Assembly (NCBI RefSeq): GCF_019795295.1
Contig: NZ_JAIMCG010000018.1
Location: 24,481 to 88,480, forward strand
Direction: 5' to 3'
DNA length: 64,000 nt
Origin: Cupriavidus sp. AU9028
GTDB lineage: Bacteria > Pseudomonadota > Gammaproteobacteria > Burkholderiales > Burkholderiaceae
Below the pieces are notes generated by a model. It had not been told where the DNA came from. It made no database searches and was given only the letters and a program-made list of their open reading frames with translations. The position numbers and the translations under genes are program-made. Below, one piece after another: positions 1 through 64,000 of this stretch (positions within the stretch are counted from its first letter, which is position 1; each line of letters begins with the position of its first letter).

Positions 1-2
1 GC

Positions 3-353
3 GAGGCCGCGGCCGCGCCGATCTGCTACAACGAAGTGTGGGTGCACCCCGATTTTCGCGGCGTGCAGGGGGCCGAGCAGGACATCGAAGCGTCGGTGTT
101 CCACCTGATCGAGCAGCAGTTCAACGTGGCGATTGCCCGCATCGAGCAGGTGATCCACGCCGCTGCCTTGCCCGCCGATATCGCCGCGCTCCTGCAGGTC
201 GACCCCGGCACTGCCGGGCTGTGGATCAACCGGCAGTACCGCGATGCGAACGGACGCCTGATCGAGATGGCGCTGTCGGTGCATCCGGCCGAGCGCTTCT
301 CGTACCGGATGGTGCTGGACCGGGCCTGGCGCGGCCCCTCCGAGGGCGGCTAG
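3..353 (+). CDS. GntR/HutC-family regulator, C-terminal UTRA domain (5' partial)
   Basis: The reading frame is open from the first bases of the window to a TAG stop, so only the C-terminal part (about 116 residues) is present. The visible protein matches the second half of a UTRA ligand-binding domain of the HutC subfamily of GntR regulators: a YNEVWVHPDF segment, a central helix around a VFHLIEQQF stretch, and the closing pattern of the fold with GLWINRQYRDANGRLIE and then HPAERFSYRM. The N-terminal winged helix that would bind DNA lies upstream of the window. UTRA domains sense small metabolites such as sugars, histidine derivatives or fatty acids, but the effector cannot be told from this fragment. 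The next gene converges on it from the right. Confidence 0.8.
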   Translation, partial: EAAAAPICYNEVWVHPDFRGVQGAEQDIEASVFHLIEQQFNVAIARIEQVIHAAALPADIAALLQVDPGTAGLWINRQYRDANGRLIEMALSVHPAERFSYRMVLDRAWRGPSEGG

Positions 354-397
354 GAGCGCCGCCGCGGGGGCGCAGCGGCGCTGGCGTCAGCGACTTC

Positions 398-949
398 TCA
401 GCGGTTGCCAGGATAGTGCGTGAATCGGCTGGCCGTGCCATCGGCCCGCACCAGCAGCACGTCGTACGTGTCCCGGCGGTCTCCCTGCTCCATGCCGGGC
501 GAGCCCACCGGCATGCCCGGCACCGCCAGTCCGGTTGCCTTCGGCCGCGCGGCCAGCAGCTTGCGGATATCGGCCGCCGGCACATGGCCTTCGAGCACAT
601 AGCCCTCGACCACGCCGGTGTGGCACGAACCGAACCGCTCCGGCATGCCCAGCCGCGCCCGGTGCTCGCCGGTGTCCTCGACATTGCGCACCGTGGCCGC
701 GAAGCCGTTCTGCCGCAGGTGCGACACCCAGCCCTCGCAGCAGCCGCACAGCGGGCTCTTGAAGACTTCGATGGCGGGCGCCGCCGTGGAGGCGAGCGCC
801 GCGCGCGGCACGACGGCAAGCGCCGCCGCGCTGGCGGCCCCGGCGGCGAGCAGCATCAGCGCCTGCCGGCGCGTGACAGGCGGCGAGAACGGCCGCGATG
901 GGTCCAGCATCGCCACCCCGATCGATCGCGAAACGCTTCGCTTGCTCAT
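398..949 (-). CDS. DUF411 family exported metal-binding protein
   Basis: Encodes 183 residues. The N-terminus has a twin-arginine-like stretch (TRRQALMLLAAGAAS, residues 26-40) and an Ala-rich h-region ending near residue 52, so the protein is probably exported, perhaps by Tat. The mature part is a DUF411 domain starting with EVFKSPLCGCCEGW, whose clustered cysteines, together with a later SCHTGVV motif, are the likely metal ligands. DUF411 proteins are often found near copper-handling genes, but none are seen here. The start ATG overlaps the TGA of the upstream hydroxybutyrate dehydrogenase gene (ATGA, 946-949), so the two are probably translationally coupled. A second ATG at codon 14 (910) would leave a more typical signal-peptide n-region and cannot be excluded. 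Confidence 0.85.
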   Translation of the reverse strand: MSKRSVSRSIGVAMLDPSRPFSPPVTRRQALMLLAAGAASAAALAVVPRAALASTAAPAIEVFKSPLCGCCEGWVSHLRQNGFAATVRNVEDTGEHRARLGMPERFGSCHTGVVEGYVLEGHVPAADIRKLLAARPKATGLAVPGMPVGSPGMEQGDRRDTYDVLLVRADGTASRFTHYPGNR

Positions 950-1722
950 TGCGCCACCCATCCTCCATCCATGTTCCACGCCGCCCCTCGCACCTGCGCG
1001 GCGGCATCGCTGGCCAGGAACACCGCCAGCGCGCCGAGCTCCTGCGGCGTGACGAACTGGCCCGAGGGCTGCTTCTCCATCACCAGTTCGCGCTTGGCCT
1101 GCTCGACCGGGATGCCCTCGCGCTCGGCGCGCGCATCGACCTGCTTCTGCACCAGCGGCGTCAGCACCCAGCCGGGGCAGATCGCGTTGGCCGTGATGCC
1201 GGTCTGCGCCGTCTCCAGCGCGGTGACCTTGGTCAGCCCGACGATGCCGTGCTTGGCCGCGACATAGGCCGACTTCTGGGCCGACGCCACCAGCCCGTGC
1301 GCCGACGCGATATTGATGATGCGGCCCCAGTTCTTCTGCTTCATGCCGGGCAGGGCCAGCCGCGTGGTGTGGAAGGCCGAGGTCAGGTTGATGGCGATCA
1401 CCGCGTCCCAGCGCTCGACCGGGAAGTCCTCGATGTTGGCCACATGCTGGATGCCGGCGTTGTTGACGAGGATATCGACGCCACCGAACTCGCTGTCCGC
1501 GTAGCGCATCATCTCCTCGATCTCCGCGGGCCGGCTCATGTCGGCGCCGTGATAGCCGACGCGGATGCCGTTGCCAGCCTGCTCGGCCTCGCGGCGGGCG
1601 CCGTCGGCGTCGCCGAAGCCATTGAGGATCAGGTTCGCGCCCTGCGCGGCCAGTGCCTGTGCGATGCCCAGACCGATACCACTGGTCGAGCCGGTGACCA
1701 GCGCCGTCTTGCCCTTCAGCAT
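946..1722 (-). CDS. bdhA: D-3-hydroxybutyrate dehydrogenase (SDR family)
   Basis: A 258-residue classical short-chain dehydrogenase that should interconvert D-3-hydroxybutyrate and acetoacetate with NAD(H) in the cytoplasm. The cofactor motif TGSTSGIG is at residues 10-17, NNAG at 87-90, Asn112, and the catalytic Ser140, Tyr153 and Lys157. The segments NNAGIQHVANIEDFP and NAICPGWVLTPLVQKQ are characteristic of 3-hydroxybutyrate dehydrogenases rather than of generic SDRs. The length is normal. The role fits turnover of polyhydroxybutyrate, for which this window also has a phasin gene. It is the first gene of a two-gene unit with the DUF411 gene. The exact paralogue within the bdh group is not certain. 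Confidence 0.88.
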   Translation of the reverse strand: MLKGKTALVTGSTSGIGLGIAQALAAQGANLILNGFGDADGARREAEQAGNGIRVGYHGADMSRPAEIEEMMRYADSEFGGVDILVNNAGIQHVANIEDFPVERWDAVIAINLTSAFHTTRLALPGMKQKNWGRIINIASAHGLVASAQKSAYVAAKHGIVGLTKVTALETAQTGITANAICPGWVLTPLVQKQVDARAEREGIPVEQAKRELVMEKQPSGQFVTPQELGALAVFLASDAAAQVRGAAWNMDGGWVAQ

Positions 1723-1972
1723 GGTTGCCTCCGTCGAGTAGGGTGAATGGCGCGGCGAATCCCGCCAGCGCCGCCGCCTGGCACTGCGGCCTCATCGTGT
1801 TGCCTGCCCCGGCGCCGCGGGAGCGCAAGGACACGGATGCGCGGCCACGTCGGCCAGGTCGGCTTGTCGCATTGTAGCGCCGGGGGCGTACAATCCGGCT
1901 TTACCCATCCGCCCCGCCAGGGGCTGTCATCGACGCCGGCACCGGCGTCCGCCACAAGAGAGGGGAGTGAGA

Positions 1973-2857
1973 ATGTCAGCCAGTCCGCGCCTCGGCTTTG
2001 TCCAGTGCTTCAGTCCCGCGGGCTTGCACCGCATGGCCTATCACGAGTGGGGGGACCCGGCCAACCCGAAGGTCCTGCTGTGCGTGCACGGGCTGACCCG
2101 CACCGGCCGCGATTTCGACGCCCTCGCGCGCGAGATGTGCGGCGAGTACCGGGTGGTCTGCCCCGATGTCGCCGGACGCGGCAACTCCGATCGCCTGGCC
2201 GATCCACGCCATTACATCGTGCCGCAGTACGTGTCCGACATGGTCACGCTGATCGCCCGGCTGCAGGTCGAGAAGGTCGACTGGTTCGGTACCTCGATGG
2301 GCGGCCTGATCGGCATGGGCCTTGCGGGCTTGCCCGGCAGTCCCGTGCGCAAGCTGCTGCTCAACGATGTCGGTCCACGCATCGCGCCGTCGGCGCTGGA
2401 GCGCATCGGCGCCTACCTCGGGTTGCCGGTGCGCTTTCGCACCTTCGAGGAAGGGCTTGCTTACCTCCAGACCATCAGCGCTTCCTTCGGCCGGCACACC
2501 CCGGAGCAGTGGCGCGAGCTGAATGCCGCTATCCTGAAGCCGGTGCAGGGCAACGAAGGGCTGGAATGGGGGCTGCATTACGACCCGGCGCTGGCCGAGC
2601 CCTTCCGCGGCATCACCCCGGAAATGGCGGCGGCCTCCGAGGCCGCGATGTGGCGATTCTTCGAGGCGATCCAGGCGCCCGTGCTGATCGTGCGCGGCGC
2701 GCAATCGGACCTGCTGACGCGCGAGACGACGGCCGAAATGGTGCAGCGCGGCCAGTCGGTGCGCTCGATCGAGATCGAGGATGTCGGCCACGCGCCGACC
2801 TTCGTCGATCCGGCGCAGATCGCCATCGCCAGGGACTTTTTTCTCGGCGCCGGCTGA
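1973..2857 (+). CDS. alpha/beta-fold hydrolase
   Basis: Encodes 294 residues from the ATG at 1973, chosen because a purine-rich ribosome site (AGAGGGGAG) ends about seven bases upstream; an in-frame GTG two codons earlier is less well placed. The fold is clear: VHGLTRTGRDFD gives the oxyanion strand, GTSMGG carries the nucleophile Ser108, an Asp sits in the RGAQSD segment and a His in DVGHAPTF. The closest general pattern is that of small-molecule esterases or lactonases of the alpha/beta hydrolase superfamily with a cap domain. The substrate cannot be named from sequence. A RidA-family gene follows after 70 bases and may be co-transcribed. Confidence 0.85.
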   Translation: MSASPRLGFVQCFSPAGLHRMAYHEWGDPANPKVLLCVHGLTRTGRDFDALAREMCGEYRVVCPDVAGRGNSDRLADPRHYIVPQYVSDMVTLIARLQVEKVDWFGTSMGGLIGMGLAGLPGSPVRKLLLNDVGPRIAPSALERIGAYLGLPVRFRTFEEGLAYLQTISASFGRHTPEQWRELNAAILKPVQGNEGLEWGLHYDPALAEPFRGITPEMAAASEAAMWRFFEAIQAPVLIVRGAQSDLLTRETTAEMVQRGQSVRSIEIEDVGHAPTFVDPAQIAIARDFFLGAG

Positions 2858-2927
2858 TTCGGTCGGCACCGCATCGAACCTGAAACACGCGCCCGACGCG
2901 AGGGCGCGACAGCATCGAATCCACACC

Positions 2928-3290
2928 ATGAGCACTGAACTGAAGCGCGCCCACGTCGGCAAACGCCTCTCCGAATACGCCGTCTACAACGGTGTCGTCT
3001 ATCTGGGCGGCCAGGTCCCCGAGGTCAATCCCGAGGCGGATTTCCGCGCGCAGACCCGCGAGGTGCTGGGTCATATCGACCGCCTGCTGGCCGAGGCCGG
3101 CAGCGACAAGACCCGCATCCTGACCTGCCAGATCTTCCTGGCCGACATCGCGCTGATCGGCCAGATGAACGAGGTCTGGGACGAGTGGGTGCCGCAGGGC
3201 AATACGCCGCCGCGCGCCACCGTGGAGGCGAAGCTGGCCGATCCGCGCTATCTGATCGAGGTGGTGGTCAGCGCGGCATTGAACGCATAG
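2928..3290 (+). CDS. RidA family protein (YjgF/YER057c/UK114)
   Basis: A 120-residue cytoplasmic protein of the RidA superfamily, the members of which typically form trimers and hydrolyse reactive enamine or imine intermediates from amino-acid metabolism. The start ATG at 2928 gives a protein of standard length; the longer open frame begins inside the preceding gene. Recognisable features are YNGVVYLGGQVPE near the N-terminus, a DIALIGQMNEVWDEWV helix, PPRATVEAKLADPRYLIEV with Arg96 in the position of the substrate-binding arginine, and a terminal EVVVSAAL strand. This is one of the divergent subfamilies rather than the archetypal RidA, so its specific substrate is unknown. Confidence 0.88.
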   Translation: MSTELKRAHVGKRLSEYAVYNGVVYLGGQVPEVNPEADFRAQTREVLGHIDRLLAEAGSDKTRILTCQIFLADIALIGQMNEVWDEWVPQGNTPPRATVEAKLADPRYLIEVVVSAALNA

Positions 3291-3317
3291 GCGACAGCGC
3301 CGCGCTGACCTCGGCCT

Positions 3318-3345
3318 GCCCCTCTCCCGTCCGCGGGAGAGGGGC
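3318..3345. repeat. Perfect 12-bp inverted repeat (intergenic hairpin)
   Basis: GCCCCTCTCCCG at 3318-3329 and its exact complement at 3334-3345 enclose a four-base loop, followed by more purine-rich sequence. It lies between the RidA stop and relA. There is no T-run, so it is not a standard intrinsic terminator. The sequence resembles the CCCTCTCCC/GGGAGAGGG palindromes scattered between genes in this family of bacteria; a degenerate relative is visible near 60352-60378. Confidence 0.65.
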
Positions 3346-3418
3346 AGGGGGAGAGGGCGCCGGAGAGAGAGGGAAAGCGCGGCAGCAGCATGGTTGAAGG
3401 CGGAGAGATCTTGTCGAG

Positions 3419-5641
3419 ATGGTGACGTCGACCGATGTAACGGGGCAGACGGCGGGAACGCCGGACGTGGCCCTGGTCGAGCAGGCGCTGGCGTTCGCCC
3501 GCGAGCGGGGCAGCGAGACGACGCTGCCCACCGGCGAAGGCGTGGTGTCGCATGCGGAGGGGATGCTGCGCATCCTCGATGGCCTGCGCGTGGATGATGC
3601 CGCGCGGGCGGCGGCCTGCCTGTTTGCCGTCGCCGCCTTCGTGCCCGATACCGAGGGCGAGATCGCGACACGCTTCGGCGACGAAGTGGCACGGCTGGTC
3701 AACGGCGTGCGCGAACTGCTGCGCATCGGCGCCATCGCGGTCAATCGCGAAGAGGTCGCCGAGCCCTCCCGGGACCAGGTGCAGGCGCGCCACGAGCAGG
3801 TCGAGGCGCTGCGCAAGATGCTGCTGGCCTTCGCCCAGGATATCCGCGTCGTGCTGGTGCGGCTGGCGTCCCGCCTGCAGACGCTGCGCTGGCTCGCGCA
3901 GACCAAGACCCCGCCGCTGCCCGGCGTCGCGCGGGAAACGCTGGACATCTACGCGCCGCTGGCCAACCGGCTCGGCATCTGGCAGATGAAGTGGGAGCTG
4001 GAGGACCTGGCCTTCCGCTTCGAGCAGCCCGATACCTACAAGCGGATCGCGCGCCTGCTGGACGAAAAGCGCATCGAGCGCGAAGGCTATATCGCGCAGG
4101 CGATCGAGCGCCTGCAGCAGGAGCTCGCCGCGGCCGGCATTCGTGCCGAGGTCAGCGGCCGGCCCAAGCACATCTACAGCATCTGGAAGAAGATGCGCGG
4201 CAAGAACGTCGACTTCGCCGACCTCTATGACGTGCGCGCCTTCCGGGTGATCGTCGACGACATCAAGGACTGCTATGCGGTGCTCGGCATCGTGCACCAC
4301 GTCTGGCAGCCGATCCCGCGCGAGTTCGACGACTACATCTCGCGCCCCAAGCCCAACGGCTACAAGTCGCTGCATACGGTGGTGATCGGCGACGACGGCC
4401 GCGCATTCGAAGTGCAGATCCGCACGCAGGAGATGCACCACTTCGCCGAGTACGGCATCGCAGCGCACTGGCGCTACAAGGAGGCCGGCGCCAAGGCCTA
4501 TGCGGGGCAGGTGCTGGCCAACGAGAGCTACGACGAGAAGATCGCCTGGCTGCGGCAACTGCTCGCGTGGAAGGACGATGCCGACCACACCGTCGCCCAC
4601 GACGAATCGCCCTGGGAGCAGCTCAAGCACGCGGCGATCGACGACCATATCTACACGCTGACGCCGCAGGCCCGCGTGGTGGCGCTGCCCCAGGGCGCGA
4701 CCCCGGTCGACTTCGCCTACTACCTGCATACCGACCTCGGCCACCGCTGCCGCGGCGCCCGCGTGGACGGTGCGATGGTCCCGCTCAATACGCCGCTGAA
4801 GAACGGGCAGACGGTCGAGATCATTGCCGTCAAGCAGGGCGGGCCGTCGCGCGACTGGCTCAATCCGGATCTCGGTTACCTCGCCAGCCCCCGTGCGCGC
4901 GCCAAGGTGCGGGCCTGGTTCAACGCGCTGGACTCGCAGGAGACGCTGGCGCAGGGGCGCGCGCTGATCGACAAGACGCTGCAGCGCGAGGGCAAGACCG
5001 CCGTCAACCTGGATGCGCTGGCGGCGCGTTGCGGCTTCAAGGGGCCCGACGAACTCTATGCGGCGGTGGCCAAGGAAGAATACAGCCTGCGCCACGTCGA
5101 GCACGCGCTGCGCCACCCCGAGGGGGAGGAGCGTTCGCCCATCGACGAGGAAGCGGCGGTCACCAAGAAGAGCCGCGCGACCAGTGTCGCGCGCGGCGCC
5201 AAGAGCGGTGTGCTGGTGGTCGGCGTCGATTCGCTGATGACGCAGATGTCGCGCTGCTGCAAGCCGGCGCCGCCGGACGACATCGTGGGGTTCGTCACGC
5301 GCGGACGCGGCGTCTCGATCCATCGCCGGCAATGCACCACGTTCCAGCAGCTGTCCGCGCGTGCCCCCGAGCGGGTGATCCACACCGAGTGGGGCATCAA
5401 GAGCGACGCCGTCTATCCGGTCGGCATCCAGGTCGAGGCCATCGACCGCCAGGGCTTGCTGCGCGACATCTCGGAGGTGCTTTCGCGCGAGAAGATCAAT
5501 GTGACTGGCGTGAAGACGCTGAGCAGCAAGGGCGTGGCGAAGATGCAGTTCACCGCCGAGGTGTCCGAGGCGACGCAGCTGCAACGCGCGATGCAGATCA
5601 TCGAAGAGGTGGCAGGGGTATTGCAGGCAAAACGGAAGTGA
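3419..5641 (+). CDS. relA: GTP pyrophosphokinase RelA ((p)ppGpp synthetase)
   Basis: Encodes 740 residues, the usual RelA length. RelA makes (p)ppGpp from ATP and GTP or GDP when uncharged tRNA reaches the ribosome. The N-terminal HD hydrolase region is degenerate: where SpoT-type proteins have an HD...ED metal site this one reads LFAVAAFVPD (residues 68-77), so hydrolysis should be lost. The synthetase domain has EFDD at 302-305 followed by PKPNGYKSLH; the acidic EXDD version is the signature of monofunctional RelA rather than bifunctional SpoT. A TGS domain follows around residues 400-465 and an ACT domain ends the protein (VEAIDRQGLLRDISEVLS). The ATG at 3419 has an AAGGCGGAGAG site upstream. 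The tRNA-Val promoter lies within its last codons. Confidence 0.95.
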   Translation: MVTSTDVTGQTAGTPDVALVEQALAFARERGSETTLPTGEGVVSHAEGMLRILDGLRVDDAARAAACLFAVAAFVPDTEGEIATRFGDEVARLVNGVRELLRIGAIAVNREEVAEPSRDQVQARHEQVEALRKMLLAFAQDIRVVLVRLASRLQTLRWLAQTKTPPLPGVARETLDIYAPLANRLGIWQMKWELEDLAFRFEQPDTYKRIARLLDEKRIEREGYIAQAIERLQQELAAAGIRAEVSGRPKHIYSIWKKMRGKNVDFADLYDVRAFRVIVDDIKDCYAVLGIVHHVWQPIPREFDDYISRPKPNGYKSLHTVVIGDDGRAFEVQIRTQEMHHFAEYGIAAHWRYKEAGAKAYAGQVLANESYDEKIAWLRQLLAWKDDADHTVAHDESPWEQLKHAAIDDHIYTLTPQARVVALPQGATPVDFAYYLHTDLGHRCRGARVDGAMVPLNTPLKNGQTVEIIAVKQGGPSRDWLNPDLGYLASPRARAKVRAWFNALDSQETLAQGRALIDKTLQREGKTAVNLDALAARCGFKGPDELYAAVAKEEYSLRHVEHALRHPEGEERSPIDEEAAVTKKSRATSVARGAKSGVLVVGVDSLMTQMSRCCKPAPPDDIVGFVTRGRGVSIHRRQCTTFQQLSARAPERVIHTEWGIKSDAVYPVGIQVEAIDRQGLLRDISEVLSREKINVTGVKTLSSKGVAKMQFTAEVSEATQLQRAMQIIEEVAGVLQAKRK

Positions 5642-5650
5642 TGCTATACT
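5621..5650 (+). promoter_or_regulatory. sigma70-type promoter for tRNA-Val
   Basis: TTGCAG at 5621-5626 and TATACT at 5645-5650 are separated by 18 bases, and the -10 element ends 12 bases before the tRNA. The promoter overlaps the 3' end and stop codon of relA, so the tRNA can be transcribed independently. Confidence 0.65.
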
Positions 5651-5662
5651 TGCGTCTTCACT

Positions 5663-5739
5663 AGGCTCGTAGCTCAGCTGGTTAGAGCACCACCTTGACA
5701 TGGTGGGGGTCGTTGGTTCGAGTCCAATCGAGCCTACCA
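5663..5739 (+). tRNA. tRNA-Val(GAC)
   Basis: A complete cloverleaf of 77 bases including an encoded CCA. The acceptor stem pairs AGGCTCG (5663-5669) with CGAGCCT (5729-5735). The D-arm begins GCTCAGCTGG, the anticodon loop TTGACAT places GAC at 5697-5699, and the T-arm contains GGTTCGAGTCC. The body is very close to the E. coli tRNA-Val(GAC) pattern. It lies between relA and thrS. Confidence 0.97.
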
Positions 5740-5805
5740 ACGAATTGCAGTACAGGCAGTACCCGGAAGTTGAAGTTCAACCCCGACAAACGGAACGAAG
5801 ACGCC

Positions 5806-5850
5806 ATGGTTATGACACCGCGAACTACTACCGCTGGCAAGCGACAGTAG
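5806..5850 (+). other. Possible Thr-rich leader peptide ahead of thrS
   Basis: A 14-codon frame, MVMTPRTTTAGKRQ, has Thr at positions 4, 7, 8 and 9. A weak ribosome-site-like stretch (GGAACGAAG, 5792-5800) precedes the ATG. It is followed by a small hairpin (CCCGAG 5878-5883 with CTCGGG 5888-5893) and by a perfect intrinsic terminator, and then by thrS. This layout is what a threonine-responsive transcription attenuator would look like. The alternative is chance, with the terminator simply ending the tRNA-Val transcript. No antiterminator pairing is obvious by eye. Confidence 0.4.
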
Positions 5851-5904
5851 TCGAGGTGCGCATTCGTCCCGAATTGTCCCGAGGGTTCTCGGGGTGAAAT
5901 TCAG

Positions 5905-5933
5905 AAAAACGCGGCCTTGGCCGCGTTTTTTTT
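5905..5933 (+). terminator. Intrinsic terminator between tRNA-Val and thrS
   Basis: AAAAACGCGGCC (5905-5916) pairs perfectly with GGCCGCGTTTTT (5919-5930) and runs into further Ts to 5933. It ends the tRNA-Val transcript and may double as the terminator of an attenuator for thrS. The roughly 200 bases between it and the thrS start show no strong promoter and no gene. Confidence 0.85.
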
Positions 5934-6134
5934 CGTCTGTCGCCTGCCAGCGTCCTGATAATCTGCCGGGCGCCCGTCTCGACGGGCAGCCCATCGAACG
6001 TCGTTGCGACGCTTCGGCCGACGCCGGCGATTGCTGGCGCAAGGTGCCGAGGCCGGCGCAACCGCTCCGTCGCAATTGCTGTACACCGCCCGTGCCACAG
6101 GCCGGCCGTGGCGGAACCCTGTTAGAGGTGCAAG

Positions 6135-8042
6135 ATGATCGCAATCACGCTGCCGGATGGCTCCCGCCGCGAATACCCCGAACCGGTGACGGTCGCCCAG
6201 GTCGCCCAGAGCATTGGCGCCGGTCTGGCCAAGGCCGCGCTGGCCGGCAAGGTCGACGGCAAGCTGGTCGATACCAGCTACCTGATCGACCGCGACGCGC
6301 AGGTGTCCATCGTCACGGACAAGGACCCGGAAGGGGTTGACGTGATCCGCCATTCGACGGCGCACCTGCTGGCCTACGCCGTCAAGTCGCTGTATCCCGA
6401 TGCCCAGGTCACGATCGGCCCGGTGATCGACAACGGCTTCTACTACGACTTCTCGTACAAGCGTCCCTTCACGCCCGAAGATCTGGCCGCGATCGAGAAG
6501 AAGATGGCCGAGCTGGCGAAGAAGGATGAGCCGGTGACGCGCGAGGTCTGGAGCCGCGACGAGGCCGTGCGTCTGTTCGAGTCGATGGGCGAGAAGTACA
6601 AGGCCGAGATCATCGCGTCGATTCCGCAGGACGAGCAGATCGGCCTGTATCGCGAGGGCGAGTTCGTCGACCTCTGCCGCGGCCCGCACGTTCCGTCGAC
6701 GGGCAAGCTGAAGGTCTTCAAGCTGATGAAGGTCGCCGGTGCCTATTGGCGCGGCGATTCGAACAACGAGATGCTGCAGCGGATCTATGGCACGGCCTGG
6801 GCAAAGAAGGAAGACCAGGAAGCCTACCTGCACATGCTGGAAGAAGCCGAGAAGCGCGACCACCGCAAGCTCGGCAAGCAGCTGGACCTGTTCCACCTGC
6901 AGGAAGAGGCGCCGGGCATGGTGTTCTGGCACCCCAAGGGCTGGCAGGTCTGGCAGGCGGTCGAGCAATACATGCGGGGCCGGCTGACGGAGGCGGGCTA
7001 CGACGAAGTGCGCACGCCGCAGGTGATGGACCGTACGCTGTGGGAAAAGTCGGGCCACTGGGCGAACTACAAGGAAAACATGTTCGTCACGGAGTCGGAA
7101 AAGCGCGACTACGCGATCAAGCCGATGAACTGCCCGGGCCATGTGCAGATCTTCAACCACGGCCTGCGCTCGTACCGCGACCTGCCGCTGCGCCTGGCCG
7201 AGTTCGGCTCCTGCCACCGCAACGAGCCGTCCGGCGCGCTGCATGGCCTGATGCGCGTGCGCGGCTTCGTGCAGGATGACGCCCATATCTTCTGCACGGA
7301 GGAGCAGATCGTCGCCGAGGCCAAGGCCTTCAATGAACTGGCCTTCGCCGTCTATGACGATTTCGGCTTCAAGGACGTCGCCGTCAAGCTGTCGCTGCGG
7401 CCGGCGCAGCGCGCGGGCTCGGACGAGATCTGGGATCACGCCGAGGAAGGCCTGCGCCTGGCGCTGCGTGCCTGCGGCGTCGAATGGGAGGAGCTGCCGG
7501 GCGAGGGCGCGTTCTATGGCCCGAAGGTCGAGTACCACATCAAGGACGCGATCGGCCGCTCGTGGCAATGTGGCACGCTGCAGCTGGATCTGGTGCTGCC
7601 CGAGCGTCTGGGTGCTGAATACGTCGCAGAGGACAACGGCCGCAAGCGGCCGGTCATGCTGCACCGGGCCATCCTGGGTTCCTTCGAGCGCTTCCTGGGC
7701 ATCCTGCTGGAGAACCACGCGGGCGCGCTGCCGGCCTGGCTCGCTCCGGAGCAGGTCGTGGTGATGAACATCGCCGAGGCGCAGGCGGAATACGCAGCAA
7801 ATGTCGTGGAACTGCTGCGAAAACAAGGGTTTAGGGCCAAGGCGGATTTGCGCAACGAGAAAATTACGTATAAAATCCGCGAGCACTCGCTCCAGAAGAT
7901 TCCGTACCTGATCGTGGTCGGAGACAAGGAGCGGGACGCCAATCAAGTGGCCGTGCGTGCCCGTGGCAACGTGGATCTGGGGGTAATGCCCGTCTCCGCG
8001 TTTGTGGACCGTCTGCAGAACGACGTCGCCAACAAGGCCTGA
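6135..8042 (+). CDS. thrS: threonyl-tRNA synthetase
   Basis: A full-length, 635-residue class II synthetase that charges tRNA-Thr in the cytoplasm. It begins with a TGS domain (residues 1-61), followed by the alanyl/threonyl editing domain with [12 protein letters not shown], the catalytic core and a C-terminal anticodon-binding domain. The zinc ligands that select threonine are Cys333 (in MNCPGH), His384 (in DDAHIF) and His510 (in MLHRAI), each one residue before the E. coli equivalents. Motif 2 appears as [11 protein letters not shown] and motif 3 around [12 protein letters not shown]. The ATG at 6135 follows an AGAGGTG stretch. It heads the thrS-infC-rpmI-rplT group. A Thr-rich short frame and a terminator lie upstream. 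Confidence 0.98.
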
Positions 8043-8087
8043 AGGGAAGTGCACGGCTTGTTTTTTTTCTTCGTGAGGTAACGGAAC

Positions 8088-8609
8088 ATCGCTACGGACA
8101 AAGGACATCGCATCAACCGGGAGATCAGTGCGCCCGAAGTGCGGCTGGTCGGGGTTGACAACGAGCAGCTTGGCATCGTCAAGTTCATGGACGCATTGCG
8201 TCTGGCCGAGGACAAGGACCTGGATCTGGTGGAGATCGCTCCCAATGCGTCTCCCCCCGTCGTCCGCATCATGGACTACGGCAAGTTCAAGTACGAAGAG
8301 TCCAAGCGCGCCCACGAGGCCAAGCTCAAGCAGAAGATCATCCAGGTGAAGGAAGTCAAATTCCGTCCTGGCACGGATGATGGCGACTACAACGTCAAGC
8401 TGCGCAATCTGAAGCGATTCCTGGAAGACGGCGACAAGACCAAGATCACGCTGCGTTTTCGTGGTCGGGAAATGGCCCACCAGGAGATCGGTGCGCGCGT
8501 GCTGGAGCGTCTGAAGGCCGATCTGGAGGAAGTGGGTCAGGTCGAGCAGATGCCGAAGATGGAAGGGCGCCAGATGGTCATGGTGCTGTCCCCGAAGAAG
8601 AAAAAGTAA
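8088..8609 (+). CDS. infC: translation initiation factor IF-3 with ATC start codon
   Basis: IF-3 binds the 30S subunit, prevents premature joining of 50S and checks the start codon. The reading frame has a TAA stop at 8079-8081, and between it and a GTG at 8139 there is no ATG, GTG or TTG. The N-terminal IF-3 sequence ([21 protein letters not shown]) is plainly coded upstream of that GTG, so translation must start at the ATC at 8088, seven bases after a GAGGTAA ribosome site. The product is 173 residues. Rare AUU or AUC starts are a known hallmark of infC and let IF-3 repress its own synthesis. The conserved [24 protein letters not shown] and [10 protein letters not shown] segments are all present. 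Confidence 0.96.
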
Positions 8610-8765
8610 GGGTTTTGCGCGATGGAGCGCCGGTGCGAACCGGCGCCTCGTCGGGCTGAAACGGCGTGGCCCGCTCGCGGGCGCGCAACAACAAGTGGAT
8701 GCGGGTCTTGCAAGCGTCGGCGCCAGCCGTCCACCTGCATGCATGTCAAAGAGCTGGAGTTTTTC

Positions 8766-8963
8766 ATGCCGAAGATGAAGACGAAGAAAAGCGCTTCCAA
8801 GCGCTTTACTGCACGTCCGAACGGTTCGTTCAAGCGTGGCCAGGCCTTCAAGCGTCACATCCTGACCAAGAAGACCACCAAGAACAAGCGTCAACTGCGC
8901 GGCACCCAGGACGTCCATGAGACGAACCTGAAGTCCGTTCGCGCGATGATGCCCTACGCATAA
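8766..8963 (+). CDS. rpmI: 50S ribosomal protein L35
   Basis: A 65-residue, very basic protein beginning [14 protein letters not shown] and containing [17 protein letters not shown], which is the L35 signature. It is a component of the large ribosomal subunit. The ATG at 8766 gives the standard length; an upstream extension of the open frame carries no homology. It lies between infC and rplT in the universal infC-rpmI-rplT order, 28 bases before rplT, and should be co-transcribed with both. Confidence 0.97.
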
Positions 8964-8991
8964 CCCCTGACGACAACGAAAGGAGAATTAC

Positions 8992-9348
8992 ATGCCTCGA
9001 GTAAAGCGTGGGGTCACTGCACGGGCCCGTCACAAGAAAGTCATCGACGCTGCCAAGGGTTACCGCGGCCGTCGCAATAATGTCTACCGTATCGCCAAGC
9101 AGGCGGTCATGCGTGCTGGCCAGTACGCATACCGCGATCGCCGCAACAAGAAGCGCGTGTTCCGCGCACTCTGGATTGCGCGTATCAATGCCGCGACGCG
9201 TGAGCATGGCATGACCTACAGCGTGTTCATGAACGGTCTGAAGAAGGCCTCGATTGAGCTGGACCGCAAGGTGCTGTCGGACATGGCAATTCACGACAAG
9301 CCTGCCTTTGCCGCCATCGTCAACCAGGTGAAAGCCGCCGTTGCCTGA
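8992..9348 (+). CDS. rplT: 50S ribosomal protein L20
   Basis: A 118-residue basic protein starting [16 protein letters not shown], with the conserved [31 protein letters not shown] helix and [10 protein letters not shown]20 is required early in 50S assembly and in E. coli also represses the rpmI-rplT messenger; whether that operates here is not visible. A good GGAG ribosome site lies seven bases before the ATG. A strong terminator follows 78 bases after the stop and separates this operon from pheST. Confidence 0.98.
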
Positions 9349-9426
9349 TGCCGGTTCCGGTCGCGCAAGCGACCGGGCGCAAGCATAGACCGCAAGGTCG
9401 ACCGCGGCCACCGCAAGGGGCCGCCG

Positions 9427-9460
9427 AAACGGGGCTCCGCAATGAGCCCCGTTTTTTTTT
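9427..9460 (+). terminator. Intrinsic terminator after rplT
   Basis: AAACGGGGCTC (9427-9437) pairs with GAGCCCCGTTT (9444-9454) around a six-base loop, and the T-run continues to 9460. It stands between rplT and pheS. No Phe-rich short frame was found ahead of it, so it looks like a plain terminator rather than a pheS attenuator. Confidence 0.9.
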
Positions 9461-9512
9461 GGTCCGGCGCCTGCCGGCCACTCGAACACCCAAACTAGCC
9501 GTCCACCCCGCC

Positions 9513-10547
9513 ATGTCACTGGATCCGGATCAAATCGTCGCTGAAGCGCAGTCCGCCTTCGCCGCCGCCACCGACAACGCCACGCTGGAAAACGAGAAAG
9601 CCCGCTTTCTCGGCAAGACCGGTGCGTTGACCGAATTGCTCAAGACGCTGGGCAAGCTCGACCCGGAAACCCGCAAGGAGCAGGGCGCACGGATCAACCA
9701 GGCCAAGCAGCAGGTCGAGGGCGCATTGCAGGCGCGCCGCCAGGCGCTGGCCGACGCGCTGATGAACGAACGGCTGGCCGCCGAAGCGATCGACGTCACG
9801 CTGCCCGGACGCGCCGTTGCGCGCGGCAGCCTGCACCCGGTGATGCGCACCTGGGAACGCGTCGAGCAGATCTTCGGCTCGATCGGCTTCGATGTCGCCG
9901 ACGGTCCGGAAATCGAGACGGACTGGATGAACTTCACCGCGCTGAACAACCCGGACAACCATCCGGCGCGTTCGATGCAGGACACCTTCTACGTCGACGG
10001 CCGCGACAGCGACGGCAAGCTGCTGCTGTTGCGCACGCATACCAGCCCGATGCAGGTCCGCTATGCGCGCATGCACGTCGAGAAGTATCGCGGCCAGGAC
10101 CGGATGCCGCCGATCAAGGTCATCTGCCCGGGCCGTACCTACCGCGTCGACAGCGACGCCACCCATTCGCCGATGTTCAACCAGGTCGAAGGGCTGTGGA
10201 TCGGCGAGACCGTCAGCTTCGCCGACCTGAAGGGCGTCTATACCGATTTCCTGCGCAAGTTCTTCGAGCGCGACGACATCCAGGTGCGCTTCCGCCCGTC
10301 GTACTTCCCGTTCACCGAGCCGTCGGCCGAAATCGACATGGCGTTTGGCAACGGCCGCTGGCTCGAAATCTCCGGCTCCGGCCAGGTGCACCCGAACGTG
10401 CTGCGCAACATGGGGCTGGACCCCGAGCGCTACATCGGCTTCGCCTTCGGCTCGGGCCTGGAGCGCCTGACCATGCTGCGCTACGGCATCAACGATCTGC
10501 GCCTGTTCTTCGAGGGCGACGTGCGCTTCCTCAAGCAATTCGCCTGA
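9513..10547 (+). CDS. pheS: phenylalanyl-tRNA synthetase alpha subunit
   Basis: The 344-residue catalytic subunit of the alpha2-beta2 synthetase for tRNA-Phe. The ATG at 9513 gives the family's N-terminus ([13 protein letters not shown], a coiled-coil tRNA-binding arm). The class II core is recognisable: the [17 protein letters not shown] segment, [32 protein letters not shown] (motif 2), and [18 protein letters not shown] (motif 3). The longer open frame upstream runs through the rplT terminator and is not coding. pheT follows after 66 bases, and the two subunits should be made from one messenger. Confidence 0.98.
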
Positions 10548-10613
10548 CCTTGCCGCCCCCGCAGCCATCGGCTGCCGCGGCCCAATCTAGAACACCACCG
10601 GACCAGTAGCGTC

Positions 10614-13058
10614 ATGCAATTCTCGGAATCCTGGCTTCGCAGCTTCGTAAATCCCGATCTCACCACCGACGAACTCTCGCACCGGCTCACCATGGCCGGA
10701 CTCGAGGTCGAGGAGGTCAAGCCGGTCGCGCCCCCGTTCGACAAGATCGTGGTCGCTCGCGTGCTCGCCACCGAGCGCCATCCCAATGCCGACCGCCTCA
10801 ACGTCTGCCAGGTCGATGCCGGCACCGGCGAAACCCTGCAGATCGTCTGCGGCGCGCCCAATGTCCGCCCCGGCATCCTCGTGCCCTGCGCGCTGGTCGG
10901 CGCCGTCCTGCCGCCGGCGGAAGAGGGCGGCAAGCCCTTCGAGATCAAGGTTGGCAAGCTGCGCGGCGTGGAGAGCTACGGCATGCTGTGCTCGGCGCGC
11001 GAACTGAAGCTGTCCGAAGATCACGAGGGCCTGATGGTCCTGCCCGAAGACGCGCCGGTGGGCAGCAACATCCGCGGCTATCTGGATCTGGACGACCAGG
11101 TCTTCGAGATCAAGCTCACGCCGAACAAGGCCGATTGCCTGTCGGTGCATGGCGTCGCCCGCGAAGTCGCCGCGCTGACCGGCGCAGCGCTGACGCTGCC
11201 CGACATGACGCCGGTGCCTGTCACCATCGACGACCGCCTGCCGGTGCGCGTGTCCGCGCCCGACCTGTGCGGCCGCTTCTCCGGCCGCGTCATCCGCGGC
11301 GTCAATGCACGCGCCGCCACGCCCGACTGGATGGTGCAGCGACTGGCGCGCGCCGGCCAGCGCAGCGTCTCGGTACTGGTCGACATCTCGAACTACGTCA
11401 TGTTCGAGCTCGGCCGGCCGTCGCACGTGTTCGACCTCGACAAGATCGAAGGCGGACTGGAGGTGCGCTGGGGTCGCGCCGGCGAACAGATCAAGCTGCT
11501 GAACGGCAACACCATTACCGTCGATGACACCGTTGGCGTCATCGCCGCCGACAGCGGCCTGGAAAGCCTGGCCGGCATCATGGGCGGCGACAGCACCGCC
11601 GTCTCCGACGACACCACCAATATCTACCTGGAGGCCGCCTTCTGGTGGCCCGAAGCGATCCAGGGCCGCGCGCGCCGCTACAACTTCTCGACCGATGCTG
11701 GCCATCGCTTCGAGCGCGGCGTCGACTACGCCACCACCGTCGAGCACATCGAGCGCATCACCGCGCTGATCCTGCAGATCTGCGGCGGACAGGCGGGTCC
11801 GATCGACGACCATATCGTCAACCTGCCACAGCGCCAGCCGGTGCGCATGCGCGTCGCGCGCGCCGAGCGCGTGCTCGGCATCCCGCTGCAGTCCGACGAA
11901 ATCGCCGCCGTATTCGAACGCCTCGGCCTGTCGTTCACCCGCGGCGAAGGCGCCGACGGTACCGTGTTCGAGGTCACGCCGCCCAGCTACCGCTTCGACA
12001 TCGAGATCGAAGAGGACCTGATCGAGGAGGTCGCCCGCATCTACGGCTTCGAGCGCATTCCCGCCCGTCCCCCGGTCGCCATCAGCGAAATGCGGCCGAC
12101 CGACGAAGCGCGCCGCTCCGCCCATGCCGTGCGCCACGCCGTTGCCGCCCGCGACTACCAGGAAGTCATCAACTTCGCCTTCGTCGAAGAGAAGTGGGAG
12201 CGCGATTTCGCCGCCAACGACAACCCCATCCGGCTGCTCAATCCCATCGCCAGCCAGCTCGCCGTGATGCGCTCCACGTTGATCGGTGGACTGGTCGACA
12301 AGGTGCGCTACAACCTGAACCGCAAGGCCTCCCGCGTGCGTCTGTTCGAGGTCGGCCGCGTCTTCCTGCGCGACGCCGCGACGGTCAATGGCGGCCTCAC
12401 CGTAGCGGGCTACGATCAGCCGATGCGCGTAGCCGGCATCGCCTACGGCCCGGCATTCGAAGAGCAGTGGGGCCTGCCCACCCGGCAGGTCGACTTCTTC
12501 GACGTCAAGGGCGATGTGGAGAGCCTGCTGGCGCCCCATCAGGCCCGCTTCGAACCGGTCGACCATCCGGCCCTGCACCCGGGGCGCGCTGCCCGCGTGC
12601 TGCTGGACGGCAAGGCGATCGGCATCCTCGGCGAATTGCACCCGCGCTGGCTGCAGGCGTACGAGCTGACGCATGCGCCCGTCGTCTTCGAACTGGACCT
12701 CGCCGCGCTACGCCAGCGCGGCCTGCCGGCCTACACCGAGATCTCGCGCTTCCCTGCGGCGGTGCGCGATCTGGCGCTGGTGGTCAAGCAGTCCACCCGG
12801 GTCCAGGACCTGCTCGACAGCATGCGCGACGCGCTGCAGAAGCAGGGGTACGGGGGCTATCTGCAGGGCCTCGTGCTGTTCGACGAGTTCCGTCCCAAGG
12901 CCGCTTCCACCGCCATCGGGGCCGACGAGAAAAGCCTTGCCTTCCGTCTGACCTTGCAAGATACTGGGGCGACCCTCCAGGACGAGACCGTCGACAGCGC
13001 CGTGCGCTGCATGGTCGAAGCCGCGACCGCCAGCTTCGGCGCTCGCCTGCGCGGCTAG
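10614..13058 (+). CDS. pheT: phenylalanyl-tRNA synthetase beta subunit
   Basis: The 814-residue beta subunit of PheRS, of normal bacterial length. It contains an N-terminal EMAP-type tRNA-binding domain (about residues 39-150, with [15 protein letters not shown]), the B3/B4 editing domain that hydrolyses Tyr-tRNA-Phe, the B5 domain around residues 400-475, a degenerate synthetase-like core ([18 protein letters not shown]) and a C-terminal FDX-ACB anticodon-binding domain ([12 protein letters not shown]). It is followed after about 60 bases by ihfA, the classical pheST-ihfA arrangement of proteobacteria. Confidence 0.98.
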
Positions 13059-13122
13059 CCACCCGCCTTGCACCATCGACCGCCCGGACATCCGTATCCG
13101 GGCGGCTGGCAGCCTGAACGAC

Positions 13123-13539
13123 ATGAACGACCGACACGCGATTCTGATGACCGACGCAGCATTTGGCGAGACTGGCGACCGGCACGCGGCTCCCCTGACA
13201 GACGAACTGCCGGAGGCCCGCGTGACAGAAGTCCCGACGCTCACCAAGGCTGAACTGGCCGAGATGCTGTTCGATCAGGTCGGCCTGAACAAGCGCGAAT
13301 CGAAGGACATGGTCGAAGCGTTCTTCGACGTGATTCGCGAAGCCCTGGAGCAGGGGGACTGCGTCAAGCTGTCCGGCTTCGGCAACTTCCAGTTGCGCGA
13401 CAAGCCGCAGCGTCCCGGGCGCAACCCGAAGACGGGCGAGATCATCCCGATCACTGCACGCCGGGTCGTCACCTTCCACGCCAGCCAGAAGCTCAAGAGC
13501 CTGGTCGAGGAACGCGCCGGTATCGCCGCCAACGGCTGA
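13123..13539 (+). CDS. ihfA: integration host factor alpha subunit
   Basis: The 138-residue product carries a complete HU/IHF fold (from [21 protein letters not shown] to the C-terminus), including [22 protein letters not shown], the beta-arm with the intercalating proline that bends DNA. IHF-alpha pairs with IHF-beta in nucleoid architecture, site-specific recombination and promoter activation. Compared with the roughly 100-residue enterobacterial protein it has an N-terminal extension of about 35 residues. An internal start (GTG at codon 34, just before TEVPTLTK) could give the short form. Its position directly after pheT supports the alpha assignment. Confidence 0.94.
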
Positions 13540-13689
13540 TTACGCCGTGGCTGGTCCAGCGTCCCGAGGTCATCCTTTGGACGATTGCCCGCCACGCCGC
13601 TGCTCGGTATCCTGCTGTTCCCGCGCCGACACAAGCGCGCCCATTCACCCGGCCGCGCCCCGGCCTGAACCCCGTCGTCCGTCCACCGC

Positions 13690-14121
13690 ATGTCGGATAA
13701 ATCGAGCGAGCGCGTCACCTTGCCGCCCATTCCAGCCAAGCGCTACTTCACCATCGGGGAAGTCAGCGAGCTTTGCGCCGTCAAGCCCCATGTGCTGCGG
13801 TATTGGGAGCAGGAATTCACGCAACTGAAGCCCGTCAAGCGCCGCGGCAACCGCCGGTATTACCAGCACCACGAAGTCCTGCTGATCCGGCGCATCCGCG
13901 AACTGCTCTACGAGCAGGGCTTCACCATCAATGGCGCCCGCAACCGGCTTGACGACGCGCGCCAGCACGCTACGTCGGCCTCCATGGATGCTGCGGAGCC
14001 GGCAGCGGAAGCGCTGCCCGTGGTCGCCTCGCCGACGGTGGATGTGGGCTCGCTGCGCCGCGACCTGGAGCAGGTGCAGCTCGTGCTGGCCCAGCTGAAG
14101 CAGATCGCGGCAAAGGGCTAA
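13690..14121 (+). CDS. MerR-family transcriptional regulator (ihfA-linked)
   Basis: A 143-residue protein with an N-terminal MerR winged helix ([25 protein letters not shown]) and the wing [22 protein letters not shown], followed by an acidic, Ala-rich linker and a short helical tail with [11 protein letters not shown]. It lacks the cysteines of metal-sensing MerR proteins. Genes of this type often follow ihfA directly and precede tRNA-Pro in betaproteobacteria, suggesting a housekeeping role, but its regulon is not known from sequence. The gap from ihfA is 150 bases. Confidence 0.88.
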
Positions 14122-14161
14122 AAAAGTGGCCCTTCGGTTCTAGCCAAGGCGATGATGCTTC

Positions 14162-14170
14162 TGTTATACT
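14162..14170 (+). promoter_or_regulatory. Extended -10 promoter element for tRNA-Pro
   Basis: TGTTATACT combines a TATACT -10 hexamer (14165-14170) with an upstream TG, ending 10 bases before the tRNA. No good -35 hexamer is seen, which is typical of extended -10 promoters. Confidence 0.5.
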
Positions 14171-14180
14171 TTTGTGCTTT

Positions 14181-14257
<77 letters not shown>

Positions 14258-14258
14258 G

Positions 14259-14281
14259 TAAAATCAAGGCCTAGCGGGTTT
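14259..14281 (+). repeat. att-like repeat, left copy, abutting tRNA-Pro
   Basis: TAAAATCAAGGCC begins two bases after the tRNA CCA and recurs as TAAAATCAAAGCC at 16154-16166. Over 23 bases (14259-14281 against 16154-16176) most positions match. The two copies bracket the three-gene cassette. Both also form the left arm of a terminator hairpin, so they could be similar terminators rather than recombination sites. Confidence 0.4.
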
Positions 14282-14297
14282 TCTCGCTAGGCCTTTT
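14266..14297 (+). terminator. Intrinsic terminator after tRNA-Pro
   Basis: AAGGCCTAGCG (14266-14276) pairs with CGCTAGGCCTT (14285-14295) around an eight-base loop and is followed by Ts. It should end the tRNA-Pro transcript. Confidence 0.85.
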
Positions 14298-14304
14298 GTC
14301 TAAC

Positions 14305-14333
14305 TTGGATGCAGTTGTCTAACTTGATATAAA
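14305..14333 (+). promoter_or_regulatory. Candidate promoter of the three-gene cassette
   Basis: TTGGAT (14305-14310) and TATAAA (14328-14333) are separated by 17 bases, just upstream of the first cassette gene. A 10-base direct repeat, GTCTAACTTG, overlaps it at 14298 and 14317, with a related GTCTAAGTTG at 16213. The repeats could bind a regulator or an integrase. Confidence 0.5.
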
Positions 14334-14404
14334 ATCGTGTTAGGCGAAGTGGCACCCGGCGCACATGGGTGCACCGTCATGAAGTTCTGTCATCGGAATC
14401 TTCC

Positions 14405-15160
14405 ATGCTCAAGCGCATTCCCACTAGGCTCGGCAAAGAGCCCCTCGTAGACGCGCTCTTTCAGATCCGGTTTCTGTCTGTCTCCTCTTCGCTTGCGACC
14501 CTACTTCCTGGCTTCCTATTCGCTAGGAACGTTGGCGTCTTACCCGGCATTCAGCGACTACCACTTGCGGATATACCGCAGCATGTAAGAGACAACACTC
14601 CCGAGTTGCAGTATCACCCGTTGTTGCGAATTGAGTTCGAGCACTTTTTTGCTACAGTTGGCGATAAGGTTGTCGTTATTGGTTGTAAGCTGCCATATCC
14701 CGGTTGGACAAGCTTCAAGGCTAAGATCTTAGAAGTGCTAGATGGCTTAGGCCCCCTTGACATCTTGAGTGAAGTAGAGCTCGTATCCCTCAAATACGTT
14801 GATGTACTTGAGAAGGCTGCTGCGGGGGACGGTATCAGTCAGCTTGAGGCTAAAGTGGAAGTCGCAGGGAGAGTCGTTTCTTCAGGCAAGACGATGTTAA
14901 GAACATCATTCTTGGCCGATGGACTTTCAAACGATCTTCAGCTGTTTACCCCCTTTGATGGGGAAGTTGCCGGGCGCGGTGCATTGCAAGGCATCGCGAT
15001 AGAGGTCGAGACCACTATGGCGCGCGAGATTTTGACGGCCCCACCCGGTTTGGAGGCAATGCCGCAACATCTAGATCGCCTTCATGGGGTAAATAAGTCC
15101 GTTTTCTTCGATGTGCTGACAGAAGAAGTCGTCGGAAAGCTGGACCCGATATATGAATAG
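14405..15160 (+). CDS. TIGR04255-like family protein (cassette gene 1)
   Basis: A 251-residue protein (start at ATG 14405; an in-frame GTG at 14369 would add 12 residues). The N-terminus LGKEPLVDALFQIRF matches the opening of the sporadically distributed TIGR04255 family, whose function is unknown, and the length fits. The middle has repeated beta-strand-like stretches and a C-terminal hydrophilic helix with HLDRLHGVNKSVFFDVLTEEV. It uses codons such as ATA, TTA and AGA that the flanking core genes avoid, and the DNA is visibly AT-richer, which points to recent transfer. It overlaps the next gene by eight bases (15153-15160), so the two are translationally linked. The family call rests on remembered motif resemblance and needs a profile search. 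Confidence 0.65.
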   Translation: MLKRIPTRLGKEPLVDALFQIRFLSVSSSLATLLPGFLFARNVGVLPGIQRLPLADIPQHVRDNTPELQYHPLLRIEFEHFFATVGDKVVVIGCKLPYPGWTSFKAKILEVLDGLGPLDILSEVELVSLKYVDVLEKAAAGDGISQLEAKVEVAGRVVSSGKTMLRTSFLADGLSNDLQLFTPFDGEVAGRGALQGIAIEVETTMAREILTAPPGLEAMPQHLDRLHGVNKSVFFDVLTEEVVGKLDPIYE

Positions 15161-15701
15161 CTCAAATATCGAAACAAAGGCCAATGGACTCAACTCGGCT
15201 CTCTTTGCCACCATGCTGTTGGCAGGAAGCATGAACGCAATTGCCATTCCGTCTCATCACGGGCCGGATGCTCTTCGCTATTCGATTGGTCAGAACTTGC
15301 ATTATTTTAAGGGCGCGAGCCGCCCGCTATGGCGCTCGACTTGGTCCGACGCTGGTGACGCTGAAAATCGTTCAGGAAAGGGGACTGAACCTATTGCCAC
15401 ACGTGATGCGTGGGCTCAGCTTCGTCACACAGTGGAATTGGCAGGTATCGATGTCGACAGATCGGAGTTGATCTATAGGATAGCTCGCCAGTTTATTGAC
15501 GCTCGCGAGATTCAGCTAGTAGATGTACAGGCTCGCCTTTCGGTAGATCCGGAGGAAGGCGTTTCTTATGCTGCTATCCGTTTCCTTGCGGATATGGAGT
15601 TCGAGGCCGCAATGGAAGCTGATTGGGAGATGGCTTCAGAGATCCTCGAACATAACGAATTTCCAGAGGGCCTAACGGTCTCACTCCGATCGATCGCATA
15701 A
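15153..15701 (+). CDS. Uncharacterised protein, cassette gene 2
   Basis: Encodes 182 residues that I do not recognise. The start ATG overlaps the end of the preceding gene. A moderately hydrophobic stretch near residues 14-33 (SALFATMLLAGSMNAIAI) could be a buried helix rather than a membrane segment. The C-terminal half is acidic and probably helical (ATRDAWAQLRHTVELAGIDVDRSEL, then EFEAAMEADWEMASEIL). No catalytic motif is evident. The tight packing between a TIGR04255-like gene and an HEPN-like gene suggests an adaptor, antitoxin or sensor subunit, but that is inference from position only. Base composition is AT-rich like its neighbours. Confidence 0.7.
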   Translation: MNSSNIETKANGLNSALFATMLLAGSMNAIAIPSHHGPDALRYSIGQNLHYFKGASRPLWRSTWSDAGDAENRSGKGTEPIATRDAWAQLRHTVELAGIDVDRSELIYRIARQFIDAREIQLVDVQARLSVDPEEGVSYAAIRFLADMEFEAAMEADWEMASEILEHNEFPEGLTVSLRSIA

Positions 15702-15703
15702 CG

Positions 15704-16123
15704 ATGATCTCTATCGAAGAGTTAGGCGCATACGGTCGTGGCTTGGTGGCGTCAGATGCCCCGGAGGTCCAGCTAAGAACCGCGGCGGGACGGATGTATT
15801 ATGCTGCATTTCACCGCTGCCGCGCTGCGAGTGAAGTTCACTGCAATGAGCTTCCCAAAGAGGATTCCGATAATAAGGGATCGCACCAAAAGGTATATGC
15901 TCGTCTTGAGCGGCATTGCCGGAACACCGCCATATCGGACCGCCGTTTGCGCTTAATTTGTCAAAGAGCGAGGGACATGCTCGAATTGCGAGTACGAGCC
16001 GACTACCATATCAACGACACCTTCGACTACAAGGCTGCTCGAGAAATGCAGTCCTTGCTATTTCAGCTTAATCGAGAATTTGCGGAAGTCGATAGAGAGA
16101 TCCAGATGGGCGCGGCGTGCTGA
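15704..16123 (+). CDS. HEPN-like helical protein, cassette gene 3
   Basis: A 139-residue all-helical protein starting two bases after the previous stop. It has the layout of small HEPN proteins: RTAAGRMYYAAFHRCRAASE (a RAYYAAFH-type first helix), then a GSHQKVYARLERH helix, then LRLICQRARDMLELRVRADY and a final long helix. Arg30 and His37 form an RX6H pattern, the spacing used by HEPN ribonucleases, although in typical toxins this motif lies in a later helix and a polar residue follows the Arg, which is Met here. It could be an RNase toxin, an inactive HEPN scaffold, or a related helical domain. The DNA is AT-rich and probably acquired. Confidence 0.6.
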   Translation: MISIEELGAYGRGLVASDAPEVQLRTAAGRMYYAAFHRCRAASEVHCNELPKEDSDNKGSHQKVYARLERHCRNTAISDRRLRLICQRARDMLELRVRADYHINDTFDYKAAREMQSLLFQLNREFAEVDREIQMGAAC

Positions 16124-16153
16124 TGCGGATACCAAGTCCTTTCCCACGATTGA

Positions 16154-16176
16154 TAAAATCAAAGCCCGGCGGATTA
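16154..16176 (+). repeat. att-like repeat, right copy
   Basis: TAAAATCAAAGCCCGGCGGATT-type sequence, the counterpart of 14259-14281 next to tRNA-Pro, lying 31 bases after the last cassette gene. Together the copies define a segment of about 1.9 kb that contains the cassette but not the integrase gene. Confidence 0.4.
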
Positions 16177-16196
16177 GACCGTACGGGCTTTTTTCC
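16161..16196 (+). terminator. Intrinsic terminator after the cassette
   Basis: AAAGCCCG (16161-16168) pairs with CGGGCTTT (16184-16191), followed by a T-run. It closes the three-gene unit, and in reverse could also stop transcription from the integrase gene, whose stop codon is just beyond. Confidence 0.7.
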
Positions 16197-16214
16197 TAAT
16201 ATGGCCGCAATCGT

Positions 16215-17213
16215 CTAAGTTGACTGCCTCATGCGCACGGGACTGACACGTTCGACCTCCCGCGCTTTGATGTACTGCGCAGTCATGTCGGCGGTCGTAT
16301 GGCCACCCAGCGCCTGCGCGGCCTCCTCCCCATCCTGCCGCCTCTTGTCGGTCAGAGCCTTGGCTCGGATGTCGTGGAAGTGCATGCCCATCAGGAACCG
16401 CTTATCGGGTTCCTGCCCTGCCTTCTGGCAATCAACCTCGTAAGACTTCCTCGCCCTCTGGCAGGCACGCTTCCAAGCCGTCTGCGCGCCGCTGTAGGTG
16501 AACCGGCCCCCTGACTGGGTGCATATCACCGGGCCGATTGCCTTTACCTTGCCTGACTTAGCGGACTCCAACGTTGCCTGTAGGTCCGGCGTCAGCTCAA
16601 CCAGCATCCTCACGCCAGAGCTATTCACCGTCTTCGACGGGTGAAATAGGATCCCTTCGTGCGTTACGTCCGACCAGTTCAGCGCCAGCAGGTCCCCGAT
16701 GCGCTGCCCTGTCTGGTACGCCAGATCGATCAGGGCGACGATAGTTCGGCCAGACGGGGTTGGCTTGCCGTCGGCCCCAAGCATCGCCGCGGCGCGAACG
16801 GCAGCAAGCTCCTCGTCGGAAATGTACCGGTCCCGCTTGCCTTCGCTGGCCCCGGCAACTTCGCTCACCGGGTTGTTGTTCCTCAGCCCCTTCCGCACGG
16901 CGAAGGTGAACATCACCGACATGAGCGCCCGGTACTTGTTGCTCGCGTTCGGCTTGCTCTCAAAGTGCTTGTCGAGAAAGCGCGCCACGTCCTTAGGCTC
17001 TACGTCCTCCACCCGCCAGTCCTCATCGAACTCGGATCGGATGAAGGTCGCCATCCGGCGGTATTCCTCTTGGGTCTTGGGCGAGTATTTCTGCAGCTTC
17101 GTCCTCAGCCATGAGTCGATCAGCGCCGGCATGGTGTCCTGAGCCCGATCGTCTGCTTCCCGGTTGAAGGCCGCAAGCTGTTTGTGCCGGACGATATCGG
17201 TGGTCCCAGTCAC
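16215..17213 (-). CDS. tyrosine recombinase / phage-type integrase
   Basis: Encodes 332 residues with a SAM-like core-binding domain (about residues 28-115) and a C-terminal catalytic domain. The catalytic set is complete: Arg171 (in TGQRIGDLL), Lys194, His280 and Arg283 (in HFHDIR), His305 (in LGGHTTADM) and the nucleophile Tyr314. The start is a GTG, with an in-frame TGA only four codons further up. The N-terminal arm-binding domain common in tRNA-targeting integrases is not obvious, so the gene may be 5'-truncated or start differently. It points towards tRNA-Pro, as integrases at tRNA sites often do, but lies outside the two att-like repeats that flank the cassette. Confidence 0.92.
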   Translation of the reverse strand: MTGTTDIVRHKQLAAFNREADDRAQDTMPALIDSWLRTKLQKYSPKTQEEYRRMATFIRSEFDEDWRVEDVEPKDVARFLDKHFESKPNASNKYRALMSVMFTFAVRKGLRNNNPVSEVAGASEGKRDRYISDEELAAVRAAAMLGADGKPTPSGRTIVALIDLAYQTGQRIGDLLALNWSDVTHEGILFHPSKTVNSSGVRMLVELTPDLQATLESAKSGKVKAIGPVICTQSGGRFTYSGAQTAWKRACQRARKSYEVDCQKAGQEPDKRFLMGMHFHDIRAKALTDKRRQDGEEAAQALGGHTTADMTAQYIKAREVERVSPVRMRQST

Positions 17214-17599
17214 CGCGCGAACGTTTCAGGCAAGGTTGAGTCCGGGAAGGTCACGCCAGCGCACGCAAGGGTAGAAGTCCTCTGATCAACCGGCCGTACT
17301 GCATGGATCCACGGTATAGCAGTCGATTGCCAGCGCGGAATGCGCCCTTACGGCAGGGGAAAATGTGCCGAACGGTCTGAGACCAAGCGGGCCTTTTTAC
17401 TTCCGGGTCGACCTATCTGACGAACACTAAGGCCCCGGATTCCCAATTCTGCAGGCTAGGCCACTCGATTCCTCCTCTCCACAAAGCTGGTGAGGCACAG
17501 GGGGCTATCGGCTCGATTCGCGGGTATCACCAGACTATCGGCACTTTGTCGTTCTTGAGAGCGGGCGGGACCGGTGGACTGGAAGAACGTCAGTGAACG
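17214..17599. other. Intergenic region, right of the integrase
   Basis: No gene found. It holds an inverted repeat CTGGTGA/TCACCAG (17487-17493 and 17527-17533) and scattered tRNA-like fragments that do not fold into a full tRNA. It may contain the other end of the integrated element; no exact copy of the tRNA-Pro 3' end was seen. Confidence 0.4.
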
Positions 17600-18601
17600 C
17601 TAGCCGAGCAGAGCCCTGTTGAGGGTGGGGCGGGCCACCAGCGCTATGGCGGCATAGCTTCCGAGAATAGTCGCGATGCCAAGCAGTGCGGGGCTGCCAA
17701 TCTTGGGCAAAAGCCACAGCACCAGGAACGGGTGAACGCAATACAGCGCCAACGAGTTGCGGGCCATGAACCGGACGACAGGGCCTGCGGGGCGCTTCAG
17801 ACAAAGAAGCAAAATCAGCGCCGCAGCGGAGGTGCCGACCAGCGAAAGCCGCGTGTAGGGCGGCACAATGAGACTTTCGCCCGGTACGGGATTAGGAATT
17901 GGCTGCGTCCACCACTCAAGGCAGATGCATGCGACGGAGAGCAGGAGCAGCGCGGTAGCGCAGGCCAAGGATTGAGACGAGCGCTCGGGACGATGGCGTA
18001 CCAATAGTATGGCCGCTCCCGCATAGGGGAAGAAGTTGACCGGGTTCCAGTAGGCGGTGGCCCACTCGACGGCGTGCTCGGCCGTAAGCCATTGCATGAC
18101 GGGGATCCCTGCGCAGAGCAACAGGAAGACGATCCAGGTGACGACTCCTCTTGTTCGCAACAAAAGGGCGGTCAGGACCAGCGCTGCACCGAGGGCAAAG
18201 AAGAAGTAAAAGACCGTACCGAAGGCGTAGATCACCGATTTGAAAGGCGTTTTGCTCAAGGCCTCCCATATTGTGTCTATCCCGCCGTAACCGGAGGCAA
18301 AGATGATGTAGGCGACAGGCCAGAACAGGCCCAATACTGCCAAGCGTCTGAGGCGTTTGGTGAGCGTCCCGCTTCCTCCGCCCTTCAGTGCATAGAGGTA
18401 ACAGGAGGTCAGTACGAAGAACGGCACTGCAACCAGGAGCACAGAGAAGTTCAGCAGGTCCAGACCGCTAGGGCGGTAATGTACGGTTGCGCTCTTCCAT
18501 ACATCCGGCGAGCCGGGCGCGTGCGTATGCCATAGAACCACGAACAAGGAAAAAAGGGCTCGCCCATAGTCCAGCCCGTTGATACGCCCACTCTCTTGCA
18601 T
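17600..18601 (-). CDS. membrane acyltransferase, acyltransferase-3 family
   Basis: A 333-residue polytopic membrane protein with about nine or ten hydrophobic segments. The opening INGLDYGRALFSLFVVLWHTHAPGS carries the family's conserved Arg and the His in the second half of the first membrane helix; NSLALYCVHPFLVLW near the C-terminus is also typical. Such proteins transfer acetyl or other acyl groups onto extracellular sugars (O-antigen, capsule or exopolysaccharide). The substrate is not predictable. A second member of the same family lies just upstream in the same direction, 68 bases away, so the two may form an operon. Both sit beside an integrase, which suggests they arrived as a surface-modification module. 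Confidence 0.85.
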   Translation of the reverse strand: MQESGRINGLDYGRALFSLFVVLWHTHAPGSPDVWKSATVHYRPSGLDLLNFSVLLVAVPFFVLTSCYLYALKGGGSGTLTKRLRRLAVLGLFWPVAYIIFASGYGGIDTIWEALSKTPFKSVIYAFGTVFYFFFALGAALVLTALLLRTRGVVTWIVFLLLCAGIPVMQWLTAEHAVEWATAYWNPVNFFPYAGAAILLVRHRPERSSQSLACATALLLLSVACICLEWWTQPIPNPVPGESLIVPPYTRLSLVGTSAAALILLLCLKRPAGPVVRFMARNSLALYCVHPFLVLWLLPKIGSPALLGIATILGSYAAIALVARPTLNRALLG

Positions 18602-18669
18602 GCGGTTGATTTCAATTGATACGAGCCCGCATTCTAGCGGCCACGTTGAAAACGGCGGACTGAACCAGC

Positions 18670-19779
18670 CTACGAGGCTACGGGAGTGTCGCCCATTGGC
18701 GACCGCCGATATCCCGCTCGTCGCGCCTCTATCGCACGCGCAAGCGCTCCCCCGAGACGCTGGGTCGGGCGCTCCACCGCATGAAATGCCAGAAAGGCAC
18801 TAGCCAGGGTTGCGACAATAATGCCGACAGGGTAGGCGCCCAACGGAATAAGTTCAGCCTGCAGTTCCGGAGAAGCCGACTTGGCAATCGCCTCCGCGGT
18901 GTAGATCACCGGCAGATGAAGCAGATAGATCGAATACGTGTAGTCGCCCAGTGCGCCCGCGCGCCTGGAGATGCGGTCCTCGAACAGGACGACGGAGAGG
19001 GCGAACAGCGCTGCCGGAATACCCCAGCCAATGAAGCGCGGGAGTTCCGTGTCGATGGCGAACAGCAGCACCTCCATGCGGGGGACGCTCATGCCCCAGT
19101 TATGCGGCCAGTCCGTGCCGTGGGCGGCGAAAACCAGCAGGGCGGTGCTGCAGATCAGGATTGGCATGCGCCAGCGGCGCAGGCTCTCCCAAAGGTCCTT
19201 GCGCAACCACAGCAGGCCAAGGGCGATGCCGAACGCAAACTCGACGATGATGGACGCGGTGAAATAGATGGTGTTGTCGATCAGAAGCGAAGCGCATCCG
19301 AGCAGCGTGACTGCCACTGCCGCGGCCTTGGTTTTCCATGGCAGAAGCATGCAGACCGCCGTCAGCGCATAGAAGTACATCTCGAAATGCAGGGTCCAAC
19401 CGGCGTGCAAGGGAGGATCCCAGAATCCGGTCGGGCTCAGGTAGGGCGCGAAAACGAGCCATTTCCAGTACGACTGCAGCTCCACGCCGCGTGTCGCCAT
19501 GTATGCCATCGTGACGAGGGCATAGAGCGGCCAGATGCGGAAGATCCGGCGCACTGCGAAGGCAAGGGCATTGCGGATTCCCGGGGCACGGTTGGCCGTG
19601 GTCACGACCATCAGGAAACCGCTGATGCAGAAGAACAGGTCAACACCGATGGACCCGCATATTTGCATGCCGCCGCCGCAATTGAGCACATTCCCAACCG
19701 GCAGGGCCCAATTCGGGATGTGCGCGAATAACACCGACAAGGCGGCGATGAGCCGCAGCAGCTGAATGCTGTTTAGCAT
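18670..19779 (-). CDS. membrane acyltransferase, acyltransferase-3 (OafA-like) family
   Basis: Encodes 369 residues with around ten membrane segments. The N-terminus LNSIQLLRLIAALSVLFAHI and the GVDLFFCISGFLMV segment are the standard acyltransferase-3 signature (R...H and FF.ISGF). YTYSIYLLHLPVIY near the C-terminus is equally typical. It probably O-acylates a cell-surface or exported carbohydrate using an acyl-CoA donor from the cytoplasm. It is the upstream member of the pair with the preceding entry; the two differ in sequence, so they likely act on different positions or substrates rather than being a duplicated gene. Confidence 0.9.
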   Translation of the reverse strand: MLNSIQLLRLIAALSVLFAHIPNWALPVGNVLNCGGGMQICGSIGVDLFFCISGFLMVVTTANRAPGIRNALAFAVRRIFRIWPLYALVTMAYMATRGVELQSYWKWLVFAPYLSPTGFWDPPLHAGWTLHFEMYFYALTAVCMLLPWKTKAAAVAVTLLGCASLLIDNTIYFTASIIVEFAFGIALGLLWLRKDLWESLRRWRMPILICSTALLVFAAHGTDWPHNWGMSVPRMEVLLFAIDTELPRFIGWGIPAALFALSVVLFEDRISRRAGALGDYTYSIYLLHLPVIYTAEAIAKSASPELQAELIPLGAYPVGIIVATLASAFLAFHAVERPTQRLGGALARAIEARRAGYRRSPMGDTPVAS

Positions 19780-20049
19780 CTTTTTATTCGGAATTAAGCC
19801 AGATTGTTCTGCGGGGGAGTAAAGGGAATTATGGGATCCCGACCTGGTTCAGGACCAAATTCCGCACGGTGCTTGAATGTAGCACATGCAATTGCGCGGG
19901 CTCGGGCTCACGCACCAGGCTGGCAATTCGAGGGCTGTTTCGAGGGAATAACGCATATGAAATGCGTTGATTCTGGCAGCAAGGCGGGGACGCAGATGGG
20001 AGTGGCAAGCATGCCGCACCATGCGGACGTCGCGCGCAAAGTGGTCCGC

Positions 20050-20493
20050 TTAAGACGCCCCGGCGGAGCGCTGTCGTCCCTTTGAGACAACCGTCTCCCC
20101 GCCGCCCAGAACGCCTACGGCCGCAGCCCGCAGCAACCGCCTGAAGGTCGGGCACTCGAGATGACTCGGTGCGGGACAGGCGGCCGCGTGCCGGAGCCCG
20201 TCCCGTATCGCCGTGAGCCGGGCGATGGTCCTGTCCAGTTCGTCCGCCTTCGCATAAAGCCGCTTCCGGTCGATTCGCGGGGTGCCGTCGGCGGCGAACA
20301 TGCGAGCGATGTCGTCCAGCGAGAACCCCGCCGCTCGCCCGAGGGCGATCAGCGCGAGCCTGTCCAGTACGCCCGGCTCGAAGACGCGCCGCAGCCCGCG
20401 TCTGCCGACGGAGGCGATCAGCCCCTTTTCCTCGTAAAACCGCAAGGTGGAGGCGGGAACGCCGGAGCGTTGTGCAACCTCGGCAATGTCCAT
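20050..20493 (-). CDS. MerR-family transcriptional regulator
   Basis: A 147-residue MerR protein starting at ATG 20493 (the longer open frame runs antisense through the divergent methyltransferase gene). It opens MDIAEVAQRSGVPASTLRFYEEKGLI, a standard MerR recognition helix, followed by the wing and a dimerisation helix with KADELDRTIARLTAIRDGLRHAAACP. The C-terminal region has two Cys (CPAPSHLEC) spaced like the effector loop of SoxR/CadR-type members, so metal or redox sensing is possible but unproven. It faces a methyltransferase gene across a 19-bp-spacer promoter with a perfect inverted repeat and should activate it. Confidence 0.92.
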   Translation of the reverse strand: MDIAEVAQRSGVPASTLRFYEEKGLIASVGRRGLRRVFEPGVLDRLALIALGRAAGFSLDDIARMFAADGTPRIDRKRLYAKADELDRTIARLTAIRDGLRHAAACPAPSHLECPTFRRLLRAAAVGVLGGGETVVSKGRQRSAGAS

Positions 20494-20503
20494 GGACTGG
20501 TCC

Positions 20504-20534
20504 TTGACTTCAAGTTGACTTGAAGTGCCATGAT
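20504..20534 (+). promoter_or_regulatory. MerR-type promoter/operator with 19-bp spacer
   Basis: TTGACT (20504-20509) and CATGAT (20529-20534) are 19 bases apart, the over-long spacing that MerR activators correct by twisting the DNA. Within the spacer and -35 element lies the perfect inverted repeat ACTTCAAG-TTGA-CTTGAAGT (20507-20526). It reads towards the methyltransferase gene. Confidence 0.85.
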
Positions 20535-20575
20535 GTCTTTCATGAAGTGCGGACGCAAGTCGCAGGGAGGTGGTG

Positions 20576-21445
20576 ATGGACGATCGGCAGCAGGGGTACG
20601 ACGAACAGGCGGCGCTCTGGAACGGGGTCGCCGGACAGGGATGGGTGAGGGCACAGCGCGTGCTCGATCGCCTATTCGAGCCAATGGAGGCGGCGCTGGT
20701 GCAGGCCGTGGTGCAGCGCGGCCCGGGGCAGGTGCTGGACGTCGGTTGCGGCACGGGCGCAACGACGCTGGCGGTGGCGCGTGAGATGGGCGAGCGGGGC
20801 CGCTGCATTGGCATCGATGTGTCCGGACCGATGATCGATGCCGCGCGCCGGCGTGCCGAGAACGAGGGTTCGCTCGCGCAGTTCGTCTGTGACGATGCGC
20901 AGCGCTACCGCTTCGCGGCGGGCAGCTTCGATACGGTGATCTCGCGCCTTGGCGTGATGTTTTTCGACGACCCGGTAACGGCTTTCCGAAACCTGCGTAC
21001 CGCGATGCGCGAGGGCGGGGTGGTGAGAGCGATCGTGTGGCGCAGCGCCGCCGAGAATCCCTTCATGACCGTGGCGGAGCAGGCGGCCGCGCCGCTGATC
21101 CCGTCGCTGCCGGCGCGGCAACCGGGTGCCCCCGGACAATTCGCGTTTGCCGATGCGGGCCGGGTGAGCGATATCCTCGAACGCAGCGGATGGGCGGATA
21201 TCGCCGTGCGGCGGGTGGATTTTGCCTGTGGGTTCCCGGCCGCGGAACTGGCCGGCTACGTGACCAATGTGGGGCCGGTGGGGCGGGTGTTCGGGGATCT
21301 GGACCGGGACACGCGGGAGCGCGTTGTCAGGACGGTGCTGCCTGCCTTCGATCGCTTCCTGGATGCGGGCGAGGTGCGTTTCACCGCTGCCTGCTGGCTG
21401 GTGGAAGCGACGGCTCCCTCAGGGGAGGGCCTGCACCATAGGTGA
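20576..21445 (+). CDS. class I SAM-dependent methyltransferase
   Basis: A 289-residue protein starting at ATG 20576, five bases after AGGGAGG. Motif I is VLDVGCGTGATTLAVA with the SAM-binding DVGCGTG at residues 55-61; an acidic residue follows in GIDVSG, and SFDTVISRLGVMFFDDP is the usual post-motif strand. The fold is that of ubiquinone/menaquinone-type methyltransferases (Methyltransf_11/25), but the substrate cannot be named. It is controlled, by position, by the divergent MerR regulator. A plausible role is detoxification or modification of the compound sensed by that regulator. Confidence 0.88.
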   Translation: MDDRQQGYDEQAALWNGVAGQGWVRAQRVLDRLFEPMEAALVQAVVQRGPGQVLDVGCGTGATTLAVAREMGERGRCIGIDVSGPMIDAARRRAENEGSLAQFVCDDAQRYRFAAGSFDTVISRLGVMFFDDPVTAFRNLRTAMREGGVVRAIVWRSAAENPFMTVAEQAAAPLIPSLPARQPGAPGQFAFADAGRVSDILERSGWADIAVRRVDFACGFPAAELAGYVTNVGPVGRVFGDLDRDTRERVVRTVLPAFDRFLDAGEVRFTAACWLVEATAPSGEGLHHR

Positions 21446-21583
21446 GCAGGTCGCCCGGTCGTTTTCCCTCACCGCGAGAGGCGCGCAGGTGCAAGCGGGG
21501 ACAGCGGCACGCGAGATTATTTATTCAATTGGAGGCGCCGAGAGGGAGTACAGTGGAGTGTCACCCATCCGCTGGAGATCGTC

Positions 21584-21868
21584 ATGGACAGCAGTCCGAG
21601 TTCCACCTACAAGGGATACGATTTATATCCCCTGGTCTACAAGTACGAGCCTCCCCGGGAGTGGCACGAGCGCCGGCCCGATCGCGAATACAGCGCGTCG
21701 GTGGTGATATGCGAGGAGGGGCGTGAGCCTACCCAGGGCGTCGCCCGTGTCTTCGGGATTCGGGACGAGCACTGGGAGTCGCTCGGTGCCGCGAAAAGTG
21801 CGGCGCTGAAGGAAGGCGTGCGGATCATCGACGGTTTTGCCGGCGCTGCATCGATGCCCAGCTCGTAG
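21584..21868 (+). CDS. Small hypothetical protein
   Basis: A 94-residue soluble protein of unknown function. It opens MDSSPSSTYKGYDLYPLVYKYEPP and has a central strand-rich part (YSASVVICEEG) and a helical segment AAKSAALKEGVRIIDGF. The pattern of a short beta-sheet followed by a helix rich in Ala near the end resembles the small DUF2188-like proteins further right in this window, but similarity is too weak to assign. A strong terminator follows at 21945. Confidence 0.65.
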   Translation: MDSSPSSTYKGYDLYPLVYKYEPPREWHERRPDREYSASVVICEEGREPTQGVARVFGIRDEHWESLGAAKSAALKEGVRIIDGFAGAASMPSS

Positions 21869-21944
21869 GAGCGCGCCGCCGCTGGTGTCAAGCGGACCAT
21901 AAACGCGGCGAGCGAGGCCGGTCCCGGCCGTTCCCACGTCTCGA

Positions 21945-21986
21945 AGGCCCGTGTAACCGGACGGTTATGCGGGCCTTTTCTTTTTC
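21945..21986 (+). terminator. Strong compound intrinsic terminator
   Basis: AAGGCCCG (21945-21952) pairs with CGGGCCTT (21971-21978), and inside it TAACCG pairs with CGGTTA, followed by TTTTCTTTTT. It ends the transcript of the 94-residue gene. Confidence 0.85.
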
Positions 21987-22287
21987 AAGGTCCAGCCAGA
22001 GCGAAGTGCTACCAGTCCACGTCCGACGAGGCTCAAATCGGGACCAGTCCCGGTTTTTGGAGGCAGTAGTAGGCACGGAACGTAAGCTGCAGCCGAATTC
22101 CTGAAGTCATTCGAGGTGTAGGAGGCAATCTGCCGTTGGGTACCCGGAACGTTAGTCCCGATGGCGTAGGTCGGACGTCATTGCGTGGCAGTTGGGACGG
22201 TCGTCCGGGTATCCACCTGAACAAGGAAGCGGTGGCACGACAAGCGTTGTGCCACGGCTCTGTTGGGACCTGGATGAGGGACGAGAT
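21987..22287. other. Intergenic region before the phage-like gene
   Basis: No convincing gene. A short hairpin with a T-run (CGGGAC/GTCCCG at 22039-22052, then TTTTT) could be a second terminator. The rest shows nothing recognisable. Confidence 0.4.
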
Positions 22288-22833
22288 ATGTCAATGGTGG
22301 TCGATGGCGACAGCCGCAAGCCAGACGCGGACAGCGATGTATGCATGACGGAGTCCGAGACGTGCCCGGCTGACTGCAAGGGCGGTGTGCGGGCTCGGCG
22401 GTGGCTGACCGTATCGGCGGTGACCGCGCGGCGGCTGTCGCCGGCCATCATCCGCGGCCAGAAGGCGTCGATTCAGCGGGAGCTGGTGAGAACCGCCAGG
22501 CAGTTGATGCGCGAGTTCGGTCGCCCGCTGATCTTGCGCCGCGTGCTGTTGTCCGGCGAGGATATCGCGGACCCTTGGCGGCAGGCGGGCACCGAGTTCA
22601 AGTTTACCGGCACGCTGTTCGACTTTCCGGTGACCAATGGCGACACCGCCTTCGCCAGCGAGAGGCTGATCTTGCTGGGCGACAAGCAGTGCTTTCTGGT
22701 GGCCAATGGGTTGCCGGCGCCGGTGCCTGGCGACCAGGTGGTCTCGGGGCGCGAGATCTGGAAGGTGATCTGGGTAAAGGCATTCAGTCCGGCCGGCAGG
22801 CCGGTGCTGTTCGAATTGCACGTTCGCCGCTGA
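22288..22833 (+). CDS. Phage-like virion/head-tail type protein (remnant)
   Basis: Encodes 181 residues from ATG 22288, preceded by a GAGGGACGAG ribosome-like site. The first 60 residues are Cys-rich and not recognised. The C-terminal 110 residues have the layout of small prophage head-tail or neck proteins: RTARQLMREFGRPLILRRVL, then a variable strand region, LILLGDKQCFLVANGLPAPVPGDQVV, and a final IWVKAFSPAGRPVLFELHVRR. That pattern is recalled from annotated prophages and not tested here. No other virion gene is adjacent, so this is probably an isolated relic. A damaged HD-hydrolase gene follows immediately. Confidence 0.6.
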   Translation: MSMVVDGDSRKPDADSDVCMTESETCPADCKGGVRARRWLTVSAVTARRLSPAIIRGQKASIQRELVRTARQLMREFGRPLILRRVLLSGEDIADPWRQAGTEFKFTGTLFDFPVTNGDTAFASERLILLGDKQCFLVANGLPAPVPGDQVVSGREIWKVIWVKAFSPAGRPVLFELHVRR

Positions 22834-22854
22834 ATCGCGCACTGTTCCGGCGCT

Positions 22855-23047
22855 CCCTCGAACGAGGCGCGGCGCGCGGGCATTCTGGCGTTGTGGCAGG
22901 AATACGAAGACGCCGCCTCACCGGAGGCGAAGACGGTCAAGGCGCTGGACAAGCTGGACAATCCTTCAGCATAACCAGGGCATCAATCCTGCCGATTTCG
23001 ATTACGGGTTCATCGATTACGGGTTCGGTCTGAACTGCGGGAAGCAG
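22855..23047 (+). pseudogene. HD-domain hydrolase (YfbR/COG1896-like) 3' fragment with frameshift
   Basis: In one frame the DNA reads SNEARRAGILALWQEYEDAA followed by SPEAKTVKALDKLD, then hits TAA at 22972-22974. One base over, the frame continues TILQHNQGINPADFDYG and FGLN, which is the expected continuation of the C-terminal end of small HD-domain 5'-nucleotidase-like proteins (KALDKLE-TILQHNQG-NPADFDY). So a one-base frameshift near 22965 breaks the gene, and the N-terminal half with the HD metal site is missing. A duplicated CGATTACGGGTTC (around 22998-23026) adds four residues. This is a decayed gene end. Confidence 0.7.
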
Positions 23048-23078
23048 CGCGAACGAGAATACGCTCGCGGGATCGCGC

Positions 23079-23465
23079 CTAGCCTTCGCCCCGACACCCG
23101 GACCCCCGCGGCCTGCCTCCCGATGGGCGATCCTGTTCCAGGAACGCCCACAGTGCGGTGTCCCGGGCAAGGCCGCTGCGAACGTCCCCGATCGCCTTCT
23201 GGACCGCCGGGCCCGCATTGATCGCGCTGATATCGATATGCGGATTTGCGTCGGCAAAGACCCGGAAAATCTCGTCGGCGAACGGCCGGCCAATCGCATC
23301 GACATGTCTGAAGTCAAGTACGACCGACTGGAATCGCCGCAGCGGTGCGAGCAGGCGCCTGGCTGAGGAGCGGGAGGCGAGGCTGTCCGCGCCGGATCGC
23401 AGGAAGCGGACAGGGATCATTGCGATACCGAATCCGGTGTCCTCGCCATTGCGGTCCGTGTCCAT
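23079..23465 (-). CDS. STAS-like DUF4325 domain protein
   Basis: Encodes 128 residues from ATG 23465, which has GGAG five bases upstream; the longer open frame runs into a structured non-coding region. The core VVLDFRHVDAIGRPFADEIFRVF is the signature of DUF4325, a STAS-like alpha/beta domain, followed by ISAINAGPAVQKAIG. DUF4325 usually occurs beside or fused to a GHKL-type ATPase and is thought to take part in a signalling switch like anti-anti-sigma factors. No such ATPase is next to it here, so its partner must be elsewhere or absent. The gene lies directly downstream of a terminator-like structured RNA. Confidence 0.8.
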   Translation of the reverse strand: MDTDRNGEDTGFGIAMIPVRFLRSGADSLASRSSARRLLAPLRRFQSVVLDFRHVDAIGRPFADEIFRVFADANPHIDISAINAGPAVQKAIGDVRSGLARDTALWAFLEQDRPSGGRPRGSGCRGEG

Positions 23466-23497
23466 CGCAACTCCGGGTTGGTCCATGCAGCCGGGGC

Positions 23498-23556
23498 GAA
23501 AAAAGCCCGATGTGGCGCCAGGACAGGATGCGAGTGTCCTGGTAGCGACATCGGGC
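23498..23556 (-). terminator. Two-tier hairpin with U-run just upstream of the DUF4325 gene
   Basis: GCCCGATGT (23505-23513) pairs with ACATCGGGC (23548-23556). Inside, CCAGGACA (23518-23525) pairs with TGTCCTGG (23535-23542). On the minus strand the structure is followed by six Ts (23499-23504 complement) and, 33 bases on, by the DUF4325 start codon. It can act as a terminator of an upstream transcript or as a regulatory leader. Confidence 0.7.
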
Positions 23557-23575
23557 AAACGACAACATCAGGAAA

Positions 23576-23649
23576 TCGGTGTGGCGAGCGGCCGATCCGA
23601 TCGTCGAGGCGGCGACAGGACCGGCACCCATCCGCGATTGCCACACCGA
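23576..23649 (-). ncRNA. Candidate structured RNA segment (long-range 10-bp stem)
   Basis: TCGGTGTGGC (23576-23585) is an exact complement of GCCACACCGA (23640-23649) with 54 bases between, immediately upstream of the two-tier hairpin at 23498-23556. Together they make a minus-strand segment of about 150 bases with two perfect long stems ending in a U-run, which is how a small RNA or a riboregulated leader looks. No known RNA family is recognised, and no clear promoter is seen upstream. Confidence 0.35.
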
Positions 23650-23746
23650 GAGCAAGCTTAATTGGGTAGTTGGGCGGCGCTAGCGGAAAACGCCATTGGC
23701 TGTAGCTAAGCGGAATGCGGCGTGCGGGCAAGGGCCGCGGAAGCCG

Positions 23747-23863
23747 TCAATCCTTGCCGCCGTAGGTTTCATCCTCGCGCTTGCCGGCGATGACCATGAC
23801 AGTTGCGAGCGCGCCGACGCAGGCGCCCAGCATGAAGATCGCGATCCCGAGCAGGAAGGTCAT
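23747..23863 (-). CDS. Small membrane protein (DUF3789-like)
   Basis: A 38-residue protein starting at ATG 23863 with AAAGGAAA just upstream. It has one membrane helix, TFLLGIAIFMLGACVGALATVMVIAG, followed by a short charged tail GKREDETYGGKD. Its shape matches the small DUF3789-type proteins seen in phage and accessory regions. The function is unknown. Confidence 0.65.
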   Translation of the reverse strand: MTFLLGIAIFMLGACVGALATVMVIAGKREDETYGGKD

Positions 23864-24063
23864 GGTTTCCTTTGTTTTTTCGCTGGCCAGAGTGGTGGAT
23901 GCAGAAGGCAACCGGGAGTGTATCCGGGACGCCCGCACGGTCGGGATGCGGGGCGCTACCTATTGCTTGTCGTCGATGAAACAACGTTGAACGGACTTTG
24001 CCCGACTGTGGCAAGGGCTGTGCACGCTGCCGGCGTGGATCTTTAGTTCGCGAACATCGCCGG

Positions 24064-24702
24064 TCACCCGGCGCTCTGGACGGTTTGCGTCTCGGCGGCG
24101 CCAGGGGCGTCGAGCCTGCGCATGACTCGGGCGGGATTGCCCACGGCGATGACGTTGGGCGGAATGTCGCGGGTGACCACGGCGCCGGCACCGATGACGC
24201 TGTTCGCGCCGATGGTGACGCCGGGCAGCACGATGACGCCCCCGCCCAGCCAGACGTTGTCGCCGATGACGATCGGCTCGGCGGCCTCCCACTTCTGCTG
24301 GCGCGGAGCCGGGTCGACGGGATGCGTGGGTGTCAGCAACTGGACGTTCGGGCCGATCTGCACGTCCGCGCCGATGGTGATGGGGGCGACGTCCAGCGCT
24401 ACCAATCCATAGTTGATGAAGGTGCGGGCACCGACGCGGATGTACTTGCCGTAGTCCACATAGATCGGGGGCTTGATATGGGCATCCGGCGCGATGGCGC
24501 CGAGGAGACGTTCGATGGTTTGCCGCGCGGCATCGTCGTCACTGCCGTACTGGGCGGCGTAGTCGCGCGCCAGTCGATAGGCTTCGCGCGCCTCGGCATG
24601 CAATTGCGGATCGTCGGCGATATACAGGTCGCCGGACTGCATTCTCTCTTTCTGGGTGCGGGTGTCCGCCGCGCCTGGCGGCGGACTGCCTGGATCCTGC
24701 AT
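24064..24702 (-). CDS. hexapeptide-repeat sugar O-acetyltransferase (Maa/NodL type)
   Basis: A 212-residue acetyltransferase. The N-terminal helical domain (KERMQSGDLYIADDPQLHAEAREAYRLARDY) is that of maltose/galactoside O-acetyltransferases, followed by a left-handed beta-helix of hexapeptide repeats (ITIGADVQIGPNVQLL, PIVIGDNVWLGGGVIVLPGVTIGANSVIGAG). The catalytic His lies in LLTPTHPVD. The trimeric enzyme moves acetyl from acetyl-CoA to a sugar hydroxyl. The first 20 residues are an extension rich in Pro and Gly; an internal ATG (MQSGDLY) could be the true start. It lies 104 bases downstream of the SRAP gene, on the same strand. Confidence 0.88.
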   Translation of the reverse strand: MQDPGSPPPGAADTRTQKERMQSGDLYIADDPQLHAEAREAYRLARDYAAQYGSDDDAARQTIERLLGAIAPDAHIKPPIYVDYGKYIRVGARTFINYGLVALDVAPITIGADVQIGPNVQLLTPTHPVDPAPRQQKWEAAEPIVIGDNVWLGGGVIVLPGVTIGANSVIGAGAVVTRDIPPNVIAVGNPARVMRRLDAPGAAETQTVQSAG

Positions 24703-24806
24703 GGGTACGTGTCCATCGCGGCTGGATGCCGCACTGAACTGTGCGACTGCCGGAGCGGTAGCCCGGTTCCCGCTTCCCGGTTTCTGCTCCCTGCTTCCCG
24801 CGTCCG

Positions 24807-25487
24807 TCAGCCCAGGTCCAGCTCGCAGCTGGCGATCGGCCGCGGCGATCCACTGCCGCGTGGGGGCAGGGGGTCCGGGGCGCTGTCCATCGCTTCGGCA
24901 GGGTAGTTGCGCAGGAAGGTGCGGGCGCGTTCGGGGTCGCGGCAGCTCAGCCAGTCATCCCACTCGTCGCGCGGTATCACGACGATGCTGCGCTTTTCCT
25001 TGCCCGGTGCATGCATGCGCCCCATCAGGGGATGCTTGTCGGCGTTGACGGTGAGCATGGTGAACGAGACCAGTCCGTCGGGCCAGTCCCGCCACAGGCC
25101 GGCCACCGCGAGCACCGGCTCGTCGCGAAGCCAGATGCGGTGGCGCACCGGTTTTGGTCCCAGTTCGTAGTTCGGTTCATAGAAGCAGAGCATCGGCACC
25201 AGGCATCGCTGGCCGCGCTTCCACGGTCCGCTGAAGGTGGGCCGCTCGCCTATGCTCTCGGCACGCGCATTGGTCGAATCGAATTTCCTTGCGCCCGCCG
25301 GAATCCGGTCCCTGGGCACCATGCCGAAGCTGGCAAGCACCGCGTCCCGGTGAGCCGGCGTATTGGCGCGGATGATGGGAGCGAGATAGCCCGGCCACGT
25401 TTCCGCCTTCCACTCGAGAGGGGGCGGCTCGATGCCGAAAATGTCGCGCAGGACTTGCCGGTGTATCGGTGCGTAGTTGGTGCACAT
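24807..25487 (-). CDS. SOS response-associated peptidase (SRAP / YedK-HMCES family)
   Basis: A 226-residue SRAP protein. Family members form a covalent thiazolidine link through Cys2 to abasic sites in single-stranded DNA and so protect them. All key residues are present: the N-terminal MC (Cys2 exposed after removal of Met1), Asn73 and Arg75 in STNARAES, Glu104 in CFYEPNYE and His159 in MGRMHA. The name fits the context: a consensus LexA box lies upstream of the gene just before it, from which it is separated by 51 bases, so both should be induced by DNA damage. Confidence 0.93.
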   Translation of the reverse strand: MCTNYAPIHRQVLRDIFGIEPPPLEWKAETWPGYLAPIIRANTPAHRDAVLASFGMVPRDRIPAGARKFDSTNARAESIGERPTFSGPWKRGQRCLVPMLCFYEPNYELGPKPVRHRIWLRDEPVLAVAGLWRDWPDGLVSFTMLTVNADKHPLMGRMHAPGKEKRSIVVIPRDEWDDWLSCRDPERARTFLRNYPAEAMDSAPDPLPPRGSGSPRPIASCELDLG

Positions 25488-25538
25488 GGCGATCGCTGTT
25501 CAGTGCTGTCTGGATGAGGGAGCCGGGAGCGCGCGCCG

Positions 25539-25943
25539 CTAGCGCCGTCTGCTGCCTCCGCGCCGCGCCGCACGCAGATCGACGGAGACGACTTCGCTGC
25601 CGCGATCGTCGGTGCCCTCCGTGCAATCTTCGATACACAGTTCCCCGGCCAGTTCTCGTCGCAGGGCGTTGAGGATGATGTGAAAGGCCGAGGTGTTCGA
25701 TTCTCTGTCATAGAGCGGGAAACACGCGGCGAGCTGATGCGCGCGGCGCACGATGGCATGCAGGCGGGCGATTTCCCACAGCAGGGCGCGGACTTCGGGC
25801 GTGCGGTTGCGCTGGTACATGGCCTTCATGTCGCCCCGCGTCAGAGGCGGGCGAAACCGACGCTGCTCGGGCTCGCTGGCGGTATCGACTTCGCCGGAGG
25901 CCACTGCCGTGGCCCAAAGATGCTCGTTGCCGCGCGAATGCAT
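25539..25943 (-). CDS. Uncharacterised SOS-regulated protein
   Basis: A 134-residue soluble protein I do not recognise. The chosen ATG at 25943 lies 28 bases after a LexA box; an internal ATG (MKAMYQRN, 25829) is an alternative. The most conserved-looking part is RPPLTRGDMKAMYQRNRTPEVRALLWEIARLH, a basic and helical region, followed by a possible strand-helix part (SAFHIILNALRRELAGELCIED) and an Arg-rich tail. It is the first gene after a LexA box and precedes the SRAP gene by 51 bases, so a role in DNA damage handling is a reasonable inference from context only. Confidence 0.75.
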   Translation of the reverse strand: MHSRGNEHLWATAVASGEVDTASEPEQRRFRPPLTRGDMKAMYQRNRTPEVRALLWEIARLHAIVRRAHQLAACFPLYDRESNTSAFHIILNALRRELAGELCIEDCTEGTDDRGSEVVSVDLRAARRGGSRRR

Positions 25944-25971
25944 TTGCCAGGATGCGCCGAGGTCACATGAA

Positions 25972-25991
25972 TACTGTATGGATATACAGTA
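25972..25991 (-). promoter_or_regulatory. LexA (SOS) box
   Basis: TACTGTATGGATATACAGTA has both CTGT/ACAG half-sites at the correct spacing and matches the consensus at all outer positions. It lies 28 bases before the start codon of the unknown gene at 25943, which is followed by the SRAP gene on the minus strand. Confidence 0.92.
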
Positions 25992-26085
25992 TATCCGACC
26001 TGTGGCGGCCCTGGCCCAGGAGAGCGGCAACGCGAGCCCTCCCTGGCGCGCGGGATGGCCCGGCGATGCAGAGCAGAGACAGGGA

Positions 26086-26193
26086 TCAGGACTGCTGCAG
26101 AGCCAGCGCCGACACCGAGGTAAGCCACCCGGTAACGAGGCACACGCCGATCCAGCCGCTCGCGATGAGGACGATGTCTCGCCAGTTCAACAT
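26086..26193 (-). CDS. Small single-span membrane protein
   Basis: A 35-residue reading frame starting at ATG 26193 with a GGGAG site six bases upstream. It begins MLNWRDIVLIASGWIGVCLV and continues as a hydrophobic segment to the end (SVSALALQQS). The amphipathic start followed by one membrane helix is typical of real small membrane proteins. It lies divergent from, and behind, the SOS box. No homologue is recognised. An imperfect cruciform (26228-26289) lies in its leader. Confidence 0.5.
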   Translation of the reverse strand: MLNWRDIVLIASGWIGVCLVTGWLTSVSALALQQS

Positions 26194-26479
26194 GTCAATC
26201 TCCCGCCTGTGCGTGTCGCTTGCAGAACGAGAAGACAAAAGGCCTTCGCCGGTCCGATTTCAGGGACCGGAGAGCGGGGTTGCTTCTCGCATGACGCTAA
26301 GCCTAGTCAAGCCGGCAAGGGATGAGCGGGGCGAGTTGTAAGGGAGTTTTTCAATGCTGCGTACTGCCGTCTCGGGCAGCGCAATCTGTAAGGGCGCTGT
26401 ATCAGGCAGCCCGAAGGGCCAGGGCGGAAGACAAGCGCGAGAAGGAAGGAGGGAAGGGACGAGGGAAGGGAGGCAGAAG
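26194..26479. other. Intergenic region with nested inverted repeats
   Basis: No gene found. CGAGAAG (26228-26234) pairs with CTTCTCG (26283-26289), enclosing CCGGTCC (26249-26255) with GGACCGG (26264-26270). The right half is a purine-rich stretch (26420-26485) without coding character. Confidence 0.5.
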
Positions 26480-26507
26480 CGAAAAGAGGATGGCAGGCGG
26501 CCATCCT
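26480..26507 (-). terminator. Intrinsic terminator of the DUF2188 gene
   Basis: AGGATGGC (26487-26494) pairs with GCCATCCT (26500-26507), and on the minus strand it runs into CTTTTC. It follows the stop codon of the gene at 26530 by 23 bases. Confidence 0.75.
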
Positions 26508-26529
26508 CCTGGGCGGATCGGCGGGAGGG

Positions 26530-26739
26530 TCAGGGCGTGCCGCCGAAATGGCGGCGCGATTCGATGCGCCCGTCGTCGCCATGAACGATCAGGTCCACCT
26601 TGTCCAGGCGGGCTTTCTCGCCGCCGGCGGCGACGGCTTCTTCGCGCGAGGGATAGTGCGAGGTGGCGCCGTCGGTTCCCTCGACTTCGACGGCCCAGCC
26701 ATTGCGCGTGGTGGGAATGACGTGGACATTCCGGTTCAT
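26530..26739 (-). CDS. DUF2188 domain protein, copy 1
   Basis: A 69-residue protein from ATG 26739 with a GAGGAG site upstream. It reads NVHVIPTTRNGWAVEVEGTDGATSHYPSREEAVAAG and ends KVDLIVHGDDGRIESRRHFGGTP, the standard DUF2188 layout: two beta-hairpins, one helix, and a closing strand with an HG-DG-I motif. The function of DUF2188 is unknown; members are small, soluble and often occur in several copies. Two related genes lie just upstream on the same strand. Confidence 0.85.
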   Translation of the reverse strand: MNRNVHVIPTTRNGWAVEVEGTDGATSHYPSREEAVAAGGEKARLDKVDLIVHGDDGRIESRRHFGGTP

Positions 26740-26803
26740 CGGCGTGTTCTCCTCTTGCAGCGGAGCAGGGGCCCCGAAAGCGGGCAGGACGATACGCCGC
26801 GCG

Positions 26804-27013
26804 TCAGGCCACCAGCATTTCGTGCTCGGCGAGCCGGCGGATCTCGCCGTCGCGTTCCTGCACCAGCAGCCCGACACCGCGACGCCGCGCCGCGGCCATC
26901 GCGAGCTGCAATGCGTCGTCGCGCGCGTCGTACTTGAGGATGGAAGTGGCTTGTCCTTCCACCGTCAGTTCCCACCCGCTGAGGGTGGCTTTCAGGACGA
27001 AATTGCGTGGCAT
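26804..27013 (-). CDS. Divergent DUF2188-like protein, copy 2
   Basis: A 69-residue protein with the same plan as its neighbours: NFVLKATLSGWELTVEGQATSILKYDARDDALQLAMAAARRRGVGLLVQERDGEIRRLAEHEML. The W at the end of the first hairpin, the central helix and the closing LLV-E-DGEI strand align with DUF2188, but identity is low and the HG pair is lost. It is the middle member of a run of three. The function is unknown. Confidence 0.75.
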   Translation of the reverse strand: MPRNFVLKATLSGWELTVEGQATSILKYDARDDALQLAMAAARRRGVGLLVQERDGEIRRLAEHEMLVA

Positions 27014-27119
27014 GGTAGTCGGTCCGGAGCACACAGAGAGATTGCATCGTAGTCCACCGGTGCGGTCGGCAAAATGGGTGTCCGTCCTACGCGGCGGCCG
27101 CCTCCCGCACTGGCTCGCA

Positions 27120-27344
27120 TCAGCCGCGCACGTTGGCCGGATCGTTGCCAAAGCTGTTGCGCATGCGGATCTGACCGTCGCGGCCATGGACGAGCAGCTC
27201 GACCTGCTCGCGACGGGCGATGTCGGTGGCCGCTTCGATCGCTTCTTCCTGGGTCGGGTGATGGGAACTCGGTGCCGCGTCGCCTTCGCGGCTGACATTC
27301 CAGCCGGTGCCGTGCGGTACGACATGGATGTTCTTCGATCGCAT
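27120..27344 (-). CDS. DUF2188 domain protein, copy 3
   Basis: A 74-residue protein reading NIHVVPHGTGWNVSREGDAAPSSHHPTQEEAIEAATDIARREQVELLVHGRDGQIRMRNSFGNDP, a full DUF2188 match and clearly related to the gene at 26530 (HVIP/HVVP, LIVHGDDGRI/LLVHGRDGQI, and a terminal S-F/H-FG). The ATG at 27344 follows a GGAG stretch. Its separation from copy 2 is 106 bases. Confidence 0.87.
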   Translation of the reverse strand: MRSKNIHVVPHGTGWNVSREGDAAPSSHHPTQEEAIEAATDIARREQVELLVHGRDGQIRMRNSFGNDPANVRG

Positions 27345-27480
27345 GGTCTGCTCCTTGTAGTGGTCCCTTATTTCTAAGGCCGGACGACTGGCGGGGGTAT
27401 CCGCTCGTCCGACAGGAGCCGCATCCGGCGCCCTTGTCGCGTGCTAGCATCGATTGCATGAGGACCACGGGAGAATTGCC

Positions 27481-27795
27481 ATGCCCAAGCGCGAACGGAC
27501 CGGCCGCGCGTTGCAGGACGAAGTCAGCCGCCGCATTCAGCGGCTGGACGAAATCGTGGAGGACGGGGTGCGCGTCAGAGTGCCGCAGCCGCAGCCGCAT
27601 CCTCGCGATGTCCGCGGTCGCAACTGGGATATGCAGGGCTTCAGCCACGTGCGCGGATACGAACGAGCGATCCGCGCGGTGGTGGACAAGGTGCGGGACG
27701 AGTACGACCTGGCGCCAGAGTTGACGCGCGGCGATCCGTTTGCGCCGGTGCAGCAGGCCGACCAGGAACGGGCAGCGCAGAACCCGTTCGGCTGA
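27481..27795 (+). CDS. Small hypothetical protein
   Basis: A 104-residue hydrophilic protein starting at ATG 27481, seven bases after GGGAGA. It has a helical N-terminus (ALQDEVSRRIQRLDEIVEDGVRVRVPQPQPHPRDVRG), a short aromatic motif NWDMQGFSHVRGY, and a charged helix ERAIRAVVDKVRDEYDLAPE. It resembles no family I can name. It converges on the aldo/keto reductase gene. Confidence 0.7.
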   Translation: MPKRERTGRALQDEVSRRIQRLDEIVEDGVRVRVPQPQPHPRDVRGRNWDMQGFSHVRGYERAIRAVVDKVRDEYDLAPELTRGDPFAPVQQADQERAAQNPFG

Positions 27796-27828
27796 CCCCG
27801 GCGCTGCGCCGGGACGTGCCCGGCCGGA

Positions 27829-28803
27829 TCAATCCGATGTGGGCAGCGCGCCGGCCGGCGGCTGGGTTTGCGGTGCCTGGGGGACACCGGCCGCAACGTA
27901 GCGGAGAATGGTCTTCGCCAGGGCCTTGCCCTGTTCGCCCAGCTGCAGGTATTCGGCAGCAAGTGCCGCATTCTGCCGGATATGGTGGTCGGAGAACATC
28001 GAGGCGATCACGATGCCGCGGTCGCCCGCCATGCTCAGCGCGAAGTACATCGCGAGCTGGTTGTCGTCCAGCCGCGGCAATCCCAGCTCGGCGAGCGCCG
28101 CCCGCACGGCGGGCTGCGCCGCGCTCTCGGCGAGGCCAGCCGGCCCGCCAGCGTACGGCCGGGACACGAACCAGGTCTTGCCCTCTCCCTCCGGCACGGG
28201 CAGCCGGTCCAGCAGGTTCAGATTGGCCTCGAACAGCACCGCCTGCGCCCGGCTGGCAGTGGGGGAGTACACCATGTCGGCGGACTCGGCTGTCAAGCCC
28301 CAATGCCGGATCTTGCCGTCGCGCTGCGCGTCTTCGAGAAAGCGCAGCAGTTCATCGGTCACGACTTCGGACGAGGGCGGGTCGTGGATCATGTAGTAAT
28401 CGATGTAGCCGGTACGGAGCTGCCGCAGCGATTCCTCCAGGCAGTCGCGTGCATAGTCCACCGCGTAGTTCCGGTTGGCCAGGGCGACGCGGGACGCGGC
28501 GCTGACCATCTTCTGGCCGCCCGGCAGCCGCTTGAGCCAGCCGCGTGCAAAGCTCTTGGCCAGGCCAAGCGCGCGCGTATTGCGCGGCGGCACCACGCCG
28601 AACTTGGTGGTGACGGTCAGGTCCTGGCGCTTGTCGGCGATGAATTCGCCCAGCAGGCCCTCGGCTTCTCCAAAGCCGTACGAACGGGCGACATCGAAAT
28701 GGCGGATGCCATTGTCGTAAGCCGTATGGAGGGCTCGCAAGGCATCCTTCTTTCCCACCCGGCCCAGGATGGGGGCACAGCCAAATCCCAATCGGGTCGA
28801 CAT
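27829..28803 (-). CDS. aldo/keto reductase
   Basis: A 324-residue NAD(P)H-dependent reductase of the AKR superfamily. It starts STRLGFGCAPILGR; the catalytic Asp37 and Tyr42 are in FDVARSYGFGEAEGLLG, a Lys lies in VTTKFGV, and YIDYYMIHDPPSSEV contains the conserved His. It is shorter and more divergent after the barrel than standard AKRs, ending in a Pro-rich tail. It starts 23 bases after the stop of the GMC oxidoreductase gene on the same strand, and the two are probably one operon acting in the same oxidation-reduction pathway, whose substrate is not evident. Confidence 0.88.
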   Translation of the reverse strand: MSTRLGFGCAPILGRVGKKDALRALHTAYDNGIRHFDVARSYGFGEAEGLLGEFIADKRQDLTVTTKFGVVPPRNTRALGLAKSFARGWLKRLPGGQKMVSAASRVALANRNYAVDYARDCLEESLRQLRTGYIDYYMIHDPPSSEVVTDELLRFLEDAQRDGKIRHWGLTAESADMVYSPTASRAQAVLFEANLNLLDRLPVPEGEGKTWFVSRPYAGGPAGLAESAAQPAVRAALAELGLPRLDDNQLAMYFALSMAGDRGIVIASMFSDHHIRQNAALAAEYLQLGEQGKALAKTILRYVAAGVPQAPQTQPPAGALPTSD

Positions 28804-28826
28804 TCAACACTCCAGCAGGACAGATC

Positions 28827-30581
28827 TCACTGCGCGGTCTCGACAACGCGATCGGCAATGGTCTGGGCATTCGCACGGGCGACAGCTTGCGAACTGCTCT
28901 GCGCTGTCTGCGTGGCAAGGCCGTCGGCAATATGGTCTGCCAGACGGGCAGAGAGCGCCAGAATGGTCAGCGTCGGGTTGGCCTGACCGGAGGACGGAAA
29001 TACGGCGCTGCTGGCTACGTAGAGATTCTCGGTGCCGAACACGCGGCAGTTGGGATCGACCACGCCATCGCGCCAGTGCGACGCCATGCGCGCGGTGCCG
29101 ATCTGATGGAAACCATCGGCGGCCTGTGCCAGCGCGGCCTCGATACGTTGTTCGTCCTTGTACCAGTATTCGAGCTGGCCCACGCCGGTCCGGCGCAGAT
29201 GGCTGTCGAGCAGGGCATGGCAACGGATGACCGACTCGGCGTCGGCGTGCTGGTAGCGCAGGTCGATCTTGAGCCGCCGCATGCCGTGGCAGTCGGTGCT
29301 GTCGGCGAGGCTGACGCGGCTGTCCCACGAGGGCAGTTGCTCGGCATGATAATGCAGCGCATAGACGTTGCGCGGGCTGCGCAGGAAGAAGCCCGGCAGG
29401 CGCGGGCGCGCGAAATAGCGCCGGTAGACGAAGGGCGGCACGAAGGCGGCAATGCGCGGCAGATCGCGGCTGACATTGCGCAGATGCGCGAGCTGGTCGC
29501 GCCGTTCGCTGGCGCTGGTGACCAGTTTGGCGATCGCGGGCGGCGCGAGGAAGCGGCTGATGACCGGCGTGCGAAGCGCCAGGTAGGCGAAGGACAGGAT
29601 GCCGTTGCCATGCGCGGGATCCGCGGGAGGATGGTTGTCCAGCCACATCGCGGTATTGAGCAACCGCTGCTCGCGCTGCACGCGAGCGGGCACGGTGAAG
29701 CGGCGGCGAGCATAGAATCCGTCGCGATCGCGCTCGAAGTGGTAGACCGTTTTCGCGGCGTCCGAGTGGAAGCGTACGCTGGCGATCTTGCCGGAGATAT
29801 GTCCCATGTAGTGCCGGCCCAGCATGCCGCTGCGATTGCCGAGCCGGTCGCCGTGCCGCGCATTCGCGTTGAGCAGCAGGCGCGTGACTTCCAGCCCGCC
29901 GCAGGCCAGCACGAAGCGGTCGGCCTGGATGCGCGTGCGGGTGCTGCCGCTGGCCACCACGATGCTGGCGATGCGATCGCTGCCGGGCATCGGCTCGATC
30001 TCGACGCAGGTGGCGTTCAGCAGCAGGCCGGCCGAGGGGTCCTGCTCGAACCACTTGCGGTAGCGGCGCGCGAAGTTCGGCTCGCCGCTCCAGCGTTCGA
30101 GTTCAGAGGCCATGACATCGCCATCCTGGAAGCCGGCGGCGATGGCCATCCGCGCAGTCTTCGCGTCGAGGCGATCGAGCGTGAAGGCCGGTTGTCCGCA
30201 GTTGGCGTACTCGCAGGCCTTGGCATACCAGGGGGCGAGGGTGTCGATGGAGAACGGCCAAAATGCGCCGGGCGCGTAGTCGCGTTCCTCGAAGTCGATC
30301 GGGTCGAAGGGGATGCAGCGGCCGCCCCACAGCCACGAGGTGCCGCCGAACGCGCGGCGCACGGCGTCCTGCATGGGCGCGTGACGTTTGCCGTCGACAA
30401 TCTCGGCGTCGCACATCGCCTGGGCGTCGGCGTGGAAATTCTCGATGCCGCTTTCCACCAGGATCACGGGAATGCGGCGCTTGCTCAATTCCATGGCGCA
30501 GGTGATACCAGCCGGCCCGGAGCCGACGATGCAGACACCAGTCGTCAAGGTTGTTGCGTGCGTAGATGGGCGCAGTACCAT
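28827..30581 (-). CDS. GMC-family FAD-dependent oxidoreductase
   Basis: A 584-residue flavoprotein from ATG 30581, preceded by GGAGAGAAG. The N-terminal FAD-binding fold has GVCIVGSGPAGITCAMELSKR with a VESGIE acidic end, and the C-terminal part has QIGTARMASHWRDGVVDPNCRVFGTENLYVASSAVFPSSGQANPT, the GMC_oxred_C region with its His/Asn site. Members oxidise alcohols or sugars with oxygen or an electron carrier. There is no signal peptide, so it is cytoplasmic. With the downstream aldo/keto reductase it forms a two-gene unit. Confidence 0.9.
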   Translation of the reverse strand: MVLRPSTHATTLTTGVCIVGSGPAGITCAMELSKRRIPVILVESGIENFHADAQAMCDAEIVDGKRHAPMQDAVRRAFGGTSWLWGGRCIPFDPIDFEERDYAPGAFWPFSIDTLAPWYAKACEYANCGQPAFTLDRLDAKTARMAIAAGFQDGDVMASELERWSGEPNFARRYRKWFEQDPSAGLLLNATCVEIEPMPGSDRIASIVVASGSTRTRIQADRFVLACGGLEVTRLLLNANARHGDRLGNRSGMLGRHYMGHISGKIASVRFHSDAAKTVYHFERDRDGFYARRRFTVPARVQREQRLLNTAMWLDNHPPADPAHGNGILSFAYLALRTPVISRFLAPPAIAKLVTSASERRDQLAHLRNVSRDLPRIAAFVPPFVYRRYFARPRLPGFFLRSPRNVYALHYHAEQLPSWDSRVSLADSTDCHGMRRLKIDLRYQHADAESVIRCHALLDSHLRRTGVGQLEYWYKDEQRIEAALAQAADGFHQIGTARMASHWRDGVVDPNCRVFGTENLYVASSAVFPSSGQANPTLTILALSARLADHIADGLATQTAQSSSQAVARANAQTIADRVVETAQ

Positions 30582-30801
30582 TTGGGCTTCTCTCCGGCAG
30601 CCTCGTAGCGGGATGCCGGCGCGCACATCCCTGCCGCGCTCTCGTGGGGCGCCTGGCATTGTGGCTCGTCGGCAGGTGCCAATCTAGATTCGGCCCCGGG
30701 CATCGTCCGTGCGGTCGCGCACGTTATGTTGCGGTACGGAAGGCGACTGTGCCAGGGGTATCACCGCCGCCACTCGTGGGCGCGATCATGATGGAGATCG
30801 A

Positions 30802-32106
30802 ATGCAGGAAAGCGGACGCGACCAGGTCGCGGAACTGAAACGAAGCAAGGCGCAGGCGCGCAATCTGCTGCTCGGCGCGGTGCTGGTGTTTTTCGTCACG
30901 CTGGCGTTTCCGCCGGGCTTCGCGGTCGGCCTGATCCGGGCCATTGCGGAGGCGGCCATGGTGGGGGCGCTGGCCGACTGGTTCGCGGTCGCCGCGTTGT
31001 TCCGCCATATCCCGTTGCCGCTGGTCGGCGGTCATACCGCCATCATCCCTCGTCACAAGGACCAGATCGCGGACAACCTGGCGACCTTCGTGCAGGAGAA
31101 ATTCCTCGATGCCGATTCGCTGGTCGAGCTGATTCGGCGCAACGACCCGGCGCAGCGGCTGGCGCACTGGCTGAGCCGCCCCGCGAATGCGCAACGGGTA
31201 GGGCGCGCGGTGCTGCGGATCGCGAGCGGCATGCTGGAGCTGGTCGACGATGCGCGCATCCAGCGTTTTCTGCGCCGCGCCGCCCATGCGGCGATCGACC
31301 GCATCGACCTGTCCGGCTCGCTCGCGCAGATCCTCGACGCTCTTACCAGCAACGGGCGCCACCAGGAGCTGCTCGATGCTGCCATTGGGCAGCTGGTGCG
31401 GCTGCTGCAGCAGCCGTCGACGCGCGTCTTTATCGCCGGTACCATCGTGAACTGGCTCAAGACCGAGCACCCGCTGAAGGAGAAGGTGTTGCCGACCGAA
31501 TGGATCGGCACGCATGGATCGGAGATGATCGCGGACGCCGTCAACAAGGTGCTGGACCAGATCGGCGCCGACCCCGAGCATCAGCTGCGGCAGCGCTTCG
31601 ACGAAGCGGTCGCGCGGCTGGTGGACCGGCTGAAGCACGATGCCGATTTCGCCCGCCGGGTGGACGACATCCGGCGCTATGTGAAGGAAGACGAGGCGCT
31701 GAACCGGTATATCGCGGGCCTGTGGGGCAATATGCGCCGCTGGCTCCAGGCCGATATCGCACGCGAGGATTCGGTGCTCGGGGGGCGGGGTGCGGATGCG
31801 GCGCGCTGGCTCGGGCAGACGCTGAGCGCGGATGCTTCCCTGCGCGAGGCCATTGATGGACATCTGCAGGATGCGGCCCGCACGCTGGCCCCCGATTTTT
31901 CCCGCTTCCTGACCCGGCATATCCGCGACACCGTGCGCGGCTGGGAGGCGCGCGACATGGCGCAGGTGATCGAACTCAATATCGGCAAGGACCTGCAGCG
32001 GATCCGCATCAACGGCACCATTGTCGGCGGGGCGATCGGATGTGGCCTCTACCTGATCTCCTGGGGCCTGACGCACTGGCGCGGCATGGTGGACGTGGGC
32101 TTCTGA
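30802..32106 (+). CDS. DUF445 family membrane protein (YjiN-like)
   Basis: A 434-residue protein starting at ATG 30802, seven bases after GGAG. One membrane helix lies near residues 19-38 (NLLLGAVLVFFVTLAFPPGF) and another pair near ADWFAVAALF; the middle is a long helical cytoplasmic region and the C-terminus has a further segment (IVGGAIGCGLYLISWGLTHW). The motifs GALADWFAVAALFRHIPLPL and NGTIVGG are the DUF445 signature. The function of this family is unknown. It converges with the tRNA-Lys gene, and both use the terminator at 32149. Confidence 0.9.
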   Translation: MQESGRDQVAELKRSKAQARNLLLGAVLVFFVTLAFPPGFAVGLIRAIAEAAMVGALADWFAVAALFRHIPLPLVGGHTAIIPRHKDQIADNLATFVQEKFLDADSLVELIRRNDPAQRLAHWLSRPANAQRVGRAVLRIASGMLELVDDARIQRFLRRAAHAAIDRIDLSGSLAQILDALTSNGRHQELLDAAIGQLVRLLQQPSTRVFIAGTIVNWLKTEHPLKEKVLPTEWIGTHGSEMIADAVNKVLDQIGADPEHQLRQRFDEAVARLVDRLKHDADFARRVDDIRRYVKEDEALNRYIAGLWGNMRRWLQADIAREDSVLGGRGADAARWLGQTLSADASLREAIDGHLQDAARTLAPDFSRFLTRHIRDTVRGWEARDMAQVIELNIGKDLQRIRINGTIVGGAIGCGLYLISWGLTHWRGMVDVGF

Positions 32107-32148
32107 GCCCGGGCGTCCGGCCTGAGTCGAGCCAGGGCGCAAAGCAAA

Positions 32149-32182
32149 AACGCCGGAGGCGTGGCTGCGCTCCGGCGTTTCA
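32149..32182. terminator. Bidirectional terminator between DUF445 gene and tRNA-Lys
   Basis: AACGCCGGAG (32149-32158) pairs with CTCCGGCGTT (32170-32179), flanked by an A-run on the left and Ts on the right, so it can stop both converging transcripts. A near-copy occurs at 33914-33944. Confidence 0.8.
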
Positions 32183-32201
32183 ACATGCTTTCGGAATTCG
32201 G

Positions 32202-32277
32202 TGGTGGGGCGTGAGTGACTCGAACACTCGACCTACGGATTAAGAGTCCGCTGCTCTACCAACTGAGCTAACGCCCC
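32202..32277 (-). tRNA. tRNA-Lys(CTT), copy 1
   Basis: A full 76-base cloverleaf with encoded CCA on the minus strand. The acceptor stem pairs GGGGCGT with ACGCCCC, and the anticodon loop CTCTTAA gives CTT. The T-arm has GTTCGAGTC. An identical tRNA is at 33968-34043. Confidence 0.97.
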
Positions 32278-32290
32278 AACGAAGTCCGCT

Positions 32291-32319
32291 ATTCTAGCGC
32301 CGCGATTGCGGAAATGCAA
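32291..32319 (-). promoter_or_regulatory. Promoter of tRNA-Lys copy 1
   Basis: On the minus strand, TTGCAT and TAGAAT are separated by 17 bases, and the -10 element ends 13 bases before the tRNA. This is close to the sigma70 consensus. Confidence 0.8.
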
Positions 32320-32414
32320 GCCCCCCGCGCATGGCGCGGCAGGTGGCTACAATGGCGCGCTGTTGCGGAGCCGGCCAGCCGCTGCCGCCCACCAGACCCC
32401 CGTAAGGAGCCCCC

Positions 32415-33797
32415 TTGAGAACGTTGATCCTGACCCATGCCGACGTACTTGTCACGATGGATGCGCAGCGCCGCGAGATCCCCGACGGCGCGCTGGTGGC
32501 GCGCGGACCGGAGATCCTGTGGGTCGGGCCGACCGCGGACCTGCCGCCGACCTATCGGGCCAGTCTCGACGATGGCAGCGCGCAGCGGCTGGACATGCGT
32601 GGGCACGTCGTGATGCCGGGTCTGGTCAACACCCATCACCACATGTACCAGAGCCTGACCCGCGCGGTGCCGGCCGCGCAGAACGCGGAGCTGTTCGGCT
32701 GGCTCGAATCACTCTATCTGCTGTGGGCGCGGCTGACGCCCGAGATGATCCGGGTGTCGACGCGCACGGCGATGGCGGAGCTGATGCTGTCCGGTTGCAC
32801 TACCACCAGCGACCATCTGTACCTGTATCCGAACGGCTCGCGCCTTGACGATGCGATCGAGGCGGCCACGCAGATGGGCATGCGCTTTCATGCGGCGCGC
32901 GGTTCGATGAGCGTGGGACGCAGCCAGGGCGGCCTGCCGCCGGACTCGGTGGTGGAGCAGGAAGCGGCCATCCTGCGCGACAGCCAGCGGCTGATCGAGC
33001 AGTACCACGACGATGCGCGCCATGCCATGCTGCGCGTGGTGCTGGCGCCGTGTTCGCCGTTCTCGGTGTCGCGCGATCTGATGCGGGAGTCGGCGGCGAT
33101 GGCGCGGGCCTACGGTGTCTCGCTGCATACGCACCTGGCCGAGAACGACAACGATGTCGCCTACTCCCTGGAGCGCTTCGGCATGACGCCAGCGCAGTAC
33201 GCCGAGGATCTGGGCTGGGTCGGGCGCGATGTCTGGCACGCGCACTGCGTCAAGCTCGACGGCGACGGCGTGTCGCTGTTCGCGCGCACCGGCACCGGTG
33301 TCGCGCATTGCCCCTGCTCCAATATGCGCCTGGCTTCAGGCATCGCGCCGGTGCGCGCCATGCGCGATGCCGGCGTGCCGGTCGGGCTGGGCGTGGACGG
33401 CAGCGCCTCCAACGACGGTGCGCACCTGCTGGGCGAGGCGCGCCAGGCGATGCTGCTGCAGCGGGTCGGCTATGGTCCGGCGGCGATGAGCGCGCGCGAG
33501 GCGCTGGAAATCGCCACGCTGGGCGGTGCAAGGGTGCTGAACCGCGACGATATCGGCGCGCTGGCGCCCGGTATGTCGGCGGACGTCGTCGCGTTCGACC
33601 TGTCTGCGGTCGGCTATGCCGGGGCAGGGCACGATCCGGTGGCGGCGCTCGTGTTCTGCAATCCCGGCACGGTGTCGACCAGCGTGATCAACGGCCGCGT
33701 GGTGGTCAGCGAGGGCCGGCTGCTGACGGCGGATCTGCCGGCCGTGGTGGCGCGGCATCGGGAGCTGGCGCGCGAGCTGGTGCAGGGCGCGCGCTGA
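32415..33797 (+). CDS. 8-oxoguanine deaminase / hydroxyatrazine-type aminohydrolase
   Basis: A 460-residue amidohydrolase-superfamily enzyme starting with TTG at 32415, five bases after AAGGAG. Metal ligands are in NTHHHMYQ (His74, His76), HLAEND and HAHCVKL, and the Asp in GVDGSASND. It matches the family that includes 8-oxoguanine deaminase and the hydroxyatrazine hydrolase AtzB, which hydrolyse an exocyclic amine from a heteroaromatic ring; 8-oxoguanine is the more likely housekeeping substrate. The gene is bracketed by two identical tRNA-Lys genes and their terminators. Confidence 0.88.
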   Translation: MRTLILTHADVLVTMDAQRREIPDGALVARGPEILWVGPTADLPPTYRASLDDGSAQRLDMRGHVVMPGLVNTHHHMYQSLTRAVPAAQNAELFGWLESLYLLWARLTPEMIRVSTRTAMAELMLSGCTTTSDHLYLYPNGSRLDDAIEAATQMGMRFHAARGSMSVGRSQGGLPPDSVVEQEAAILRDSQRLIEQYHDDARHAMLRVVLAPCSPFSVSRDLMRESAAMARAYGVSLHTHLAENDNDVAYSLERFGMTPAQYAEDLGWVGRDVWHAHCVKLDGDGVSLFARTGTGVAHCPCSNMRLASGIAPVRAMRDAGVPVGLGVDGSASNDGAHLLGEARQAMLLQRVGYGPAAMSAREALEIATLGGARVLNRDDIGALAPGMSADVVAFDLSAVGYAGAGHDPVAALVFCNPGTVSTSVINGRVVVSEGRLLTADLPAVVARHRELARELVQGAR

Positions 33798-33852
33798 AGC
33801 AGGGTGGGCTGAAACAGGGCGGGCTGAAACAGGGCGGGCTGAAGCGGCGAGG
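33793..33852 (+). repeat. Four tandem 15-bp repeats over the stop codon
   Basis: GCTGAAGCAGGGTGG at 33793-33807 is followed by two copies of GCTGAAACAGGGCGG and a fourth, GCTGAAGCGGCGAGG. The first repeat contains the TGA stop of the aminohydrolase gene. The unit length is a multiple of three, and every copy holds a TGA. Confidence 0.9.
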
Positions 33853-33910
33853 CGCGGCTCGAGCAAGGCGCGCCGAAAAGAACAGGTTCGGGAAAGGCAG
33901 GACCACGAAC

Positions 33911-33947
33911 AAAAACGCCGGAGGCATGGCTGCGCTCCGGCGTTCTC
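33911..33947 (-). terminator. Terminator of tRNA-Lys copy 2
   Basis: AACGCCGGAG (33914-33923) pairs with CTCCGGCGTT (33935-33944); on the minus strand it ends in a T-run. It is a near-copy of the structure at 32149. Confidence 0.8.
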
Positions 33948-33967
33948 ATCTGGCTTTGCGAATTCGG

Positions 33968-34043
33968 TGGTGGGGCGTGAGTGACTCGAACACTCGACCT
34001 ACGGATTAAGAGTCCGCTGCTCTACCAACTGAGCTAACGCCCC
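33968..34043 (-). tRNA. tRNA-Lys(CTT), copy 2
   Basis: Identical in all 76 bases to the copy at 32202-32277, with anticodon CTT and encoded CCA. It too is followed by a matching terminator, so a block of about 135 bases is repeated on both sides of the aminohydrolase gene. Confidence 0.97.
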
Positions 34044-34056
34044 AACGAAGAACGAG

Positions 34057-34084
34057 ATTCTAACATGATGCGCGGAAATGTCAA
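34057..34084 (-). promoter_or_regulatory. Promoter of tRNA-Lys copy 2
   Basis: On the minus strand, TTGACA and TAGAAT are 16 bases apart. It resembles the first tRNA-Lys promoter (TTGCAT/TAGAAT) and has a better -35. Confidence 0.8.
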
Positions 34085-34302
34085 CGCATCGAAACGTGCT
34101 GGTCGCAGGCCCGGCGTTTGCTTGCCTGGTGGAGCGGGTACGTGGCGCTGGGTGCGCGAGTGCAGCCGCGTGCCCGGCGGCAGCGGAACTCCGCGCGCGG
34201 ATTGCAGTCTGCGACATGACCGATCACCACGCAGGACTATTGCCGCGACGGCGGCGTAGCCATGTTAGGATGCCCAATCACTTGCAACGGAGGGCTGTAC
34301 CG

Positions 34303-34566
34303 ATGGATATCAAGTTCCAGGAGCAAGATCGTTATGACATCAATAACGAAGGCTTGCTGTTTCATGCCATTGTCGACGGCCAGAAGGTGACGTGCGTGGT
34401 CACGCGCGAGGCGCTGTGGGAAGGCTTCAGTGCCGATCAGGTGCTGTCGCTGGAAGAGGCGTTCCGCGCCGGCCGTGAAACGATCGAGCGCGCGGCTGTC
34501 GTGCTGATCGAGCAGGGTGCGCCCGAGCCCATCGTGGTGAAGCGCGCGCACGTGGCGCCCGTCTGA
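34303..34566 (+). CDS. DUF1488 family protein
   Basis: An 87-residue cytoplasmic protein from ATG 34303 with a GGAGGG site upstream; the longer open frame overlaps the tRNA-Lys region and is not coding. The layout FHAIVDGQKVTCVVTREALWEGFSADQVLSLEEAFRAGRETIERAA is that of DUF1488 proteins, small beta-alpha proteins of unknown function found in many proteobacteria. It is alone, with a terminator 60 bases after the stop. Confidence 0.85.
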   Translation: MDIKFQEQDRYDINNEGLLFHAIVDGQKVTCVVTREALWEGFSADQVLSLEEAFRAGRETIERAAVVLIEQGAPEPIVVKRAHVAPV

Positions 34567-34625
34567 GGACGGATGCCAGCATCCGGACCCCGTGTCCGGC
34601 ATGCACCGCAAGTCGTCAAGCGAGG

Positions 34626-34655
34626 CGCCGGTTCGATACCGGCGTTTCTTTTTGG
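34626..34655 (+). terminator. Intrinsic terminator after the DUF1488 gene
   Basis: CGCCGGT (34626-34632) pairs with ACCGGCG (34638-34644), followed by TTTCTTTTT. Confidence 0.8.
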
Positions 34656-34726
34656 GTCGATGTGGAAATCATCCCTGCGCGACGCCCTTCCCGGATGCAG
34701 CGCCCGGGCGCGCCACCGCCGCGCGA

Positions 34727-36595
34727 TCAGCGGGCGATGGTATCGGCGGAAGCTGGCCCGGCTGACGCTGGCCCGGCTGACGCTGCCTGCGCGGATTGCT
34801 GCGGATCCGCGGCAGCCGGTTCATGCCGGCACTCCTCGAACACCCTGACATTGCAGGAAGCGCAGATGCGCTGATCGAGCCTTGGCACGATGGTCTGCAG
34901 GGCCTGGCGCTTGGTGGGGAAGATATTGCCCTTGCCAAGCTTGTCCAGGAATCCGGTCTGCGCCCAGGTCTGCATCACCTGCGTGCGGGGGCGATGGAAA
35001 TAGAGATCGCCGCCGATGGCGCGCCGCTCGGCCAGCTCGGCTTCCCACATTTCGGCGCCGGCCAGGTCGATGAAATTCATGCTCTTGGTCATCGCCAGCA
35101 GATGCACCTGGGTCGGGTTCTGCGCGCGCGCCTCGTGCAGGCGATCGGTCACGTACTGCACGGCGCCGAAGAAAATCGCGCCTTCCATCCGGATCAGCTT
35201 CAGCTGCGGGCATTCGGGCTGCGGGCGTCGCAGTTCGTCCAGCGGCGTGAAGCGCCGGTCGGGGTCGTCGGCGTCGGGCACCAGGGTGCGCACCGCGGGC
35301 CGCGAGGTGCGGTACAGATAAGCCACCAGCGACAGCATGGTACCGAGCAGCACGGCCATTTCCAGCCGGATCACCAGCGTGGCGACGAAGGTGCTCAGCG
35401 CGATGGCGAACTCGGTGCGCGACAGCCGGGCGATTCGCCGCAGGCGAGCGAAATCGAACAGGCCCCATGCCACCAGCAGCAGCATGGCGGCAATGGCCGC
35501 CAGCGGGATCTGCGCCAGCACCGGCGCACTGACCGCCACCAGCACCACCAGCAGCGTCGCCGAGAACACGGCGGCCAGCGGCGTCTGGGCACCGGCCTCG
35601 AAGTTGGGCATCGAGCGGTTCAGCGAACCGCAGGACAGGTAGGCAGAGAAGAAGCCGCCGGCGATGTTCGACAGGCCCTGGCCGATGAACTCGCGATTGG
35701 CGTCGATATGCTGTCCCGAGCGCAGCGCCACGGCCTTGGCGATCGAGATCGACTGTCCCAGTGCGACGATGGTCAGCGCCGAGGCGATGCCAAGCAGATC
35801 GGGGATGGCGCGCCAGGAGATATCGGGGACGTGGAACGGCGGCAGGGCTGCCGGAATCGGGCCAACCACGTCCACGTAATGGCCGCCGCCCCAGCCGGTG
35901 CGATTCAGCAGCAGGGCGAACAGGAAGCCCGCCAGCAATCCGATCAGCATGAAGGGCAGGCGCCGGGAGGCGCGCCGCACCAGCAGCGTCACCGCCAGCG
36001 TGATGGCGCCGACCGCCGCCGCGCTCCAGTTGATCGTCGAGCTGTTCTCGAAGAGAAAGCGCACCACGCCGAAGGCGGTGGTGCCGGTGGGCACCTGCAG
36101 GCCGAACAGGTCCTTGAGTGCGTACAGCGCGATCAGCGCCGCCGCGCCGCAGGTGAAGCCGAGCAATACCGAGGGCGAGATGAAGTTGGCGAGCGATCCC
36201 AGCCGCAGGGTGCCGACCGCCAGCTGCAGCAGACCCACCAGCACCGTCACCGCGAGTGCCAGGTTGATGTACTCCGGACTGCCGGCGAACGCCACTGGGC
36301 TGAGCATGGCGAACAGCGCCAGCGAATTGGCGTTGGTCGGCCCGGACATCACGTGCCAGCTGGAGCCGAACAGCGCCGCGACAATGCAGGGCACCACCGC
36401 GGCGTAGATGCCATAGGCCGGCGGCAGCCCCGCCAGGGTGGCGAAGGCCACACCCTGGGGCAGCACCAGCACGGCGCCGAGCAGGCCGGCCAGCAGGTCG
36501 GCGCGCAGCGTGATGCGGTTGACCCGGCCAACCCACGCCGGCAGTAGCCGCCGCAGGCGGGCAGGGTTGCCGGCGGAAGGCGCGGTGATCGGCAT
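34727..36595 (-). CDS. SulP-family inorganic anion transporter with STAS domain
   Basis: A 622-residue member of the SulP/SLC26 family. It has about ten to twelve membrane segments after a basic N-terminus (LRADLLAGLLGAVLVLPQGVAFATLAGLPPAYGIYAAVVP is the family signature), followed by a cytoplasmic STAS domain from about residue 440 (LIRMEGAIFFGAVQYV, AMTKSMNFIDLAGAEMWEAEL). Substrates in bacteria include sulfate, bicarbonate and dicarboxylates. The C-terminal tail has two Cys (RICASCNVRVFEECRHE) and an Ala/Pro repeat, AGPASAGPASA. It starts 12 bases after the exonuclease gene and may be co-transcribed with it. Confidence 0.93.
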   Translation of the reverse strand: MPITAPSAGNPARLRRLLPAWVGRVNRITLRADLLAGLLGAVLVLPQGVAFATLAGLPPAYGIYAAVVPCIVAALFGSSWHVMSGPTNANSLALFAMLSPVAFAGSPEYINLALAVTVLVGLLQLAVGTLRLGSLANFISPSVLLGFTCGAAALIALYALKDLFGLQVPTGTTAFGVVRFLFENSSTINWSAAAVGAITLAVTLLVRRASRRLPFMLIGLLAGFLFALLLNRTGWGGGHYVDVVGPIPAALPPFHVPDISWRAIPDLLGIASALTIVALGQSISIAKAVALRSGQHIDANREFIGQGLSNIAGGFFSAYLSCGSLNRSMPNFEAGAQTPLAAVFSATLLVVLVAVSAPVLAQIPLAAIAAMLLLVAWGLFDFARLRRIARLSRTEFAIALSTFVATLVIRLEMAVLLGTMLSLVAYLYRTSRPAVRTLVPDADDPDRRFTPLDELRRPQPECPQLKLIRMEGAIFFGAVQYVTDRLHEARAQNPTQVHLLAMTKSMNFIDLAGAEMWEAELAERRAIGGDLYFHRPRTQVMQTWAQTGFLDKLGKGNIFPTKRQALQTIVPRLDQRICASCNVRVFEECRHEPAAADPQQSAQAASAGPASAGPASADTIAR

Positions 36596-36607
36596 GCGCT
36601 CGCCCCG

Positions 36608-37504
36608 TCAGCCCAGCTGCAGCGTCGCCACGACCGGCGTGTGGTCGGAGGGCTGCTCCCACGCGCGGGGCACGCGATCGATCACGCAGCCGGTGCAGCG
36701 CTCGCGCAGCGCCGGCGACAGCAGGATATGGTCGATGCGCAGTCCCGCATTGCGGCGGAAGGCGAGCATCCGGTAGTCCCACCAGGAGAACGCCTTCTCG
36801 GGCTGCTCGAAGAGGCGGAAAGCGTCGGCCAGCCCCAGTTCCTGCAGCTTGCGGAACGCCTCGCGCTCGGCCGGCGAAACCAGGTTCTGGCCTTCCCACT
36901 TCGCCGGGTCGTGCACATCGCGGTCTTCTGGCGCGATATTGAAGTCGCCCAGCAGCGCGAGCTTCGGATACCGCTGCATTTCGGCGCGCAGCCACTCGTT
37001 CAGCGCGGTCAGCCACTGCATCTTGTAGGCGAATTTCTCGCTGTCGGGCGACTGGCCGTTGGGGAAGTAGGCGCAGACCAGGCGCACATCGCCGTAGGTC
37101 GCCGCCACTACGCGCTGCTGCGCGTCCTCGAAGCCGGGGATATTGCGCACCACGTCGGCCGCCGCTGGCAGTGTGGTGTTCCTGGCCAGGATGGCGACGC
37201 CGTTATAGGTCTTCTGGCCGACGTAGACGCTGCGAAAGCCGGCGCTTTCCAGTTCCGCCAGCGGGTATTTGTCCTCCGGCAGCTTCAGTTCCTGCAGGCA
37301 CAGCGCGTCGATCGGTGTATCGGCCTTTTCCTGCGCGATCAACCAGTCGAGCACCTGCGGCAGGCGGATCTTCAGTGAATTGACGTTCCAGGTGGCGATG
37401 CGCAGCGTCGACGGCAGGGTCACGGGCACCGGTGGCGGCAGTGTGGAGCCGGCGGCCGGAGCCGCCGGGGCCGTGCCATCCCCGGCCATCTGCATGTCGC
37501 TCAT
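36608..37504 (-). CDS. xthA: exodeoxyribonuclease III
   Basis: A 298-residue exonuclease III/AP endonuclease of the EEP family, which nicks abasic sites and degrades duplex ends in base-excision repair. Catalytic residues: Asn40 (RIATWNVNSLKIRL), Glu72 (LQELKL), Asp187 and Asn189 (LLGDFNIAPEDRDVHDP), Asp258 (RIDHILLS), and His288 (SDHTPV). A Pro/Ala-rich N-terminal extension of about 33 residues precedes the core; the family normally starts at about residue 34. Its ATG overlaps the TGA of prlC (ATGA, 37501-37504). Confidence 0.94.
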   Translation of the reverse strand: MSDMQMAGDGTAPAAPAAGSTLPPPVPVTLPSTLRIATWNVNSLKIRLPQVLDWLIAQEKADTPIDALCLQELKLPEDKYPLAELESAGFRSVYVGQKTYNGVAILARNTTLPAAADVVRNIPGFEDAQQRVVAATYGDVRLVCAYFPNGQSPDSEKFAYKMQWLTALNEWLRAEMQRYPKLALLGDFNIAPEDRDVHDPAKWEGQNLVSPAEREAFRKLQELGLADAFRLFEQPEKAFSWWDYRMLAFRRNAGLRIDHILLSPALRERCTGCVIDRVPRAWEQPSDHTPVVATLQLG

Positions 37505-39609
37505 GCCGCCATCCCGCCGTGACGCAGCAGCGCATCGATCTGCGGCGGGCGGCCGCGGAACGCAACGAACGAGTCCATCGCCGGCCGGCTGCCGCCCACC
37601 GACAGGATCTCCCGGTGGTAGCGCGCGCCGGTTTCCGCATCGAGCACGCTGCCGCTGAGCTGGGCCGCTTCCTCGAACGCCGCGTAGACATCGGCGGACA
37701 GCACCTCGGCCCACTTGTAGCTGTAGTAACCGGCCGCATAGCCGCCAGCGAAGATGTGGCTGAAGGTATTGGGCCAGCGCGACAGCGGGTACTGCGGCAC
37801 GACATGGATGCGATCGTTGATCTGGCGCGACAGCTCCAGCACCGAGGTGTCCCCGGCGGGATCGAAGTCCGTATGCAGGTGCATGTCGAACGCCGAGAAG
37901 ACGATCTGGCGCAGCGTCATCATGCCGTTCTGGAAGTTCTTCGCCGCCAGCATCCGCTCGAACAGGGGGCGTGGCAGCGGCTCGCCGGAGTCGATATGCG
38001 CGGTCATGCCGGCCAGCACTTCGTACTCCCAGCAGAAGTTCTCCATGAACTGCGACGGCAGCTCGACGGCATCCCATTCGACGCCGTTGATGCCGGACAC
38101 ACCGAGCTCGCCGACCTGGGTCAGCATATGGTGCAGGCCGTGGCCGAACTCATGGAACAGCGTGATCACTTCGTCGTGCGTGAACAGCGCAGGACGATCG
38201 CCGACCGGTGCCGAGAAGTTGCAGGTCAGGTAGGCGACCGGCGTCTGCACGCGGCCATCGGCATGCAGGCGGCGCCCGCGGGCGTCGTCCATCCAGGCGC
38301 CGCCGCGCTTGCCTTCACGCGCATACAGGTCGATGTAGAACTGCGCCTGCAGTTCACCCTTCAGGTTGGTGACGCGATAGAAGCGCACGTCCGGGTGCCA
38401 GGTCTGCGCCTGGTCGGCCTCGATCCGCACCGAGAACAGCTTCTGCGCGACGTCGAACAGGCCCTGCAGCACCTTGTGTTCCGGGAAGTACTGCTTGACC
38501 TCGTGTTCGGAGAAGGCATAGCGCTGCTGGCGCAGCTTCTCCGATGCGTAGGCGATGTCCCAGGGCGCGAGTTCGGTCAGGCCCAGTTCGCTGGCGGCGA
38601 ACTGGCGCAGTTCCTGCCAGTCCTGCTCGGCATAGGGGCGCGCGCGGGCCGCCAGTTCTTCCAGGAAGCCGACCACTTCCTCCGGCGACTTGGCCATCTT
38701 CGGGACCAGCGACAGTTCGCCGAAATTGCGATAGCCGAGCATGCGCGCTTCCTCGCCGCGCAGCGCGAGTTGCTCGCGCATGTTCTGCGTGTTGTCCCAG
38801 TCGGGCTGGCCGCTGCCGTGCTGCGGGCCGAGCTCCGAGGCACGCGTGACGTTGGCCTCGTACAGGGTCTGGCGCAGCGCGCGATCGTCGGCGTACTGCA
38901 GCACCGGGAAGTAGGAGGGGAAGTGCAGTGTGAACTTCCAGCCGGGTTTGCCGTCCTTCTGCGCCGCCTCGCGCGCGGCTTCGATGGTGTCCGCGGGCAG
39001 GCCGGCCAGGCGTGCCTCGTCCTCGACGATCAGCGCATAGCCGTTGGTGGCGTCCAGCACGTGGTCGGAGAAGGCCTTGCCCAGCTGAGCCTGCTGCTCC
39101 TGGATTTCGGCAAAGCGCGGCTTGCGGTCCTCGGGCAGCTCGGCGCCGCCCAGGCGAAAGCCGCGCAGCTCGTTCTCCAGCAGCTGCTTGCGTGCCGACG
39201 GCAGCCCGTCGAATTCGGGACTGGCGGCCAGCGCCTTGTACTTTTCATAGAGCGCCAGGTTCTGGCCCAGCGACGACCAGAATTCCGTCATGCGCGGCAG
39301 GTTTTCGGCGTGGGCCTGGCGCAGCGCGGGCGTGTCCGCAACCGAGCTGAGGTGGCCGACCACGCCCCAGGCGCGGCCGAGCGGCTCGGTGGCGTTTTCC
39401 AGCGTCTCGACGACGGCTTCCCAGGTCGCTTCCGTCTCGGGCGATGCGACCTGCTCCACGGCCTGCTGGGCAGCGGCGAGCAACTGGTCCAGTGCCGGGC
39501 CGATGTGTTCGGGGCGGATCTCCTCGAAGCGGGGCAGGTCGGTAAAGTCGAGCAGGGGATTGCTGCCGGATTGGGCGTTCTCGGGGAGGGTCTTGGCGGC
39601 TTGATCCAT
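37501..39609 (-). CDS. prlC: oligopeptidase A (M3 metallopeptidase)
   Basis: A 702-residue zinc metallopeptidase of the M3 family, in its normal size range. The active site is HEFGHGLHHML, with the zinc His residues and the catalytic Glu, followed by GINGVEWDAVELPSQFMENF. It cleaves peptides of up to about 20 residues, including signal-peptide remnants, in the cytoplasm. The C-terminal region has SHIFAGGYAAGYYSYKWAEVLSADVYAAFEE. It overlaps the exonuclease gene downstream by four bases. folD lies upstream after 143 bases, so folD-prlC-xthA-sulP may be read as one unit. Confidence 0.96.
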   Translation of the reverse strand: MDQAAKTLPENAQSGSNPLLDFTDLPRFEEIRPEHIGPALDQLLAAAQQAVEQVASPETEATWEAVVETLENATEPLGRAWGVVGHLSSVADTPALRQAHAENLPRMTEFWSSLGQNLALYEKYKALAASPEFDGLPSARKQLLENELRGFRLGGAELPEDRKPRFAEIQEQQAQLGKAFSDHVLDATNGYALIVEDEARLAGLPADTIEAAREAAQKDGKPGWKFTLHFPSYFPVLQYADDRALRQTLYEANVTRASELGPQHGSGQPDWDNTQNMREQLALRGEEARMLGYRNFGELSLVPKMAKSPEEVVGFLEELAARARPYAEQDWQELRQFAASELGLTELAPWDIAYASEKLRQQRYAFSEHEVKQYFPEHKVLQGLFDVAQKLFSVRIEADQAQTWHPDVRFYRVTNLKGELQAQFYIDLYAREGKRGGAWMDDARGRRLHADGRVQTPVAYLTCNFSAPVGDRPALFTHDEVITLFHEFGHGLHHMLTQVGELGVSGINGVEWDAVELPSQFMENFCWEYEVLAGMTAHIDSGEPLPRPLFERMLAAKNFQNGMMTLRQIVFSAFDMHLHTDFDPAGDTSVLELSRQINDRIHVVPQYPLSRWPNTFSHIFAGGYAAGYYSYKWAEVLSADVYAAFEEAAQLSGSVLDAETGARYHREILSVGGSRPAMDSFVAFRGRPPQIDALLRHGGMAA

Positions 39610-39752
39610 GGCGTTATCTCGTTCCTTGCCTCCGTGGCGGAGGCGATGCCTGACAGCTTGGGGCGGGGGTGCGGCTTTTCCAGTCGCTATTTTGCCGCTT
39701 GCACCGCGGACTTGCCCGGCGCGGCAATGGCGCGCCGATCCCCGGCAGTGTG

Positions 39753-40604
39753 TCAGCCTGCGGCCCGTTCGGCCGCTTCCAGCGTGTTGACCAGCAGCAT
39801 GGTAATCGTCATCGGGCCGACGCCGCCCGGCACGGGAGTGATATAGCCGGCCACTTCCCGTACGCCGTTGAAATCCACGTCACCGCACAGCTTGCCGGCA
39901 TCGTCGCGGTTCATGCCGACGTCGATCACCACGGCGCCCGGCTTGACCATGTCGGCGGTGATGATGTTGCGCCGGCCCACCGCGGCCACGATGACGTCGG
40001 CCTCGCGGGTGTGCGCGGCGAGGTCGCGGGTCTTGCTGTTGCAGATGGTGACGGTGGCGCCCGCCTGCAGCAGCAGCATTGCCATTGGCTTGCCCACGAT
40101 ATTCGAGGCACCGACCACCACGGCGCGCGCGCCGCGCAGCTGGTACTCGATGGACTCCAGCATCTTCATGCAGCCGTAGGGCGTGCAGGGGCGGAACAGC
40201 GGCGCGCCGGTCATCAGCGCGCCGGCGTTGGCGACGTGAAAGCCGTCGACGTCCTTCTCGGGGGCGATCGCCTCGAGTACCTTGTGGCTGTCGATGTGCC
40301 TTGGCAGCGGCAGCTGCACCAGGATGCCGTGGATCTTCGGGTCGCGATTGAGGGCGTCGATGCGCGCCAGCAGATCGGCTTCCGACAGGTCGGCGGGGTA
40401 GCGGTCCAGCGAGGAGAAGAAGCCATTGTCCTCGCACGCCTTGACCTTGTTGCGCACATAGACCTGACTGGCCGGGTCCTCGCCCACCAGGACCACGGCG
40501 AGCCCCGGCTGGTGACCGCGCTCGGTCAGGCGGGCGGCGCGCAGGGCGGCTTCGGAACGAATTTGCTTGGCAAGGGCGTTGCCGTCGATCAGTTGGGCGG
40601 GCAT
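39753..40604 (-). CDS. folD: methylenetetrahydrofolate dehydrogenase / methenyl cyclohydrolase
   Basis: A 283-residue FolD, normal length, making 10-formyl-THF from methylene-THF with NADP+. The active-site segment has Tyr49 and Lys53 ([13 protein letters not shown]). The first conserved region [14 protein letters not shown] and the cofactor-binding [15 protein letters not shown] and [15 protein letters not shown] signatures are present. The ATG at 40604 is the family start. Upstream sequence to 40813 is non-coding, and about 200 bases separate it from the next gene. Confidence 0.97.
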
Positions 40605-40813
40605 TGGCTTGAGGCGCAGGTGCGGCAGAGGTGAAAACGGGATGCGGCCGGCGTGGTTGCCCCCGCGCAGGGCGGGCGGGCCGGGACGCCGTGCAAAACA
40701 ACGATTATAAGGCTTGACGCGATCATGCCGGCCGGGCTGCGTGCCGCTCGCCCGGTTGCGAGGGACAGGCCGTTGGCGCCCGCGGTCGCCCTGCCGCGCC
40801 TGCGGCCTTCCGC

Positions 40814-43252
40814 TCAATGGCCGAACACTGCGTGAAACCGCGCCTTCGCCTGCTCCCACGCAGCGCGCTCCTCGGCTGCGTCAGGCGGTGTGACGAACCA
40901 TTCGGCCAGGCACGGGGCGGCATACGCCCATTGCGCCGGCGGCAACGACGTCGCCAGGGCCCAGATCGCTTGCCGGGCGCTGTCGAAGCGCCCGTCGAAG
41001 CGCCTCCCGTGCGCACCCGTTTGCAGGCGCTCCCGCTCGCTCTCCTGGACCCAGAGCCTGCCAAGACAATATGCCAGCCATTCACGCCGCTCGGCGGTCG
41101 AGAGCCGGGCGCGCACCAACGGGACCGCGCTGACGACCGCCGACCGCGGCAGCTTGTCGTGCCGGACCCGCGCCGGCCCGTTCCACGCCTCCTGCGGGCG
41201 CAGGGGAAGCAGCTGCGCCAGGCAGGCGCGCAGATCGTCCGCATCGAGGCGCGCGATCATCTCCCAGGCCCGCCGAACCAGGGCGCCGTCCCGATCGGTC
41301 ACCGCATCGAGCTGGTGCGCAAACTGCGCCGCCGCGGCGAGCGCCGCCGGCGTCCGGCACGGTGGCATGCGTTCCAGCAGCCCGATCCAGTCGCCGGCAA
41401 GATGGCGGGCGTGCTCTTCGACATCGGCCCAGCGTCCAGGCCAGGCGCGGGCATCGGTCACGCCGATCCATTCCGCGCACCGGTTGCATATCGCCCCGGC
41501 GAGCTCGGCAAGCTGGATCGGGTGGCCTGCCTGCGCAAGTGGCTCAGCCAGGGCGCTGAAGCAGGCGAGGTCCCCCAATTCGCCCCAGTTGCCTTCCTGC
41601 ACCCAGACTTGTGCGGCCTTGACCTGCTCGGCCGGAGGCAGGTCGAGGATGACCCCGACGACGCGATCCCGTTCGGTCTGCTGGTTGCGCTGTGGCCATT
41701 GGGCCAGTAGTCCATAGTCGCCATGGTCGCGCGCCAGTCGCGCGACAGAGGCGAACGTCGCTTCGGCGAGGCCGGCGTCGTCGATGTGGTTGCGTCTCTG
41801 ATAGAGCACGTCCTTCAGCAGCGCCGATCGGTCCGACGGTGCCAGCGTCGAGACATGGAGGCCGGCAGATGCCACGGCCTGCAGTCGGGTGGTGTCCGGT
41901 GCCTTCATCTGACACAGCGGCAGCAGCGCGCCAAGCAGTGTCAGCGTCTCGCCGTGTTCGCCGCCCATCGCCGCTTGCCACAGGGTGTCCCATGCCGCCT
42001 GATCCGGCAGGTAGCGCAGGAAGGCGGCACGAAGATGCAGCCGCCGTGGCTCCGTCAGGGCGGCGCTCTCCATGCGCTGCGCAATCCCGTCAAGAAGCTG
42101 GAGTTGTTGCTTTGCCCTCGCGGCATACAGGTACAGCCCCGTCGACGCCGGGTGGGCGGCGCCAAGTAGCCAGGCGAGAGCGTGGTACAGCCGCTCTCCC
42201 GGCAGGGAGAAGACCGTGTCCAGCAGCAGGGCCATACACTTCCCAGACGCATCGTCATCGCGCTCGCCGGATGGGTGCGAGCCCGGGACGGGCGGCAGGA
42301 GCCGGGCAAGCAAGGCGATCAGCCCCCCCTGCTGTCCGGCATCGAGTGTCTCCTGCGCGGCGCCCTCAAGCAGGTCCCGCCACACGTCGGCGGCATCCTG
42401 ATCGGCGCCTGTGCGCGCCAGCGCGCCGGCGACAATCGAGTGCGTGTCGACGTGACAGGGAGCGGGATAGGCTCGAACCAGTTCAAGCGCGGCGCGCGCA
42501 TCGGGCAGCAAGTGGGCGGCGATGGTGGCCAGATCGCCTCTTCCCTGCAGCAGCAGGGCCCGGCGCAGCAGGGCCCGCCGCAGCCGCGCGGACTGGGTGA
42601 GCGGTTCGGCGGCGATGCGTTCAGCACACGCCACCTGGGTGTCGCCGCTCATCTTGAGCGCACTGTCGCCGAGGCACTCAGCCAGCGCATCCATCGGCAT
42701 TGCGCGCAGTGGTGGCGGCAGCCGCAGGGCCTGCGCGAGGAGCGCCTGGAAGCAGGTGCCGTGCGAGGACGAAGGCAATCCGCGCAGCCGATGGGCCAAG
42801 GCGACCAGTACCGCAGCACGGGAATGCGGCGCAAGGGTGGCGAAGGAATTCCCGGGGTCGTCGGAGAGCACTGCCTGGAACTCGTCCACCGTCCATACGG
42901 TTGCCGCCTGCCGAAGGGCCACGTCATGGCGTGCCCGGTGCTGGAGCCGGCTCTGCAAGGGCTTCGACACCTGATGCTCGAGGCGCAGCCGGGCCTGCAT
43001 CGGCATCAGGTCGAGGATCGCCTCGTGCACGGCCGTCGGCAGCAGCTCAAAGGAGGACAGGACGACTTGCCGCGCGGCATCCGCCACCCCATCACCAGCT
43101 CTCGGAACGCAGGCACTGGCGGGCGCGCGGGGACCCGGTGCGAGGACCACGGCAGGGCCCTGTGTGCAGGATCGAATCGGGACGGGCGGGGAGGGCGGGG
43201 AGGGGTGCGGGAGAGAAGGGGCGGTGCCCGGGTCGGTAAGGTTGGCTTGCAT
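40814..43252 (-). CDS. Large uncharacterised helical-repeat protein
   Basis: Encodes 812 residues from ATG 43252 (839 if a GTG at 43333 is used). The first 60 residues are Pro/Ser-rich and low complexity. The remainder is almost wholly alpha-helical, with many helices of the type [15 protein letters not shown] and [33 protein letters not shown], and looks like a stack of degenerate helical repeats (HEAT or TPR-like). No catalytic motif or membrane segment is visible and no family is recognised. Such an architecture with a disordered N-terminus is common in type III effectors and scaffold proteins, but there is no secretion gene nearby to support that. No competing gene exists on the other strand. 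Confidence 0.75.
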
Positions 43253-43416
43253 GACGGCGTTTGCGTCAACCGGCGGTGGGCGGCCGGTATGGCGCCCGGC
43301 GGCCGCGGTTGGCGAGGCCGGCATTCTCGCCACGGGTGGACGAGGAGCGCGATCCGAAATCAGCGGCGGCTGTCGGTTCTGCCTCCCGGTGGGTCGCGAG
43401 GGACGCGCGACCGGCC

Positions 43417-44064
43417 CTACTGCGCTGCTTCGCCGCCCTTGTGCGACAGTGCCAGGCGCAGCAGGTCCGCCACGGTGTTGACGTTCAGCTTTTCCATGAT
43501 GTTGGCGCGGTGCGCCTCCACCGTCTTGATCGAGATGCCCAGGTCGTCGGCGATCTGCTTGTTCAGCCGGCCGGCGACGATGCGCTCGAGCACCTGCTGC
43601 TCGCGCGTGGTCAGCTTGCCCAGCAGGTCCTGGGCAGCGCGCTGTTCACGAGCCGCGGAGTGGTCGGCGCGGGCTTTCTGCAGCATCCGTTCGACCAGCG
43701 AGCGCAGCTCGGACTCATCGAATGGCTTCTCGATGAAGTCGATCGCGCCCTTCTTCATGGTGGACACGGCCATCGGCACGTCGCCGTGGCCCGTGATGAA
43801 GACGATGGGCAAGTGGATGTTCTCGGCGATCATCCGCTCCTGCAGCTCGGGGCCGCTCATGCCGGGCATCCGCACATCGAGGATCAGGCAGGAGACCTGG
43901 CCGGCATCGTAGGCCGCCAGGAACTGCTCCGCGCTGGCGAAGCTGCGCACCTGGTAGCCGTTGCCCTCCAGCAGCCATGTCAGGGAGTCGCGCATGGCCT
44001 CATCGTCGTCGACGATGAAGACAGTTTCGCCACGGGCTTGCGTGAGGTTCTGCGCTGCGGTCAT
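43417..44064 (-). CDS. two-component response regulator, FixJ/NarL type
   Basis: A 215-residue response regulator. The receiver domain (residues 14-125) has acidic residues VDDDE at 18-22, the phosphoacceptor Asp63 in ILDVRMPGMSG, a Thr in FITGHGD and the Lys in FIEKPF. The output domain is a LuxR-type helix-turn-helix (KLTTREQQVLERIVAGRLNKQIADDLGISIKTVEAHRANIMEKL). It lies 100 bases downstream of a multi-PAS histidine kinase on the same strand and should be its partner. Both genes are divergent from the pyruvate dehydrogenase operon, which may be one of their targets. Confidence 0.94.
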   Translation of the reverse strand: MTAAQNLTQARGETVFIVDDDEAMRDSLTWLLEGNGYQVRSFASAEQFLAAYDAGQVSCLILDVRMPGMSGPELQERMIAENIHLPIVFITGHGDVPMAVSTMKKGAIDFIEKPFDESELRSLVERMLQKARADHSAAREQRAAQDLLGKLTTREQQVLERIVAGRLNKQIADDLGISIKTVEAHRANIMEKLNVNTVADLLRLALSHKGGEAAQ

Positions 44065-44164
44065 GGAGTCTCCTGATGCTGCTTGTCTGCGATGTGGCTA
44101 GTGTAACCCTGCCAGCACTCGGGCGAACAGCCCCGAAAGTGGGACCGCGCGCCCGTTACCCCGC

Positions 44165-46864
44165 TTACTGGTCGCCGGTGTCCGGCTGCAGGGGCAGCAT
44201 GATTTTAAACGTACAGCCGACTCCATCGGCATTGTTCTCCACCCACAACCGGCCCTGGTGCGACTCGATGATCGAGCGGCAGATGTTCAGGCCCATGCCC
44301 ATGCCATCGGACTTGGTGCTGAAGAAGGGCTCGAACAGGCGTTCCTTGGTCGCTTCGTCCACGCCTGGACCCTGGTCGATCACGTCGATGCAGATGATCG
44401 GGCCGAACTCGCCGGTGTCGACATGGGCGTGCAGCCTGACCACGCCCGAGGCCCGCATCGCCGGCAGGCCTGCCATTGCTTCGACAGCGTTCTTCAGCAG
44501 GTTGACCAGCACCTGCTCGATCAGCACCGGGTCGACGAACAGCAGCAGCGGCGGAGGCGGCAGACGGGTCAGGATGGTGACCCGACGGCGGGTCGCCTCC
44601 AGGTCGGCGAGGCCGACTGCATCGGCGACGATCTCGTGCAGCGCGGTTTCGCGCCGCTGCGGCTGGCTGCGTTTGACGAAGCCGCGGATACGGCTGATGA
44701 TCGTGCCGGCCCGCACGGCCTGCGCCGAGGTCTTCTCCAGGATCGGCATCAGGTCCTCGGGGGTGCTGCGGCCCGAACGCAACCGCGCCACGGCGCCCAT
44801 GCAGTAGTTGTTGATCGCCGCCAGCGGCTGGTTCAGCTCGTGCGCCAGCGATGAAGCCATCTCGCCCATGGTGGTCAGGCGGCTGGTGAACTGCAGCCGT
44901 TCCTCATGCTGGCGCGCCATTTCCTCCGCGCCCTTGCGCACCGTGATGTCGGTGGCGATCTGCATCTGCGCGAGGTGGCCGTCGACCCACTGGATATAGC
45001 GGCGCCGCACTTCGAACCACTTCTGCATGTCGGGCACGTAGATCTCGCGCGCATCCGAGGAGTAGGGCATCAGCTCCGACGCGGGCAGGCCGGCGTAGGC
45101 ATCGACGAAGTCGGTATGGTCGCCGGTGACCTGTTCCTTCTCCACCTCGCCGCCCGCCAGCTTCAGATGGCCCTCGGCTTCCCAGCCGAACAGCTGGCGG
45201 TAGTAGCGGTTGGCGAACAGCAGCTCCGGCTTGTCGGTGGCCAGCACCGACACCGCGGCGTCCAGGCTTTCCAGCACGGTCGTGAAGCGTTCGTGCGCGG
45301 CGGCCAGTTCTTCGCGGGCCCGCTTGGGCTCGGTGATATCGGTCATCGAACTCATCCAGCCGGTATGGCGGCCGCGGCTGTCGATCAGCGGCGAGACGTA
45401 CATCCGTGCGAAGAAGCTGGTGCCGTCGCGGCGCATGACGCGCATCTCGTAACCGCCGGCCGGCGACTTGCCCTGCAGCGTCAGGTCGATCTGGCGCTGC
45501 ATCTCCTGCTGGTCGTTGGGCGGCCAGTAGGGGAAGGGCGGCACGCGGCCGACCAGGTCGTGCTCCTGCCAGCCGGTCATGCGGCAGAAGGCCGGATTGA
45601 CGTAGGTGATGCGGCCATTCAGGTCCAGCGCGCGCAGGCCGATCAGCATCGAGTTTTCCATCGCGCGCCGGAACGAGGTTTCGGCCAGCAGCGCGCGCTG
45701 CGCCTCGGAGCGGCGGCTGGTATGGCGCCACATGCTCCACAGGCTCCACAGCAGGAAGCAGGACAGGCCGACCACCAGCCACAGCAGCATGTTGTTGGGC
45801 AGGTTGGAGGCGGGCGGATAGGCGTCGGCACGCAGCGACAGCGAGTGGCCCGGCGGGTCCAGCAGCACCTCGTAGGACAGCGCGGTGGAGGGCACCGGCC
45901 GCAGCGAGGTGCTGGCGCGCAGCTGGTTGTTCTTGTCGATCAGCGAGAAGCGGTAGCGCTCGGTCAGCTCGGGCGGCAACAGATGGGTCAGGATGCCGTT
46001 GATCGAGTACAGCGCGCCGAGCGTGCCAAGGAACTCGTTGTCCCGCACGATCGGCACCTGCATCAGCATGAAGCTCTCGCCGCGCTCGTTGGTCAGCGGG
46101 CGCGAATACACCACGCGCTGGGTTTCGCGCGCGGTATCGAAGGTATCGAGGACGTCCGGCTCCAGCGCCTGGTCCTGCGTCTCGCGCAGGCGCGCGGCGA
46201 ACTCGGAGGTCGAGGGCAGCGACCAGCGGGCCCGGCGCGTGGCATCGAGCCAGTTGATGAAGACGATCTCCGGATTCTCGCGCAGCACCTCCTGCGCGGC
46301 CGTGCGATAGGCGCGCTGATCCATCTGCTGGGAGGCGATGTCGCGCGCCAGCGAGGCGAGCTGATCCTGGTTGCTCAGCAGCGACAGCCTGACGCGCTGC
46401 TGGGCCCACGCGGCATCCCGGTACAGCGCGTCGCGCTGCTGCTGCCGCTCGGTTTCATGCAGCGACCACAGGATGATGCCCATCGCGCCGGAGAACAGCA
46501 CGATGGCCACCAGCGGAATGAACATGAACCAGCTGGTGGCGACGAGGTTGCGCCAGCGCAGCCACCAGAGCCCCCGCGGCGGCCCGGCGAAGGGCCGCCC
46601 GCCGCCGTCCTCCGTATCGTCGTCGTTGCCCAGGCCTTCCAGGCTGTCCAGCGGCGTCAGGCTGCTCAACTGGTCGATCGGCGCATCCGAACCCTGGCCC
46701 GCGCGTGCCGCCGCTGCATTGCGTATCATGCCGCCCCCCGCGGCGCGCGCGTGCGGGCCGGCTTCCCCGGCCGAGTCGCGGCGCGCATGGGCGGCGTCGG
46801 GAGGAATCACGGTCGGGATCTGGCCGGGCAGCAGCCGGCGGGCAAAACGAAAGATGAAGGACAT
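44165..46864 (-). CDS. PAS-domain sensor histidine kinase
   Basis: An 899-residue membrane-anchored kinase. The N-terminal 95 residues are basic/acidic and low complexity, followed by a membrane helix (ATSWFMFIPLVAIVLFSGAMGIILW), an extracytoplasmic sensing region of about 240 residues and a second helix (NNMLLWLVVGLSCFLLWSLWSMWRH). Then come two PAS domains (around 395-510 and 530-660), a HisKA dimerisation domain with SLAHELNQPLAAINNY, and a GHKL ATPase with LVNLLKNAVEAM and FFSTKSDGMGMGLNICRSI. The DctB/FixL-like family often senses redox state or metabolites. The start ATG at 46864 is 448 bases from the aceE start. Confidence 0.92.
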   Translation of the reverse strand: MSFIFRFARRLLPGQIPTVIPPDAAHARRDSAGEAGPHARAAGGGMIRNAAAARAGQGSDAPIDQLSSLTPLDSLEGLGNDDDTEDGGGRPFAGPPRGLWWLRWRNLVATSWFMFIPLVAIVLFSGAMGIILWSLHETERQQQRDALYRDAAWAQQRVRLSLLSNQDQLASLARDIASQQMDQRAYRTAAQEVLRENPEIVFINWLDATRRARWSLPSTSEFAARLRETQDQALEPDVLDTFDTARETQRVVYSRPLTNERGESFMLMQVPIVRDNEFLGTLGALYSINGILTHLLPPELTERYRFSLIDKNNQLRASTSLRPVPSTALSYEVLLDPPGHSLSLRADAYPPASNLPNNMLLWLVVGLSCFLLWSLWSMWRHTSRRSEAQRALLAETSFRRAMENSMLIGLRALDLNGRITYVNPAFCRMTGWQEHDLVGRVPPFPYWPPNDQQEMQRQIDLTLQGKSPAGGYEMRVMRRDGTSFFARMYVSPLIDSRGRHTGWMSSMTDITEPKRAREELAAAHERFTTVLESLDAAVSVLATDKPELLFANRYYRQLFGWEAEGHLKLAGGEVEKEQVTGDHTDFVDAYAGLPASELMPYSSDAREIYVPDMQKWFEVRRRYIQWVDGHLAQMQIATDITVRKGAEEMARQHEERLQFTSRLTTMGEMASSLAHELNQPLAAINNYCMGAVARLRSGRSTPEDLMPILEKTSAQAVRAGTIISRIRGFVKRSQPQRRETALHEIVADAVGLADLEATRRRVTILTRLPPPPLLLFVDPVLIEQVLVNLLKNAVEAMAGLPAMRASGVVRLHAHVDTGEFGPIICIDVIDQGPGVDEATKERLFEPFFSTKSDGMGMGLNICRSIIESHQGRLWVENNADGVGCTFKIMLPLQPDTGDQ

Positions 46865-47311
46865 GGCGGGATTGACGACTTGGCGCCCAGTGTAGCTGCA
46901 ATGTTGCAGTGCGTCGCTTGGGGAAAGCGCCTATGCAAAATCCGGGTTTCTACCAATGAACCGCAAGCCTTTGTCAGTACTGGCTTTCCGGGTGTCTTGG
47001 TGCGTTGCGGCATTATTTCACATTACGAGAAACCATACCGTAATTTGAAAAAATGGCTTGTGCTGCCAAAACGGTATCCATAGAATCGGTGCGACCGAAC
47101 GATGTGGCAGGACGGCGGTCGGACCTTGTCCGGACCCGGCGCAATGCCGGCCCACCCGCCGCATCGTCGAACCGAATCCCGTCAGTCAGCGTCGGACCGG
47201 CCGGGACCCGAAGGGCGCGCGCGTACGCGCGCCATGCCGCCCGCGCGATGAAACGCGGGCGGTCAGACAGGGACCGCTGTTTTGCGCACGAATTCCTCAA
47301 GGAGACGATCC
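46865..47311. other. Divergent regulatory region between kinase and aceE
   Basis: No gene. It holds a -35/-10 pair for aceE (see below), an inverted repeat ATACCGT (47034-47040) with ACGGTAT (47071-47077), a 16-base palindrome (47217-47232), and a hairpin CCGCCCGCG/CGCGGGCGG (47237-47245 and 47254-47262) in the aceE leader, 49 bases before the ATG. Confidence 0.6.
47058..47086 (+). promoter_or_regulatory. Candidate aceE promoter
   Basis: TTGTGC (47058-47063) and TAGAAT (47081-47086) are 17 bases apart. The right half of the inverted repeat ATACCGT/ACGGTAT falls in the spacer, a fitting place for a repressor site. A leader of about 220 bases would result. Confidence 0.55.
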
Positions 47312-50002
47312 ATGTCCGCCGTACCAGAGCAGATCCTTGGCGCAGCCGCCGCCAACGATGGCGATCCCCAGGAAACCCAGGAGTGGCTCGAGGCCCTGCA
47401 GGGCGTGCTGGCCGCCGAAGGATCCGAACGCGCCGCGTTCCTGATCGACAAGCAGATCGAATATGCCCGCGTCAATGGCGTGACGCAGCCCTTCCACGCC
47501 GAAACGCCCTATATCAACACCATTCCGGTCGAGCAGCAGGCGCGCATCCCGGGTGACCAGGACATCGAGCACCGCATCCGCTCGTACTCGCGCTGGAACG
47601 CGATGGCGATGGTGCTGCGGGCCAACAAGCACACCAACGTCGGCGGCCATATCTCGTCGTACGCGTCGGCCGCGACGCTCTATGACGTCGGCTACAACCA
47701 CTTCTGGCACGCGCCGTCCGACAAGCACGGCGGCGACCTGGTCTTCGTGCAGGGCCACTCGGCGCCCGGCGTCTACTCGCGCGCCTTCCTGCTGGGCCGC
47801 CTGACCGAGGAGCAGCTCGACAACTTCCGCCAGGAAGTCGACGGCAAGGGCATCTCGTCGTACCCGCACCCGTGGCTGATGCCGGATTTCTGGCAGTTCC
47901 CGACGGTGTCGATGGGTCTGGGCCCGATCATGGCCATCTATCAGGCCCGCTTCATGAAATACCTGGAAAGCCGGGGCCTGGTGCCGAAGCTGGGCGAGCG
48001 CAAGGTGTGGGCGTTCCTTGGCGACGGTGAGACGGACGAGCCGGAATCGCTGGGCGCGATCGGCATGGCGGGGCGCGAGAAGCTGGACAACCTGGTCTTC
48101 GTCATCAACTGCAACCTGCAGCGCCTGGACGGCCCGGTGCGCGGCAACGGCAAGATCATCCAGGAGCTGGAGTCGGAATTCCGCGGCTCGGGCTGGAACG
48201 TGATCAAGGTAGTGTGGGGCAGCCGCTGGGATTCGCTGCTGGCCCGCGACACCAAGGGCCTGCTGATGAAGCGCATGATGGAATGCGTGGACGGCGAGTA
48301 CCAGACCTTCAAGGCGAAGAACGGCGCCTATGTGCGCGAGCATTTCTTCAATACGCCGGAACTGAAGGCGATGGTCGCCGACTGGTCCGACGATGACATC
48401 TGGCGCCTGAATCGCGGCGGCCACGACCCGCACAAGATCTACGCCGCCTACAAGGCCGCCAGCGAGCACAAGGGGCAGCCGACGCTGATCCTCGCCAAGA
48501 CCATCAAGGGCTATGGCATGGGCGACGCCGGCCAGGCGATGAACATCACCCACCAGCAGAAGAAGATGCCGGTGGAGGCGATTCGCCGCTTCCGCGATCA
48601 GTTCGAGATCCCGGTGCCGGACGACAAGCTGGAAGAGGTGCCCTATGTCACCTTCGAGGAAGGCTCGAAGGAGCTGGAGTACATGCGCGCCCGCCGCATG
48701 GAACTGGGCGGCTACCTGCCGGCGCGGCGCCAGAAGGCCGAGCCGCTGAAGGTGCCCGAGCTGGCCGCGTTCGAGGCGCTGCTCAAGGGCACGGGCGAAG
48801 GCCGCGAGGTCTCGACCACGATGGCGTTCGTGCGGATCCTGAACACGCTGCTCAAGGACAAGCAGATCGGCAAGCACGTGGTGCCCATCGTGCCGGACGA
48901 GTCGCGCACCTTCGGCATGGAAGGTCTGTTCCGCCAGATCGGCATCTGGAACCAGCAAGGCCAGAAGTACGTGCCGGAAGACCACGACCAGCTGATGTTC
49001 TACAAGGAGTCGGAAACCGGTCAGGTCCTGCAGGAAGGCATCAACGAGGCCGGCGCCATGTGCGACTGGATCGCCGCCGCCACGTCGTACTCGACGCACG
49101 GCGTGCAGATGATCCCGTTCTACATCTACTACTCGATGTTCGGCATCCAGCGGATCGGCGACCTGTGCTGGGCCGCGGCCGACATGCGCTCGCGCGGCTT
49201 CCTGCTGGGCGGCACCTCGGGCCGCACCACGCTGAACGGCGAGGGCCTGCAACACGAGGACGGCCATTCGCACGTGTTCCACGCGGCGATCCCGAACTGC
49301 ATCTCGTATGACCCGACCTTCCAGTACGAACTGGCGGTGATCGTGCAGGACGGCATGCGCCGCATGTACGCCGAGCAGGAAGACGTCTACTACTACCTGA
49401 CGGTGATGAACGAGAACTACGAGCATCCGGCCATGCCGGCTGGCGTGGAGCAGGACATCATCAAGGGCATGTACGCGTTCCGCAAGGGCGTCGAGAACAG
49501 CAACGCGCCGCGCGTGCAGCTGCTGGGCTCGGGCACCATCTTCCGCGAGGTGATGGCCGCCGCCGACCTGCTGAAGAAGGACTGGGGCGTCGAATCGGAT
49601 CTGTGGAGCTGCCCGAGCTTCACCGAGCTGGCCCGCGAAGGCCAGGCCGCCGAGCGCTGGAACCTGCTGCACCCGACCGAGACCCCGCGCGAGTCGTTCG
49701 TCACGCAGAAGCTCAAGTCCGTGCGCGGTCCGGTAATTGCCTCGACCGACTACGTGCGCGCCTTCGCCGAGCAGATCCGCCCGTTCGTGCCGCGCCGCTA
49801 CGTGGTGCTCGGCACCGACGGCTTCGGCCGCTCGGATACCCGCGAGAAGCTGCGCCACTTCTTCGAGGTCGATCGCCACTGGGTCACCGTCGCATCGCTG
49901 AAGGCCCTGGCCGACGAAGGCGCGATCGGGCATGACAAGGTGGCCGAGGCGATCCGCAAGTACAACCTCGACCCGAACAAGCCGAACCCGATGTCGGTCT
50001 GA
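47312..50002 (+). CDS. aceE: pyruvate dehydrogenase E1 component (homodimeric)
   Basis: An 896-residue thiamine-diphosphate enzyme that decarboxylates pyruvate and passes the acetyl group to the lipoyl E2. The ATG at 47312 follows AAGGAG; a start ten codons earlier is out of family. It contains the TPP-binding motif GDGETDEPESLG...NLVFVINCNLQRLDGPVRGN and the E1-homodimer signatures GRTTLNGEGLQHEDGHSH and PGVYSRAFLLGRL. Length is normal for betaproteobacterial AceE. It heads the aceE-aceF-lpdA operon; aceF begins 178 bases downstream. Confidence 0.98.
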   Translation: MSAVPEQILGAAAANDGDPQETQEWLEALQGVLAAEGSERAAFLIDKQIEYARVNGVTQPFHAETPYINTIPVEQQARIPGDQDIEHRIRSYSRWNAMAMVLRANKHTNVGGHISSYASAATLYDVGYNHFWHAPSDKHGGDLVFVQGHSAPGVYSRAFLLGRLTEEQLDNFRQEVDGKGISSYPHPWLMPDFWQFPTVSMGLGPIMAIYQARFMKYLESRGLVPKLGERKVWAFLGDGETDEPESLGAIGMAGREKLDNLVFVINCNLQRLDGPVRGNGKIIQELESEFRGSGWNVIKVVWGSRWDSLLARDTKGLLMKRMMECVDGEYQTFKAKNGAYVREHFFNTPELKAMVADWSDDDIWRLNRGGHDPHKIYAAYKAASEHKGQPTLILAKTIKGYGMGDAGQAMNITHQQKKMPVEAIRRFRDQFEIPVPDDKLEEVPYVTFEEGSKELEYMRARRMELGGYLPARRQKAEPLKVPELAAFEALLKGTGEGREVSTTMAFVRILNTLLKDKQIGKHVVPIVPDESRTFGMEGLFRQIGIWNQQGQKYVPEDHDQLMFYKESETGQVLQEGINEAGAMCDWIAAATSYSTHGVQMIPFYIYYSMFGIQRIGDLCWAAADMRSRGFLLGGTSGRTTLNGEGLQHEDGHSHVFHAAIPNCISYDPTFQYELAVIVQDGMRRMYAEQEDVYYYLTVMNENYEHPAMPAGVEQDIIKGMYAFRKGVENSNAPRVQLLGSGTIFREVMAAADLLKKDWGVESDLWSCPSFTELAREGQAAERWNLLHPTETPRESFVTQKLKSVRGPVIASTDYVRAFAEQIRPFVPRRYVVLGTDGFGRSDTREKLRHFFEVDRHWVTVASLKALADEGAIGHDKVAEAIRKYNLDPNKPNPMSV

Positions 50003-50180
50003 CCGGCTGTCACTCCCGCGAACCCCCCAGGCACGGCAACCCCCCGCGCCCGGACCGCGACGGAGCCGCCCTTGTGGCGCTTCCGGCACGGACCGGGCGC
50101 GAGGCGTGACAGGGGCGGGCAGGCGCTCGAAGCCGACGCCACCGCTGCCTGTGCGTGCCGTCCTGTCCAGGAGACACTGA

Positions 50181-51857
50181 ATGAGTCAAGCGATTGAAAT
50201 CAAGGTGCCGGATATCGGCGACTACGACGCCGTTCCCGTCATCGAAGTACACGTGAAGCCGGGCGATACCATCAACGCGGAAGATGCGCTGGTGACGCTG
50301 GAGTCCGACAAGGCGACCATGGACGTGCCGTCGCCGCGTGGCGGCACCGTCAAGGAAGTGAAGATCAAGGTCGGAGACAATGTCTCCGAGGGCTCGGTGC
50401 TGGTGATGCTGGAGCCCGCCGAAGGCGGCGCTGCTGCTCCTGCCCCCGCCGCCTCGACGCCCGCGCCCGCACCGGCGGCGGAAACGAAGCTCGAATCGGC
50501 GCCCGCTGCCGCGCCTGCCGCAGCCCCTGCCGCCGGTGGCGGCGCGGGCGGCACGATCGAGGTCAAGGTCCCCGATATCGGCGACTATGACGGCGTGCCG
50601 GTGATCGAGATCCACGTCAAGCCGGGCGATACCATCCAGGCCGAGGACGCGCTGATCACGCTGGAGTCCGACAAGGCCACCATGGACGTGCCGTCGCCGT
50701 CCGCCGGTGTGGTCAAGGAGATCAAGGTCAAGGTCGGGGACAACGTCGCCGAAGGCACGCTGATCCTGACGCTGGAAGCGCAGGGGGCTGCGCCGGCTGC
50801 CGCCCCCGCGGCGGCTCCGGCCCCGGCTCCTGCTGCCGCACCGTCGCCGGCTCCCGCAGCCGCCGCTCCCGCCGCTGCACCTGCCGCTGCCGCCTCGGCT
50901 ACGGCGCCGGCCCCCGCTGGCGTATCGGGCAAGGCTGCCCATGCCAGTCCCTCGGTGCGCAAGTTCGCGCGCGAGCTGGGCGTGGACGTGTCGCGCGTGC
51001 CGGGCACCGGTCCCAAGGGCCGCATCACCCAGGAAGACGTGCAGCGCTACGTCAAGGGCGTGATGAGCGGCCAGGCCGCGGCCCCCACGCAGGCGGCCGC
51101 AGCCGGTGCGGGCGGCGGTGGCGAGCTGAACCTGCTGCCGTGGCCGAAGGTCGATTTCACCCGCTACGGCGAAATCGAGAGCAAGCCGCTGTCGCGCATC
51201 AAGAAGCTGTCGGGCGCGAACCTGCATCGCAACTGGGTCATGATCCCCCACGTCACCAACCATGACGAGGCGGACATTACCGAGCTGGAAGCGTTCCGCG
51301 TGCAGCTGAACAAGGAATACGAGAAGCAGGGCGTCAAGGTGACCATGCTGGCCTTCATGATCAAGGCCACCGTTGCCGCGCTGAAGAAGTTCCCGAACTT
51401 CAATGCCTCGCTGGAAGGCGAGAACCTGATCCTGAAGAAGTACTTCAACGTCGGCTTTGCCGCGGACACGCCGAATGGGCTGGTGGTGCCGGTGATCAAG
51501 GACGCTGACAGGAAGGGCGTGATCGAGATCGCGCAGGAGATGGCCGAACTGGCCAAGCTGGCGCGCGACGGCAAGCTGAAGCCGGACCAGATGCAGGGCG
51601 GCTGTTTCTCGATCTCGTCGCTGGGCGGGATCGGCGGGACCTACTTCACGCCGATCATCAATGCGCCCGAAGTGGCGATCATGGGCGTGTGCAAGTCGTA
51701 CCAGAAGCCCGTCTGGGACGGCAAGCAGTTCGTGCCGCGCCTGACCCTGCCGCTATCGCTGTCGTGGGATCACCGCGTGATCGATGGCGCCGAGGCGGCC
51801 CGCTTCAATACCTATTTTGGCCAGCTGCTGGCCGACTTCCGTCGCATCCTGCTGTAA
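50181..51857 (+). CDS. aceF: pyruvate dehydrogenase E2, dihydrolipoamide acetyltransferase
   Basis: A 558-residue E2 with two N-terminal lipoyl domains (residues 1-77 and about 120-195, each with the lipoylated Lys in [10 protein letters not shown]), joined by Ala/Pro linkers, then a peripheral subunit-binding domain ([33 protein letters not shown]) and a catalytic domain ending in [17 protein letters not shown] with the active-site His and Asp. It forms the core of the complex and transfers acetyl to CoA. The ATG at 50181 has an AGGAGA site upstream. Confidence 0.98.
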
Positions 51858-51882
51858 GCGGCGCCGGCCAGAGGAGCAAAGC

Positions 51883-53697
51883 ATGAGTGTGATCGAGGTC
51901 AAGGTTCCGGATATCGGCGATTTCGATGCCGTGGAAGTGATCGAGGTGCTGGTCAAGGCCGGCGATACGGTCGAGGAAGAGCAGTCGCTGATCGTGCTGG
52001 AGTCGGACAAGGCCAGCATGGACGTGCCGTCCTCGTCCGCCGGCAAGGTGGTCGAGGTCAAGGTCAAGGTGGGCGACAAGGTGTCGAAGGGCACGGTGAT
52101 CTGCACAGTGGAAGCGGCCGCGCAGGCGGCAGCCCCGGCCGCAGCCCCGGCCGCAGCCCCGGCCGCGGCACCGGCTGCGCCGGCTCCGGCGCCCGCTGCA
52201 GCGCAGGCCCCGGCGGCAACGCCGGCGCCGGCCCCGGCTGCGGCGACGCACGGCGGCGGCGCCGACATCCAGTGCGAGATGCTGGTGCTTGGCGCCGGTC
52301 CCGGCGGCTACTCGGCGGCCTTCCGCAGCGCCGACCTTGGCATGCAGACGGTGCTGGTCGAGCGCTATTCGACGCTGGGCGGCGTCTGCCTGAACGTGGG
52401 CTGCATTCCGTCCAAGGCGCTGCTGCACAACGCAGCGGTGATCGACGAGGCGAAGGCGCTGGCCGCGCACGGCATCGTCTTCGGTGACGCAAAGATCGAC
52501 CTGGACGGCCTGCGCAAGTACAAGGATTCGGTGGTCGGCAAGCTGACCGGCGGCCTGGCCGGCATGGCCAAGGCGCGCAAGGTGCAGGTGGTGCGCGGCG
52601 TCGGCACCTTCCTCGACCCCAATCACCTGGAAGTGCAGGAGACTGGCGGCGACGGCAAGGATGCGAGCGGCAAGAAGACGGTCATCCGCTTCGAGAAGGC
52701 GATCATCGCGGCAGGCAGCCAGGCGGTGAAGCTGCCGTTCATCCCGGAAGACCCGCGCATCGTCGATTCGACCGGCGCGCTGGAGCTGCGCGAGATTCCC
52801 AAGCGCATGCTGGTGATCGGTGGCGGCATCATCGGCCTGGAGATGGCGACGGTCTATTCGACGCTGGGCGCCAGCATCGACGTGGTGGAAATGCTCGACG
52901 GCCTGATGCAGGGCGCGGACCGCGACCTGGTCAAGGTCTGGGAGAAGATGAACAAGCATCGCTTCGACAAGGTAATGCTCAAGACCAGGACGGTCGGCGT
53001 CGAGGCGAAGGCAGATGGCATCCATGTCCGCTTCGAGGGCGAACAGGCGCCGGCCGAGCCGCAGCGCTACGACATGGTGCTGGTGTCGGTGGGCCGCGCG
53101 CCCAATGGCAAGCGCATCGGTGCGGAGAAGGCCGGGGTTGCGGTCACCGAGCGCGGTTTCATCGAGGTCGACCAGCAGATGCGCACCAACGTGCCGCACA
53201 TCTTCGCCATCGGCGATATCGTCGGGCAGCCGATGCTCGCCCACAAGGCGGTGCACGAAGGCCATGTCGCCGCGGAAGCCGCGCACGGCGAGAAGGCGTA
53301 CTTCGACGCGAAGCAGATTCCGTCCGTCGCCTACACCGATCCGGAAGTGGCCTGGGCCGGCCTGACCGAAGAGCAATGCAAGGAGCAGGGCATCAAGTAC
53401 GGCAAGGGCGTGTTCCCCTGGGCCGCTTCGGGCCGGGCGATCGCCAACGGGCGCGACGAAGGCTTCACCAAGCTGATCTTCGATGAGGAAACCCACCGCA
53501 TCATCGGCGGGGGCATCGTCGGCACCCATGCCGGCGACCTGATCGGCGAGGTGTGCCTGGCGATCGAAATGGGCGCCGATGCCGTCGATATCGGTCGTAC
53601 CATCCATCCGCACCCGACGCTGGGCGAATCGGTGGGCATGGCGGCGGAGATCTACGAAGGTGTCTGCACGGACGTGCCGCCGCCGCGCAAGCGTTGA
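51883..53697 (+). CDS. lpdA: dihydrolipoyl dehydrogenase (E3) with N-terminal lipoyl domain
   Basis: A 604-residue E3 enzyme. It has one lipoyl domain at residues 1-76 ([10 protein letters not shown] again) fused by an Ala/Pro linker to the flavoprotein core: [18 protein letters not shown] (FAD), the redox-active disulfide [13 protein letters not shown], a second Rossmann fold [13 protein letters not shown], and the C-terminal HPHPTLGES with the His/Glu pair. The fused lipoyl domain is a known variant of betaproteobacterial and neisserial E3 proteins. It is the last gene of the operon, 25 bases after aceF. Confidence 0.97.
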
Positions 53698-53742
53698 GAT
53701 GACTCGGTTGGCGGGGATGCTGCCGCCACCGAAGGCGCAACG

Positions 53743-53770
53743 GAAGGCTCGCCGCGAGGCGGGCCTTCTT
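53743..53770 (+). terminator. Probable terminator of the pyruvate dehydrogenase operon
   Basis: An imperfect stem AAGGCTCGCC with GGCGGGCCTT around GCGA, followed by CTTCTTCG. The T-run is short, so this may be only partly effective. Confidence 0.5.
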
Positions 53771-53858
53771 CGCATCGAGAAATGCAATTAACCGCCAGGC
53801 TCTCAAACCTACCACTAGATCGCGGCCGGGCAGCGGCGGGGCCGGGTTAGACACTGGT

Positions 53859-54776
53859 ATGGATTTCGACGCAATCACCGTATTCGTCAAGGTGGTGGAA
53901 GCGGGCAGCTTCGCCGCCGCGGCGCGCCAGCTCGGCATGCCGAAGACCACGGTCAGCGCCCGCGTGGCCGCGCTGGAGAAGCGGCTGGGCGTCAGCCTGA
54001 TCCAGCGCACGACGCGGAACCTGCGCATGACCGAGGCCGGCGAGGCCTACTTCCGCCATTGCGTCAACGCGGTGCGGGAGATCGAACTGGGCGAGGCAGC
54101 GCTGCTGCAAGCGCGGGAACGGCCGGGCGGGCTGCTGCGGATCACCGCGCCGTTCGATGTTGGGCATACGGTGCTGCCACCGATTATCGAGGCGTATCTG
54201 CGGCGCTATCCCGGTACCCGGGTGGAGATGCGCCTGACCAACGAAATGCTCGACCTGATTGCCGACGGCATCGACCTCGCGCTTCGTGCAGGGGTGCTGA
54301 AGGACTCCTCGCTGGTCGCGCGCCGCTTCTTCGGTCTTGAGGTCGGGTTGTGGGCGTCGCCGGAATATCTGCTGGCATTGCAGGACCAGCGCGGCGCGCT
54401 GCGGCAGCCCGATGACTTGCGCGGCTGCCGCTTCGTTGCCCGCAGCGGAGTGCAGGAAATCGCGCTGACCGATGGCGGCACGCGCGTGCGACTGCCGGTC
54501 GCCAGCCGCGTTACCGCCGACGACTTCGAAGCGGTCAAGGCGTTGGCGCTGCTCGGCGAGGGCGTGGCATGGCTGCCCGATTTCCTTGCGCACGAGGCGG
54601 CCGTGGCCGGATCGTTGGTACGGGTGCTGCCCGGCTGGCGGATGGACGCCGTGGGCGCCTTCTATTTCGTCTATCCGCGGCAGGCGTATACGGCGCCGTC
54701 GGTCACGGCTTTCATCGAGATGGCGCTCGAATGGGCGCGCAAGGCGGAAGAGGGCGAACAACGCCCTGCGGGCTAG
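53859..54776 (+). CDS. LysR-family transcriptional regulator
   Basis: A 305-residue LTTR. The winged helix [58 protein letters not shown] is at residues 1-58, with an effector-binding domain after it. The pattern is of the clade near DsdC/YafC-like general regulators, which often control oxidoreductase or efflux genes. No LysR-type divergent partner exists: the upstream neighbour is lpdA in the same direction. Its stop codon overlaps that of the convergent ferredoxin gene (54773-54776). Confidence 0.93.
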
Positions 54777-55147
54777 CGCTCCTGCTGTCCGTCGGTCAGG
54801 GGCGGAGTGACCGCATCGGGCAACTGCAGCAGCGGCAGCTTGTCCCGCACCGTCGCCCACTGCTCGTGTTCCGGCAGCGGCGGCTTGCTGGCGGTGATGC
54901 GCTTCCAGTCGGGATGGGCCGACAGCGTGCGGTTCAGTTCGATGAAGTGCCGCTGGTCCGGCGGCACCTCGTGCTCGCCGACGATTGCGCCAACCGGGCA
55001 TTCGGCCACGCACATCGAGCAGTCGATGCACTCATCGGGATGGATCACGAGGAAGTTCGGCCCCTCCAGGAAGCAATCCATCGGGCAGACGGTGACGCAG
55101 TCGGTGTACTTGCATTGGATGCAGCTTTCGGTGACGACAAAGGGCAT
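54773..55147 (-). CDS. fdxA: 7Fe-8S ferredoxin FdxA
   Basis: A 124-residue small ferredoxin with eight potential cluster Cys: [18 protein letters not shown] at the N-terminus gives the [3Fe-4S] and part of the [4Fe-4S] ligands, and [12 protein letters not shown] the second cluster. It carries electrons at low potential. A C-terminal extension ([27 protein letters not shown]) is typical of proteobacterial FdxA. It converges on the LysR gene with overlapping stop codons. Confidence 0.93.
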
Positions 55148-55190
55148 GAAGGAATCCGAATAAGAGCGCGGTCAGGTTCGTCGCTGGCGG

Positions 55191-56018
55191 TCAGCGGTCG
55201 CCTTGGCAGTCCACCGCCTGCCGGAACTCGTACGACGCCATCGGCACCTTCATCACGCGGTCGACGAACAGCGTTCGCCCGGCGTCGTTGCCGGCGGCAC
55301 CGGCGGCGACCAGCAAGGGCATCAGATGATCTTCGCGAGGGTGGACCAGCCGCGCGTCGGGGGCGCGCTGCCAGTCCGCCAGCAGCGCGTTGCGCCTTGC
55401 CGCGTCCGGCTGCGTGACCGCCTGGTCCAGCCATCGCTGGAACGCCTCGGCGACCGGCGTGGAGGCGTCGCGATTGAAGCCGCGCATGTTGTGGTATGTG
55501 AGTCCGCTGCCGATGATGAGAACGCCCTCGTCGCGCAAGGGCGCGAGCGCCTGGCCCAGGCGCAGATGGGCGGCGGGGTCGTAGTCGTCGCGCAGCGACA
55601 CCATCAGCACCGGCACGTCGGCGTCCGGGAACATCAGGCCAAGCGGGATGAAGGTGCCATGGTCGAAGCCGCGCTGGGCGTCTTCGCCCGCCGCAAGACC
55701 AGCGGCGGCGATCCGTTCGTGCACCCGGGCCGCCAGCGCCGGCGCACCCGGTGCAGGGTATTGCAGATGATAGGTGTGTGGCGGAAAGCCGAAATAGTCG
55801 TACAGCATCGGCGGCCGGGCAGCCGTCGACACGGTGAAGGCCGGTGCCTCCCAGTGCCCCGAGATCACGAGCACGGCCGCGGGCCGTGCGGGCAGCCGGT
55901 CGGGCAGGGCGCGCAGGGCCCGTTCGGTGGCGGCGTACTGCTCACGGATGCCGTCGATGAACGGCCACGGTCCGCCGCCGTGCGAGACGAAGTAGACCGG
56001 CAATCGATTCGAGGGCAT
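55191..56018 (-). CDS. class III extradiol ring-cleavage dioxygenase (LigB/DODA-like)
   Basis: A 275-residue protein from ATG 56018, five bases after GGAGAA; longer in-frame starts at 56030 and 56045 exist. It contains FVSHGGGPWPFID near the start, DHGTFIPLGLMFPDADVPVLMVSL and YHNMRGF, and a final HPREDHLMPLLVAAGAA, the LigB-type iron ligands (His12-like, His in DHG and HLMP). It resembles the 4,5-DOPA-extradiol dioxygenase (YgiD) group that acts on catechols. No ring-degradation cluster is adjacent. The terminator at 56168 lies upstream of it. Confidence 0.88.
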   Translation of the reverse strand: MPSNRLPVYFVSHGGGPWPFIDGIREQYAATERALRALPDRLPARPAAVLVISGHWEAPAFTVSTAARPPMLYDYFGFPPHTYHLQYPAPGAPALAARVHERIAAAGLAAGEDAQRGFDHGTFIPLGLMFPDADVPVLMVSLRDDYDPAAHLRLGQALAPLRDEGVLIIGSGLTYHNMRGFNRDASTPVAEAFQRWLDQAVTQPDAARRNALLADWQRAPDARLVHPREDHLMPLLVAAGAAGNDAGRTLFVDRVMKVPMASYEFRQAVDCQGDR

Positions 56019-56167
56019 TGCGTTCTCCATGGCTTGCTGCTGCATCGCTTGCAATGTAACCGGCCAGGGTGCGCGGCGACAGCCGGCAAGGGCGGGAATC
56101 ACTGTGCAAGAAACTGGACGATCTGGTCCGGGCGAGGCCTGAGAAAAACGCAGCCGCCAGAAAAGGA

Positions 56168-56197
56168 AAAACCCGGCCACAGTGGCCGGGTTTTCCG
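56168..56197. terminator. Intrinsic terminator of phaP
   Basis: AAAACCCGGCC (56168-56178) pairs with GGCCGGGTTTT (56184-56194). On the minus strand it is followed by Ts and stands 41 bases after the phasin stop. It could also serve the plus strand. Confidence 0.85.
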
Positions 56198-56234
56198 TGG
56201 CGGCGAACCGCCGTCGATGCCGTCAGGCGAGCAT

Positions 56235-56840
56235 TCAGACCGCGGTGGTCGGCGCCTTCTTGCCGGCAGCGGCAGCAGCGCGCGCGGCGGTCGCCGCGGT
56301 TGCCGAGCCTGCCTGCTGGGCAGCGTTGGTCGCCGCGCTGGCGGCCGCCTGGAAATTGCTCTCGGCAATCTCGACTGCCTGCTTGGTGGCCTTCTGGACC
56401 GACTCGTAGGCGTTGTTGGCGGCAGCGATCGCCGACTTCACGATGGCAACGGTCGACTCCGAGCCGGCGGGCGCGTTGCGGGCCAGGTTGTCCACCATGG
56501 TCTGCATGTTGCGCGAGTTTTCCGCCAGTTGGGCTTCCGCCACGCGGGTGAATTCCGACTGGGTGTCGGTCGCGATTTCGTACACGTGGCGGCTGTAGGC
56601 CACGGCCTTTTCGGCTACCGGCTGGATCAGCGACACCTGCAGCGCAAGCAGTTCCTGCGCATCGCGCACGCTGAGAGCCTTCTTGGTGTGCTCGACGTTC
56701 TCCGCCAGGGTGGTCTTGACCACTTGCATATTGAGCTCGACGAGCTTTTCGACGCCCTCGAACGCCTTGCTGGTCAGGCCGAGAAGAGTTTCCAGATTGG
56801 CTTTGTGAGCGGCGGCGACTTGTTCGGGGGTAAAGGACAT
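56235..56840 (-). CDS. phaP: phasin (polyhydroxyalkanoate granule-associated protein)
   Basis: A 201-residue phasin starting at ATG 56840 ([45 protein letters not shown]), with GGAG upstream. The protein is alpha-helical and amphipathic, rich in Ala, and has the phasin_2 family motifs [33 protein letters not shown] and a terminal Ala/Lys stretch [18 protein letters not shown]. Phasins coat polyhydroxybutyrate granules, controlling their number and size. It has its own promoter about 210 bases upstream and a terminator after it. It matches the PhaP1 type of Cupriavidus. Confidence 0.93.
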
Positions 56841-57337
56841 GCTGGTCTCCATGAAATGAAGTCGAGTTACGGGGAACTCAAGATGAGCCGCCTAGTGTCG
56901 AAGCCGTGACCTTGCGAGACGGCCAGCCCAGGCGCATGAACAGCTGCGGTCCAGCGGGCGATTCCATCTGCTGGTGCGCGAACTGCAATTCGGGTTGCCG
57001 CGCTCACTTCGGAGAGCCATCCGGACTCATGGTGCGCCGCAACAAGTCCCCATTGTAGGGACCTCGATGCGGCTGTCAAGCGGTTTTGGTGCACTGCACA
57101 ACCGGTGCCGGGTAAACCCTCTGGCGCGCACTGCACATTGCGCTTTCCAAGCCGCTTTTTTTCCTCGTTTCCTGCTCGGCCCGACAAGGTTTTTTCCACC
57201 CTCGCGGGGCGCCGGCCGTTCGTGACAACACGTAAAGACCGCACAGCAGGGCGAGTGCTACCATCGCCCATTTGCATCCTTCCCGCTGGGGGCGGGACGC
57301 TGCGCCCTCCTCGCCGACTACCGACCCGACGCTTCGC
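56841..57337. other. Intergenic region between phaP and a deacetylase-like gene
   Basis: Contains the phaP promoter (57052-57079, minus) and two copies of GCACTGCACA at 57091-57100 and 57128-57137, 37 bases apart and upstream of the -35. No gene or convincing coding frame was seen in the rest. Confidence 0.6.
57052..57079 (-). promoter_or_regulatory. phaP promoter
   Basis: On the minus strand, TTGACA and TACAAT are 16 bases apart, a near-perfect sigma70 promoter. It gives a leader of about 200 bases before the phasin ATG. The direct repeats GCACTGCACA upstream of the -35 are candidate PhaR-type repressor sites. Confidence 0.8.
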
Positions 57338-58264
57338 ATGCGAGTCTATTACGCCGACCACTTCGTCTTGCCGCTACCGGAGGGCCACCGCTTTCCGATG
57401 CGGAAATACAGGATGCTGCGCGATGCAGTGGCCGAGCGCCTGGACGGCGTCGAACTGCTCGAGGCGCAACGTGCGGACGATGCCATGCTGCTGCTCGCGC
57501 ACGATGCGCAGTATGTCGCGCAGGTTTCGCTGGGCCAGCTGGATGCCGCCCGGCAGCGGGAGATCGGCTTCCCCTGGTCCGAGGCCATGGTCGAGCGCTC
57601 GCGCCGGTCCGCCGGGGCGACGGTGCAAGCCTGCCGGGCGGCGCTGCACGACGGCATCGCGGCAAATCTGGCGGGCGGCACGCACCACGCCTACGCCGAC
57701 AAGGGCGGCGGGTTTTGCGTCTTCAACGATGCCGCCATCGCCGCGCGGGTGATGCAGCGCGATGGCTGCGTGCAGCGGGCGGCAATCATCGACCTGGACG
57801 TGCATCAGGGCAACGGGACCGCCTCGATCCTGTCCGGCGACCCCACGGTGTTCACCCTGTCGCTGCATGGGGAGAAGAACTACCCCTTCCGCAAGGAAGC
57901 CAGCGATCTGGACGTCGGGCTGCCGGACGGCTGCGGAGACGACGATTACCTTGGCGCCCTGCAGGCCGCGCTCGATGCGATGCTGGGCCGCTTCAGCCCC
58001 GACCTTGCGATCTACCTTGCCGGTGCCGACCCCCATGAGGGCGATCGCCTCGGCAGGCTGAAGCTGACGCTGCCAGGGCTTGCGCGCCGCGACGACGCGG
58101 TGTTCGGCACGCTGGCGCGACACCGCATCCCGGTAGCGGTGGCGATGGCCGGCGGCTACGGCAACCGGATCGAGGACACCGTCGCCGTCCACCTGCAGAC
58201 CATCGCCCGGGCCAGCGCATGGCAGCGCCGCTGGCTCGACCGCCATGCCACCCCCACCCCTTGA
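57338..58264 (+). CDS. histone-deacetylase-family hydrolase (acetylpolyamine amidohydrolase-like)
   Basis: A 308-residue zinc hydrolase of the HDAC superfamily from ATG 57338. The conserved His pair is at residues 116-117 (GGTHHAYADKGGGFCVFND); zinc ligands are Asp154 and His156 in IDLDVHQGNGT and the Asp in LAGADPHEGDRLG; the catalytic loop Tyr is in AGGYGN. Prokaryotic members deacetylate acetylated polyamines or lysines. It is followed 18 bases later by a thioesterase gene, so they may be co-transcribed. The substrate is unknown. Confidence 0.9.
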   Translation: MRVYYADHFVLPLPEGHRFPMRKYRMLRDAVAERLDGVELLEAQRADDAMLLLAHDAQYVAQVSLGQLDAARQREIGFPWSEAMVERSRRSAGATVQACRAALHDGIAANLAGGTHHAYADKGGGFCVFNDAAIAARVMQRDGCVQRAAIIDLDVHQGNGTASILSGDPTVFTLSLHGEKNYPFRKEASDLDVGLPDGCGDDDYLGALQAALDAMLGRFSPDLAIYLAGADPHEGDRLGRLKLTLPGLARRDDAVFGTLARHRIPVAVAMAGGYGNRIEDTVAVHLQTIARASAWQRRWLDRHATPTP

Positions 58265-58282
58265 ACCCGCTCGCCGCTCTCC

Positions 58283-58732
58283 ATGACCGCCGCCACCCGC
58301 CCAGAAGCCGAACAACGCGCCGACTACCGCCATTTTCTGGAGATCACCACCCGCTGGATGGACAACGACGTCTACGGCCACGTCAACAACGTCGTCTATT
58401 ACAGCTACTTCGATACCGTGGTGAACCGTTATCTGATCGAGCAGGACGCCCTCGACATCCATGCGGGCGACACCATCGGCCTGGTGATCGAGACGCAATG
58501 CAACTATTTCGCCTCGGTCAGCTTTCCGGATACGGTGACGGCCGGTCTGCGGGTGGCCCGGCTCGGCAACAGCAGCGTGCGCTACGAGGTCGGGCTGTTT
58601 CGCAATGACGAGGAGCGAGCTTCCGCGCATGGCCACTTCGTCCACGTCTATGTCGATCGGCAGACGCGCCGGCCGGTGCCGCTGCCGCGCGCGCTGCGGC
58701 AGGCGCTGGAGCCTCTTCTCCACACGCGCTGA
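58283..58732 (+). CDS. acyl-CoA thioesterase, 4HBT hot-dog family
   Basis: A 149-residue protein of the 4-hydroxybenzoyl-CoA thioesterase type. The signature [30 protein letters not shown] carries the catalytic Asp27 and the HVNN turn. It should hydrolyse an acyl-CoA in the cytoplasm. It starts 18 bases after the HDAC-like gene. The ATG at 58283 matches the usual N-terminus. Confidence 0.9.
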
Positions 58733-59052
58733 AGGGTGGAAGGCATTGAAATCGAAGTAAACGAAACGCCGGTCTCGTGCGTTACAACCGCTGTCAGTCC
58801 CGGCTCGAGGGTAATCCCCGGTTCAAGTTGCGGCCGAGCGTGTCGTTAGAGGCGGCAAGGCGGGCAACATTGGCGGAACTTCTGCCCCGGGCTGAAGGTC
58901 ATCGCAGCGGCACAGTGGCGTATTCGTCTGATTTTTTGTATTGCGGAACGATACACAAGGTCAGCTTTAAGTCTGTGCCCTAAGTCGTTCAAGTTGCTAA
59001 GAAAATCTTTTTTTCCTACACTGGCGCCATCCCCGATGCGCGCCCGAGAATC
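58733..59052. other. Intergenic region upstream of pbpG
   Basis: No gene. It holds the pbpG promoter and, around 58938-58962, an imperfect inverted repeat (TTGTAT...ATACACAA). Confidence 0.5.
58994..59022 (+). promoter_or_regulatory. Promoter of pbpG
   Basis: TTGCTA (58994-58999) and TACACT (59017-59022) are separated by 17 bases, in an AT-rich stretch just ahead of the pbpG start codon. Confidence 0.7.
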
Positions 59053-60327
59053 ATGCCCCGGTTCGACCTCCCATTCCTGAGATTCCTCGGTACTACGCCG
59101 CTGCCAGTGCTGGCCGCGTCGGCGCTGGTATCGGTCGCACTCCTTGCGGCACCCGTGGCAGAGGCGGCAAGCAAGTCGTCCCGCGACGCCAAGAAGAGCT
59201 CCAAAGTCGTCAAGGTGGACAAGAAATCCGCCAGCAAATCCACTGGCAAGGCGAAGAGCGCGGCCCGCAAGACGTCCTCCGCCTCGTCGAAGAACGCGGT
59301 GGCCAGCCGCTCGAGCAGCGCCCGCAAGGTCGTGGTGCGCAAGAACGGCAAGCGCAGCGTGGTGTTGGTCGAGCGTCATGCCGCCCCGGTGCGTGCGTCG
59401 TTCGCGCCGTCGCGTCCCTCGCTGGGCGAGGCGCTGGGTCTGCGGGACACCGAGGACGCGCTGGCGCTGCGCTCGTCGGTGGCGCTGGTGATGGACCAGA
59501 ACACCAACGAGGTGCTGTTCCAGAAGAACCCGACCGCCGTGCTGCCAATCGCCTCGATCACCAAGCTGATGACCGCGCTGGTGGTGATGGACGCGCGCTT
59601 GCCGATGGACGAGGTGCTGACCATCACCGAGGAGGACCGCGACACCGAGAAGAACAGCAGTTCGCGCCTGCGCTTCGGTACGCAGTTGACCCGGGAGGAA
59701 CTGCTGCTGCTGGCCCTGATGTCTTCCGAGAATCGCGCTGCCTCGGCGCTCGGCCGCCACTATCCGGGCGGCCTGCCGGCATTCGTGCAGGCAATGAACC
59801 GCAAGGCACGCGAGCTGGGCATGAATGACAGCCACTTCGTCGATTCCAGCGGGCTGTCCAGCAGCAATGTCTCCAGTGCGCTGGATCTGGCGCGTCTGGT
59901 CAATGCGGCTTACCGCAATCCGACCATCCGCGCGTTCTCGACGCAGACCGAGCACGAGGTCAATGCAGCCGGACGGTCGCTGCACTATGTCAGCACCAAC
60001 CGGCTGGTGCGCGGCGGGCAGTGGGATATCGGCCTGCAGAAGACAGGCTTCATCTCCGAGGCAGGCCGTTGCCTGGTGATGCAGGCCCGCGTCGGCGCAC
60101 GCAACGTGGTGATGGTGTTCCTCGATTCGGACGGCTCGCAAAGCCGTTTTGCCGATGCCAACCGCGTGCGAGACTGGCTGGAGCATCTCCCGACGGTGCC
60201 GGGTCCGTCGCGCGGGTTCCCTGCCTCGCCCAATCTGACCCAGGCACCGCGCCCTGCACCGCATGTCACGTCGCCGGGCAACTCGCCGCATTACGTGCTG
60301 ACCTCGCAACAGAGCCGGGGAATCTGA
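59053..60327 (+). CDS. pbpG: D-alanyl-D-alanine endopeptidase (PBP7/PbpG-like)
   Basis: A 424-residue S11-family serine peptidase that trims peptidoglycan cross-links in the periplasm. An N-terminal hydrophobic segment (LPVLAASALVSVALLAAPVAEAA) acts as the signal, followed by a Lys/Ser-rich linker of about 100 residues. The catalytic SxxK is ASITKL, SxN is SSEN, and KTG is in LQKTGFISEAG. The basic linker is unusually long for PBP7, and probably binds the wall or DNA-like polymers weakly. It is the only gene between its promoter and the IclR gene, which converges on it. Confidence 0.93.
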   Translation: MPRFDLPFLRFLGTTPLPVLAASALVSVALLAAPVAEAASKSSRDAKKSSKVVKVDKKSASKSTGKAKSAARKTSSASSKNAVASRSSSARKVVVRKNGKRSVVLVERHAAPVRASFAPSRPSLGEALGLRDTEDALALRSSVALVMDQNTNEVLFQKNPTAVLPIASITKLMTALVVMDARLPMDEVLTITEEDRDTEKNSSSRLRFGTQLTREELLLLALMSSENRAASALGRHYPGGLPAFVQAMNRKARELGMNDSHFVDSSGLSSSNVSSALDLARLVNAAYRNPTIRAFSTQTEHEVNAAGRSLHYVSTNRLVRGGQWDIGLQKTGFISEAGRCLVMQARVGARNVVMVFLDSDGSQSRFADANRVRDWLEHLPTVPGPSRGFPASPNLTQAPRPAPHVTSPGNSPHYVLTSQQSRGI

Positions 60328-60451
60328 CCGGGCGTTCGATGCCTCACTTTCGGCCTCTCCTTCCGCGGGCGGGAGGGGCGCGAGTCGGCCGTTCCTGATC
60401 GTACTGCGCTGCCTTTGCCTCCGGTTGCCGGAGGCCAGGCAGCCCGGTCGA

Positions 60452-61237
60452 TCAGACTTCCGCGTCGGCCGTGAAGCCCATGCCGCGCGAGATCTGCAGG
60501 GCGGTCTCCTTCAGATTGACCAGCCATCCATCCTGCAGCCGGTCCGCTGGCGCGGACAATGACAGCCCGGCGATCAGCCGGCGCGAATCGTCGTAGATGC
60601 CTGCGGCGATGCAGCGCACCCCCAGTTCCAGTTCCTCGTTGTCCCTTGCGTAGCCGTTGGTGCGCACCCAGTTCAGCTCGCGCTCCAGCTTGGCAAGGTC
60701 GGTAATGGAGGTGCGGGTATGGCCGGCCAGCCCGGTGCGGGTCGCGTAGTTGCGTACCCGCGTCAGGTCGTCGGCGGCCAAGAACAGTTTGCCCACCGAG
60801 GTCAGGTGCAGCGGCGCGCGGCCGCCAATGGCGCGGACCACCTGCATGCCCGAACGCTCGCTGTAGGCACGCTCGATGTAGACGATCTCGTCGCCCTGGC
60901 GCACCGACAGGTTGACGGTCTGCCCGGTGACGCGGTGCAACGCCCGCATCGGTGCGAGCGCCGCCTCGCGCACCGACAGGCGCGCCTTGACCAGGTTGCC
61001 CAGTTCGAGCAGCCGCATGCCGAGCCGGTAGCTGCCAGGGTCGGAGCGGTCGACGAAGCGGCACGCCACCATATCGTTGAGGATGCGGTGGGCGGTGGAC
61101 GGATGCAGTCCCGTTGCCAGGGAAAGCTCCTTCAGGCTGACCGGATCGGCGTGGCCGGCCAGCGCATCGAGCAGTGTCATCATTCGCTCGATGACCTGGA
61201 TGGAGGTCTTTCCGGGTTCCTTTTCTGCTTCGGCCAT
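60452..61237 (-). CDS. IclR-family transcriptional regulator
   Basis: A 261-residue IclR protein starting at ATG 61237. The winged helix SIQVIERMMTLLDALAGHADPVSLKELSLATGLHPSTAHRILNDMV is at residues 12-60, followed by the effector domain with GKLFLAADD and GVRCIAAGIYDDSRRLIAGLSLSAPADRL. It is divergent from the lutAB operon, with 227 bases between start codons, and is the natural candidate regulator of lactate oxidation there. Confidence 0.93.
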   Translation of the reverse strand: MAEAEKEPGKTSIQVIERMMTLLDALAGHADPVSLKELSLATGLHPSTAHRILNDMVACRFVDRSDPGSYRLGMRLLELGNLVKARLSVREAALAPMRALHRVTGQTVNLSVRQGDEIVYIERAYSERSGMQVVRAIGGRAPLHLTSVGKLFLAADDLTRVRNYATRTGLAGHTRTSITDLAKLERELNWVRTNGYARDNEELELGVRCIAAGIYDDSRRLIAGLSLSAPADRLQDGWLVNLKETALQISRGMGFTADAEV

Positions 61238-61293
61238 GGGTGATTTTGTTGCCCTGCGGCAAATTAAGCGTTTGCCCGATTCTATCTCGCATC

Positions 61294-61315
61294 GTGAAAA
61301 TTTCAATACGTGAAA
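61294..61315. promoter_or_regulatory. Candidate IclR operator between iclR and lutA
   Basis: CGTGAAAATTTCAATACGTGAAATT holds two CGTGAAA repeats 15 bases apart, the first being part of the near-palindrome TGAAAATTTCA (61295-61305). It sits in the AT-rich core of the divergent region. Confidence 0.5.
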
Positions 61316-61464
61316 TTCCAGCGGCGACCCGATTGACGGCGTGAACGGCCGGATGTGGCACGAATTCGTTGGCCGCATGCACGCTTTTCATGTGCCGAAC
61401 TGGCCCGCAGCAGGATGGCGGGCGCATAATTGACAGGTTTTGGGTCTGGAGAGAAAGGAAAGCC

Positions 61465-62202
61465 ATGCGAATCGGTTTGTTCGTCACCTGTCTGGTCGAC
61501 CTGATGCGGCCCGAGATCGGCTTTTCCGTGCTCAAGGTGCTGGAGCGCGCCGGCTACGAAGTGATGGTGCCCGAGGCGCAGACCTGCTGCGGACAGCCGG
61601 CCTACAACAGCGGCGAACGCACCGCCGCCCGCGACCTGGCCGAGAAATTCCTGCGCGAGTTCGAGATGTTCGACTACGTGGTGGTGCCGTCGGGGTCGTG
61701 CGGCGGCATGATCGTCCACCACTATGGCGATCTGCTGCGGGATGACCCGGAGCTTGGCGGCCGCTACCAGAAGCTGCGGGAGCGGGTCTATGAACTGACC
61801 GACTTCCTGGTCAACGTGGCCGGCATCGATAACGTCGCCGCCACGCTGCAGTCCGGTTTCACCGGCAATGTGACCTACCACGACGCCTGTTCCGGCCTGC
61901 GCGAGCTCGGCGTCAAGCAGCAACCGCGCGCGTTGCTGTCGCGCCTTCCGGGCGTGACGCTCACCGAGATGAAGGACTGCGAAGCATGCTGCGGCTTCGG
62001 CGGGACGTTTTCGGTCAAGTACGGCGACATCTCCACCGCCATCGTCGACGAGAAGTGCGCCAACATCCAGGCCAGCGGGGCCGACGCGGTGGTGCTCGGG
62101 GACCTGGGCTGCATGCTCAATATCGAAGGGCGGCTGCGGCGCACCGGTGACGACGGCACGCGCGTGCTGCATATCGCCCAGGTGCTGGCCGGCGACGCCT
62201 GA
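61465..62202 (+). CDS. lutA: L-lactate oxidation Fe-S protein LutA
   Basis: A 245-residue (Fe-S)-binding protein from ATG 61465, after a GAAAGGA site. It has the two CCG domains of the LutA/YkgE family: AQTCCGQPAYNSGER and CEACCGFGGTFSVKYG, with GLFVTCLVDLMRPEIGFSVLKVLE at the N-terminus. LutA, LutB and LutC together oxidise L-lactate to pyruvate without the usual flavin dehydrogenase. lutB follows after 19 bases. Confidence 0.94.
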   Translation: MRIGLFVTCLVDLMRPEIGFSVLKVLERAGYEVMVPEAQTCCGQPAYNSGERTAARDLAEKFLREFEMFDYVVVPSGSCGGMIVHHYGDLLRDDPELGGRYQKLRERVYELTDFLVNVAGIDNVAATLQSGFTGNVTYHDACSGLRELGVKQQPRALLSRLPGVTLTEMKDCEACCGFGGTFSVKYGDISTAIVDEKCANIQASGADAVVLGDLGCMLNIEGRLRRTGDDGTRVLHIAQVLAGDA

Positions 62203-62221
62203 CCACAGCACGGGAGCCAGA

Positions 62222-63634
62222 ATGCAAGTGCATAGCATGGAATTCAAGGCGCGGGCCGGGCAGAAGCTCGCCGACCAGCGCCTGCAGCAGAACCTGAAGA
62301 AGCTGTCGACCAAATTCGTCACGGCGCGCGCGGCGGCGATCGAGGACATCGACTTCGCGGCGACCCGCGAGGCCCTGAAGGAGCGGCGCGATCGCGCGCT
62401 GCAGCGGCTGGACGTGTGGCTTGCAACCTTCGAGGAAAACGCCACGCGGCGCGGCGCCACGGTGCTGTTTGCGGAGAGCACGGCCGATGCGGCGCGTCTG
62501 GTCGCCGAGATCGCCAGACGCCACGGGGTGCGCAAGGTCATCAAGAGCAAGTCGATGGTGACCGAGGAGATGCGGCTCAACCAGGTGCTGGGCGAGATGG
62601 GCGTGCAGAGCATCGAAACCGATCTGGGCGAGTACATCCTGCAGATCAACGATGCCGAACCGCCGTCGCACATCATTGCGCCGGTGGTGCACAAGGACAA
62701 GGACGAGATCGCCGACCTGTTCGCCCGCGTCCATCACAAGCCGCGGCTGACCGATATCCCCGACATGACACGGGAAGCGCGCGAGGTGCTGCGTCCGGAG
62801 TTCCTGTCCGCCGACATGGGCGTGACCGGTGGCAACTTCCTGATCGCCGAGACCGGCTCGGTCGCGCTGGTGACCAACGAAGGCAACGAGGGCATGTGTA
62901 CCGTGATGCCGCGCGTGCATGTCGCCGTGACGGGCATCGAGAAGGTGCTGCCCACGCTCGAGGACCTGGCCACCGTCATGCGGCTGCTGCCGCGCTCGGC
63001 GACCGGACAGGCGATCTCCAACTATTTCTCGCTGCTGACCGGGCCTCGCGCCGAAGGCGAGCAGGATGGCCCGGAGCATATGTACTTCGTGCTGGTCGAT
63101 GGCGGCCGCACCGGGCTGATAGGCGGCGACTTCGAGGAAATGCTCCGCTGCATCCGCTGCGGGGCCTGCATGAACCATTGCCCGGTCTACCAGAAGATCG
63201 GCGGCCATGCCTATGGCTGGGTGTATCCGGGGCCGATGGGCAGCGTGCTGACGCCCAGCTATGTCGGGATTGGCAATGCGATTGACCTGCCGCAGGCGGC
63301 GACGCTGTGCGGCGAGTGCAATCGGGTCTGTCCGGCCTCGATTCCGCTGTCGGACCTGCTGCGCAAGCTGCGCGAAAAGCAGATGGAGCGGGGCATGCGC
63401 CCCTGGGGCGAGCGCTTCGCGCTGCGCGCCTGGGGCTATGTCGCCCGCCGTCCTGGCCTGTATGCGCTGGCGACGCGCCTTGGGGCGAGGGTGCTGGCAA
63501 GGATGGGCCGGCATGGCGGGCGGATTGGCAAGCTGCCGCTGGCGGGCCGCAACTGGACCGACACACGGGACATGCCGGCCCCGGCGGGTCGCACGTTCCG
63601 GGAGCTGTACAAGGAGAGGAGGGCGCAGCCATGA
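62222..63634 (+). CDS. lutB: L-lactate oxidation Fe-S protein LutB
   Basis: A 470-residue protein from ATG 62222 (an alternative Met is at codon 6, MEFKARAG). The N-terminal LUD domain covers most of the length (LFAESTADAARLVAEIARRHGVRKVIKSKSMVTEEMRLNQVL), and near residue 310 two ferredoxin-type Cys clusters follow: CIRCGACMNHCPVYQKIGG and CGECNRVCPASIPLSDLL. This is the LutB/YkgF plan. Downstream, the ATG of a 68-residue gene overlaps the TGA (ATGA at 63631-63634). Confidence 0.95.
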   Translation: MQVHSMEFKARAGQKLADQRLQQNLKKLSTKFVTARAAAIEDIDFAATREALKERRDRALQRLDVWLATFEENATRRGATVLFAESTADAARLVAEIARRHGVRKVIKSKSMVTEEMRLNQVLGEMGVQSIETDLGEYILQINDAEPPSHIIAPVVHKDKDEIADLFARVHHKPRLTDIPDMTREAREVLRPEFLSADMGVTGGNFLIAETGSVALVTNEGNEGMCTVMPRVHVAVTGIEKVLPTLEDLATVMRLLPRSATGQAISNYFSLLTGPRAEGEQDGPEHMYFVLVDGGRTGLIGGDFEEMLRCIRCGACMNHCPVYQKIGGHAYGWVYPGPMGSVLTPSYVGIGNAIDLPQAATLCGECNRVCPASIPLSDLLRKLREKQMERGMRPWGERFALRAWGYVARRPGLYALATRLGARVLARMGRHGGRIGKLPLAGRNWTDTRDMPAPAGRTFRELYKERRAQP

Positions 63635-63837
63635 GTCTCACCACAAGTGCGGCCGACAATCGGCAGGCCCTGGACGCCATGCGAGAGGCGCTGGATGGGC
63701 ATCTGGCCGGGAAGATCCGGGCCGACGCGCTGGTGCGCGCGTGGCGGGAGCAGAGCGGGGCGCTGACGCTGCCGCCGGTATTCGGGCAGGCGATGGAGGA
63801 ACTGCTGCGGCGGCTGGAGAAGGCGGGGAAGGCCTGA
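63631..63837 (+). CDS. Small lut-linked protein of unknown function
   Basis: A 68-residue helical protein whose ATG overlaps the lutB TGA by four bases. It reads MSLTTSAADNRQALDAMREA, then HLAGKIRADALVRAWREQSGALTLPPVFGQAMEELLRRLEKAG. I do not recognise a family. Its position implies a role with LutB; the expected LutC gene is not seen in the remaining 160 bases of the window, so it is either just beyond the edge or elsewhere. Confidence 0.75.
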   Translation: MSLTTSAADNRQALDAMREALDGHLAGKIRADALVRAWREQSGALTLPPVFGQAMEELLRRLEKAGKA

Positions 63838-64000
63838 CGGCGGGTTGAGCCGCCGGAGGTTTGGGGAAGGTGGTTGCCCTTGTATCTTAATGGTTGGGAT
63901 TTGGACCGGCTCAGTAGCCCGACTGCCCTCTGGGACCTCAAGCCCGTGGGAGAGCGCTGGGATCTGGGTCGGACCGTTCTTTCTTGCAACCCGTACGGTT
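63838..64000. other. End of window, no gene identified
   Basis: A hairpin CGGCGG/CCGCCG (63838-63843 and 63850-63855) follows the small lut gene but lacks a T-run. No coding region can be supported in the rest. Confidence 0.4.

Follow-up and report, generated by a model that had tools for sequence, protein, structure and literature searches.

Organization of the tRNA-Pro cassette

Three genes on the forward strand lie just beyond the 3' end of a tRNA-Pro gene in the window, by which the whole 64,000-nt stretch of Cupriavidus sp. AU9028 DNA analysed here is meant (Table 1). All three reading frames are intact and open (14405-16123). Gene 1 begins 147 nt past the tRNA gene and overlaps gene 2 by 8 nt (ATGAATAG), and a gap of 2 nt separates gene 2 from gene 3, so the tight packing at the tRNA described in an earlier note on this DNA holds. 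The same is true of the deviant base and codon usage, as the cassette has a GC content of 0.52 (GC3 0.50-0.56) compared to 0.658 for the window and to 0.64-0.68 (GC3 0.83-0.88) for three upstream core genes.

A terminator-like hairpin separates the tRNA gene from the cassette, and a second hairpin with a T run follows gene 3. The latter agrees with the proposal that the cassette has its own terminator, as none of 200 shuffles was as stable, although the site is absent from the output of the terminator scan (3 sites found, 3.3 expected). The promoter that had also been proposed was not supported; a promoter scan of 3.5 kb returned 3 promoter-like sites, close to the 1.9 expected by chance, and none lies wholly within the gap between tRNA-Pro and gene 1. 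Directly downstream of the cassette, on the opposite strand, is an integrase gene which is missing from the earlier note.

Table 1. Features of the cassette and its flanks (positions in the window).
Feature	Position	Strand	Evidence
tRNA-Pro(ggg); 3' end is the probable attachment site	14181..14257	+	ARAGORN, Rfam tRNA; alignment stops in other genomes of the genus
Terminator-like hairpin with T-rich tail, 3' of tRNA-Pro	14266..14297	+	-24 kcal/mol, z -7.2, 0/200 shuffles as stable
Two direct TTGTCTAACTTG repeats; possible integrase sites of the arm type	14296..14326	+	0.01 expected by chance
Gene 1, TIGR04255 family, 251 aa; third component, proposed chaperone/sensor	14405..15160	+	TIGR04255 60.4 bits; phrog_5464 9e-41; A4 alignment
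Gene 2, 182 aa, proposed antitoxin; N-terminal hydrophobic segment (about residues 16-33) and C-terminal part kept in two Paraburkholderia relatives	15153..15701	+	
Gene 3, 139 aa, HEPN of AF0298/HEPN-T type; proposed RNase toxin	15704..16123	+	phrog_5176 5.3e-16; 14-relative profile matches solved HEPN structures
Terminator-like element 3' of gene 3 (hairpin 16161-16191 and T run)	16161..16196	+	-18 kcal/mol, z -3.7, 0/200 shuffles as stable
Tyrosine recombinase, 332 aa, prophage remnant	16215..17213	-	Phage_integrase 50.4 bits; aligned to three relatives; tblastn with the missing N-terminal residues

Gene 1 and recurrence of the operon

Gene 1 had been likened to TIGR04255, a named family with no assigned function and a sporadic distribution. 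Residues 9-242 of its product match the NCBIfam model well above the curated cut-off (30 bits), and the protein is accordingly a member. A sample of 398 genomes of the phylum contained the family in 30, and phrog_5464 was found in 4 of 398 genomes of the window's own taxonomic family; the nearest relatives of gene 1 are two Paraburkholderia proteins with 43% and 41% identity. No solved structure related to TIGR04255 was found. Homology to SecB was looked for and not found at the sequence level, hhalign comparison of 34 TIGR04255 rows with 5 SecB rows giving a probability of 0.5%; a distant relationship of the folds is conceivable. The name TIGR04255 does not occur in the text of the literature searched, a body from which most subscription papers and preprints are absent, and no toxin-antitoxin system with a TIGR04255 component was found among the best 8 to 12 matches of each further search of it.

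Searching with gene 1 by tblastn identified four phage records (two of which are the same phage) and one Bacteroidales plasmid, and a search with alignment A1 located relatives at 31 genome loci and on 13 viral contigs. A second viral scan (A4) added one contig, L158, with an operon whose gene 3 belongs to the SNSCD family described below. When gene 1 alone was the query in genome contigs, 100 stretches matched a pattern and none was confirmed, and tblastn of genes 2 and 3 returned nothing in phages. Genes 2 and 3 follow gene 1 at 30 of the 31 genome loci and on 12 of the 13 viral contigs. In the whole operon table, which has 79 loci (71 distinct), the 8-nt overlap between genes 1 and 2 recurs at 42 loci (35 distinct) and an overlap of 4 nt is present at 16. 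These 79 include loci that were not resolved as proper operon chains (L026, in which gene 1 is interrupted, L039, L062 and L074), loci at which gene 2 was read in the wrong frame (L028-L030 and L073) and two with a broken gene 3 (L033, L034). L028-L030, L033 and L034 qualify the counts for the 31 genome loci and 13 viral contigs as well. Among the 29 new loci from the phylum sample (L054-L082, with L075 and L082 judged from the longer stretches L105 and L106), genes 2 and 3 follow TIGR04255 at 24, and at 21 of these gene 3 comes from a recurring or Pfam-named family. The order gene 1, gene 2, gene 3, mostly with the 8-nt overlap, therefore recurs as a unit, and the co-occurrence elsewhere whose lack the earlier note would have counted against a joint system was found in genomes and on viral contigs.

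Exchange of gene 3 between operons

The gene 3 products of the 79 loci fall into seven clusters and ten singletons, some of the latter being unresolved chains. SNSCD (phrog_4575), a common family without a name of its own, accounts for 46 loci, and two HEPN clusters contain 3 loci each. Gene 3 of locus L018 encodes a PIN protein (PF01850, 39.1 bits; cut-off 23.6) and that of L059 a PemK/MazF protein (PF02452, 67.9 bits; cut-off 23.1); other gene 3 products belong to unnamed families. Pfam and NCBIfam scans of the other gene 3 and gene 2 proteins named only PIN, PemK and an HTH.

The two Paraburkholderia operons nearest to the window by gene 1 encode a related HEPN protein (53% identity), and HEPN operons are also found behind divergent TIGR04255 genes in genomes G513 and G650. 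In the gene 1 tree, which has 47 rows and leaves aside copies, broken and distant sequences (L005, L052, L053, L026, L034, L003, L048, L051 and L046), one supported clade of four (98/95) contains one HEPN, one PIN and two SNSCD operons, and the gene 1 that precedes the PemK toxin is another close one. Conversely, SNSCD genes are present in 7 of the 398 genomes, with TIGR04255 two genes upstream in 5; of the remaining two, one (L170) carries an unrecognised 308-aa gene where gene 1 would stand, and the other is truncated by a contig end. Retention of the control protein while the toxin is swapped suggests a general way of wiring toxins, and perhaps of building antiviral alarms.

Gene 2 as a proposed composite antitoxin

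The only family match of gene 2 in the window is to PF02090, below its cut-off (14.4 bits against 35); the other family scans gave none. Its sister proteins are more informative. A profile of the N-terminal part (N-module) of 31 gene 2 proteins from SNSCD operons matches gene 2 of the HEPN operon L012 with 22.8 bits (E 3e-5), the best of 6400 shuffles reaching 10.3 bits, and the corresponding C-module profile does not match L012 gene 2. Besides L012, only L069, a copy of a profile member, exceeded the shuffles; L018 gene 2 scored 6.0 bits, which is not above them, and in the window protein the N-module is not detectable (0.6 bits). At the other end of the protein, three free-standing PIN antitoxins encoded on cyanobacterial plasmids have a tail that matches the last approximately 40 residues of L018 gene 2 with 19.2 bits (best of 7100 shuffles, 10.4 bits); no other of the 71 gene 2 proteins is in the best seven matches. 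The toxins of these antitoxins are 36-38% identical to L018 gene 3, and the N-terminal part of L018 gene 2 differs from that of the free antitoxins. The L018 tail had no tblastn match in plasmids, and gene 2 of the PemK operon L059 matched neither plasmids (tblastn) nor the partners of three free PemK toxins.

Because L018 carries a PIN antitoxin tail and L012 combines the N-module with another C-terminal half, gene 2 is best read from these sequences as an antitoxin that bears a control segment, with gene 3 as the toxin and the TIGR04255 protein as a third component. This sharpens the earlier idea of a sensor, an adaptor and an effector, as the adaptor of a sister operon ends in the tail of a PIN antitoxin. 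The family identity of two sister toxins and the one antitoxin tail support a type II toxin-antitoxin nature, and toxin-antitoxin systems and defence, the field in which the cassette had been placed, appear likely. The C-terminal part of the window protein is conserved in its two Paraburkholderia relatives. Compared with the partners of HEPN proteins that occur without TIGR04255, it gave an hhalign E of 1.9e-4 (probability 48%) in one comparison, and in a second the probability was 5%, not above shuffles; homology is therefore not claimed, the likeness being suggestive in the first comparison only.

Those HEPN proteins, which are of the same family as gene 3 and stand beside other proteins, also fit a simpler arrangement in which genes 2 and 3 by themselves form a conventional HEPN toxin-antitoxin pair and the TIGR04255 protein is a regulator or accessory that is dispensable for neutralisation. 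So do the PIN toxins related to that of L018, which pair with free antitoxins, TIGR04255 being absent from the stretches examined. The overlap of genes 1 and 2 at most loci argues against such a pair, as do the distinct N-terminal part of L018 gene 2 and the position of TIGR04255 two genes upstream of SNSCD in most genomes that have the latter, and we regard it as unlikely.

The N-terminal segment of gene 2 is hydrophobic. The best 17-residue stretch within the first 70 residues has a median hydropathy of 1.45 in gene 2 (n=70; L026, L039, L062, L074, L028-L030, L073 and L034 left out, L033 kept), compared to 0.43 in gene 3, and values of at least 1.6 were obtained for 25 of 70 gene 2 proteins and for 1 of 70 gene 3 proteins. 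Gene 2 of the window has a value of 1.80. Such a segment could mean that gene 2 is a membrane-anchored or exported adaptor and that the system acts at the envelope, with gene 1 sensing envelope damage or injection, and at least one Lys or Arg does precede the stretch in 51 of the 70. In the other 19, however, neither residue is found ahead of it, and many segments are short, with a high content of small residues. PIN antitoxins are regarded as cytoplasmic, and their tail is among the C-terminal parts that are exchanged behind this segment. An envelope location is thus rather improbable, and the hydrophobic segment is taken here as a candidate control segment of the antitoxin.

Gene 3 as a HEPN protein

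Gene 3 alone has no Pfam match. A profile of 14 relatives (A5) matches the solved HEPN proteins PDB 9xbd (1.8e-9), 9xbc (5.3e-8) and 2hsb, which is AF0298 (9.9e-5), and the Pfam HEPN model PF05168 matches 5 of the 14 family members at E up to 0.1, gene 3 itself not being among them. These profile matches place gene 3 among the HEPN proteins of AF0298 (HEPN-T) type, which bears out the assignment made earlier.

The active residues named at that time, an RX6H pair of Arg30 and His37, fared less well. The pair is present in the window, and Arg30 is kept in 13 of the 14 homologs; His37 is kept in only 8, and the pair is ruled out as the HEPN active site. Invariant in all 14 are Arg25, Tyr32, His61 and Tyr101, and Arg96 and Asp100 are, like Arg30, kept in 13. 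The canonical RX4-6H motif is thus not conserved and Arg96-x3-Asp100-Tyr101 stands in its place. In the alignment with AF0298, the His of that protein and its Arg-x3-Asp-Tyr fall on the same columns as in the gene 3 family. As PMC3710099 describes, in the part drawn on here, the motif His is typically absent from AF0298-type HEPN proteins and another conserved upstream His could serve; loss of the motif is therefore no bar to membership. Given this description, their conservation and the alignment with AF0298, Arg96 and His61 are the more likely active residues.

Loss of the usual motif might instead indicate that the HEPN protein is catalytically dead, the cassette being a binding or sensing module with the TIGR04255 protein as the true effector. 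The alternative His of the AF0298 type and the near-complete retention of His61 and Arg96 speak against this, as does the presence of PIN and PemK proteins at the same place in sister operons, and we consider a dead enzyme very unlikely. A HEPN RNase is accordingly kept as the predicted role of gene 3.

Prophage context of the cassette

Each of the 59 other genomes sampled from the genus shares the conserved sequence that leads up to tRNA-Pro. The alignment breaks off no more than 11 nt past the 3' end of the tRNA gene in 48 of them and extends further in 11. Eight of these sites were compared (L131-L138), most of them chosen for a match that continued or for a nearby second copy of the tRNA end. 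Three of them (L133, L134 and L135) have a close, longer relative of the window integrase and one (L132) a partial relative, with cargo between attachment site and integrase; no such pair of integrase and cargo was seen at the remaining four. The left end of the window element shares its hairpin and its TTGTCTAACTTG copies with the elements of these relatives. TTGTCTAACTTG occurs at the same place in L132-L135 in one or two copies, and the hairpin after the tRNA is also present in relatives, its arms in L134 and L131 being altered yet complementary. The window integrase lacks approximately 45 N-terminal residues of its longer relatives, and no second attachment core was found in the window, through to the contig end. 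For these two reasons we read the region as a prophage remnant that has retained its cargo.

The cargo of the relatives was compared with the PADLOC models, and those matched represent known and candidate defence proteins. The L135 slot has a match to PDC-M18A (338 bits) and the L133 slot one to PDC-S67 (219 bits). Two genes of the L132 slot have matches which include HEC-01A (87 and 52 bits) and HEC-01B, and for its AAA gene AriA was the best of 112 models (95 bits); the L134 slot had no PADLOC match. Candidate defence cargo is therefore present in three of the four slots, which were picked and are not a random sample, and on this ground an anti-phage role of the cassette is likely. PADLOC-DB 2.0.0 returned no family at E up to 1 for the integrase or any of the three cassette proteins, and has no model for four sister gene 3 proteins either. 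The shortened integrase and single attachment core could also be those of an inert relic whose cassette has no present function, which is scarcely plausible given that the three cassette genes are all open while nothing further of prophage type was noticed from tRNA-Pro to the acyltransferase-looking genes.

Proposed mode of action

With moderate confidence, the cassette is interpreted as a toxin-antitoxin module of three components that belongs to a decayed prophage and is most likely directed against phages. What the sequences themselves show is the recurrence of the operon, the changing identity of gene 3, the N-module common to SNSCD operons and the HEPN operon L012, the antitoxin tail of L018 and the prophage surroundings; the chaperone or sensor part of gene 1, neutralisation of gene 3 by the window's own gene 2, RNase activity, defence and the phage trigger are inferred from these. 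Gene 3 would be a HEPN RNase toxin, neutralised by the C-terminal part of gene 2, and the hydrophobic N-terminal segment of gene 2 would render the antitoxin dependent on gene 1. The gene 1 product would bind this segment, perhaps during its synthesis in view of the 8-nt gene overlap, and so keep the antitoxin stable. A phage product that occupied or removed the gene 1 protein would then lead to loss of the antitoxin, and the freed HEPN protein would cut RNA and the infection would abort. As neither a SecB relation nor a related solved structure was found, gene 1 is called a chaperone on genetic logic.

More broadly, and tentatively, TIGR04255 may represent a new class of antitoxin chaperone and infection sensor that is unrelated in sequence to SecB, acts through dependence on an N-terminal segment and fronts many toxins (HEPN, PIN, PemK, SNSCD and unnamed families) in several phyla, partly as antiviral cargo of prophages. 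Should TIGR04255 serve toxins in general as a control part, a single mechanism would cover many operons with a seemingly unrelated third gene, several unnamed gene 3 families would become candidate toxins together, and chaperone-like toxin control would exist beyond the SecB family.

Comparison with known systems

The closest parallel in working is the toxin-antitoxin-chaperone (TAC) system, in which the antitoxin has a C-terminal addiction region to which a SecB-like chaperone binds (PMC5105189). In the sections of that paper drawn on here, the addiction regions of different systems are not significantly similar to one another, and chaperone and addiction region can be transferred together to other toxins; the extension was active at the N-terminal end of two test proteins as well, for which co-translational binding is one explanation offered. 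The 8-nt gene overlap would fit that explanation. The toxin-antitoxin part is generally HigBA, HicAB or MqsRA (PMC5105189). In CmdTAC, which defends against phages, a phage capsid protein draws the chaperone off and frees the toxin (PMC11618068, from the part used here).

Like TAC systems, CmdTAC included, the cassette has three genes, a toxin that varies in family while the control part is kept, and a putative extension on the antitoxin. This combination of retained part, exchanged toxins and added antitoxin segment is the TAC design, and by analogy a TAC-like role is proposed for TIGR04255. One control part was found with different toxin families, namely HEPN, PIN and SNSCD in a single gene 1 clade and PemK besides. 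For the extension, the N-module common to the SNSCD operons and one HEPN operon is a putative counterpart, and no such module was detected by profile in gene 2 of the window. Unlike TAC, the cassette has no detectable SecB homolog, the feature by which TAC is defined; the shared segment is N-terminal and not C-terminal; the gene order is third component, antitoxin, toxin; and the toxins are HEPN, PIN, PemK and SNSCD in place of the three types that PMC5105189 gives as general. The cassette thus appears to resemble the TAC kind in its working and yet fails on SecB homology, and no matching system was found among the literature matches listed.

The VapBC/PIN and MazEF/PemK pairs of type II share their toxin families with gene 3 of L018 and L059, and L018 gene 2 retains a PIN antitoxin tail. 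They differ from the operons described here, in which a third gene is added and, as seen for L018, the antitoxin has another N-terminal part. With HEPN-T proteins (PF05168, AF0298-like), gene 3 shares the profile match to AF0298 and other solved HEPN proteins, the Arg-x3-Asp-Tyr that replaces the motif, and an upstream His aligned with that of AF0298, in keeping with the description in PMC3710099. The partner differs, being a minimal nucleotidyltransferase for HEPN-T and gene 2 under a TIGR04255 protein here.

Lastly, the window slot, formed by tRNA-Pro and the integrase of another prophage family, is unlike the defence hotspots of P2 and P4 prophages. Two of the related cassettes do occupy places of the hotspot kind described in the part of PMC9122126 drawn on here: the Dobby cassette adjoins the portal gene of a P2-type phage, like the gpA-gpQ hotspot, and the VW-6S cassette lies between a CI repressor and an integrase, a place reported there for a Vibrionaceae prophage.

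The tRNA-Pro/integrase interval as a cargo slot

Judged from sequence, the interval between tRNA-Pro and a prophage integrase is a cargo slot in three genomes of the window's genus (L132, L133 and L135), and candidate defence genes matching PADLOC models lie within it (see table). Such slots are a possible source for mining new systems. At the tRNA-Pro of another genome of this genus (L131, G380), 2.6 kb (682-3275) is flanked by two copies of the tRNA-Pro end, and has a short recombinase-like ORF inside.

Within the window, two adjacent genes at 17600-19779, which by eye look like acyltransferase membrane proteins, adjoin the prophage remnant and have a lowered GC of ~0.60. The window also carries two tRNA-Lys(ctt) copies, spaced 1.7 kb apart.

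Features of the cargo slots, locus L170 and the window
Feature	Location	Strand	Remark
Slot cargo, L132	591-3202		HEC-01A/B matches
Slot cargo, L133	4334-4960		PDC-S67 match
Slot cargo, L135	683-2365		PDC-M18A match
Unrecognised 308-aa gene, L170 (G487)	2473-3399	-	In place of TIGR04255
tRNA-Lys(ctt), first copy	window 32202-32277		
tRNA-Lys(ctt), second copy	window 33968-34043		

Variation in related operons

Gene 2 appears to encode a helix-turn-helix protein in four TIGR04255 operons (L057, L060, L067 and L106, the last a longer stretch of L082). The HTH_3 match is above the cut-off in L060 (24.2 bits) and weak in L067 and L082/L106; gene 3 of all four belongs to an unnamed family of 271-303 aa. 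An operon with the SNSCD gene-3 family (phrog_4575) and a gene-2 like protein (L170) has an unrecognised gene where TIGR04255 is expected; this gene may encode a diverged third component, or one of another kind.

On a Planktothrix plasmid (L149, 695-1793), a free PIN toxin-antitoxin pair related to that of the TIGR04255 operon L018 is followed at once by the DISARM gene drmA.

HEPN proteins of the phrog_5176 family, to which gene 3 of the window belongs, are often preceded not by TIGR04255 but by a TPR-looking protein of ~225-275 aa (L083-L099, from various genomes); the single example scanned against Pfam gave no match. A HEPN family in an operon with TPR is among those listed in PMC3710099.
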